DNA from: Thermoleophilaceae bacterium
GTDB taxonomy: Bacteria; Actinomycetota; Thermoleophilia; Solirubrobacterales; Thermoleophilaceae
NCBI GenBank assembly: GCA_016929195.1
Contig: JAFGJG010000041.1
Span: 1 to 38,375 of the forward strand
Length of the DNA: 38,375 bases
Reading direction: 5' to 3'
Shown: positions 1-38,375 of the stretch, in pieces
Layout: every line of letters starts with the position of its first letter
Position numbering within the stretch: the first letter of the stretch is position 1
Position numbers and translations under genes: made by a program
Notes under the pieces: generated by a model
The model's database searches: none
Seen by the model: the letters and a program-made list of their open reading frames with translations, nothing else
Told to the model about the DNA's origin: nothing

Positions 1-972
1 CGCCAGACCTCGGCGTGCGGGATCCCGACCGCCTGGCTCGAGGCGCTGGACCTGATGGGAGCCCACCGGCAGACGTTCGGCGAGCTCGTGGTGACCACGC
101 CGCACGGCAGCTCGCGCTGGCCGCTGCCCTGGACCTTCTCCACCTTCGACTACCCCGAGCTCTGCCGCCTGCTGCGCGCCCAGGGCGACTGCGAGTTCGA
201 GACCGCGAAGGTGAACGGGCGCACGGGAGACACCATCCACACCGACCGCGGCGACCTCAGCGCCCCGCTGATCGTGGACGGCCTCGGCTGGCGGCGCGTG
301 CTCGCGACGAGCGGCTACCAGCCGCCCGACGCCCCGCTCTCGCGCGGCCTCGAGGTGCACCCCGGCGGGCGCTCGGACGACCTGGCGATCTGGATCGACC
401 GCAGGATCGTCCCCGCGGGCTACGGCTGGAGCTTCCCCGCGCGCGACGAGCTGCGCATCGGCGTGGGCTCGTTCGACCCGCGCTTCCACGTGAAGGACAA
501 CACGATCGAGCTGGCGGAGGACCTGGGCTCGGAAGCGGTCCGCTTTCAGGGCAACTGGATCCCGCACAAACTGCGCCCGGCAACCGAGGACGGCATCTTC
601 TTCGTCGGCGACTCGGCCGGCCACTGCCTGCCGCTGACCGCCGAGGGGATCAGGACCGCGCTCTACTTCGGGATCGCCTGCGGGCGCGAGCTGCGCGCCG
701 TGCTCGAGGGGCGCCGGACCCACGCACAGGCGCTGAGCAGCTACTCCGAGTTCAGCGACTCGCACGAATGGAAGTTCCGCTGGATGCTCCGCGCCCAGCG
801 GATCGTGCCGCGCGTGTGGCCACCGCTCCTGAACGGCGTCGTCTCCTCGATGCGGGCCCGGGCGCTCGTGGACTGGGCGTTCGGCCACTACCTGCGCATC
901 GCCCCGCCGGAGTTCGTGACGCCGGCGCCGCCGCAGCGCCGCTCGGCGGTCGCCGAGCCCGTGGCCGCCTGA
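1..972 (+). CDS. Geranylgeranyl-reductase-like FAD-dependent oxidoreductase, C-terminal part (5' end outside window)
   Basis: The frame is open from the first base, so the gene starts upstream and only 323 C-terminal residues are visible. The segment FVGDSAGHCLPLTAEGI, near residues 199-215 of this fragment, is the GD-x6-P-x4-GI flavin-contacting motif of the geranylgeranyl reductase / p-hydroxybenzoate hydroxylase fold. The N-terminal GxGxxG dinucleotide motif must lie outside the window. The visible part holds the substrate-domain sheet, followed by a C-terminal basic helical tail of about 80 residues. Family members reduce isoprenoid double bonds (for example of geranylgeranyl chains or menaquinone side chains) or act as other flavin monooxygenases; the exact substrate cannot be read here. 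It ends 8 bases before the convergent regulator gene, with no room for a bidirectional terminator. I am confident of the superfamily, not of the substrate. Confidence 0.75.
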   Translation, partial: RQTSACGIPTAWLEALDLMGAHRQTFGELVVTTPHGSSRWPLPWTFSTFDYPELCRLLRAQGDCEFETAKVNGRTGDTIHTDRGDLSAPLIVDGLGWRRVLATSGYQPPDAPLSRGLEVHPGGRSDDLAIWIDRRIVPAGYGWSFPARDELRIGVGSFDPRFHVKDNTIELAEDLGSEAVRFQGNWIPHKLRPATEDGIFFVGDSAGHCLPLTAEGIRTALYFGIACGRELRAVLEGRRTHAQALSSYSEFSDSHEWKFRWMLRAQRIVPRVWPPLLNGVVSSMRARALVDWAFGHYLRIAPPEFVTPAPPQRRSAVAEPVAA

Positions 973-980
973 CGGAGCGC

Positions 981-1538
981 TCAGCGCGCGCCCACCCGCA
1001 GGTGCGCCCGCTCACCCTGGTGCCCCATGAGCATCAGCACCTGGACGGGGCCCTCGAACCCGCTCAGCCAGTGGGGCGTCCACGTGCTGAACTCGGCCGC
1101 CTCGCCCGGCTCCAGCACCAGATCCTTGTCGCCCAGGATCAGCCGCAGCCTCCCGCTCAGCACATAGAGCCAGTCGTGGCCCTCGTGCGACCGCAGAGCA
1201 GGCTCACCTCGCTCCGGGAGCGTCAGGTGGTACGCGCGCGGCCCGCTCGTACCGTCGCGATTGAGCGGCAGGACCCGCATGCCGTTGACCTTTCGCGCCC
1301 GCCTGCGCACGCGCGGGTCGCCCGGTGGATCGGGTGCCATCAGCGCGTCGACCGAGGTGCCGAGCGCACGGGCCAGCGGGCCGAGGTGGTCGACGGCCAG
1401 CCGCCGCTTTCCGTTCTCGAGCCTGCTGAGCGTCGACGGGGCCATGCCGGCGGCCTGCGCGACGGCGTCGAGCGAGAGCCCCCGCTCCTCGCGCAGCGCC
1501 CGCAGCCGCTGCCGGATGCGATCTTCGTCCGTTGCCAA
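981..1538 (-). CDS. HTH (XRE) transcriptional regulator with C-terminal cupin domain
   Basis: A 185-residue protein in two parts. Residues 7-65 form a Cro/C1-type helix-turn-helix, with LSLDAVAQAAGMAPSTLSRL spanning the recognition helices. Residues about 105-175 form a small cupin barrel (SHEGHDWLYVLSGRLRLILG, then LEPGEAAEF), which usually binds an effector or metal. This architecture is typical of local repressors or activators of a neighbouring metabolic gene, and the gene is divergent from the flavoprotein at 1589. The start is TTG at 1538: no ATG or GTG is available before the upstream in-frame stop at 1589-1587, and this start gives a normal XRE N-terminus. No Shine-Dalgarno is visible. 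The start codon lies inside an inverted repeat (1532-1546), which suggests autoregulation. The ligand is unknown. Confidence 0.85.
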   Translation of the reverse strand: MATDEDRIRQRLRALREERGLSLDAVAQAAGMAPSTLSRLENGKRRLAVDHLGPLARALGTSVDALMAPDPPGDPRVRRRARKVNGMRVLPLNRDGTSGPRAYHLTLPERGEPALRSHEGHDWLYVLSGRLRLILGDKDLVLEPGEAAEFSTWTPHWLSGFEGPVQVLMLMGHQGERAHLRVGAR

Positions 1539-1557
1539 TTCGGCAAGAAAGGTTGCC
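1532..1557. promoter_or_regulatory. Probable operator of the cupin-HTH regulator: inverted repeat plus a third half-site
   Basis: TTGCC at 1532-1536 and GGCAA at 1542-1546 form a 5-bp-arm inverted repeat with a 5-base spacer. A third TTGCC copy stands at 1553-1557, 21 bases from the first. The repeat covers the regulator's own TTG start codon and lies about 45 bases before the divergent flavoprotein start. Palindromes next to XRE-cupin genes are usually the regulator's binding sites; that this one is bound is inference. Confidence 0.5.
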
Positions 1558-1588
1558 AGATGGTCGAGGCTTGTGCAACGGTCGCCTC

Positions 1589-2398
1589 ATGAACGCGGAC
1601 GTCATCGTGATCGGCGGCGGCAGCGCGGGCCTCCAGGCCGCGCTCACCCTCGGCCGGATGCGCCTCGACGTGGTCGTCGTCGACGCGGGGAAGCCGAGCA
1701 ACGCCCCGGCCCACGCGATCGGCGGCCTGCTGGGCGCCCACGACGTGGCGCCGCTCGGCCTGCTCGCCACCGGCCGCGCCCAGCTGGCCGAGCTGCCGAG
1801 CGTCCGCCTGATCCACGGCGAGGCCACGTCGGTCGAGCCGCACCGCAGCGTTACGCTCGCCGACGGCACCTCGCTGACGGCGCGCGCGGTCGTCCTCGCC
1901 ACCGGGGCCGACTACGCCGTCCCGGACGTGCCCGGGCTGGCCGAGCTGTGGGGCACCTCGGTGATCCACTGCCCGTTCTGCCACGGGTGGGAGTCCCGCG
2001 ACAGCCGCATCGGGCTCCTCGCCGCGAGCGACGAGCACGCCGCGCACCTCGTGCCGATGCTGAGCCGGCTCACGGCCGACCTCGAGATCTTCGACGCCGT
2101 GGCGGGCCTGCGCTCCGCGGACAGCGCGCTGAGGGCGGTCGTCCTGCCCGACGGGACCGAGGTCCCGCGCGACGTGCTGTTCGTCGCCGCACCGCCCGCG
2201 CCGCGCGACGCCGCCTTCGCCCACCTGGGGCTGGAGCGCGCCGAACCGGACCGCGTGGCCGTCGACGCGTTCGGGCGGACGTCCACAGCGGGCGTCTATG
2301 CGGCGGGCGACCTCGTGACCCCCGCGCCGGCGGTGGCGCAGGCTCTCGCCACCGGGCAGCGTGCCGCGGTGGGAGTGACCCGCGACCTCGGCGCCTAG
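1589..2398 (+). CDS. Small thioredoxin-reductase-like FAD-dependent oxidoreductase
   Basis: A 269-residue protein. The N-terminal FAD motif is VIVIGGGSAGLQAALTLGR (residues 5-23). ATGADYAVPDVPG (105-117) ends the first FAD half, a redox-active-type pair C128-PF-C131 lies in HCPFCHGWE, and the C-terminal FAD motif is GVYAAGDL (235-242). This is the thioredoxin reductase fold, shorter than the usual 310 or so residues. Where NADPH-dependent enzymes carry GGGxSA, the sequence reads GLLAASDEHAAH (142-153), so an NADPH-binding loop is not recognisable. ATG at 1589 is chosen because the FAD motif begins at once; upstream in-frame codons add only a non-homologous stretch over the intergenic region. 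It is divergent from, and probably controlled by, the cupin-HTH regulator. Its partner or electron donor is unknown. Its stop shares a CTAG palindrome with the convergent gene. Confidence 0.8.
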   Translation: MNADVIVIGGGSAGLQAALTLGRMRLDVVVVDAGKPSNAPAHAIGGLLGAHDVAPLGLLATGRAQLAELPSVRLIHGEATSVEPHRSVTLADGTSLTARAVVLATGADYAVPDVPGLAELWGTSVIHCPFCHGWESRDSRIGLLAASDEHAAHLVPMLSRLTADLEIFDAVAGLRSADSALRAVVLPDGTEVPRDVLFVAAPPAPRDAAFAHLGLERAEPDRVAVDAFGRTSTAGVYAAGDLVTPAPAVAQALATGQRAAVGVTRDLGA

Positions 2399-2577
2399 TG
2401 CCGGAGGTGCTCGGCGCGGAACTGGCCGCGCCACTCGTGCACCAGGAAGACGACGGCCAGGGCCACCGCCGCGACCGTCACCTCCACCGCCTCGCCGGGC
2501 TCGAAGGCCCCGAGCGCCGCGAGGAAGATGTACAGCAGGACCGCGGCTCCACACACGCCCCACATCAGGTGACGCAT
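2395..2577 (-). CDS. Small two-helix membrane protein, unrecognised
   Basis: A 60-residue protein with two hydrophobic segments, about residues 6-23 (GVCGAAVLLYIFLAALGAF) and 31-46 (VEVTVAAVALAVVFLV), and a short basic, His-containing tail (HEWRGQFRAEHLRH). I do not recognise a family. It lies 13 bases after the YdcZ-like transporter gene and might be the last gene of the polA unit. It also has its own -10-like TAGCCT seven bases before the ATG. Its stop codon is embedded with that of the convergent flavoprotein in one CTAG. Coding character (GC-rich third positions, clean amphipathic layout) supports a real gene. Confidence 0.6.
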   Translation of the reverse strand: MRHLMWGVCGAAVLLYIFLAALGAFEPGEAVEVTVAAVALAVVFLVHEWRGQFRAEHLRH

Positions 2578-2584
2578 GTGACGA

Positions 2585-2590
2585 AGGCTA
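2585..2590 (-). promoter_or_regulatory. -10-like hexamer TAGCCT, leaderless position
   Basis: On the minus strand TAGCCT ends 7 bases before the ATG of the 60-residue membrane protein. That puts the predicted transcript start at or next to the start codon. No clear -35 is seen. Confidence 0.4.
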
Positions 2591-3034
2591 CTAGCCCCGG
2601 ACGATGAGGAAGGTCCCGGCGGCGAGGAGCGCCACGCCCGCCACGCGGCCGGCAGTCAGCCCCTGCTTCTCGAGCCCGAGGATCCCGAGCCGGTCGAGGA
2701 TCACGGACAGGGTGAGCTGGCCGGCGATGGTGGCGGCCGTGACCGCGCCCGCGCCCAGCGTGCGCACCGTGATCAGCACGGTCGTGACGTAGACCGCGCC
2801 CAGCAGGCCGCCGATCAGGTAGTACCACTGGAGGTTCCCCATCTCGCCGATGCGCCCGAAGCCCCCGCCGGCGAGCATGGTGATCGTCACCAGCGCGACC
2901 AGGCCGATCCCGAACGACACGGACGCCGCCGGCAGGCTGCCGATCGTCCGCCCGAGGTTGGCGTTGATCGGGGCCTGCATGGCCACGAGGCCGCCCGCGA
3001 ACGCGGTGAGCACGACGGCGACGCCCTTGTCCAC
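2591..3034 (-). CDS. YdcZ/DUF606-type small multidrug/metabolite (DMT) transporter
   Basis: A 147-residue membrane protein with five hydrophobic segments. It opens with VVLTAFAGGLVAMQAPINANL, and the run APINANLG near residues 21-28 is characteristic of the DUF606 (YdcZ) branch of the drug/metabolite transporter superfamily. Later segments include YYLIGGLLGAVYVTTVLI and VAGVALLAAGTFLIVRG. The length matches the family, whose members work as dimers of five-helix halves. The GTG start at 3034 overlaps the polA stop by one base (TAGTG), so it is probably translated by coupling to polA. The substrate is unknown. A longer in-frame extension into polA is possible on paper, but it would only read polA in a wrong frame. 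Confidence 0.8.
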   Translation of the reverse strand: MDKGVAVVLTAFAGGLVAMQAPINANLGRTIGSLPAASVSFGIGLVALVTITMLAGGGFGRIGEMGNLQWYYLIGGLLGAVYVTTVLITVRTLGAGAVTAATIAGQLTLSVILDRLGILGLEKQGLTAGRVAGVALLAAGTFLIVRG

Positions 3035-5751
3035 TACTTGGCCTCGAGCCAGTTCTCGCCCACGCCCACGTCCACCTCGAGCGGCGGGTCCATCTCGAAC
3101 GCGCCGGTCATCTCCTCGCGCACGATCTCCACGGCGCGATCCACCTCGGCCTCCGGCGCCTCGAACAGCAGCTCGTCGTGGATCTGGAGCACGAGCCGCG
3201 TCTCGAGGCCCTCGGAGCGCAGCCGGTCGCGGGCGTGCACCATCGCGACCTTGATGATGTCCGCGGCGGTCCCCTGGATCACCATGTTCACCGCCAGCCG
3301 CTCCCCGAGCATGCGTGTCTGCCGGTTGCGCGAGCGCAGCTCCGGCACCCGCCGGATGCGGCCGAAGAGCGTGGCCACATGGCCCTCCTCGGTGGCGCGC
3401 TCGATCGTCGCCTTGATGAACTCCGCCACGGCCGAGAAGCGCTCGAGGTAGCGGTCGATGAACTCCTGCGCCTCGTCGCGCTCGATCTGGAGCCGGTCCG
3501 CCAACCCGAAGGCCGACAGCCCGTAGACGATCCCGTAGTTGACCATCTTCGCCTTCGACCGCGTGCCCGGGTCGGTCCTGCCGCCCAGGATCGCCTCGGC
3601 CGTGGCCGTGTGCACGTCCTCGCCGCGCCGGAAGATGTCCTTCAGCACCGGCTCGTCTGCGATGTGCGCCAGCAGCCGCAGCTCGACCTGGGAGTAGTCG
3701 GCCGAGATCAGGCTGTGGCCGGGCTCCGCCACGAAGCAGGCCCGGATCTCCCGCCCCTGCTCGGTGCGGATCGGGATGTTCTGGAGGTTCGGGTTGGTGC
3801 TCGACAGCCGGCCGGTGGTGGCGGCCGTCTGGTTGAAGGTCGTGTGCAGCCGGCCGTCCGCCCCGATCAGCTCCGGAAACGCGTCGAGGTAGGTCGACTT
3901 CAGCTTCGTGACCTCCCGCCACTCCTCGATCGCCGGCACGATCTCGTGCTCGTGGCGGATCGCCTGGAGCACACGGGCGTCGGTCGAGAAGCCGGTCTTG
4001 CCGCGCCGCTTCTTCGACAGCCCGAGCTTGTCGAACAGGATCGGCGCGAGCTGCTGGGGGGACCCGATCGTGAACTCCTCCCCCGCCAGGTCCCAGACGC
4101 GCCGCTCGAGCTCGGCCGCCCGCTCGTCGAAGCGCTTCCCGATCGCGCGGAGGCGCTGCACGTCGAGCTTCACCCCCGCCCGCTCCATCTCGACGAGCAC
4201 GTCCACGAGCGGCAGCTCGATCTCCTCGAGGAGGGAGGTCAGGCCGTCCTCCTCGAGCCGTTCCCGCTGGCGCTCGGCGACCAGCCGGGTGAGCACCGCG
4301 CGCCTGGCCACACCGTCGGACCCGTCCACCTCCACGCCGAGCCCGGCCTCCGCGGCCAGCTCGTCGAGCGGATAGCCCCGCCGCGCCGGGTCGATCAGGT
4401 AGGCGGCGACCATCGTGTCGTGCGCGAGCGGCGGGGCGGCGCAGGGTTCGTCGGCCATCGCGAGCGTCTTCCAGTCGTGTGCCGCCACCGGCCGGTCGCC
4501 GCGGGCGAGCGTGAAGGCGGCGAGCGTCTCGGCCTCCGCCACCAGCACGTCGTCCCCGGCGTACGCGGCGACGGTGAGCGGCCCCGCTACGGCCGAGTCG
4601 AAGTCGAGCGTGCCCTGGGCGGGGCCCGCCGGCGCGGTGGCGGGCTCCGGCTCCGTCAGCGCAAGCTCCGCGGCCTCTTCGTCGTGCGGCTCGAGCTCCT
4701 CCTCGGCGTCCGGCTCCGGCGGCGCGGGCTCGTCCGCGCTCTCCCCGGGCCGCAGCGCCGCGACCGCCACCAGCTCGCCCTCGAGCACCCCGAGCTCCGC
4801 GACGCTCACCTCGCGCGCCGTGACCGCCACGACCTCCTCGTGCCGCTCCTCGGGAGCGGCCTCGTCGCTGCCCAGCGCCTCCTCGAGGCGCTCGAGCGGC
4901 GCGCGCAGCTCGAACTCCCGGAAGACCTCGCGCAGGCGCGAGCGATCCGGCGCGCGCGCTGCGCTCTCGTCGAGGTCCACGTCCAGCTCGATCTCCCGCT
5001 GCGCGGTGGCGAGCTCCTTCGAGATGCGGGCGTCGTCCGCGTGCTCGCGCAGGTTCTCCTTGCGCTTGGCGCCCGAGATCGAGTCGATGTTCGCCAGCAC
5101 CCCCTCGAGGTCGCCCCACTCCTGGAGCAGCTGGCTCGCGGTCTTGTCGCCGATCCCCGGGACGCCCGGGATGTTGTCGGAGGTGTCCCCCTTCAGCCCC
5201 ACGAAGTCGGGCACCAGCTCCGGCGGGATGCCGTAGCGGTCAAGCACGGCCTCACGGTCATAGACCTTCGTGTCGGTGATGCCGCGGCCGGTGGCCATCA
5301 CGCGCACGCCGTCCTCGACGAGCTGGAACAGGTCGCGGTCGCCGGTCACGATCATCACGTCGATGCCCTGCTCGTGGGCCTGGCGCGCGAGCGTGGCGAT
5401 CACGTCGTCCGCCTCGTAGCCCTCGACGCGCACGTTGGTGTAGCCGAACGCGTCCACGAGCGGCTGGAAGTGCGGCCACTGCTCCTTGAGCAGGTCGGGG
5501 CGCTCGCGGCGTCCGGCCTTGTAGTCCTCGTAGGTCTCGAGCCGCCCCGACATGCCCGCGTCCCACGCCACGAGCGTGGGCTTCGAGCCGTACTCGGTCA
5601 GCAGCTTCACGAGCATCGAGGCGAAGCCGAAGATGGCGTTCGTCGGGAAGCCGCGCGACGTGGCGATCGACTCCGGGAGGGCGAAGAACGCGCGGTAGAC
5701 GAGGCTGTTCCCGTCGATCAGGAACAGTTCGCGGCGCTTCTGGTCGGACAC
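3034..5751 (-). CDS. polA: DNA polymerase I
   Basis: A 905-residue enzyme for lagging-strand maturation and repair synthesis. The N-terminal 5'-3' exonuclease domain (1-290) shows LIDGNSLVYRAFFALP, GYEADDVIATLA, VTGDRDLFQL and GLKGDTSDNIPGVPGIGDKT. The C-terminal polymerase domain shows TTGRLSSTNPNLQNIPIR, motif A DYSQVELRLLAHI, the O-helix KMVNYGIVYGLSAFGLA and motif C LQIHDELLFE. The middle 3'-5' exonuclease region (about 300-480) is Ala/Glu/Pro-rich. It lacks the DxE motif expected at Exo I, and the other DEDD positions are largely unrecognisable, so proofreading is probably absent, as in Taq polymerase. The start is GTG at 5751, with a -10-like TAGGGT six bases upstream. It is divergent from the malic enzyme gene and coupled downstream to a DMT transporter. 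Confidence 0.97.
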   Translation of the reverse strand: MSDQKRRELFLIDGNSLVYRAFFALPESIATSRGFPTNAIFGFASMLVKLLTEYGSKPTLVAWDAGMSGRLETYEDYKAGRRERPDLLKEQWPHFQPLVDAFGYTNVRVEGYEADDVIATLARQAHEQGIDVMIVTGDRDLFQLVEDGVRVMATGRGITDTKVYDREAVLDRYGIPPELVPDFVGLKGDTSDNIPGVPGIGDKTASQLLQEWGDLEGVLANIDSISGAKRKENLREHADDARISKELATAQREIELDVDLDESAARAPDRSRLREVFREFELRAPLERLEEALGSDEAAPEERHEEVVAVTAREVSVAELGVLEGELVAVAALRPGESADEPAPPEPDAEEELEPHDEEAAELALTEPEPATAPAGPAQGTLDFDSAVAGPLTVAAYAGDDVLVAEAETLAAFTLARGDRPVAAHDWKTLAMADEPCAAPPLAHDTMVAAYLIDPARRGYPLDELAAEAGLGVEVDGSDGVARRAVLTRLVAERQRERLEEDGLTSLLEEIELPLVDVLVEMERAGVKLDVQRLRAIGKRFDERAAELERRVWDLAGEEFTIGSPQQLAPILFDKLGLSKKRRGKTGFSTDARVLQAIRHEHEIVPAIEEWREVTKLKSTYLDAFPELIGADGRLHTTFNQTAATTGRLSSTNPNLQNIPIRTEQGREIRACFVAEPGHSLISADYSQVELRLLAHIADEPVLKDIFRRGEDVHTATAEAILGGRTDPGTRSKAKMVNYGIVYGLSAFGLADRLQIERDEAQEFIDRYLERFSAVAEFIKATIERATEEGHVATLFGRIRRVPELRSRNRQTRMLGERLAVNMVIQGTAADIIKVAMVHARDRLRSEGLETRLVLQIHDELLFEAPEAEVDRAVEIVREEMTGAFEMDPPLEVDVGVGENWLEAK

Positions 5752-5757
5752 GGCTCC

Positions 5758-5763
5758 ACCCTA
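5758..5763 (-). promoter_or_regulatory. -10-like hexamer TAGGGT before polA
   Basis: TAGGGT on the minus strand ends 6 bases before the polA GTG. The transcript would begin at or within a base or two of the start codon (leaderless). No convincing -35 is present. Confidence 0.45.
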
Positions 5764-5779
5764 GCGGCGCACCCAGCCC

Positions 5780-5785
5780 TATCAT
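5780..5785 (+). promoter_or_regulatory. -10-like hexamer TATCAT before the malic enzyme gene
   Basis: TATCAT matches TATAAT at five of six positions. It is followed after 7 bases by an in-frame CTG at 5793. The predicted transcript start therefore coincides with the proposed non-standard start codon. The polA -10 on the other strand is only about 16 bases away. Confidence 0.5.
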
Positions 5786-5792
5786 CGGTCCC

Positions 5793-7262
<1,470 letters not shown>

Positions 7263-7273
7263 GCCCCCGAGCA

Positions 7274-7289
7274 GGAGGTGGACACCTTG
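7274..7289 (+). promoter_or_regulatory. Strong Shine-Dalgarno deciding a TTG start
   Basis: GGAGG at 7274-7278 is followed after 8 bases by TTG at 7287. A GTG at 7278 in the same frame overlaps the Shine-Dalgarno and so is unlikely to be the start. This is one of only two clear ribosome binding sites I see in the window. Confidence 0.7.
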
Positions 7290-8210
7290 AAGGTCGCGAT
7301 CACCGGCGCCACCGGGCTGATCGGCACCGCGCTCGTGCGTGCTCTGGCCGAGCGCGGCGACGAGGTCACGGCCCTGTCGCGCTCCCCTGAACGGGCCGCG
7401 GAGAGCCTCGGCGTGGAGGCCGTGGCGTGGGCGGACCCGCTGTCCGAGCCCGCGCCGGCCGGGGGGCTGGCCGGCCGCGACGCGGTCGTGCACCTGGCCG
7501 GCGAGCCGATCGCCCAGCGCTGGTCGGGCGAGACGAAGCGCGCGATCCGCGACTCGCGCGAGCTCGGCACTCGCAACCTCGTGGCGACGCTCGCCGCCCT
7601 CGGCGACGACGCTCGCCCGGGGACGCTCGTCTCGGGGTCCGGCACCGACCGCTACGGCGTGCGCGGTGACGAGCGGCTCGACGAGGACGCCGCGGTCGCC
7701 GAGGACGACGCCGACTTCCTCGCCGCGGTGACGATCGCGTGGGAGCGGGAGGCGCTCGAGGCACGCAGGGCCGGCATGCGCGTCGTCCTGTCCCGGACCG
7801 GCGTGGTGCTGACCGAGTCCGGCGGCGCGCTCGCGAAGATGCTGCCCTTCTTCAGGCTCGGCGTCGGCGGTCCGGTCGCAGGCGGCGATCAGTACGTGTC
7901 CTGGATCGACCTCGACGACGCGGTCGGAGCCCTCCTCTTCTGCCTCGACACGCCCGCGATCTCGGGGCCCGTCAACGTCACCGCCCCTGAGCCGGTCACG
8001 AACCGCGAGCTGTCGAGCGCGCTCGGGCGCGTCCTCCACCGGCCCGCGTTCATGCCGGTGCCGGCGTTCGCCATCCGGGCGCTCTACGGCGAGATGGCGG
8101 AGGTGGTGACCAGCGGCAGGCGCGTCGTGCCCGGGCGGCTGCTCGAGCACGGGTACGAGTACCGCCGGCCGGACCTCGAGGACGCCCTGCGGAACGCGAC
8201 TGGGCGCTAG
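7287..8210 (+). CDS. TIGR01777-family epimerase-like NAD(P)-binding protein
   Basis: A 307-residue extended short-chain dehydrogenase-type protein. The Rossmann motif is VAITGATGLIGTALVRAL at residues 3-20. It is followed by AVVHLAGEPIAQRWS and TLVSGSGTDRYG, with the Y of the family. Toward the end is FAIRALYGEMAEVVTSGRRV, the DUF1731-like C-terminal segment typical of TIGR01777 (YfcH-like) proteins. The biochemical reaction of this family is not settled. The gene begins 24 bases after the malic enzyme stop, with its own Shine-Dalgarno, and is probably co-transcribed with it. Its stop TAG overlaps the stop of the convergent gene in a single CTAG. Confidence 0.9.
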   Translation: MKVAITGATGLIGTALVRALAERGDEVTALSRSPERAAESLGVEAVAWADPLSEPAPAGGLAGRDAVVHLAGEPIAQRWSGETKRAIRDSRELGTRNLVATLAALGDDARPGTLVSGSGTDRYGVRGDERLDEDAAVAEDDADFLAAVTIAWEREALEARRAGMRVVLSRTGVVLTESGGALAKMLPFFRLGVGGPVAGGDQYVSWIDLDDAVGALLFCLDTPAISGPVNVTAPEPVTNRELSSALGRVLHRPAFMPVPAFAIRALYGEMAEVVTSGRRVVPGRLLEHGYEYRRPDLEDALRNATGR

Positions 8211-8821
8211 CCGCCGCAGGCCTTCGGTACCGGCACGTTCAGCAGCCGGGTGAAGGAGCCCTCCCCCGCCCTGCCGCTGACCTTGCACCAGCGGTAGCGG
8301 CCCGCCGGATAGTCCGCCAGCACCCGGAACGGATGGCCGACGACCCCCTCGCCACCCGGGACCTCGCTGGTGACGGCCGTGCAGGAGAGCCGGCCTCCGC
8401 CTCCCTCCAACGGCCTGCAGATCGAGTACAGCGCGCGCGGCGGCGACAGGTCCCCGGCGGCCACACGCGCCCGCGCGTCGCGCGTCACGCTCGCCTCGAT
8501 GCTCCGCGTCAGCGCGGCTCGGTCGCCGGCCGGCCCGGTGCCCGGGTGGGGGCGCTGCTCCGCGATCAGGCGCCTGCGCTCGCGCTCGATCGCGGCGGCG
8601 CGCTCCTCGCGCTCCGCCGCCGCGTTGTCGCGCTTCGTCTCGGTGATTCTCGGCACCAGCACGACCGCCGCGGCGGCCAGGCCCACAGCCGCAAGTGCGC
8701 CGAGGGCGAGGGCGGCCACCCTGCCGCGCGGCCCGAGCTTGCGGAAGAGGAAACCCGGGAGCGAGAGGAGCCCCGGCAGGGGCTCGTAGCGATCCGGACG
8801 GCCGCTGGGGGATGCGGGCAC
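8207..8821 (-). CDS. Single-pass membrane protein with extracytoplasmic Cys-containing domain, unrecognised
   Basis: A 204-residue protein. A short cytoplasmic N-terminus (1-34) is followed by one transmembrane segment, about 35-56 (VAALALGALAAVGLAAAAVVLV). A charged, probably coiled helix comes next (AAEREERAAAIERERRRLI, 68-88), then a C-terminal domain (about 105-204) with cysteines in YSICRPLEG, LSCTAV, RWCKVSG and a final ACGG. Paired cysteines outside the membrane suggest disulphides. I do not recognise a family. The start is GTG at 8821, 13 bases after the preceding small membrane gene, so it looks like the last member of the liv-linked unit. It converges on the TIGR01777 gene with a shared CTAG. 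Confidence 0.65.
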   Translation of the reverse strand: MPASPSGRPDRYEPLPGLLSLPGFLFRKLGPRGRVAALALGALAAVGLAAAAVVLVPRITETKRDNAAAEREERAAAIERERRRLIAEQRPHPGTGPAGDRAALTRSIEASVTRDARARVAAGDLSPPRALYSICRPLEGGGGRLSCTAVTSEVPGGEGVVGHPFRVLADYPAGRYRWCKVSGRAGEGSFTRLLNVPVPKACGG

Positions 8822-8834
8822 GACGGCGGGCTGG

Positions 8835-9152
8835 CTAGCGCCCGGCCCTGCGGGTCACGAGACCCACGACCTGCGAAATCAGGTACAGCACGACCAGGAG
8901 GATCCCAAAGAACGCGCAGATGACGAGGATGATCGTGACGGCGTCGGTGAAGCGGTTCGGCGTGTCGATCGCCACCAGCACCACGAGGATCACCGTGTAC
9001 GCGGCGGCCAGGAGCGCGGACCCGAAGGCGAGGTCGCGGGAGCGCTCGCTGCGATCCCGATTGCCCCGGTTCCCCACGAAGCCGGCGTACATGGTGAGAG
9101 CGGCGTACAGCGCGCCCAGGATGAGCACCGGGAAGTAGACGCCCATGCTCAC
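8835..9152 (-). CDS. Small three-helix membrane protein linked to liv operon, unrecognised
   Basis: About 105 residues, with three hydrophobic segments: VYFPVLILGALYAALTMYAG, ALLAAAYTVILVVLVAI and VTIILVICAFFGILLVVLYL. A charged Arg/Asn/Asp-rich loop lies between the first two (GNRGNRDRSERSRD). No family is recognised. GTG at 9152 overlaps the upstream stop as GTGA, the same arrangement as the liv genes. An ATG two codons later (9146) is the alternative start. Its position suggests co-expression with the importer, not necessarily a functional link. Confidence 0.65.
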   Translation of the reverse strand: MSMGVYFPVLILGALYAALTMYAGFVGNRGNRDRSERSRDLAFGSALLAAAYTVILVVLVAIDTPNRFTDAVTIILVICAFFGILLVVLYLISQVVGLVTRRAGR

Positions 9153-9430
9153 GAGCCGCCGCCTCCCTCGGAGCGCTCGGCGCGCGCCTCGGCGACGGTC
9201 TTGCCGCCGCGCCCGAACGGCCCCTGGAGCTTCCAGCGCGAGTCCGGGCGCGCCGGCCAGAGGAGCCAGACGATCACGCCGATGACGCTCAGCACCAGGC
9301 CCGTCCCCAGTCCCGGCTTCTCTCCGTAGCCCTTTCTGTTGGAGAGGTAGGACGAGATGATCGCCGACGCGAGCCACGCATAGAGGAGGTAGAGGGCCTT
9401 CGCCCCGATTGCCGCGATGACGAGGCTCAT
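9149..9430 (-). CDS. Small two-helix membrane protein translationally coupled to livF, unrecognised
   Basis: 93 residues. One hydrophobic segment lies at about 3-28 (AAIGAKALYLLYAWLASAII), a loop with basic and glycine residues follows (SNRKGYGEKPG), a second segment lies at about 43-58 (GLVLSVIGVIVWLLW), and the tail is charged and Gly-rich. Its ATG overlaps the livF stop as ATGA, so it should be translated along with the ABC transporter. I do not recognise the family. Two further small membrane genes follow it with equally tight spacing. Confidence 0.65.
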   Translation of the reverse strand: MSLVIAAIGAKALYLLYAWLASAIISSYLSNRKGYGEKPGLGTGLVLSVIGVIVWLLWPARPDSRWKLQGPFGRGGKTVAEARAERSEGGGGS

Positions 9431-10136
9431 GCGCCCAGGTACGCCCTCTGGACCTCGGGGTTGTCGCGAAGCGCCGCGGACTCGTCGCCGAGCGCCACCG
9501 TGCCGGTCTCGAGCACGTACCCGCGCTTCGACACCCCGAGCGCGAAGTTCGCGTTCTGCTCGACGAGCAGGATCGTGGTGCCCTGCCGGTTGATCTCGGC
9601 GATCGTCTCGTAGATGCGCTCCACGAGGATCGGGGCGATGCCCATCGAGGGTTCGTCGAGGAGCAGCAGCTTTGGGTCGGCCATCAGCGCGCGCCCGATG
9701 GCGAGCATCTGCTGCTCGCCGCCCGACATCGTCCCCGCCTTCTGCCTCTCGCGCTCCTTGAGCCGCGGGAAGAGCTCGAAGACGCGCTCCATGTCACCGC
9801 TCACGTCGCCGTCGCGGCGTAGGTAGGCGCCGAGGTCGAGGTTCTCGCGCACGGTCATGCGCTGGAAGCAGTGCCTGCCCTCGGGCGACTGCGAGATGCC
9901 CATGCGGACGATGTCCTGCGGCGCCGTCTCGGCGATCTCCTTGCCGTCGAACCGGATCGACCCCTGCCCCGGCGGCGTGAGGCCGGAGATCGACCGCAGC
10001 GTCGTGGACTTGCCGGCTCCGTTCGACCCGATCAGCGTCACGATCTCGCCCTCCTCGACGGTGATCGAGATGCCCTTGAGGGCCTCGATGTTCCCGTAGA
10101 AGGTGTGGACGTCCTCGAGCTCGAGCAGCGCCATCG

Positions 10137-10140
<4 letters not shown>
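9427..10140 (-). CDS. livF: Branched-chain amino acid ABC transporter ATPase (LivF)
   Basis: A 237-residue ATPase of the HAAT (LIV-I) family. Walker A is GSNGAGKSTTLRSISGLTPP, the signature is MSGGEQQMLAIGRALM, Walker B is LLLLDEPSMGIAP, and the switch histidine region is replaced by the LivF-typical LLVEQNANFAL. The length is normal. It powers import of branched-chain amino acids or related amides with LivG on the cytoplasmic face of LivHM. GTG at 10140 overlaps the livG stop as GTGA; the ATG at 10134 is a less likely alternative. Its own stop overlaps the next small membrane gene by ATGA. Confidence 0.95.
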
Positions 10141-10945
<805 letters not shown>

Positions 10946-10949
<4 letters not shown>

Positions 10950-12105
10950 ATGCGCGCCTCGAAGACCGACTCCTCGGTCCCCTCGGTGAGCTCGATCTGC
11001 CGTCTTCGCTCGGGCAGGAGGCCCTGAGGTCGCATGACCATCATGAGCACCAGCACGAAGCCGAAGATCCCGAACGCGACCTCGCTGAAGGTGAAGCTCA
11101 GGCCCAGGTCGTTCTTCAGGTCGTTGACGGCGCCCTGATCGAGCACGTCGGGGATCAGCCGGTAGTTCACGAAGGTGAGCGCGATCGCACCTAGCACGAC
11201 GCCCCAGATGCTCCCGAGCCCCCCGAGGATCACCATCGCCAGGATCAGGATCGAGAAGCCGAACTGGAACTGGTTGGCGTTGACGCTGCCGAGGTACGCG
11301 CCGTAGAAGCAGCCGGCGAGGCCGCCGATGGCGCCGCCCACGGCGTAGGCGGTGAGCTTCGTCTTGACGAGCGGCACGCCCATGCTGGCCGCGGCCACCT
11401 CGTCCTCGCGCAGCGCGACCCATGCGCGGCCGAGCCGCGAGTCGCGGACGCGCAGGTTCACGAACAGCACCACCAGCACGATCCCCAGCATGGTCCAGTA
11501 GTACGGCCGGAGGTTCAGGGCCGAGTCGAACTGGTCGAGGAACGGCAGGTCGATCTGATCGACCGGCGCGATCGACTCGCGGCCATTCGACAGCGCGTAG
11601 TCGTTGAAGACCGTCACCTCGTCGCCGTTCTGCATGAAGCGCCCGACGATCTCGCCGAACGCGAGCGTCACGATCGCGATGTAGTCGCCGCGCAGGCGCA
11701 GCGTCGGCAGGCCGATGATCGCCCCGGCGAGCGCGCAGATGAGGATCGCTCCGATCAGGAGGAGCAGGAAGTTGACGTGGATGCCCGGCTGCGACTCGGT
11801 GAACGAGCTGACCCCGATGTGAAGCCCGTCGCCGTTGAAGCCGCCGAAGTGGTTGGACGCCCACCAGCCGACGGCCGTCGCGCCGAAGGCGTAGAAGGCG
11901 ACGTAGCCGAGGTCCAGCAGGCCGGCGAAGCCGACGATCAGGTTCAGGCCGAGCGCCATCGCGACGAAGATGAGCGCGAGGATGCAGTCGTCGAGGAACC
12001 CGTCGAGCGGGGGCCGGAAGAAGGGCAGGAGCGCGGCCGCGACTACGGCGGTCACGGGCAGCACGTACTTGGCCCAGCGCGCCTTCCGCAGGCCGCGGAG
12101 CGCGG

Positions 12106-12109
<4 letters not shown>
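10946..12109 (-). CDS. livM: Branched-chain amino acid ABC transporter permease (LivM)
   Basis: A 387-residue inner-membrane permease of about ten hydrophobic segments. Family landmarks are LGLNLIVGFAGLLDLGYVAF, LPTLRLRGDYIAIVTLAFGE (the EAA-like coupling region is nearby), LGRAWVALREDEVAAASMG and LAGCFYGAYLGSVNANQF. A charged C-terminal tail follows MRPQGLLPERRR. The ATG at 12109 overlaps the livH stop as ATGA. Compared with typical LivM, an extra polar stretch of about 50 residues after TLAFGEIVGRFMQNGDEV probably forms an external loop. Confidence 0.94.
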
Positions 12110-13167
<1,058 letters not shown>

Positions 13168-13176
13168 GTTCGCGGC

Positions 13177-13182
13177 AGTGTA
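13177..13182 (-). promoter_or_regulatory. -10-like hexamer TACACT before livH
   Basis: TACACT on the minus strand ends 9 bases before the TTG at 13167. It sits just beyond the livK hairpin, so it could give livHMGF an independent promoter. No clear -35 is seen. Confidence 0.4.
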
Positions 13183-13195
13183 TGCCGAACGCGAA

Positions 13196-13224
13196 GGGCG
13201 GGGGCGCACTGGTCGCCCCCGCCC
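13196..13224 (-). terminator. Strong hairpin between livK and livH
   Basis: An 11-bp perfect GC stem (arms 13196-13206 and 13214-13224) with a 7-base loop begins 26 bases after the livK stop. The T-run after it is weak (CCCTTCG). It could be a terminator that lets some transcripts through, or an mRNA-stabilising 3' hairpin for livK. Either would raise binding-protein levels above those of the permease, as is common for ABC importers. Confidence 0.7.
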
Positions 13225-13250
13225 ATGTCACGTGTTCTCGACCAGGTGCT

Positions 13251-14540
13251 CTAGGAGCCCTGGGCCTTGATCACCTTGTCGAACGTCAGCTGCCCGTTGT
13301 CGATGGTGTAGAGGCCGTAGTCGGTGAGTGTCGTGTCACCGAACTCGTCGATGTCGTACTTGCCGAGGACGCTGTCGCGGCCCTTGGTGTTCTCGAGGAG
13401 CTGCACCCGCACCGCCTCGCGGTCGTTGGCCTTGTCGCCAACGGCCTTGAGGGTGTCGAGCGCCAGCGACATCGTCTCGTAGCCGTAGATCGCATACGGA
13501 TCCGGCTGCTTGACGCCGTACTTGGCCTCGTAGTCCTTGAAGAACTGTGAGGCCTTCGCAATGCCCTGCTTCTCGAACTCCTCCGGCGACAGGGTGGCCA
13601 CGGTCACCTTCGTCCGGGCCGCCACGTCGGCGGGGATGCCGCCCTCCTTCGGATCGGTGAACGCGGCCTCGGCCACGCCGTCCGGTCCGTAGAGCTTGCA
13701 GTCCGGGCACGCGGCCGCCACGTCCTTGAACACCTGGACGTAGTTCTCGCCCGTCACGCCCGAGCCCACGAAGCAGTCGGCCTTGATCTGCGCCGCCAGC
13801 GAGCGGTAGTTCGCCGACGTCTTGTCGGTGCCGTCGTTGCCCTCGACCGTCAGGCCGATCGACTTGGCGGCGGCCTCCACGTTGCGGGCAAGACCCGCGC
13901 CGTAGGTCGTCTTGTCATTGAAGATGTGGACGGACTTGCAGCCGTCCTCCTTCATGATCGTCGCGAGAGCCGCACCCTGGATCGTGTCCTTGGGCACCAC
14001 GCGCGCGTACGTCCGCTTCTGGGCGGGGTAGTAGATGTCCGGCTCGCCGGCCTTCGTGTCGGCGCCCGGCTCGTCCGTCGTCAGACCGACCGCCGTGTTC
14101 GACGGGGAGATCTGGGGGATGTTCGCCTTGTTCAGGATCGGCAGCGAGACCTTCGTGCCGCCGGAGTTGAACTCGCCGAGGTAGAAGATCGTCGTCTTGT
14201 CCTGGACGGCCTTCCGCGCGTTCTGAGCGGTCTGCGCCTCATCGGCGGTTCCCGGGTTCTGCGCGGTCGAGTCGTCGAGCGACACGTAGTTGATCTTGTA
14301 CTTGCCGACCTTGCCGCCGGCCTGCTCGAGCGCGAGGCGCTCACCGGAGATGACGGCCTCCGACTGACCCTTCGAGGTGCCCTGCAGGGGCAGGCTCGAG
14401 TAAATCGTCAGGGTGTCGCCGGAGACGGTGGCGCCACTGCCACCATCACCCTCGTCGTCGTCGTCGCTGCCGCAGGCAGCCACACCGAACGCGAAGGCGC
14501 CGAGCAGGCAGGTCAAGACTGCCAGCCAACGTACTCGCAA
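13251..14540 (-). CDS. livK: Branched-chain amino acid type ABC transporter substrate-binding lipoprotein (LivK-like)
   Basis: A 429-residue type I periplasmic-binding-fold protein. The signal peptide ends in a lipobox (FGVAAC, lipid-anchored Cys23), then an acidic linker of Ser/Asp/Glu/Gly. The mature domain begins LTIYSSLPLQGTSKGQSEAV and carries YLGEFNSGGTKVSLPILNKA and IPQISPSNTAVGLT, the ligand-loop region of this family. It also has YARVVPKDTIQGAALA and DPYAIYGYETMSLALD. Two cysteines in ACPDCKLYGPDG may form a disulphide. The start is TTG at 14540, fixed by AGGAGGG 7 bases upstream. The ligand is not determined; leucine, other branched-chain amino acids, amides and urea are all known for this family. 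It has the best promoter in the window. Confidence 0.92.
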   Translation of the reverse strand: MRVRWLAVLTCLLGAFAFGVAACGSDDDDEGDGGSGATVSGDTLTIYSSLPLQGTSKGQSEAVISGERLALEQAGGKVGKYKINYVSLDDSTAQNPGTADEAQTAQNARKAVQDKTTIFYLGEFNSGGTKVSLPILNKANIPQISPSNTAVGLTTDEPGADTKAGEPDIYYPAQKRTYARVVPKDTIQGAALATIMKEDGCKSVHIFNDKTTYGAGLARNVEAAAKSIGLTVEGNDGTDKTSANYRSLAAQIKADCFVGSGVTGENYVQVFKDVAAACPDCKLYGPDGVAEAAFTDPKEGGIPADVAARTKVTVATLSPEEFEKQGIAKASQFFKDYEAKYGVKQPDPYAIYGYETMSLALDTLKAVGDKANDREAVRVQLLENTKGRDSVLGKYDIDEFGDTTLTDYGLYTIDNGQLTFDKVIKAQGS

Positions 14541-14547
14541 GATGTTT

Positions 14548-14554
14548 CCCTCCT
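14548..14554 (-). promoter_or_regulatory. Shine-Dalgarno AGGAGGG of livK
   Basis: A perfect AGGAGGG on the minus strand lies 7 bases before the TTG start at 14540. It decides that start and contrasts with the absence of such sites before most genes here. Confidence 0.85.
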
Positions 14555-14583
14555 AGTGGAATGACCTGGTGCTGCAGCGCGCC

Positions 14584-14613
14584 ATCCTAGAGCGAGTCCC
14601 GGCGTTCTTTCAA
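14584..14613 (-). promoter_or_regulatory. Sigma-70-type promoter of livK
   Basis: On the minus strand a -35 TTGAAA (14613-14608) and a -10 TAGGAT (14589-14584) are separated by 18 bases. Transcription would start near 14577 and leave a leader of about 36 bases with a strong Shine-Dalgarno. This is the only window promoter with both elements close to consensus. Confidence 0.7.
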
Positions 14614-14651
14614 TGCGGGCCGGAGAACCTCTACCTGGGCTTAACGCGCCT

Positions 14652-15866
14652 TCATCCGGCGTTCGCGACCGGTCTGAAGACACCTTCCTCGAGTCTGTAG
14701 AGCGTCATCGGCGCATCCTCGGCGTCGCCCACACGGGTTACGCGCAGCCTGCCCAGCGGTGACGGAGGCGTCCCCCCGGTGAACGCAGCGCGCACGACGG
14801 CCGCCCGGCGGCCGCCCCCGGTGGCCACCGCGCCGAGCGCGATCTCGGCCGCGGCATAGCCGTAGAGAGCCTCAGGACGGGCGGCCGCCGCGCCGTAGCG
14901 CGCGGCCACGGCGCGGAGCACGCGCCGGGCGGCCGGCCCGTCACCGGACACCGGCCCAATGGGGCTGAACGCCTCCACGCGCTCGGGCGCACGGGGGAAG
15001 CGAAGCGGAGTGCGGTAGAGCACGCCGCTGCCCACGAGCACCGGCGTCGAGGGGAGCAGGTCCGCCAGCGCCGCGAGCAGGCGCTCGGCGGACCGGTCGC
15101 CCAGCCCCGCATAGACGATCGCGTCGGGGCGCTGCTCCGCCAGCTGAGCCGCGCGCGCCCGCGGCGCCGTCGGGTCGTCGGTCAGGTCGTCGGCCGCCAC
15201 CAGCGTGTGCCCGGCACCGCGCAGGCGCTCGACGAGCTGGCTGGCCAACTCCTCCGCATACACGCCCTCACCCGCGACGAGGCCCACCCGCCGGGCTCCG
15301 AGGGTCCCGGCCCTGGCGGTGATGAGGTCCACCTCGCGCAAGTCCGTCGGAACGAGCCGCATGAAGTTGCGGCGGCCGGTCGGGTAGTAGCGCTCCGGCG
15401 CCCCGCGGCCCGCTCGGCCCGGCGGCTCGCGCGTGAGGCTCGTGAGCGACTCGAGCGGCGAGATCTGGAGGAGGCCGGCGTCGTTCGTCACCGGGACCGA
15501 GATGGCCGAGGCGCCCAGGCCGAACTCGCCGATGTAGGCGACCGCGCTCGGGTCGTCCTTCGCCCGCTCGGCGTTCGCCTGCACCTGCCCCGGGTCCCAG
15601 AGCTCGCCCTCCGCGCGGGTGGAGTCGAGGCGGATCAGCCGCACCACGTGGGGCCCGGCGTGCCCGTCCGCCCGCCGGAAGGCAAGCCGCGCACCCGCGT
15701 CCACCGCCCGGGCCTCGTCCGCGGACAGCCCCCGGGCGGGCAGGCTCATGTAGACGGTCAGCACGCCACGTGGCGCCTCGGGTGCATCGTCGCCGCCGCC
15801 CAGGCAGCCGCCGAGGCCGAGCGCAAGCAGCGCCGCGGCGATCGCGGCTTTGGCCCTCCGGTGCAC
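14652..15866 (-). CDS. Second, diverged type I substrate-binding lipoprotein
   Basis: 404 residues from GTG at 15866. The signal peptide is MHRRAKAAIAAALLALGLGG, with Cys21 in a LGGC lipobox, then GGGDDAPEAP. The fold parallels livK: LTVYMSLPARGLSADEARAV, AYIGEFGLGASAISVPVTND, LLQISPLESLTSLTR, RRNFMRLVPTDLREVDLIT and YGYAAAEIALGAV. It lies directly upstream of livK on the same strand, with 111 bases between them, so the two look like an old tandem duplication. The second copy is richer in Ala, Arg and Pro. No permease is attached to it, so it may feed the same LivHMGF or act as a sensor. The start lies 8 bases after TACCGT and 25 bases from the divergent pfp start; no Shine-Dalgarno is present. 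Confidence 0.85.
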   Translation of the reverse strand: MHRRAKAAIAAALLALGLGGCLGGGDDAPEAPRGVLTVYMSLPARGLSADEARAVDAGARLAFRRADGHAGPHVVRLIRLDSTRAEGELWDPGQVQANAERAKDDPSAVAYIGEFGLGASAISVPVTNDAGLLQISPLESLTSLTREPPGRAGRGAPERYYPTGRRNFMRLVPTDLREVDLITARAGTLGARRVGLVAGEGVYAEELASQLVERLRGAGHTLVAADDLTDDPTAPRARAAQLAEQRPDAIVYAGLGDRSAERLLAALADLLPSTPVLVGSGVLYRTPLRFPRAPERVEAFSPIGPVSGDGPAARRVLRAVAARYGAAAARPEALYGYAAAEIALGAVATGGGRRAAVVRAAFTGGTPPSPLGRLRVTRVGDAEDAPMTLYRLEEGVFRPVANAG

Positions 15867-15872
15867 GCCGCT

Positions 15873-15886
15873 GGACGGTAACGTCC
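15873..15886. promoter_or_regulatory. Palindrome holding both divergent -10 hexamers (binding lipoprotein / pfp)
   Basis: GGACG-GTAA-CGTCC is a 14-base palindrome in the 25-base gap between the two start codons. Plus-strand TAACGT (15879-15884) ends 7 bases before the pfp GTG. Minus-strand TACCGT (15880-15875) ends 8 bases before the lipoprotein GTG. Both predict leaderless transcripts, and the two -10s overlap, so the promoters should exclude each other. The palindrome may also be a protein site. Confidence 0.5.
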
Positions 15887-15891
15887 CCGTC

Positions 15892-16923
15892 GTGCGAGTG
15901 GGCGTTCTGAACGGCGGCGGCGACTGCCCGGGCCTCAACGCGGTCATCCGCGCCGTCGTCCGCAAGGGCATCGACCGCTACGGCCACGCGATCGTCGGCT
16001 ATCGCGACGGCTGGCGGGGCCCGCTCGAGAACTCCTTCGAGGACCTGACGATCGAGTCCACCCGCGGCATCCTGCCTCGCGGAGGCACGATCCTCGGGAC
16101 CTCGCGGACCAACCCGTTCTCACGTGAGGGCGGGGCCGAGACGATCCGCGACAACCTCCGCTCTCTCAACGTCGACGCGCTGATCGCGATCGGCGGCGAG
16201 GACACGCTCGGAGCCGCCGCGAAGCTCCACGCCGACCACGACCTACCGATCGTGGGCGTGCCCAAGACGATCGACAACGACCTGGGCGGCACGGACATGA
16301 CCTTCGGGTTCGACACCGCCGTCCACGTGGCGACCCAGGCCATCGACCGGCTCCACACGACGGCCGAGAGCCACAACCGCGTGATGGTCGTGGAGGTCAT
16401 GGGCCGCCACGCCGGCTGGATCGCGCTCCACTCGGGCCTCGCCGGGGGCGCCGACGTGATCCTCGTGCCGGAGCGTCCGTTCGACATCGAGGAGGTCTGC
16501 CGCCTGATCCAGCGCCGGCACGCCCGCGGGCGCTTCTTCTCGATCGTGGTGGTGGCGGAGGGCGCCACGCCCGTCGAGGGAACGATGGAGGTGATGACCG
16601 GCGCCGAGGACGAGTTCGGGCACGCCCGGCTCGGCGGGATCGGCCAGCGGCTCGAGCGGGAGATCGAGGGGCGGACGGGTTACGAGACCCGCGCGACGGT
16701 CCTCGGCCACACCCAGCGCGGCGGCACCCCGACCGCCTTCGACCGCGTGCTCGCCACGCGCCTGGGCGTCGCGGCCATCGACGCCGTCGAGGAGCGCCGC
16801 TGGGGGGCGATGGCGGCGCTCAAGGGCGCCGCGATCGAGCTCGTGCCGCTCTCGGACGCGGTCGCGGAGCTCCGGACGGTGCCGGAGTCCGAGTACGAGG
16901 TCGCCGAGACCTTCTTCGGCTGA
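15892..16923 (+). CDS. pfp: Phosphofructokinase, diphosphate-dependent type by its active-site residues
   Basis: A 343-residue glycolytic enzyme phosphorylating fructose 6-phosphate. The motifs are GVLNGGGDCPGLNAVIR (4-20), IGGEDTLGAA (100-109), PKTIDNDLGGTD (124-135), VEVMGRHAGWIALHSGLAGG and LGHTQRGGTPTAFDRVLATR. Position 104 is Asp and position 125 is Lys. In this family Gly at both equivalent sites goes with ATP use, while Asp and Lys go with diphosphate use, as in the Amycolatopsis methanolica enzyme, which this sequence strongly resembles. A diphosphate enzyme is reversible and could serve glycolysis and gluconeogenesis. GTG at 15892 gives the family N-terminus (MRVGVLNGG). It shares a 25-base divergent promoter region with the lipoprotein gene. 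Confidence 0.94.
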   Translation: MRVGVLNGGGDCPGLNAVIRAVVRKGIDRYGHAIVGYRDGWRGPLENSFEDLTIESTRGILPRGGTILGTSRTNPFSREGGAETIRDNLRSLNVDALIAIGGEDTLGAAAKLHADHDLPIVGVPKTIDNDLGGTDMTFGFDTAVHVATQAIDRLHTTAESHNRVMVVEVMGRHAGWIALHSGLAGGADVILVPERPFDIEEVCRLIQRRHARGRFFSIVVVAEGATPVEGTMEVMTGAEDEFGHARLGGIGQRLEREIEGRTGYETRATVLGHTQRGGTPTAFDRVLATRLGVAAIDAVEERRWGAMAALKGAAIELVPLSDAVAELRTVPESEYEVAETFFG

Positions 16924-16941
16924 GCGGCTGTCCCGGCGCGG

Positions 16942-17142
16942 CTAGAGCTCGGCGCCGTGCCGGGCCATGTCGCCGGGCTCGCGCCGCCGCAGCTGGTCCA
17001 TGAAGGGCTTCGCGATCCGCGCGGCCGCGGCCGTCACCACGATCAGCGCCGTGAGCAGGAACGCGTCGAACGCCTTGATCCCGAAGGCCCAGGCGGTGAT
17101 CCACCAGACGAGCCCGACCGTGAGAGCCACGAATACCGACAT
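16942..17142 (-). CDS. Small two-helix membrane protein, unrecognised
   Basis: 66 residues. Two hydrophobic segments, about 2-22 (SVFVALTVGLVWWITAWAFG) and 27-43 (AFLLTALIVVTAAAARI), are followed by a cytoplasmic-looking charged tail (KPFMDQLRRREPGDMARHG). No family is recognised. It is convergent with pfp, with 18 bases between stops. The ATG at 17142 has TAGAGT ending 9 bases upstream, in keeping with the other leaderless-looking starts. Confidence 0.6.
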   Translation of the reverse strand: MSVFVALTVGLVWWITAWAFGIKAFDAFLLTALIVVTAAAARIAKPFMDQLRRREPGDMARHGAEL

Positions 17143-17151
17143 GAGGCGGGA

Positions 17152-17157
17152 ACTCTA
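17152..17157 (-). promoter_or_regulatory. -10-like hexamer TAGAGT
   Basis: TAGAGT on the minus strand ends 9 bases before the ATG of the 66-residue membrane protein. It lies in the gap after the SnoaL-like gene, so this small gene can be its own unit. Confidence 0.35.
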
Positions 17158-17159
17158 CG

Positions 17160-17723
17160 TCAGGCGACCCGGCGGCGCATCTTGGTGAAGGCGTTGAACG
17201 CGCCCTTCATCGCGCGCTCCGCGCCGGAGCCCTCGGAGGGGAGCATCCCCACCTGGCGGGCGAACGAGGCGCCGTCGTAGTAGGCCGTGTTGCCCACGAT
17301 CTCGCCGTCCTCGATCTCGAGCAGGTCGATCCCGCGGATGTCGATCCGGCGGCCGGTTGCCTCCAGGTCCATGAACGGGGCGCCCGTGAAGTGCCCGGAC
17401 ATGCGCCATTCGACGGCGGCCAGATGCGCCGTGGCGGCCACGCGGTCGACGCTCGTCTCGAGGTCGGGCATGGCCTCGAACAGGCGCTTGAAGAACGCCG
17501 CGATCTCGGCCTTCCCGCGCAGGATCCCGAACGGGACGATGTCGTTGACGCCGTCCTCGGTCCAGTGCTCGACCATCGCCGCGCTGTCGCGGGCGGCGAG
17601 CGCGTCGAAGTAGCTCTTCGCCCGGTCCTCGACGACCTTTCGCTTGGTTATGCGGCGCCTGGGCGGCGTTTCCGAGTTCCCCGAAGGGGCCGAACGCGGA
17701 CCACTCTTGGTCGCTTGGGCCAT
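17160..17723 (-). CDS. SnoaL/NTF2-like fold protein (polyketide-cyclase-like)
   Basis: 187 residues from ATG at 17723. The first 30 residues are polar and basic (MAQATKSGPRSAPSG, then RRRITKRK) and probably disordered. The rest fits the cone-shaped SnoaL/NTF2 fold: RAKSYFDALAARDSAAMVEH, GRAEI-like GKAEIAAFFKRLFEAMPDLE, HFTGAPFMDLEATGRRIDIR and IDLLEIEDGEIVGNTAYYDG. Such proteins include ester cyclases, isomerases and many of unknown role; the closing ARQVGMLPSEGSGAERAM is typical of actinobacterial SnoaL-like proteins. It is placed 46 bases after trpA. An alternative ATG at 17762 adds 13 residues. A TAGGGT 10 bases before 17723 favours the shorter form. Confidence 0.8.
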   Translation of the reverse strand: MAQATKSGPRSAPSGNSETPPRRRITKRKVVEDRAKSYFDALAARDSAAMVEHWTEDGVNDIVPFGILRGKAEIAAFFKRLFEAMPDLETSVDRVAATAHLAAVEWRMSGHFTGAPFMDLEATGRRIDIRGIDLLEIEDGEIVGNTAYYDGASFARQVGMLPSEGSGAERAMKGAFNAFTKMRRRVA

Positions 17724-17733
17724 AGCGCGCGGC

Positions 17734-17739
17734 ACCCTA
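17734..17739 (-). promoter_or_regulatory. -10-like hexamer TAGGGT before the SnoaL-like gene
   Basis: TAGGGT on the minus strand ends 10 bases before the ATG at 17723, in the gap after trpA. The spacing is slightly longer than at the other leaderless-looking starts. Confidence 0.3.
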
Positions 17740-17769
17740 CCAGCGCCATCGGCGGGTTCCATCCAGTTG

Positions 17770-18558
17770 TCAGGAAAGAGCGGAGGCGAGCTCTTCCACG
17801 ACCGCCCCGACCGCCGCCGCGCCGCCCTCGCCGGCCGCGCGGACGATCCGGCTGCCGACGATGACGCCGTCGGCGATCTCGGCTACGGCGCGCGCCTGGG
17901 CGCCGGTCGAGATCCCGAAGCCGACCGCCACCGGCACCTGGGCGGCGTCGCGGATGCGGGCGACCATCTCCGCCAGCCCCTCCGCCACCGAGTCGCGCTC
18001 GCCGGTCGTGCCTGTGAGCGAGACCGCGTACACGAACCCGCGGGCGTCGGCGCCGATTTCGGCGATCCGCTCCGGGGTGCTGGTGGGTGCCACGAGCGGG
18101 ACCAGCGCGATGCCCTCGGCGTCGCAGGCGGCGCGCAGCTCGCCCGACTCGTCGTGCGGCATGTCCGGCACGATCAGGCCGGCCGCGCCCGCCGAGGCGG
18201 CCCGCAGCGCGAACGCCTCGACCCCCGCGGCCAGCACGGCGTTCGCGTAGACCATCAGCACGACCGGCAGCCGCTCGGCCAGGCGCTCGCAGACGGTCAG
18301 CACCCCGTAGGGCGTGGCGCCCGCCGCGAGCGCGCGCGTGGCGGCGTCATGGATCACGGGCCCGTCCGCGAGCGGGTCCGAGAACGGGATGCCCAGCTCG
18401 ATCAGGTCCGCCCCCGCGTCCGCCGCGGCCTCGGCGGCCGCCAGCGAGGCCTCCTGGTCCGGGAAGCCGCCCATCAGGTAGGGCATCAGCGCGGCGCGCT
18501 TGCCGTGCCCCGCGAACGCCGAGGCGATCCGGTCCACACCCGTCGACGCCACGCTCAT
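17770..18558 (-). CDS. trpA: Tryptophan synthase alpha subunit
   Basis: 262 residues. It cleaves indole-3-glycerol phosphate to indole, which is channelled to TrpB. The catalytic Glu54 is in [12 protein letters not shown] and Asp65 in [10 protein letters not shown], the 11-residue spacing of the enteric E49/D60 pair. Further landmarks are [43 protein letters not shown] and [13 protein letters not shown]. Length is normal. The ATG at 18558 overlaps the trpB stop as ATGA, so the two subunits are translationally coupled. Confidence 0.97.
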
Positions 18559-19715
18559 TCGCCCAGCACCTCGGCCAGGTCCTTGTCGCCGCGCCCGGAC
18601 AGCGTGACCAGCGACAGCCCCGGATCCGGGTGGGCGAGCAGCCAGGCGATCGCGTGGGCGGGCTCGAGCGCCGGAAGGATCCCCTCGAGCCGCGCCACCG
18701 TGCCGAACGCCGCGAGGGCGTCCTCGTCGGACACCGCCACGTAGCGGACCCGGCCGGAGTCGCGCAGGAAGGCGTGCTCGGGGCCCGAGCCGGGATAGTC
18801 GAGGCCGGCGGAGACCGAGTGCGCCTCGAGGATCTGGCCCTCCTCGTCCTGGAGCACGGCCGACAGCGCGCCGTGCAGGACGCCGCGCGCGCCGGTCGTG
18901 AGCGGCGCCGAGTGGCGCATCGTGTCGAGCCCCTCCCCCGCCGCCTCAACGCCGATCAGCTCGACCTCGGCGTCGCCGGCGAAGGGGATGAACGTGCCGA
19001 TCGCGTTCGAGCCGCCGCCCACGCAGGCGATCACGCGGTCGGGCAGGCGGCCCGCCGCCTCGCGCACCTGGGCGCGGGCCTCGTCGCCGATGACCCGCTG
19101 GAGGTCGCGCACGAGCGCCGGGTACGGCGCCGGCCCGACGGCCGAGCCGATCACGTAGTGGGTCGTCTCCACATTCGCCACCCAGTCGCGGATCGCGGCG
19201 GACACCGCCTCCTTCAGCGTGCGCGCGCCCGCGTCGACCGAGCGCACCTCGGCGCCGAGCAGCCGCATCCGCTGGACGTTCGGCCGCTGGCGGCGCATGT
19301 CCTCCGCGCCCATGTAGACGACGCACTCGAGGCCCAGCAGCGCACACGCCGTGGCGCTCGCCACCCCGTGCTGGCCCGCGCCGGTCTCAGCGATAACGCG
19401 GGGCTTTCCCATCCGCTTGGCGAGCAGCGCCTGCCCGAGCGCGTTGTTCAGCTTGTGCGACCCGGTGTGGAGCAGGTCCTCGCGCTTCAGCCAGACGTCC
19501 CCGCCCACGGCCGCCGAGAGGCCCGGCGCGCGGTAGAGCGGCGTCGGCCTGCCCGCGTAGTCGCGCAGCAGCCGCCCGAGCTCCTCCTGGAACGCCGGGT
19601 CGGCCCGGGCCGCGACCCACTCGCGCTCGAGCTCGTCGAGCGCCGGGATCAGCGTCTCGGGCACGTAGCGGCCCCCGTAGGGCCCGAAGCGCCGCTCGAC
19701 GGCGGGCGTGCTCAC
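18555..19715 (-). CDS. trpB: Tryptophan synthase beta subunit
   Basis: A 386-residue PLP enzyme joining indole and serine. The PLP lysine is Lys88 in [37 protein letters not shown] contains the catalytic-loop region (E/GAGQH), and [11 protein letters not shown] binds the PLP phosphate. It also has [16 protein letters not shown] and LSGRGDKDL, near the C-terminus. This is the TrpB1 type that pairs with TrpA. GTG at 19715 overlaps the trpF stop as GTGA. A longer reading upstream would run through trpF in the wrong frame. Confidence 0.97.
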
Positions 19716-20359
19716 GCGGCCGCGCCCAGGCGGGCGTCCGCGGCCTCGACCGCACGGAAGAACGCCTGCAGCCGCCCCGGATCCTTGCGTCCCGGCTCGG
19801 CCTCGGTGCCGCTCGCGCTGTCGACCGCGAAGGGCCGCGTCTCGGCGATGCCCTCGCCCACGATGTCGGGCGTCAGCCCGCCCGACAGGATCAGCGGCGG
19901 GTTCCGGCCGTGCAGCTTCGCGAGCCGCCAGTCGAAGCGCTCGCCGGTCCCGCCGGGCCTGTCGGGCGAGTGTGCGTCGAGCAGGTGATAGTCCGTGTGG
20001 AACGCGCCGAGGTCGCGCACCTGCGCGGCGTCGCGGACGCGCGCGGCCTTGATCACCCGGCACCCGGTCCGGCGGCCGGCCTCGCGGCAGTAGGCGGGCC
20101 CCTCGTCGCCGTGCAGCTGGAGGAGCGTCAGCCGGCAGCGGTCGGCCGTCGCCGCGACCTCGTCGAGCGTGGCGTTCACGAACACTCCCGCGACCTCAGT
20201 CCGGCGCAGGAGCTCGGCCCCGATCACCTCGGCCTCCGGCAGCTCGCAGCGCCGCGGGCTGCCGGGCCAGAAGATCAATCCCACGGCCCAGGCGCCGAGG
20301 TCCGCGCTCGCGGTCGCGTCGGCGAGCGACGTGACTCCGCAGATCTTGACGTTGGTCAC
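19712..20359 (-). CDS. trpF: Phosphoribosylanthranilate isomerase
   Basis: A 215-residue TIM-barrel enzyme, third step of tryptophan synthesis. General acid/base residues are Cys7 (VKICGVT) and Asp128 (HLLDAHS). Other landmarks are [42 protein letters not shown] and the phosphate site [16 protein letters not shown]. It begins the second trp block (trpFBA). GTG at 20359 lies 7 bases after TACCAT and abuts a 7-bp-arm inverted repeat, so this block probably has its own promoter and is not a readthrough product of htrA. Confidence 0.96.
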
Positions 20360-20379
20360 CGGGCCAATGGTAGGCCCGG
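20359..20379. promoter_or_regulatory. Inverted repeat flanking the -10 of trpFBA
   Basis: CCGGGCC (20359-20365) and GGCCCGG (20373-20379) enclose a 7-base spacer. On the minus strand that spacer reads TACCATT, with the -10-like TACCAT at 20372-20367 ending 7 bases before the trpF GTG. The first G of the start codon belongs to the repeat. It could be an operator, an RNA hairpin ending the htrA message, or both. Confidence 0.5.
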
Positions 20380-20386
20380 CTCCGGG

Positions 20387-21586
20387 TCAGGGCTCCGTGG
20401 TGAGGGAGCCGCAGCCGCCCGCGGCGGAGTCGGCCGGGCGCTTGCCCAGCTCCACCGTGGCCGTCCTGCGGTCGTTGCCGCGGTAGTAGGAGACCTTGAT
20501 CCTGTCGCCCGGCTTGTGCCGGTCGATCGCGGCCGAGACCTCCTCGGGCGCGCTCACCCGGCGGCCGTCGACCTCCACGATCAGGTCGCCGCCGGCCTGG
20601 ATGCCGGTCGCGGTGCCGGTGCGGCCGCCGCGCAGACCCGCCCTGTCGGCGGGTCCCTTCTTCGTCACGCACGTCACGAGCACCCCGTCCTCGGTGGGCA
20701 GGTTCAGGTCGCTCGCGATGTCGCCCGTCACCGGCGACATCACGACGCCGAGGTAGGCGCGCTCGATCTCACCGCCCGAGCGCAGCTGCGGCAGGAGCCG
20801 CTTGGCCGTGTTGATCGGGATGGCGAAGCCGATCCCGACCGAGCCGCTGCCGCCGCCGGTCGCGATCTGCGAGTTGATGGCGATCACCCGCCCGTTCGCG
20901 TCCATGAGCGGCCCGCCCGAGTTGCCCGGGTTGATCGAGGCGTCGGTCTGGATCACGTTCGAGATGGAGAAGCCGTTGGGAGCCTTGATCTCCCGCGCCA
21001 CGGCCGAGACGATCCCCGTGGTCACCGTGCGCGTGAACCCGAAGGGGTTGCCGATCGCGACGACGGGGTCGCCGACCTCGGCGGCATCCGAGTCGCCCAG
21101 GGGGACCGGCGGGGCGCCGTTGATCTTCTTCGGGTCGACCTTCAGCACCGCGAGGTCGGTGGATGGGTCGCGGCCCTTCACCTGGGCGTCGATCTGCTCG
21201 CCGCCCTCGTCGAAGCTGACCGTCACGTCGTTCGAGCCCTCGACCACGTGCGCGTTCGTGATGATCGTGCCGTCCCGGTCCACCAGGAATCCCGAGCCGG
21301 TGGCGGTGCCCTCCTGCTCCTGCGGGAGGCCGAACAGAGACGGGTCCTCCTGCACGCCGCGCGCGGAGACGAAGACCACGCCGCGGCCCTCCGTGCGGTA
21401 GATGTCGGCGACGGTCTTGCCGCCCGCCTTGGCCGGCGAGGTGGGTTCCGAGACCGGTCCCTGGCGCACGACCGTCCTGGTGTCGTCGCCCGTGTCGATC
21501 ACGTCCGCGGCGATCAGCACGACGCCGAGCACGAGCACGACGAGGCCTCCAGCGAGGCCGGACAGCAGGTATCCGTAGCGCGACAT
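20387..21586 (-). CDS. htrA: HtrA-like membrane-anchored serine protease with PDZ domain
   Basis: A 399-residue envelope protease. A single N-terminal anchor (about 8-29, LSGLAGGLVVLVLGVVLIAA) and a short linker precede the trypsin-like domain. The catalytic triad is His113 (TNAHVV), Asp144 (STDLAVL) and Ser223 (NPGNSGGPL). A PDZ domain covers about 290-385 (AYLGVVMSPVTGDIASDLNL, then GVLVTCVTKKGPADRAGLRG). The active site should face outside, for quality control or signalling. ATG at 21586 is chosen over a TTG one codon earlier. It follows the transglutaminase gene after 35 bases that contain a long palindrome. Confidence 0.93.
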   Translation of the reverse strand: MSRYGYLLSGLAGGLVVLVLGVVLIAADVIDTGDDTRTVVRQGPVSEPTSPAKAGGKTVADIYRTEGRGVVFVSARGVQEDPSLFGLPQEQEGTATGSGFLVDRDGTIITNAHVVEGSNDVTVSFDEGGEQIDAQVKGRDPSTDLAVLKVDPKKINGAPPVPLGDSDAAEVGDPVVAIGNPFGFTRTVTTGIVSAVAREIKAPNGFSISNVIQTDASINPGNSGGPLMDANGRVIAINSQIATGGGSGSVGIGFAIPINTAKRLLPQLRSGGEIERAYLGVVMSPVTGDIASDLNLPTEDGVLVTCVTKKGPADRAGLRGGRTGTATGIQAGGDLIVEVDGRRVSAPEEVSAAIDRHKPGDRIKVSYYRGNDRRTATVELGKRPADSAAGGCGSLTTEP

Positions 21587-21590
21587 CAAG

Positions 21591-21622
21591 GTTGTTCTTA
21601 GGTCGGCAACCTAAGAGACAAC
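21591..21622. promoter_or_regulatory. 32-base imperfect palindrome in front of htrA
   Basis: The core arms TCTTAGGT (21596-21603) and ACCTAAGA (21609-21616) flank a 5-base centre. Outer arms GTTGT (21591-21595) and ACAAC (21618-21622) extend it, with one unpaired base at 21617. It reaches from the transglutaminase stop codon to four bases before the in-frame TTG/ATG pair of htrA. The TTAGGT/ACCTAA halves resemble DtxR/IdeR-family sites, but the spacing is 5 rather than 7. The T-run after it is too short for a standard terminator. The likely role is an operator; that is inference. Confidence 0.55.
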
Positions 21623-23952
21623 TAAAGCGGGCGCGGACCGCCGGGTGGTATCGCGGCCAGCCCGCGCAGCCGCGCGAGCGGATTCCGGCCCGTAAGCTCG
21701 CGGCGCAGAGCGCGCCGCTCCGCCGGTCCCGGCCCCCGCGGCGCGCGCGGGTCGAAGCGGTGGGCGCGGAGCGCGGCGGCGTAGCCGGCGGACGCGGGCC
21801 CCACCGTCCGGCCGAGCCGCCGCTCGAGCGCCAGGAGCGTCGTCGCGTCCGGCAGCGAGTACCCGAGCCCCACGAGCGCGCGCCTCAGCTCCGCCAGCTG
21901 CGCCTCGACGAGCCGCTCACCGGACAGGTCGCGCCGCGAGCGAAGCCTGCGGTAGCCGAGCGCACCGGCCCCGGCGAGCAGCGCCGCCAGCACGAGCGTC
22001 CACCACGGGAGGCCGCCGCCGGCGCCCGCGCCGTCCGCGTCGGCTCCACCTGCGCGCTCGGACGTGGGCGACACGCCGTCGCGCGAGCGCACCTCGCCCG
22101 CGTCCCCGGCGGCGGCGCTGGTGGCGCCGAGGCCGCTCGACTGCGACTCGGCGGGCGCGGCCGTCGGCGTCGGGTCGAACGGCACCCAGCCGATCCCGTT
22201 GAAGTAGACCTCGACCCAGGAGTGCGCGTCGAGGTCGCGGACGCGGTACTCGCCGCTGTCGCGGTTGAAGGACCCGGGTGAGAACCCGGCGACGACCCTG
22301 GCCGGGATGCCCGACAGGCGCAGGAGGAGCGCCATGGCCCCTGAGAACTGCTGGCAGTAGCCGATCTTGTCCTCGAACAGGAAGGCGTCGAGCGGCAGGC
22401 CCGCGCTCGGCGGCCGCTCGCTGTAGCGGAAGCCGCGCTGGAGGTGGTTCTCCACCGCCTTGACGGCGTCGTAGGTGCTGGCCTCTCCCCCCGTGAGCCG
22501 CTGAGCCAGGCGATAGGCGCGCGCGTAGCGCGAGTTGCGGAGCGTCACGTCCGCGCTCGGGTCGTAACCGGCGGGACCGTCGCGCAGCGGCACCTGCACC
22601 GCGTCGCGTTGGGCCACGGACAGAGGCGACAGCGACTCGCCGTCGAGGGCGCTCTCGTCCTCCGACGGCAGCGCCAGGGTGGTGAACTGGAGCAGCGAGA
22701 GGTTCCCGTCGAGCGGCGAGCCGCGCATCTGGGCGGCCGTCGGGTCGGGCGCGTAGGCGTGCACCGTGTAGGAGTCGCCGCGCTCGAGCGGGTCCTCGCT
22801 CACACGGATGGTCGTGCCGTCCTGGGAGCTGGACGTCACGCCGGCGTCCTCGACCCGATAGGTGATCCCCGCGCCCACGATCAGCTGGCTCGACAGCGAG
22901 CGCACGGTGACCGTGAACTGCTCGTCCCAGCGCGGGTTGTACTCGAAGTAGTCCCACGTGCGGCCCTCGCGCACGCGCGACTCCGGGAGGCCGGGAAGGT
23001 CCTGGGTCGGGCTGCTCGCGTCCGTCCGCAGCCAGCGGAAGCCGTCGAACCCGTCGAGGGTCTCGACCTTCCAGTAGTGCGGCCGGCTCGACTTGATGTT
23101 GAGCAGCGTCGTCCCGTCGCGCGGCCAGTCGAGCGGCCCGTACGAGTGCGTCCAGTCGAAGGTGACCGAGCGGCCGCCGCCGAAGAGCTGCCACTCGCGG
23201 TAGTTCCACCACGGCTCGTCGGCGTCGAACGACGCGGCCGCGGGCACCGCCAGCAGCCCGACCGAGGCCACGACCGCGGCGCCGGTGAGCGCCTCGCGCC
23301 GCGTGAGGCGCGGCAGCCAGAGCCAGGCTCCCACCAGCGCGAGAAGCACGAACCCGCGCAGCAGCGGGGCTCCCGGGTCGTGCTCGGTGACGGAGGTCCC
23401 GTACATCACGAGCAGCACCACGAGCCCGGCCAGCCTGAGCGCGCGCGCACCGCGGCGAACCGGGAAGAAGGCGAGCGCCGCGGCGGTCGCGAGCAGCGCG
23501 GGCGCCCCGAGCAGGATCGTCAGCCTGATCCACTCGTCCGGGCCGGCATAGGGCCAGTCGATCGTCTGGATGCCCTCGAGCCCGCGGTACAGGCCGTCCG
23601 CCAGCTCGTCCCAGCCGCGCGGCCCCAGCAGCCGCAGCTGGAGGCCGGCAGCCATGAGCGCCAGCACGAACATGACCAGCGTCACGACGCCCGCGAGCGC
23701 CAGAACCGCGCCGTGCCGGAGTCCGGTCCGCGGGAGCAGCGCCAGCGCCGCCGCGCCGGCCGTCACCACCGTGACCATCAGCAGCGTCCTCCAAACGGGC
23801 GCGTCCGCCACAAGCCCCGCCCAGTGGGCGGCGCCGTAGGCGGCCAGGGCGACGAAGCACGCCAGCCGAACCGCCAGGGAGTCGCCCACCGGCTCGCCCT
23901 CGACGGCGAACGCCGCCGGGCGGGCGAGCGGCTCGGCGACCGCGGTCGTCAC
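21622..23952 (-). CDS. Membrane-bound transglutaminase-like protein (TgpA/DUF3488 type)
   Basis: 776 residues. The N-terminal part (about 25-230) has six or more membrane helices. A large extracytoplasmic region follows, then a papain-like transglutaminase core with Cys533 (GYCQQFSGAMALLLR), His577 (DAHSWVEVYF) and Asp593 (WVPFDPTP). A Gly/Ala/Ser-rich linker, one more helix (WWTLVLAALLAGAGALGY) and a cytoplasmic DUF4129-like tail close the protein. Proteins of this layout are regularly encoded beside MoxR and DUF58 genes, as here; their substrate is not established. GTG at 23952 overlaps the DUF58 stop as GTGA. Confidence 0.92.
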   Translation of the reverse strand: MTTAVAEPLARPAAFAVEGEPVGDSLAVRLACFVALAAYGAAHWAGLVADAPVWRTLLMVTVVTAGAAALALLPRTGLRHGAVLALAGVVTLVMFVLALMAAGLQLRLLGPRGWDELADGLYRGLEGIQTIDWPYAGPDEWIRLTILLGAPALLATAAALAFFPVRRGARALRLAGLVVLLVMYGTSVTEHDPGAPLLRGFVLLALVGAWLWLPRLTRREALTGAAVVASVGLLAVPAAASFDADEPWWNYREWQLFGGGRSVTFDWTHSYGPLDWPRDGTTLLNIKSSRPHYWKVETLDGFDGFRWLRTDASSPTQDLPGLPESRVREGRTWDYFEYNPRWDEQFTVTVRSLSSQLIVGAGITYRVEDAGVTSSSQDGTTIRVSEDPLERGDSYTVHAYAPDPTAAQMRGSPLDGNLSLLQFTTLALPSEDESALDGESLSPLSVAQRDAVQVPLRDGPAGYDPSADVTLRNSRYARAYRLAQRLTGGEASTYDAVKAVENHLQRGFRYSERPPSAGLPLDAFLFEDKIGYCQQFSGAMALLLRLSGIPARVVAGFSPGSFNRDSGEYRVRDLDAHSWVEVYFNGIGWVPFDPTPTAAPAESQSSGLGATSAAAGDAGEVRSRDGVSPTSERAGGADADGAGAGGGLPWWTLVLAALLAGAGALGYRRLRSRRDLSGERLVEAQLAELRRALVGLGYSLPDATTLLALERRLGRTVGPASAGYAAALRAHRFDPRAPRGPGPAERRALRRELTGRNPLARLRGLAAIPPGGPRPL

Positions 23953-25058
23953 GCCGCCGCGCTCCGGCCCGCGCGCGTGACCCGGCAGCCGGTGCAGCCG
24001 GCCACCTCGAACACCTTCGGCGCGCCGGGCGGTGCGCCGGGCGCGACCACGAAGCGCGCGCCGGCCGGCAGCCGCTCGAGCGCGCGCGGCGCCGCCGCGA
24101 TGTCGGCGCCCGTGACCCACAGCACCGCTCCGCCGCGCGGCGCGAGCGCGGCGGCGGAGGGCGGCGGCCCCTCCTGCACGAGGGCGAGCCGGACGTGGAC
24201 CGACGGCCATGCTCCCATGTCGTGCCCGACCTCCACCGGCCGGCGGTCGCCGGGCAGCAGGATCGCGCAGCCCGTCGTGCGCGCGAGGTGGACGCAGAGC
24301 GAGCCGGCCGCGCGCACCGCCATGTCCAGCGCCTCGGCGCTCGCGGGCGCCGAGGGGTCGAGCACGATCAGCGGCGCCGAGTCGAGCTCGGCCACGAGCC
24401 GGCGCTCGAGCATCTCGCCGTGCCGGGCGACCGACGGCCAGTGGATCCGCGATGCCGGCGAGCCCTCCCGATAGCTCCGCAGGCCGTCGATCTCGAGCTC
24501 CGCTGCCGCGGCGTCGAGGCGCCTGCCCGCCAGGCCGGGCTCGGCGCCGATCCCCGTGCGGTCGCCGGCGCCGGCGCCCCCGCCGCCGGGTGTGTGGACG
24601 GGCTCGACGCGCGGCAGCACGAGCACCTCTCCCTCCGCCTCGCCCTCCACCACGCGCTCGCACATCCGCAGCGGGTCGCGGATCACGAGCCGCCCGGGCT
24701 CGAGCCGCCGGCGCCCGCGCTGCGAGAAGCGGATGTTGATCCGCACGCGTCGCGACCAGCGCCCGGCGATCGGCACCGGCCAGCCCAGCAGCGGCTCGAT
24801 CAGCTCGCCGCCCGGCGGCGGCAGCACTCCCGAGCGCAGCTCGACGCGCAGCGGGTAGGGCTCGTCCTCCACCACCCGCGGGGGCCCGGGGCTCCGGGTG
24901 ACGCTGGCCCCGTGGGCGGCGAGCGGGACCCAGACCGCCGCGCCGGCGGCGAGGAGCGTGAGGGCCACGCCGGGCAGGTAGAGCGACGGGGTGTCGAAGG
25001 TCCCGGCCGCCAGGCAGAGGCCGATCCCGAGGAGCGCGGTTCCGATCGCCCGCGTCAC
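23949..25058 (-). CDS. DUF58 domain protein of the MoxR module
   Basis: 369 residues. Two hydrophobic segments lie at the N-terminus (about 4-22 and 29-48). A beta-rich region follows (RRVRINIRFSQRGRRRLEPG, then IRDPLRM), and then the DUF58 signature LRSYREGSPASRIHWPSVAR, with the conserved R..REGD-like and W.S.AR pattern. The C-terminal half resembles a degenerate von Willebrand A fold. DUF58 proteins are partners of MoxR ATPases. GTG at 25058 lies 13 bases after the moxR stop. The C-terminal CTGC motif (AGCTGCRVTRAG) is an unusual Cys pair whose role is unknown. Confidence 0.9.
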   Translation of the reverse strand: MTRAIGTALLGIGLCLAAGTFDTPSLYLPGVALTLLAAGAAVWVPLAAHGASVTRSPGPPRVVEDEPYPLRVELRSGVLPPPGGELIEPLLGWPVPIAGRWSRRVRINIRFSQRGRRRLEPGRLVIRDPLRMCERVVEGEAEGEVLVLPRVEPVHTPGGGGAGAGDRTGIGAEPGLAGRRLDAAAAELEIDGLRSYREGSPASRIHWPSVARHGEMLERRLVAELDSAPLIVLDPSAPASAEALDMAVRAAGSLCVHLARTTGCAILLPGDRRPVEVGHDMGAWPSVHVRLALVQEGPPPSAAALAPRGGAVLWVTGADIAAAPRALERLPAGARFVVAPGAPPGAPKVFEVAGCTGCRVTRAGRSAAA

Positions 25059-25071
25059 GGCCGGCGCCGCG

Positions 25072-26022
<951 letters not shown>

Positions 26023-26046
26023 GCCGCCCCATAGTAGGGGGGCGGC
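26023..26046. promoter_or_regulatory. Inverted repeat flanking the -10 of moxR
   Basis: GCCGCCCC (26023-26030) and GGGGCGGC (26039-26046) enclose an 8-base spacer. Minus-strand TACTAT (26036-26031) lies in the spacer and ends 8 bases before the moxR ATG, so a leaderless transcript is predicted. The layout is the same as before trpF. As RNA it would be a strong hairpin after trpC without a U-run. Confidence 0.5.
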
Positions 26047-26051
26047 CCGGG

Positions 26052-26837
26052 CTACTCGTCGGATCGAGTCAGCTCGCGGACGGCCACCTCCGGATCGGGC
26101 GCTCGCATGAGCGTTTCTCCGATCAGAACGGCGTCCACTCCGACCTGCTCGAGCTCGTCGATCTGGTGGCGTGCGTGGATGCCCGACTCGGACACCACGA
26201 CCTTGCCCGCCGGCACGTCGGCGATCAGGTCGAACGTGCGCTGGAGGTCGACGCTGAAGTCCTCGAGGTCGCGGTTGTTGATGCCGAGCACGTCGGCGTC
26301 CACCTCGAGCGCGATCTCGAGCTCCTCGGGCAGCGACACCTCGACGATCGCATCCAGGTCCAGGTCGCCGGCGAGCGCGTGCAGCGAGCCCAGCTCCTCG
26401 CGCTTCAGCGAGCCGACCACGAGGAGCACCGCGTCTGCGCCGGCCGCCTTGGCCTCGTAGAGCTGGTACGGGTCGACCGTGAAGTCCTTGCGGAGGATCG
26501 GGAGCTCGGTCGCGGCGCGGGCCTCGGCCAGGTCGGCGAGCGAGCCGCCGAAGTGCGTCTCCTCGGTGAGGATCGAGACCGCCGCGGCACCACCGGCCTC
26601 GTAGGCGCGCACGAGGTCCGCACAGCTCGCGCCCTCGCGGATCGTGCCCGCCGACGGGGAGCGGCGCTTGTGCTCCGCGATCAGCGACGTGCCGGGGCGG
26701 GAGAGCGCCTCGGCGAACGGCCGCCCCTCGCGCCCGCTGCCGACCTCGCGCTCGAGCTCCGCGAGCGGGCGCTCGCCCTTGCGCCGGTGGACGGCGTCGC
26801 GGGTGGCCTCGACCAGGCTGTCGAGCCGGGCGCTCAC
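26052..26837 (-). CDS. trpC: Indole-3-glycerol phosphate synthase
   Basis: A 261-residue TIM-barrel enzyme, fourth step of tryptophan synthesis. Catalytic and phosphate motifs are SLIAEHKRRSPSAGTIRE, VSILTEETHFGGSLADL, ILRKDFTVDPYQLYEAKAAG, LGINNRDLEDFSVDL and VVVSESGIHARHQI. In the first motif the residue after AE is His, where many homologues have Val or Ile (AEVK / AEIK). GTG at 26837 overlaps the trpD stop as GTGA. It is the last gene of the hisIE-trpEGDC unit. Confidence 0.96.
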   Translation of the reverse strand: MSARLDSLVEATRDAVHRRKGERPLAELEREVGSGREGRPFAEALSRPGTSLIAEHKRRSPSAGTIREGASCADLVRAYEAGGAAAVSILTEETHFGGSLADLAEARAATELPILRKDFTVDPYQLYEAKAAGADAVLLVVGSLKREELGSLHALAGDLDLDAIVEVSLPEELEIALEVDADVLGINNRDLEDFSVDLQRTFDLIADVPAGKVVVSESGIHARHQIDELEQVGVDAVLIGETLMRAPDPEVAVRELTRSDE

Positions 26838-27846
26838 GCGCGGCTGATCTCCACGTAGCGCTCGAGCACCGTGCGCGCGGCGCCCGAGTCGATCGCCTCC
26901 TCGGCGCGGCGGGCGCCTTCGGACAGCGAGCCCGCGCGGCCGCCGACGTAGATCGCGGCGCCGGCGTTCATGACCGCCATGGAGCGCGCCGTCCCCGGCT
27001 CGCCATCGAGGACCGCGCGCAGCACCGCGGCGTTCTCGTCCGGGGACCCGGCCCCCACGGCGGCGTCGGGCGCCGGCTCCAGCCCGAAGTCCCCGGGAGT
27101 CACGGCGTAGGCGTCAAATCCGTCGCTGTTCAGCTCGACCACGCGGGTGGGCCCGGCAACAGAGAACTCGTCGAGGCCATCCGCGCTCGACACTACCAGC
27201 GCCCTCTCCGTCCCGAGCGCCAGGAGCGCGTGCCCGATCTCCTCGATCGCACCCGCATGCGACACGCCGATCACCTGCCGCGTGGCGCCCGCCGGGTTCG
27301 TGAGGGGGCCGAGGAAGTTGAAGACCGTGCGCACCGCCAGCTCCTTGCGCACGGGGACGACGTGGCGCATCGCCTGGTGGTGCAGCGGCGCGAACATGAA
27401 GCCGAAGCCGGCGCCGTCGATGCACTCGGCCACCCGCTCCGGACCGAGGTCGATCCTCGCGCCGAGCGACTCGAGCACGTCGGCCGACCCGCAGCGGCTG
27501 GTGGCCGACCGGTTGCCGTGCTTCGCCACGCGGCAGCCCGCGCCGGCCGCGATCAGCGCCGCCGTGGTCGAGACGTTGAAGGTCGGCCGGCCGCCGCCGG
27601 TCCCCGCGGTGTCCACCAGTCCGTCGCCCGCGTTCACCGGGACCGCCAGCTCGCGCATCGCGCGCGCCAGCCCCGTGATCTCGTCCACGCTCTCGCCCTT
27701 CGTGCGCAGCGCGATCAGGAAGGCGGCCGTCTGCGCCTCCGACGACTCGCCGGCCATGATCTCGTGCAGGACCCGCGCGGCGGCGTCGGCGGACAGGCTC
27801 TCGCCCCCAGCGACCCGGTCGATCGCCTCCGTCAGCACCGGGTTCG

Positions 27847-27850
<4 letters not shown>
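26834..27850 (-). CDS. trpD: Anthranilate phosphoribosyltransferase
   Basis: 338 residues. It transfers phosphoribose from PRPP to anthranilate. Landmarks are [20 protein letters not shown] (the PRPP-binding GTGG loop), [49 protein letters not shown] and [12 protein letters not shown]. The ATG at 27850 overlaps the trpG stop as ATGA, so it is coupled to the glutaminase. The length is normal for the unfused enzyme. Confidence 0.96.
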
Positions 27851-28403
<553 letters not shown>

Positions 28404-28407
<4 letters not shown>

Positions 28408-29897
28408 GGCCAGTCCCCCTGCTCGCACGCGAGGCGGATCGCCTCGAAGACTGCGTTCGCCTTCGCCTCGGTCTCGCGCGTCTCGTAGGCGGCGTCGGAG
28501 TCGGCGACGATGCCGGCGCCCGCCTGAACGTGCACGCGCCCGTCCTTGACGAGCGCCGAGCGGATGTAGATGCAGGTGTCGAGCTCGCCCGTGTACGAGA
28601 GGTAGCCCACGGCCCCGCCGTAGGGGCCGCGCTTGACCGGCTCGAGCTCGTCGATGATCTGCATCGCGCGGATCTTCGGCGCGCCGGAGAGCGTGCCCGC
28701 GGGCAGCGACGCGCGCAGCGCGTCCATCGGCGACACGCCCTCGCGCAGCCTGCCGGACACGGTCGACACGATGTGGATCACGTGCGAGTACGTCTCGACG
28801 TGCATCAGGTCGTCGACCACGACGCTCCCGTACTCGCAGACCCGCCCGAGGTCGTTGCGGCCGAGGTCCACGAGCATCACGTGCTCGGCACGCTCCTTCT
28901 CGTCGGCCAGCAGCTCGCGCGCCCGCTCGAGGTCGTCCTCCGGCGTGTCCGCGCGCGGGCGCGTGCCCGCGATCGGCCGCTGCTGGGCGCGGCCGCCGCT
29001 CACTGTCACGAGCGACTCGGGGGAGGCCCCCGCGATCTCGAAGTCCTCGAAGTCGAGGAAGTACATGTACGGGCTCGGGTTGACCGCGCGCAGGCCGCGG
29101 TAGATCGAGAAGGCCTCCACGGGACAGTCGGCGCTCCAGCGCTGGCTCGGCACCACCTGGTAGGCGTCGCCCGCGCGGATGTACTCCTTCGCGCGCTCGA
29201 CCGCCGCGCCGTAGCCCTCGGCGCCCATGTTGGACGTGAACTCCGCGGGCTCACGGCGCCCGGCGCGAGCCCGCGGCACCGGAGCGGCGAGCCGCTCGCG
29301 AACGTCGGCGATCGTCCTGGCCGCCTCCCGGTAGGAGCGCTCCACGTCGTCGCCCGCCACGACGTTCGCGAGCACGGTGACCTCGTGGCGCAGGTGGTCG
29401 AACGCAACGAGCACGTCGGTGACCATCAGCGCCAGGTCCGGCACGTGCGTGTCGTCGGGGTTCGGCTCGCCCACGGTCGGCTCGGCGGTGCGCACCAGGT
29501 CGTAGCCGAACAGGCCGACCGCGCCGCCGGCGAACGGCGGCAGGCCCTCCAGCGGCGCGGTGCGCCAGCGGTCGAGCTCCCCGGCCACGAGCGCGTAGGG
29601 GTCGCCCGCCTCGCGCTCCTCTCCGTCCACGGTGAGCCGCCCGGCCTCCATGCGGATGACGCTCCGCGGGCGGAAGCCGAGGAACGACCAGCGGCCCACT
29701 CGCTGGCCCTGCTCCGCCGACTCCAGCAGGAAGGACGGCGCGCCGCCGCGCAGCTTCAGGTACGCCGAGACGGGCGTCTCGCAGTCGGCGATGAAAGTGT
29801 GCCGGAGCGGGACGAGCGAGTGCTCGCGCGCAAGCTCGCGCACCTCGTCGAGCGAGGGCGCCAGGTCGAGCTCGGCGGGCTCAGCCGCGACGGCCAT
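28404..29897 (-). CDS. trpE: Anthranilate synthase component I
   Basis: 497 residues. It converts chorismate to anthranilate with TrpG. The N-terminal domain has [10 protein letters not shown], the LLES motif that binds tryptophan for feedback inhibition. The catalytic domain has [81 protein letters not shown] and [17 protein letters not shown]. Allosteric control by tryptophan is therefore expected. The ATG at 29897 lies inside the end of hisIE (17-base overlap), which couples it to the histidine gene. No leader peptide or attenuator fits into this junction. Confidence 0.97.
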
Positions 29898-30489
29898 TCA
29901 GCACCTCGAACGCGTCGGCCAGGCTGAGGCCGCGTCCGGCCATCAGGACGGCCAGGTGGTAGAGCACGTCGGCGGCCTCCTCGGCCACGCGCTCGTCGGG
30001 CTCGCCGGCGGCGGCGCGCGTGACCTCCTCCGCCTCCTCGCGGACCTTCTCACCGCGCAGCGCGCCGTCCGCGAGCAGGCGGGCCGTGTAGCTGTCCTCG
30101 GGATCGGCACCAGCGCGTGCGGCGATGGTCCGCTCGAGCGCCGCGAGCGCCTCGGCCGGCGTCGGATCCGTGTCGCCGTTGTGGAAGCAGGTGCGCTCGC
30201 CCGTGTGGCAGGCCGGTCCCGCGGGCTCGACCTCCGCGAGGAGGGCGTCGGCGTCGCAGTCCCAGCGCAGCGCGCGCAAGCGCTGCACGTTGCCCGACGT
30301 CTCGCCCTTGTGCCACAGCTCCCGGCGCGACCGGCTCCAGAACCACATCTCGCCGCTGGCGCGCGTGCGCCGGAGCGCCTCCTCGTCCATGTAGGCGACC
30401 GTCAGCACCTCGCCAGTGCGCCAGTCCTGGACCACGCAGGGCAACGGTCCCTTCTCCCAGGCCAGGGCTGCGTCGGGCGTCGAGTCCAT
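29881..30489 (-). CDS. hisIE: Bifunctional phosphoribosyl-AMP cyclohydrolase / phosphoribosyl-ATP pyrophosphatase
   Basis: A 202-residue fusion for histidine steps 2 and 3. The HisI half (about 1-108) has LTVAYMDEEALRRTRASGEM, WHKGETSGNVQ, the metal-binding WDCDADALL (Asp77, 79, 81; Cys78) and CHTGERTCF (Cys94, Cys101). The HisE half (about 112-202) has GEKVREEAEEV and EEAADVLYHLAVLMAGRGL, the acidic metal-binding helices of the MazG-like fold. The ATG at 30489 is chosen because the HisI fold begins directly after it and a CATAAT -10 lies 7 bases upstream. It heads the first trp block and overlaps trpE by 17 bases. No other his gene is in the window. Confidence 0.96.
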   Translation of the reverse strand: MDSTPDAALAWEKGPLPCVVQDWRTGEVLTVAYMDEEALRRTRASGEMWFWSRSRRELWHKGETSGNVQRLRALRWDCDADALLAEVEPAGPACHTGERTCFHNGDTDPTPAEALAALERTIAARAGADPEDSYTARLLADGALRGEKVREEAEEVTRAAAGEPDERVAEEAADVLYHLAVLMAGRGLSLADAFEVLNGRRG

Positions 30490-30496
30490 CGCGGTG

Positions 30497-30502
30497 ATTA
30501 TG
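30497..30502 (-). promoter_or_regulatory. -10-like hexamer CATAAT for hisIE-trpEGDC
   Basis: CATAAT matches TATAAT at five of six positions. It overlaps the stop codon of the upstream GNAT gene and ends 7 bases before the hisIE ATG. This predicts a leaderless message for the hisIE-trpEGDC unit. Confidence 0.5.
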
Positions 30503-31265
30503 GAGATGCCGAGGAGAGCGGCAGCTTGAGGAACTCCCATTCGACGCCGGCGGGCTCGAACCCGAGCCGCCAGTACAGGTGCCGGGGCCAGTCCTCCGAG
30601 TCCGTGAGCAGGAAGACCGTCTCCAGGTCCGTGGCGGCATCCAGGGCGGCGATCAGGGCCGCGCGCGCGTGCCCGCGGTTGCGGTGCGCCGAGAGCGTGC
30701 AGACCTGGTCGACCTGGCCGATCCCGTCGCGCGCGAGCAGCCGGCAGCATGAGTGGCCCGCGTCCGGCGGCGCGGCGAAGTCGCGCCCGGACGCCGCCGC
30801 GGTGAAGCGCTCGTCCATCGCCTCCAGCTCGTCGAGCGTCCGGTCGCCGCCGTCCAGGGACTGCTCACGGCGAAACGCCGCGAGCGAGCGGGCGCCCACG
30901 TGCCGCTCGACCTCCGCCCCGGGCCCCGGCCGCGGCATGCGATCGGGCGTCCCGCGCCAGACCATGACCAGCAGGCGCGTGACGTTCCAGCCCCGCCGGG
31001 CCAGCTCGGGCGCGAGCCGGGCGCCGAGCTCGCGGTCGGGCACGAAGAGCATCCGGTGCCCGAGGTCGCCGAGCAGCTCGTCGGCCTCCGCCGTCACCGC
31101 GCCCGCGTCGGCGTCCGCGCCCTCCACGCGGAGGGCGTTGAGCTGCCAGACGCTCGGCAGGCTGGGGGTCAGCAGCGCGGTGCCGCAGCGGGCCGGGCGG
31201 ACCTCGTCGCAGACGTCCTCCTCGGTGGCGCACAGGAACTCGGCGACGCGCTCGGACTCGGTCAT
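30498..31265 (-). CDS. GNAT-family N-acetyltransferase
   Basis: 255 residues. The C-terminal half (about 105-255) is a GNAT fold. Its acetyl-CoA motif lies in HRNRGHARAALIAALDAA, followed by TVFLLTDSEDWPRHLYWRLGFEP, the strand and helix that normally close the domain. The N-terminal half (VAEFLCATEEDVCDEVRP, then VWQLNALRVEGADADAGAVT) may be a degenerate second GNAT repeat. The acceptor substrate is unknown. The ATG at 31265 overlaps the era stop as ATGA. It lies in the phoH-ybeY-era unit; whether this link is functional cannot be told. Confidence 0.85.
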   Translation of the reverse strand: MTESERVAEFLCATEEDVCDEVRPARCGTALLTPSLPSVWQLNALRVEGADADAGAVTAEADELLGDLGHRMLFVPDRELGARLAPELARRGWNVTRLLVMVWRGTPDRMPRPGPGAEVERHVGARSLAAFRREQSLDGGDRTLDELEAMDERFTAAASGRDFAAPPDAGHSCCRLLARDGIGQVDQVCTLSAHRNRGHARAALIAALDAATDLETVFLLTDSEDWPRHLYWRLGFEPAGVEWEFLKLPLSSASP

Positions 31266-32143
31266 TCGATCCCGAGGCGGTCGAGCAGCCCCTCGTCGCG
31301 GCGCCAGCCCCGCCGCACGCGCACCTGCAGCTCGAGGTGCATCCGCTCGCCGCGCGACCTCTCGATCTCGCGCCGGGCCGCCGTCCCGATCGCCTTGATC
31401 ATGCGCCCGCCGCTGCCCACGAGGATCGCCTTTTGAGAGTCGCTCTCGGCCCACACCTGGGCGCGGACCACGAGCAGCCCGTCCTCCCTGTGCTCGAGCT
31501 CCGTGACCTCCACCTCCACCGCGTGCGGAAGCTCCTCGCGCGTCCGCCGCAGCACCTGCTCGCGGACGAGCTCGGCGAGCCGCACCTCCTCCGGCATGTC
31601 GGTGTGCTCGTCGGGCGGGTAGAGGAAGGGCCCCTCGGGAAGCAGCGCCACGAGGTGGTCCACGAGCTGGGCGACGCCCGTGCCCTTGCGCGCGCTGATC
31701 GGGAAGATCTCGCCGTCCAGCCCGAGCCCGGCGGCGGCCGCCAGCGCGGCGACCGTGCCGGGGCGCCCCAGCCGGTCCACCTTGTTCACGGCGGTCACGG
31801 CGCGCGCGCCGGCGCGCTTGATCGCGGACGCGATGAAGCGGTCGCCCGGCCCGACCTCCTGCTCGCCGTTCAGCACGAACAGAACGGCATCCGCGTCGGC
31901 GAGCGCGTGCTCCACGCGCCGCTGCATACGCTCCGTCAGCTCGTCGCGCGGGCGCTGTACGCCGGGCAGGTCCACGAGGACGAGCTGCCAGTCGGGGCCG
32001 GTGGCGATGCCGCGCACTTCGCGGCGCGTGGTCTGCGGCTTGTCGGAGACGATCGCCACCTTGTCGGCCACGATCGAGTTCACGAGCGTGGACTTGCCGG
32101 CGTTCGGCCGTCCCGCGAGGGCCACGAACCCCGAGCGCGTCAC
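31262..32143 (-). CDS. era: GTPase Era, 30S ribosome assembly
   Basis: 293 residues. GTPase motifs: G1 GRPNAGKS (11-18), switch I with TTRREVRGI, G3 DLPG (58-61), G4 NKVD, G5 SARKG. G3 reads DLPG where most Era proteins have DTPG. The C-terminal KH domain has KAILVGSGGRMIKAIGTAAR, which binds the 3' end of 16S rRNA. GTG at 32143 overlaps the ybeY stop as GTGA. It is grouped with ybeY and phoH, the usual rRNA maturation neighbourhood. Confidence 0.96.
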   Translation of the reverse strand: MTRSGFVALAGRPNAGKSTLVNSIVADKVAIVSDKPQTTRREVRGIATGPDWQLVLVDLPGVQRPRDELTERMQRRVEHALADADAVLFVLNGEQEVGPGDRFIASAIKRAGARAVTAVNKVDRLGRPGTVAALAAAAGLGLDGEIFPISARKGTGVAQLVDHLVALLPEGPFLYPPDEHTDMPEEVRLAELVREQVLRRTREELPHAVEVEVTELEHREDGLLVVRAQVWAESDSQKAILVGSGGRMIKAIGTAARREIERSRGERMHLELQVRVRRGWRRDEGLLDRLGIE

Positions 32144-32514
32144 GGCCGCGCCAGCCCGGCGAGCACGCTGCGCTGGAGGTCGAGCATCTCGCCCTCGTCG
32201 CGCTCGTGGTCGTAGCCGCACAGGTGGAGCACGCCGTGCACGACCGCCTCGGTCATGTCGCTGGTGTGCTCGGGACAGATCACCACGTCGCCGAGCTCGC
32301 GCGGCCCGGCGCTCGCGCCCAGCTCGTCGACCGGGAAGGAGAGGACGTCGGTGGGGCTGTCGCGCTCGCGGTGCTCGCGGTTCAACATCCGCATCTCGTC
32401 CTCCCCCACGACCGTCACCGCCAGGTGGCCGTCCTCGACCCCGGCCGCGCGCAGCGCCGCCTCGGCGGGTGCGCGCAGCTCCTCGGGAGCGCCGATCAGC
32501 TCGAGCTCGATCAG
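32140..32514 (-). CDS. ybeY: Endoribonuclease YbeY, apparent CTG start
   Basis: A 124-residue metal-dependent RNase for 16S rRNA 3'-end maturation and ribosome quality control. The zinc motif H-x3-H-x5-H is in HGVLHLCGYDH, preceded by MLNREHRERDSPTDVLSFP and LGDVVICPE. The first ATG/GTG/TTG in frame (GTG at 32418) would remove about 32 residues, including the first strand and helix. In-frame sequence before it (LIELELIGAPEELRAPAEAA) looks like a true YbeY N-terminus. It begins with CTG at 32514, which overlaps the phoH stop as CTGA. No other start codon is available further upstream, within phoH. The gene call is secure; the CTG start is a strong inference. Confidence 0.92.
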   Translation of the reverse strand: MIELELIGAPEELRAPAEAALRAAGVEDGHLAVTVVGEDEMRMLNREHRERDSPTDVLSFPVDELGASAGPRELGDVVICPEHTSDMTEAVVHGVLHLCGYDHERDEGEMLDLQRSVLAGLARP

Positions 32515-33491
32515 GCCTGCCCGCGGCGCCGGGCCTCGCGAAGCGGCGGAGCCTGCTTCTCCTGGTACTCGTCGTAGGCCGCCACGATCCGCTGGACGAG
32601 CTTGTGCCTGACCACGTCCTCGCCGCCGAAGTGCACGAACTCGATGCCCTCCACCTGCTCCAGGATGTCGCCGATCACGAGCAGGCCCGAGCGCTGGTCC
32701 TTCGGCAGGTCGATCTGGGTCACGTCGCCGGTCACCACGATCTTCGAGTTGAAGCCGAGCCGCGTGAGGAACATCTTCATCTGCTCCGGGCTCGTGTTCT
32801 GCGCCTCGTCGAGGATGATGAAAGCGTCGTTGAGCGTGCGGCCGCGCATGAAGGCCAGCGGCGCCACCTCGATCACGCCGCGCTCGAGGTGCTGGTTCAC
32901 CTTCTCCGGCTCGAGCATGTCGTAGAGGGCGTCGAAGAGCGGGCGGAGGTACGGGTCGACCTTCGCCATCAGGTCGCCCGGAAGGAAGCCGAGCCGCTCG
33001 CCCGCCTCCACGGCGGGCCGTGTCAGGACGATGCGGTTGACCTCGCGCCGCGACAGCGCCGCCACCGCCATCGCGACGGCGAGGAACGACTTGCCGGTCC
33101 CGGCCGGGCCGATGCCGACCGTGATCGTGCTGCGGCGGATGGCGTCGACGTAGCGCTTCTGGTTGACGGTCTTGGGCGCGACGCGCAGGCCGCGGTGCCG
33201 CCAGACGACGTCCTCGAGGATCCGGCTCGGGCTCTCGTGGCGGTCGAGCGCGCTCGAGATGGCCTCGATCGTGCCGGGGGCGATCTCGTGGCCGGCCCTG
33301 ACGAGGTCGCTGAGCTCGCGCACGACGGTGCGGCCCATCGCCACGTCCTCGTCGCTCCCGTCGAGCGTGAGCACGTTCCCGCGCAGGAACACGTCGCAGT
33401 CAAGGTGCTGCTCGAGCGTCTTCATGATCGCGTCGCCCGGCCCCGCGAGCTCCGCGGCCACGTCGTTTTCGAGCTCGAGCCGGGTCCTCAC
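32511..33491 (-). CDS. phoH: PhoH-like ATPase
   Basis: 326 residues. A KH-like N-terminal region (EQHLDCDVFLRGNVLTLDGS) precedes the P-loop ATPase domain. Walker A is GIGPAGTGKSFLAVAMAV, Walker B IILDEAQNTSPEQMKMFLTR, followed by VVTGDVTQIDLPKDQRSGL. The family is linked to RNA metabolism by its constant neighbours ybeY and era; its biochemical role is not fully settled. GTG at 33491 overlaps the yqeY stop by one base (TAGTG). Confidence 0.95.
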   Translation of the reverse strand: MRTRLELENDVAAELAGPGDAIMKTLEQHLDCDVFLRGNVLTLDGSDEDVAMGRTVVRELSDLVRAGHEIAPGTIEAISSALDRHESPSRILEDVVWRHRGLRVAPKTVNQKRYVDAIRRSTITVGIGPAGTGKSFLAVAMAVAALSRREVNRIVLTRPAVEAGERLGFLPGDLMAKVDPYLRPLFDALYDMLEPEKVNQHLERGVIEVAPLAFMRGRTLNDAFIILDEAQNTSPEQMKMFLTRLGFNSKIVVTGDVTQIDLPKDQRSGLLVIGDILEQVEGIEFVHFGGEDVVRHKLVQRIVAAYDEYQEKQAPPLREARRRGQA

Positions 33492-33922
33492 TACGGAGTC
33501 AGCTTCTCCTTCACGGCGGCGCTCACGCGCTTGCCGTCGGCCCGGCCCTTCACCTGCGGCATCACCAGCGCCATCACCTTGCCCATCTCGGCGGGCGAGC
33601 TCGCGCCGGACTCGGCCACCGCGTCGCCCACGATCGCCTGCAGCTCGTCGTCCGAGATCTGTTCCGGGAGGTAGCCGGCGATCAGCTCGGCCTCACGCTC
33701 CTCGCCCGCGGCGAGGTCGTCGCGATCGCCCTCGCGGTAGGCCTCGGCGGCCTCGAGGCGGCGCTTGCGCTCGCGCTGGAGTACGGCGACCTCGTCGCCG
33801 TCGCCGTCCTTCGCGGCCTTCTGCAGCTCGCTGACGATCAGCCGGAGGGCGTGCACGCGCTCGCGCTCGCCGGCCTTCATGGCGACCGTCACGTCGGTCT
33901 TGACCTGCTCGAGCACGGACAT
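33491..33922 (-). CDS. yqeY: YqeY family protein (GatB/YqeY domain)
   Basis: 143 residues, the usual size. The motifs are ALRLIVSELQKAAKDGDGDE, YREGDRDDLAAGEEREAELI, YLPEQISDDEL, and PAEMGKVMALVMPQVKGRAD, followed by GKRVSAAVKEKL. The fold matches the tRNA-interacting tail of GatB amidotransferase subunits, but the role of the stand-alone protein is not known. The ATG at 33922 follows TACACT by 6 bases and lies three bases after the prmA stop, so it may open a new leaderless unit (yqeY-phoH-ybeY-era-GNAT). Confidence 0.92.
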   Translation of the reverse strand: MSVLEQVKTDVTVAMKAGERERVHALRLIVSELQKAAKDGDGDEVAVLQRERKRRLEAAEAYREGDRDDLAAGEEREAELIAGYLPEQISDDELQAIVGDAVAESGASSPAEMGKVMALVMPQVKGRADGKRVSAAVKEKLTP

Positions 33923-33925
33923 GGC

Positions 33926-34735
33926 TCAAGTGTAGGCGGGCCCCAGGAGCAGAAGGGCGCTCCAGCCCGCGTCCGTCAGCCGCCGCTTCTCGCCCAGCGG
34001 CGCGAACGCGGCCGCCACCTCGTCCTCCTCGCCGGCCAGCAGCCCCGAGACGATCAGCGCCTTCGGCGGGCGCTCCATCCGCTCCGCGACTCGCAGCAGC
34101 AGCGGCCGCACGAGGTTGGCCGTGATCACGCTTGCCTTCGGCGGCGGCTCGTGCCGCAGGTCGAGCCGGCGCACCACGTCCAGCTCCACGCCGTTCGCGC
34201 GCGCGTTCTCCAGCGTGGCCTCCACGGCCGCCTGCTCCGAGTCCACCGCCTCGACCGGCCGGAACCCGAGCCGCGCGGCCGCGATCGCCAGCACGCCCGA
34301 GCCGCTGCCGAGGTCGGCCAGCGAGCCGCGCGGCTCGAGCCCGAGGAGCAGTTCCAGCGAGAGCCGCGTGGTCGGGTGCGCACCGGTCCCGAACGCCTGG
34401 CCGGGGTCCACCACGAGCTCCTCGAGCCCCTCCTCGGCGGGCTCCCAAGGCGGGCGCACGCGCAGCCGCCCGCCGACCGTCACCGGACGGTGGAAGCGGC
34501 GCCAGCGCTCGGCCCAGTCGTCGGCCACCTCGTCGCCGCTCACGCTCACGCGCGCGCCGGCCACGTCGGCCTCGCCGCGCGGGAGCGCGGGCAGCTCTCC
34601 CGGCGCGCCGTAGAGCGCGTACTCGACCCAGCCGTCGCCGTCCACCTGCTCGACGCCGGCGGGCGCAAGCTCGAGCAGCGCCGCCAGAACCCGCTCGGCG
34701 TCCGCGGCGGACGCCCTCACCGCCAGCCGGATCAG
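33926..34735 (-). CDS. prmA: Ribosomal protein L11 methyltransferase, apparent CTG start
   Basis: 269 residues. It trimethylates L11. The SAM-dependent core has [20 protein letters not shown], the motif I loop [39 protein letters not shown] and [11 protein letters not shown] (the N-x-x family motif). The N-terminal substrate domain should begin with a strand such as [10 protein letters not shown]. That strand starts at CTG 34735, which overlaps the dnaJ stop as CTGA. The next GTG (34720) would cut into the strand, and no ATG/GTG/TTG exists just upstream in frame. It follows hrcA and dnaJ, a common arrangement. Confidence 0.93.
33929..33934 (-). promoter_or_regulatory. -10-like hexamer TACACT before yqeY
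   Basis: TACACT on the minus strand lies at the very start of the gap-free junction, inside the end of prmA. It ends 6 bases before the yqeY ATG, consistent with a leaderless internal promoter. Confidence 0.4.
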
Positions 34736-35859
34736 CGGAACGCGCGCCTGACCTTGGCCAGCAGCGACTCGTCGCCGGGCTCCGCCAGGTTCTCGTCCGT
34801 GAGCGAGCCGCGCAGCTCCTCGAGCAGCTCGCGCTGGCGCTCCGAGAGGTTGCGCGGGATCACGACGTTCAGCACCACGCGCTGGTCGCCGCGGCGACCG
34901 CGGCCGATCGCCGGCATCCCGCGCCCGCGGAGGGTCACGACCGTCCCCGGCTGGGTGCCGGCCGCCACCTCGACCTCCTCGTCGCCGTCGAGCGTCGCGA
35001 CCGTGACGGTGGTGCCGAGCGCGGCCGCCGGCGCCGGGACGTCCACGACCGTGACCAGATCGCTCCCGTCGCGGAGGAAGCGCTCGTCCTCGGCCACCCG
35101 CACGAGCACGTACAGGTCGCCGGGCGGGCCGCCGCGCTCGCCGGCGTGCCCGCGGCCGGTGAGCCGGATGCGCTGCTCGTCCGCTATCCCGGCCGGGACG
35201 TCGACCGACAGCGTCTTGCGGACGGCCTTCCGCCCGCGGCCGCCGCACGCCTCGCACGGGTGCGTGGGGATCTTGCCGTCGCCGTCGCAGACGTCGCACG
35301 GCTGCTCGCGCACCAGCTGCCCGAACGCCGTCCGCGTGACCGCCCGCAGGCGCCCGGCGCCGCCGCAGCGCTCGCACGTCTCGATCGGGGTGCCCGGCTC
35401 GGCGCGGTTGCCGTGGCAGCGCTCGCAGGCGTCCACGAGGTCGTAGGAGACCTCGACCGTGTCCCCGCGCGCCGCCTGCTCGAGCGTGATCTCCACCTCC
35501 ACGCCCACGTCGCCGCCCTGCACGCGGCCGGCGCCGCCGCCGAAGCCGCCGCCACCGAACGGATCGCCGCCGAAGAAGGCGTCGAAGATGTCTGCGAACG
35601 AGCCGAAGCCGTGCGAGGTGGACGCGAATCCGCGCGAGTCGAGCCCCTCGAAGCCGTAGCGGTCGTAGGTGGTGCGCCGATCGGCGTCGGAGAGGATCTC
35701 GTAGGCCTCGGCGGCCTCCTTGAACTTCTCCTCCGCCTCGGGGTCGTGCTTGTTGACGTCAGGGTGCAGCTCGCGCGCCAGCGAGCGGAAGGCCTTCTTG
35801 ACAGCCCGGTCGTCGGCGCCCCGGTCGACGCCCAGCACCTCGTACGGGTCGCGCCTCAC
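34732..35859 (-). CDS. dnaJ: Chaperone DnaJ
   Basis: 375 residues. The J domain (1-70) has the HPD motif in [21 protein letters not shown] Gly/Phe region follows (about 75-112). The zinc-binding domain has four CxxCxGxG-type repeats: [24 protein letters not shown] and CEACGGRG. The first lacks the final Gly. The C-terminal substrate domains contain [19 protein letters not shown]. It stimulates DnaK ATPase; dnaK and grpE are not in this window. GTG at 35859 overlaps the hrcA stop as GTGA. Confidence 0.97.
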
Positions 35860-36881
35860 TCGTCGTACACCTCGGCCACGAAGCGCGACAGCTCGTTCGC
35901 CGCCTGGCGCACGGCCATGATCGCGCGCGGGTAGTCCATTCGCACCGGGCCGATGACGGAGACCGCACCGAGGTTGCGGCGGGCGAGGCCGTAGTTGGCC
36001 CCCACGATGCTGAGCGTGCTGAACTCGGGGGCCTCGTTCTCCCTACCGATGCGGAGGAAGACGCTCGGCTCGGACAGCGACTGGCGCAGCAGCCCGAGCA
36101 GCGCTCGCCGGTGCTCGAGCACCTGCAGGAGCGACGCGAGCTGCGACAGCTCCTGGAAGCGATGCTCGGAGACGAGCCGGGCGGCGCCCTCCATGAAGAG
36201 CGTGCTCTCGGCCGTCTCCACGAGCTCGGTGAAGGCGGGCGCGAGCGTGGCGAGGAACGAGCGCTCACGCTCGGAGAGCTGCGGGTCGGCGAGCCGCGAG
36301 CCGAGCAGGCGCGAGCCCACGTCGAGGCCGCCCAGCTCCTCGTTGAGGAAGCTCCCGGCCCAGTCGATGAGGCCCGGGTCGATCGGCTCGTCATAGGAGA
36401 TCACCCGCTTCGTGACGCCGCCCGTGGACGTGATGACGACGACCATGGCGACCTGCGGCTGCATGAGCAGCACCTCGACGTGCCTGATCGTGGCCGTCTC
36501 GATCGGGGGCGCCGTGACGAGCGCCAGCAGGTTGGTGACCTGGGAGAGCTGTTCCGTGGTGGCACGCATGGCCTCGTCGACCTCGCGGCGCATGTCGGAC
36601 AGCTCGACGGACTTGCGGGGAACCGGGAGCCCGCCCTCGGCGAGGATCTCGTCGACGTAGAAGCGGTACCCGCGATCGGTCGGCAGGCGCCCGGCGGAGG
36701 TGTGCGGGTGCTCGAGCAGGCCGATCTCCTCGAGCCGCGCCAGCTCCGCCCGCACCGTCGACGGCCCCCACGGGATGTCGTGCTGGTCGGCGATCCACCT
36801 GGACCCCACGGGCTGATCCAGGGACACGTGCCCCTCGATCACCTTCCGGAGCAGGAAGCTCTGTCGCTCGCTGATCTCCAC
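35856..36881 (-). CDS. hrcA: Heat-inducible transcription repressor HrcA
   Basis: 341 residues. The N-terminal winged helix ([40 protein letters not shown], then [20 protein letters not shown]) is diagnostic, followed by the GAF-like and dimerisation regions. It normally represses chaperone operons at CIRCE palindromes. I see no CIRCE (GAGTGCTAA-type) in the 37-base gap upstream or at dnaJ, so autorepression through CIRCE is not supported here. GTG at 36881 has CACAAT six bases before it. Confidence 0.96.
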
Positions 36882-36887
36882 GGTCCT

Positions 36888-36893
36888 ATTGTG
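36888..36893 (-). promoter_or_regulatory. -10-like hexamer CACAAT before hrcA
   Basis: CACAAT (four of six matches to TATAAT, with the key A2 and T6) ends 6 bases before the hrcA GTG on the minus strand, in the 37-base gap after the dehydratase genes. Confidence 0.35.
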
Positions 36894-36918
36894 GCGGGCG
36901 CCGCCGCCTACGGCCGGA

Positions 36919-37296
36919 TCAGCCGGTCTTCAGCTCGGCCTCGGCGTTCCGGATGATCCGGTTGCCGCCCTGCTCGGCCTCGGTGTCGACCACCACCACG
37001 CCGTCGCGCTCCTCCCTGACCGTGCCGGTCACGGTGATCTCCTGCTCGGGGAAGCCCATCCCCCGGAACTGGACCGACAGCCGCCGCAGGCTGCGCGGAT
37101 CGCCGCCGGCGGCGTTGACGTTCGCGCGCGCCACCTGCGCCATCGTGTAGAGGCCGTGGAGGATGTTGCCCGGCAGCCCCACCTGCTTGGCGAACTCCAC
37201 GTCGATGTGGATCGGGTTGAAGTCCCCCGACGCGCCCGCGTAGCGGTGCGGCAGGAAGCGGTCCGGCGTCACCTTCAGGTCCACGTTCACGCTCAC
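36919..37296 (-). CDS. MaoC/HadB-like (R)-hydratase or dehydratase subunit
   Basis: A 125-residue hot-dog-fold protein with the hydratase 2 motif YAGASGDFNPIHIDVEFAKQ, followed by VGLPGNILHGLYTM. The catalytic Asp and His are the D and second H of DFNPIH. It resembles HadB, the catalytic subunit of the mycobacterial 3-hydroxyacyl-ACP dehydratase pair. GTG at 37296 overlaps the stop of the upstream gene as GTGA, so the two subunits are coupled. The true substrate (fatty acyl chain of the ACP or CoA type) is not determined. Confidence 0.88.
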   Translation of the reverse strand: MSVNVDLKVTPDRFLPHRYAGASGDFNPIHIDVEFAKQVGLPGNILHGLYTMAQVARANVNAAGGDPRSLRRLSVQFRGMGFPEQEITVTGTVREERDGVVVVDTEAEQGGNRIIRNAEAELKTG

Positions 37297-37733
37297 ACCC
37301 CCCTGACGATGTTGGTCCAGGTGCCCCTCACGACCTGCTGGCCGTCCTGGTTGCGGGACACCGACTCGAAGACGTAGAAGCCCATCCCGCCGCGCTCCGA
37401 GATGTCCTTGACGGTCGTCTCGGTCGTGATCTCGTCCCCGGCGCAGACCGGCTCGCCCCAGACGAACTCCTGCGAGCCGTGGACCATCATCGGGAAGTTG
37501 ATGCCGACCTCGGGGTCGAGGACCGCGGGTCCGACCGAGCCGGCCGAGTACACGACCGCGAACATCGGCGGGGCCGGGACGTCGCGAAAGCCGGCCGCCT
37601 TCGCCTGCTCGCGGTCGAAGTAGACGGGGTTGTCCTCGCCGACCGCGTGCGCGTACTCGCGGATCTTCTCCTTCCCCACCTCGTAGACGTAGGGCGGATA
37701 GGTCTTCCCGACTGCCTCGGCGTTCACCGGCAC
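37293..37733 (-). CDS. HadA-like MaoC N-terminal (FAS1-type) dehydratase subunit
   Basis: A 146-residue hot-dog-fold protein without the D-x4-H catalytic motif. It begins VGKTYPPYVYEVGKEKIREY, followed by AVGEDNPVYFD, PAPPMFAVVY and MMVHGSQEFVWGEPVCAGDE. These match the MaoC N-terminal (HadA/HadC-type) subunit that stabilises the acyl chain for a HadB partner, which is the next gene. GTG at 37733 has TAGACT eight bases upstream, just past the sigma factor terminator. Confidence 0.88.
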   Translation of the reverse strand: MPVNAEAVGKTYPPYVYEVGKEKIREYAHAVGEDNPVYFDREQAKAAGFRDVPAPPMFAVVYSAGSVGPAVLDPEVGINFPMMVHGSQEFVWGEPVCAGDEITTETTVKDISERGGMGFYVFESVSRNQDGQQVVRGTWTNIVRGV

Positions 37734-37741
37734 GGCCGGGC

Positions 37742-37747
37742 AGTCTA
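37742..37747 (-). promoter_or_regulatory. -10-like hexamer TAGACT before the HadA/HadB-like pair
   Basis: TAGACT on the minus strand ends 8 bases before the GTG at 37733 and directly follows the terminator hairpin of the sigma factor gene. It is another leaderless-type spacing. Confidence 0.45.
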
Positions 37748-37755
37748 GAAGCAGC

Positions 37756-37775
37756 CGGGGGGCTCACGCCCCCCG
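37756..37775 (-). terminator. Hairpin terminator after the sigma factor gene
   Basis: CGGGGGGC (37756-37763) and GCCCCCCG (37768-37775) form an 8-bp stem with a TCAC (plus strand) tetraloop, about 33 bases after the sigma factor stop. A second C-run at 37778-37785 could form an alternative pairing. The downstream T-run is weak (CTGCTTCT). Confidence 0.65.
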
Positions 37776-37807
37776 ATCCCCCCGGCGGCAACCTGGCCGG
37801 ATCGCGG

Positions 37808-38375
37808 CTAGGCGGCGTCGCGCAGAGCCTGTGCCTCGGCGAGCGTCCCGAGCTTCCGGATCGCCGCCTCCTCGATCTGCCGCGTGCGCTCGCGCGTGAG
37901 CTTGAAGAGCCGCGCGACCTGGTCGAGCGTGCGGGGCGACTCGCCGTCGAGGCCGAAGCGCAGCGTGATGATGCGGCGGTCGCGGTAGGGCAGGTTGTCG
38001 AGGACGCGGTCGAGGCGCTCGTGCATCATCGACTCGGCGGCCGCCTCATAGGGCGACTTCGTGCTCTCGTCCGGGATCAGCTCGCCGAACTGGGCCGCGT
38101 CGGAGTCGTCGCCCACCGGCTTGTCGAGCGAGACCAGCGGCTGCGCGGCGCGCAGGAGGACGTCGGCCTCCACCGGGTCCACCCCGGCGAGCGCGGCGAT
38201 CTCCTCGACCGTCGGGTCGCGGTCGCCGGCCGCCTCCAGCTTGCGCTGGGCCCCGTCGAGCTTCTTGATGATGTTGTCGATGTGGATCGGGATCCGGATC
38301 GTCCGGCCCTTGTCGGCGATCGCCCGGGAGATCGCCTGGCGGATCCACCAGGTGGCGTAGGTCGAGAACTTGAAG
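37808..38375 (-). CDS. Sigma-70 factor, principal type, C-terminal part (5' end outside window)
   Basis: About 188 C-terminal residues are visible; the reading frame runs off the right edge. Region 2.4 is [20 protein letters not shown], which recognises the -10 element. Region 3 contains [20 protein letters not shown] and [13 protein letters not shown]. Region 4 ends in [40 protein letters not shown] and AIRKLG, the -35-binding helix-turn-helix. This is the group 1 or 2 (RpoD/HrdB-like) type, not an ECF factor. Whether it is the essential sigma factor cannot be decided without the N-terminus. A terminator follows it. Confidence 0.93.

What the first reader, a model, noticed from the sequence alone, without database searches (positions are those of the whole stretch)
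21591..21622. Long palindrome in front of htrA with DtxR/IdeR-like half-sites
The halves TTAGGT and ACCTAA match iron/manganese-repressor half-sites, but with a 5-base instead of a 7-base centre, plus GTTGT/ACAAC outer arms. A minus-strand TAGGTT inside the first arm could be a -10. Metal control, or a dedicated stress regulator, of an envelope protease would be new.
Basis: partly seen in the sequence, partly recalled or inferred. Interest (0 to 1): 0.5.

Follow-up and report, generated by a model that had tools for sequence, protein, structure and literature searches.

The report
Stress-protease promoter resembling CiaR-type control
The palindrome in front of this protease gene is a by-product of a conserved promoter with a two-repeat activator site that relatives also place before a protein-folding gene, and before a small-RNA-like gene in a sister family, much like a well-known stress regulon of streptococci.

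Summary
The palindrome is real (window 21591-21622) but it is not the conserved unit. It is unique in the genome, its inner dyad is broken in both same-genus relatives examined, and the DtxR spacing is wrong. What is conserved, gaplessly, in 14 of 18 family htrA loci is a promoter: two half-sites 11 nt apart (consensus NTTTAG-N5-NTTAAG), 10 nt, a -10-like TAGAAC, then 6-11 nt to the start codon (probably a leaderless mRNA). The palindrome arises because the second half-site and the -10 are complementary in this species. The same element precedes a parvulin-type (PrsA/SurA-like) PPIase gene, in this genome too, and in a sister family precedes a ~60-nt hairpin RNA with a C-rich loop. Box, spacing and target classes resemble the streptococcal CiaR regulon (htrA, prsA, csRNAs). 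Best reading: an envelope/secretion-stress promoter activated by an OmpR-family response regulator that works like CiaR. The regulator is not identified (13 candidate domains) and no single genome was shown to have all three targets, so CiaR membership is not claimed. DtxR control is not supported; 'a dedicated stress regulator' is.

The parts
21591..21622 (.). The reported palindrome (inner 8-bp dyad 21596-21616; outer 5-bp arms with 1-nt bulge)
   Evidence: not conserved in relatives
21622..21627 (-). First half-site, CTTTAG (columns 4-9 of A1/A2); overlaps the stop codon TAG of the upstream transglutaminase-like gene
   Evidence: Alignments A1 (14 sites) and A2 (26 sites); T and A of TnA present in 26 of 26
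21611..21616 (-). Second half-site, TCTTAG (columns 15-20), 11 nt after the first; forms one arm of the palindrome
   Evidence: TnA present in 26 of 26 sites, G or C after it in 26 of 26
21595..21600 (-). Probable -10 element, TAAGAA (family consensus TAGAAC), 10 nt after the second half-site; forms the other arm
   Evidence: TA at columns 31-32 in 25 of 26 sites; 6-11 nt to the start codon in the 14 A1 sites
21593..21630 (-). Whole 38-nt promoter element
   Evidence: Profile of 13 relatives, own site left out, scores 18.8 here; 7.2 one base away, next elsewhere in the window 6.6. R1: 17.0 bits, E 0.026, only hit in the genome at E<=10 (own site was in R1)
20387..21586 (-). htrA (trypsin-like protease + PDZ, N-terminal membrane segment by eye), ATG at 21586; start codon 8 nt after the -10
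21622..24663 (-). ORF of the upstream gene: TgpA-like N-terminal domain + transglutaminase core (true start probably near 23950, inferred from the overlapping ORF 23949-25058)

Best explanation
The bases form an internal promoter for htrA. Shown: a conserved, gapless element of two half-sites with an 11-nt period (consensus NTTTAG-N5-NTTAAG; here CTTTAG-N5-TCTTAG), 10 nt, a -10-like hexamer (TAGAAC; TAAGAA here), then 6-11 nt to the start codon with no obvious ribosome-binding site by eye; in front of htrA in most family loci examined, in front of a parvulin PPIase in about half including this genome, and in a sister family in front of a ~60-nt hairpin RNA-like sequence. Inferred: an OmpR-family response regulator, activated by misfolded exported protein or envelope damage, binds the two half-sites as a tandem dimer in place of a -35 element and recruits RNA polymerase; transcription starts at or next to the A of ATG, giving a leaderless htrA mRNA and uncoupling htrA (and perhaps trpF-trpB-trpA downstream) from the surrounding trp cluster. 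The palindrome is an accident of this species: the second half-site region (CTTAGG) and the -10 region (CCTAAG) are complementary. By box, spacing and target classes it works like the streptococcal CiaR regulon; whether the regulator is related to CiaR is unknown.
For: Fixed geometry in 14 of 18 family htrA loci. R1, trained on those 14, over 31 family genomes at E<=0.3: 21 places, 17 before htrA and 4 before the PPIase; 14 of the 17 were training sites, and the 7 new places are 3 htrA and 4 PPIase. Own PPIase: CTTA-N7-TTTAC-N10-TAGACA-N8-ATG scores 23.5 with a profile of 13 relatives' htrA sites, next best 3.3 in 4.5 kb. R2 (26 sites) over 232 genomes of the order, E<=0.1: 36 places = 16 htrA, 9 PPIase, 9 sRNA-like, 2 other; the 14 places outside the training set are 1 htrA, 2 PPIase, 9 sRNA-like, 2 other. 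The sRNA-like sequence begins 7 nt after the hexamer, where the start codon stands in many htrA sites, which supports the start-site assignment; its hairpin has 4 of 10 pairs with changes on both sides, all 80 cells paired. CiaR: NTTAAG-N5-TTTAAG with invariant third T, second A and final G, 10 nt to the -10 (PMC3091779, passages); N22 to the start site, with prsA ('potentially also ComX regulon') and csRNAs in Table 4 (PMC6560143, passages); htrA a CiaR target (PMC4295557, PMC11034029, passages).
Against: No regulator identified, no expression data. R1 missed the own-genome PPIase site at E<=10; R2, trained on it, gives E 0.298 for it and 0.339 for htrA, and neither own site passes in the order-wide scan, which used stricter filters. 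At E<=5 R2 also gives 5 other places among 35 (1 tatA-like, 4 unexplained). 8 of 31 family genomes have no R2 hit at E<=5; 11 of 21 family PPIase loci lack a clear site, and so do 6 of 6 from other families. Own htrA site has the lowest leave-one-out score of the 14 (18.8; highest 42.4). 1 of 100 column-shuffled profiles also had its best window hit near this place; best shuffled score 17.5. The first half-site consensus is TTTAG rather than CiaR's TTAAG, and column 9 is not G or C in 4 of 26. htrA, PPIase and sRNA sites were not all shown in any one genome. Recognition helices do not decide (11 of 13 compared, best 8 of 13 identical to CiaR's). Such a layout is common to OmpR-family activators in general (recalled).
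Confidence: 0.7

Rival explanations
1. An alternative sigma factor reads the element directly (TTTA / TTAAG / TAGAAC as an unusual promoter) with no response regulator.
For: The -10 lacks the usual final T in nearly all A2 sites; the conserved blocks have fixed spacing.
Against: No conserved block sits 16-19 nt upstream of the hexamer: the blocks TTTA and TTAAG end 22 and 10 nt upstream. The 9 sister-family sRNA sites have an ordinary TANNNT hexamer. TnA repeated at 11 nt is known from OmpR-family boxes (PMC10704036 Table 2; MtrA 9-nt repeats with 2-nt spacing, PMC6265350).
Confidence: 0.12
2. A dimeric repressor or activator binds the palindrome itself, as a species-specific operator laid over the promoter.
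For: Exact AT-rich dyad, 0.03 expected per shuffled window; it covers the -10, a classic repressor position.
Against: Unique in the genome at up to 1 mismatch; 3 of 8 pairs in each of the two same-genus sites; pairing in the alignment 60.6% against 58.5% shuffled, 96 of 500 shuffles as high; covariation score reached by 41 of 500.
Confidence: 0.08
3. DtxR/IdeR-family metal-dependent operator controlling htrA.
For: Half-sites TTAGGT/ACCTAA; the genome has 2 DtxR-family domains over the Pfam cut-off.
Against: 5-nt instead of 7-nt centre; no exact TTAGG-N9-CCTAA in the genome; dyad not conserved; the genes that share the conserved element are mostly protein-folding genes.
Confidence: 0.02
4. RNA hairpin: terminator, attenuator or translation-blocking structure in read-through mRNA from the upstream gene.
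For: Stable hairpin ending 4 nt before ATG; it fills the gap between two genes of a likely operon.
Against: No T-run after either arm; dyad not kept in the 13 other aligned sites; if transcription starts at the ATG it is not in the main mRNA.
Confidence: 0.04

Closest known systems
CiaRH regulon of streptococci (CiaR box NTTAAG-N5-TTTAAG)
   Same: 11-nt repeat period; the invariant T-n-A positions; 10 nt to the -10; about 22-23 nt from box to start where the spacer is 6-7; target classes htrA, parvulin PPIase (prsA) and small RNAs with unpaired stretches complementary to Shine-Dalgarno sequences (PMC3091779, PMC6560143, PMC8186281: passages seen).
   Different: Different phylum; first half-site mostly TTTAG; final G often C; -10 TAGAAC; mRNAs predicted leaderless; sRNA found only in a sister family; no CiaR or CiaH orthologue identified.
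MprAB-HtrA/PepD of Corynebacterium and Mycobacterium
   Same: Actinobacterial envelope-stress response regulator with htrA as a direct target; C. glutamicum motif TKTTAAGAAM resembles the half-sites (PMC12113857, passages). The genome has two RR-HK-HtrA operons.
   Different: Published C. glutamicum motif is a single 10-bp sequence, not a two-repeat box; in front of the RR-HK-HtrA operons' own htrA genes there is at most a weak site (C163, score 2.9).
CssRS and CutRS of Streptomyces
   Same: Two-component control of htrA genes in secretion stress (PMC12802291 and PMC3498368, passages).
   Different: CutR motif TAWATAAA is unlike this element; the words motif, consensus and binding site do not occur in the main text of the CssRS paper, so CssR could not be compared.
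GlnR and MtrA boxes (GlnR: GTnAC-n6-GTnAC)
   Same: TnA repeated with an 11-nt period in Actinobacteria (PMC10704036 Table 2, PMC6265350, passages).
   Different: Letters around TnA differ (mostly T or C before, G or C after); different targets.

Membership tests
DtxR/IdeR operator | 19-bp dyad TTAGG-N9-CCTAA (recalled consensus) | tested here: not met
   Here TTAGGT-N5-ACCTAA; no exact TTAGG-N9-CCTAA in the genome
DtxR/IdeR operator | Recurs before metal-uptake genes of the genome | tested here: not met
   Palindrome occurs once at up to 1 mismatch, before htrA
OmpR-family response-regulator box | Direct repeat with about 11-bp period upstream of a -10, replacing the -35 | tested here: met
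   26 of 26 sites have TnA at both positions; 10-nt gap to the hexamer
OmpR-family response-regulator box | Bound by a PF00486 regulator | not testable with these tools
   13 PF00486 domains in the genome, none assigned
CiaR regulon | NTTAAG-N5-TTTAAG, third T, second A and final G invariant | tested here: inconclusive
   T and A at the same places in both repeats (26 of 26); final letter is G in 14 of 26 (column 9) and 18 of 26 (column 20), C in 8 and 8
CiaR regulon | 10 nt from box to -10; N22 to start site | tested here: inconclusive
   10 nt in the aligned sites. Start codon 6-11 nt after the hexamer, i.e. N22-23 where the spacer is 6-7; real start sites unknown
CiaR regulon | Targets htrA, prsA and small RNAs | tested here: inconclusive
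   htrA and PPIase in family f1 (and in this genome), sRNA-like gene in f3; not all three in one genome
CiaR regulon | Controlled by a CiaR orthologue with helix VVEVYVSKVRKKL | tested here: inconclusive
   11 of 13 helices compared, best 8 of 13 identical (two regulators); no orthology test made
Intrinsic terminator | GC-rich hairpin followed by a T-run | tested here: not met
   Arms AT-rich, no T-run on either side (sequence)

The most novel reading that the evidence does not exclude
A CiaR-like envelope-stress circuit (same box grammar and, spread over two families, the same three target classes: HtrA, parvulin PPIase, C-rich-loop small RNA) operates in an order of Actinomycetota, with leaderless target mRNAs and an sRNA family without an Rfam gathering match; either the circuit is ancient across Gram-positive phyla or evolution arrived twice at the same wiring.
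Probability: 0.4. Interest if true: 0.75.

Novelty: new variant of a known kind. Interest (0 to 1): 0.55.

Why it matters
It turns an apparent metal-repressor palindrome into a concrete candidate regulon with a defined motif, predicted start site and targets in a poorly studied actinobacterial order. The correspondence with CiaR (htrA, prsA, sRNA) is unexpectedly detailed and makes a question testable: is this protein-quality-control wiring ancestral to Gram-positive phyla or convergent? It also supplies a motif model for finding the regulator and a candidate sRNA family.

Tried and rejected
Exact composite pattern in the own genome: none, because the own site differs at column 18; replaced by profile R1. 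Shared dyad tested on 14 sites, 13 distinct: near shuffled level, rejected. Sites in the RR-HK-HtrA operons: only the C163 htrA shows the geometry, weakly (2.9, the top of its 5.5 kb). In L141 (G006) a 15.0 place lies inside the response-regulator gene and an 8.5 place lies just upstream of that gene with a poor second half-site and hexamer; I read neither as autoregulation. Second htrA type: same geometry in G006 (9.3) and G015 (8.5); in six others with upstream DNA scores are -6.3 to 3.5, and two loci (L129, L138) lacked upstream DNA. Relaxed box in the 16 htrA loci without a clear site: 6 have it (L003, L014 of f1; L021, L022, L023, L024 of f2/f3); background 52 of 12,405 start-like codons in 130 loci, 0.42%, known sites not removed; several start codons per locus were allowed, so the comparison is rough. 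Rows left out: of 30 PPIase loci, L061, L063 and L073 had too little upstream DNA and were not scored; seven of the 25 family genomes returned no htrA locus among the 30 loci. L074 (G017) precedes an htrA frame with an early stop. Rfam on six sRNA loci: no gathering match; on L230 the best weak match was 6C RNA, 24.8 bits against cut-off 47. Literature: Solirubrobacter/leaderless/promoter (one paper, unrelated by title) and Thermoleophilia/htrA/response regulator/promoter (330 papers with 3 of 4 terms, 8 listed, 'Thermoleophilia' in none of the 8); this does not prove absence from print.

Full report
Observation. It fills the gap between the stop codon of a transglutaminase-like gene (TAG, 21622-21624, minus) and the htrA start, which is ATG at 21586. 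Twenty exact dyads of 8 bp or more occur in the window against 13.8 per shuffle; this is the only one with at least 5 A/T in the arm, against 0.03 per shuffle. It occurs once in the 3.46-Mb genome at up to one mismatch.

Palindromy is not what is conserved. In 14 aligned sites from the family (13 distinct) only this species forms all 8 inner base pairs; the two same-genus sites form 3 each and the other eleven 2 to 6. Pair counts on the alignment are near shuffled level: 60.6% against 58.5% of cells paired (96 of 500 shuffles as high), covariation score reached by 41 of 500.

What is conserved. The htrA search returned loci from 18 of the 25 family genomes searched. In 14 of these 18 lies a gapless element, TTTA-N7-TTAAG-N10-TAGAAC in consensus, with 6-11 nt to the start codon. 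I see no obvious ribosome-binding sequence in that short spacer (by eye), so the mRNAs are probably leaderless. A profile from the 13 relatives alone, applied to both strands of the window, gives 18.8 at 21593 (minus), 7.2 one base away and 6.6 elsewhere; of 100 column-shuffled profiles the best score was 17.5 and one had its top hit near this place. In this genome the second half-site (TCTTAG, 21611-21616) and the -10 (TAAGAA, 21595-21600) lie in the palindrome's two arms. The own site has the lowest leave-one-out score of the 14.

Regulon. Model R1, built from those 14 sites, found one site in the own genome at E<=10, this one. In 25 genomes including the own, at E<=1, it gave 12 places: 9 htrA, 2 before a parvulin-type PPIase lipoprotein gene next to an mfd-like gene (G010, G004) and 1, weak (E 0.85), before a TatA-like protein (G013; by eye). 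In 31 family genomes at E<=0.3 it gave 21 places, 17 htrA and 4 PPIase; 14 were training sites, and the 7 new ones are 3 htrA and 4 PPIase. Looking upstream of the PPIase orthologues, 10 of 21 family loci, but 0 of 6 from other families, had a site scoring 7.8 or more; the own genome's scores 23.2, or 23.5 with its htrA site left out. R1 itself did not reach that site, and R2, which includes it, gives both own sites only E 0.30-0.34. In that R2 scan of 31 family genomes at E<=5 there were 35 places: 18 htrA, 12 PPIase, 1 probably tatA (G022) and 4 others. The PPIase assignment rests on Pfam Rotamase and SurA_N matches for L033 and the own gene.

Sister families. R2 over 232 genomes of the order at E<=0.1, with stricter filters, gave 36 places in 30 genomes: 16 htrA, 9 PPIase, 9 before a conserved short RNA-like sequence in family f3, and 2 others (identities). 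Outside the training set there are 14: 1 htrA, 2 PPIase, the 9 RNA-like, and the 2 others. The f3 sequence starts GGACGAGACAC 7 nt after a TANNNT hexamer and forms a GC hairpin, followed by a T-run in 6 of 9 copies. Its hairpin has 4 of 10 pairs changed on both sides with all 80 cells paired; 0 of 500 shuffles reach the covariation score (8 distinct sequences). The loop is C-rich (CUCCC or longer), complementary to Shine-Dalgarno-like GGGAG (by eye). Relaxed, GC-shifted boxes at the right distance also precede htrA in L021, L022, L023 and L024 of f2/f3 (4 of 12 loci from other families; background 0.42% per start-like codon).

Mechanism. TnA repeated at 11 nt in 26 of 26 sites, followed after 10 nt by a -10 and with no conserved -35, is the layout of OmpR-family activators. 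In streptococci CiaR binds NTTAAG-N5-TTTAAG, with the third T, second A and last G of each repeat invariant and 10 nt to the -10 (PMC3091779, passages); the box stands N22 from the start site, and Table 4 of PMC6560143 lists a parvulin-type prsA (noted as potentially also ComX-controlled) and csRNAs (passages); htrA is a CiaR target as well (PMC4295557; PMC11034029; passages). The present element has the same T and A positions, mostly G or C in place of the G, the same 10-nt gap and, where the spacer is 6-7 nt, the same distance to the predicted start. I therefore conclude that it works like a CiaR promoter. I do not file it as CiaR: the regulator is not known, and htrA, PPIase and sRNA were not all found in one genome. 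The genome has 13 PF00486 domains; two belong to RR-HK-HtrA operons resembling MprAB-PepD (gene order recalled) or CssRS with a neighbouring HtrA gene (PMC3498368), and recognition helices, compared for 11 of 13, do not decide.

DtxR. Two DtxR-family domains over the cut-off exist, but no exact TTAGG-N9-CCTAA box does, and the spacing, lack of conservation and target genes speak against metal control.

Context. htrA lies inside a trp gene cluster: IGPS (trpC) at 26052-26837, a MoxR-type AAA ATPase, an ORF without Pfam match at E<=0.001, the transglutaminase-like gene, htrA, then PRAI (trpF) at 19712-20359; trpB and trpA follow by reading the ORFs (no profile search). The promoter would free htrA, and possibly trpF-trpB-trpA, from trp control; that is inference.

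Limits. All evidence is comparative. The family is uneven: 8 of 31 genomes lack any R2 hit at E<=5, and 11 of 21 PPIase loci lack a clear site. Many of these genomes are incomplete. Organism names are withheld; the order is probably within or near Thermoleophilia (weak).

Noticed in passing
L230-L237, L239 (family f3), e.g. L230:1542-1600; second copy of GGACGAGACAC in L235 at 1275-1285: Conserved ~60-nt sRNA-like sequence (GGACGAGACAC, then a hairpin; T-run in 6 of 9) behind the same promoter element; no Rfam gathering match in the six loci scanned, weak resemblance to 6C RNA.
   Followed up: partly
window 17770-26837: Envelope-type genes (MoxR-type ATPase, transglutaminase-like, htrA) are interleaved in a trp gene cluster (trpC ... 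htrA ... trpF); in L021, L031 and L150 a trpC-like end seems to lie directly upstream of htrA (by eye, untested).
   Followed up: partly
L127 (G000:C36) and L128 (G000:C163): Two further htrA paralogues, each in a response regulator-histidine kinase-HtrA operon; the C163 htrA has a weak GC-shifted box (TTCA-N7-TTCAC-N10-CAGGCT-N7-ATG).
   Followed up: partly
L041 and L095 (genus g12): Weak box (TTTA-N7-TTTAG-N10-GACGCT) in front of a TatA-like gene in one genome and probably its counterpart in another of the same genus (by eye).
   Followed up: no
L121/L122 (G000:C14:60240-61362): Two neighbouring OmpR-type DNA-binding proteins on opposite strands with related recognition helices, one in an open frame too short for a receiver domain.
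   Followed up: no
PPIase upstream regions, L044-L072: Many carry a GCTANNNT-like sequence further upstream (by eye), perhaps a second, housekeeping promoter.
   Followed up: no
L098 (G014) and L238 (G207): Two other places with the element: before a 239-aa probably secreted protein and before a 68-aa cysteine-containing small protein.
   Followed up: no
window 13196-13224: Longest exact dyad of the window (11 bp, all G+C, 7-nt centre).
   Followed up: no
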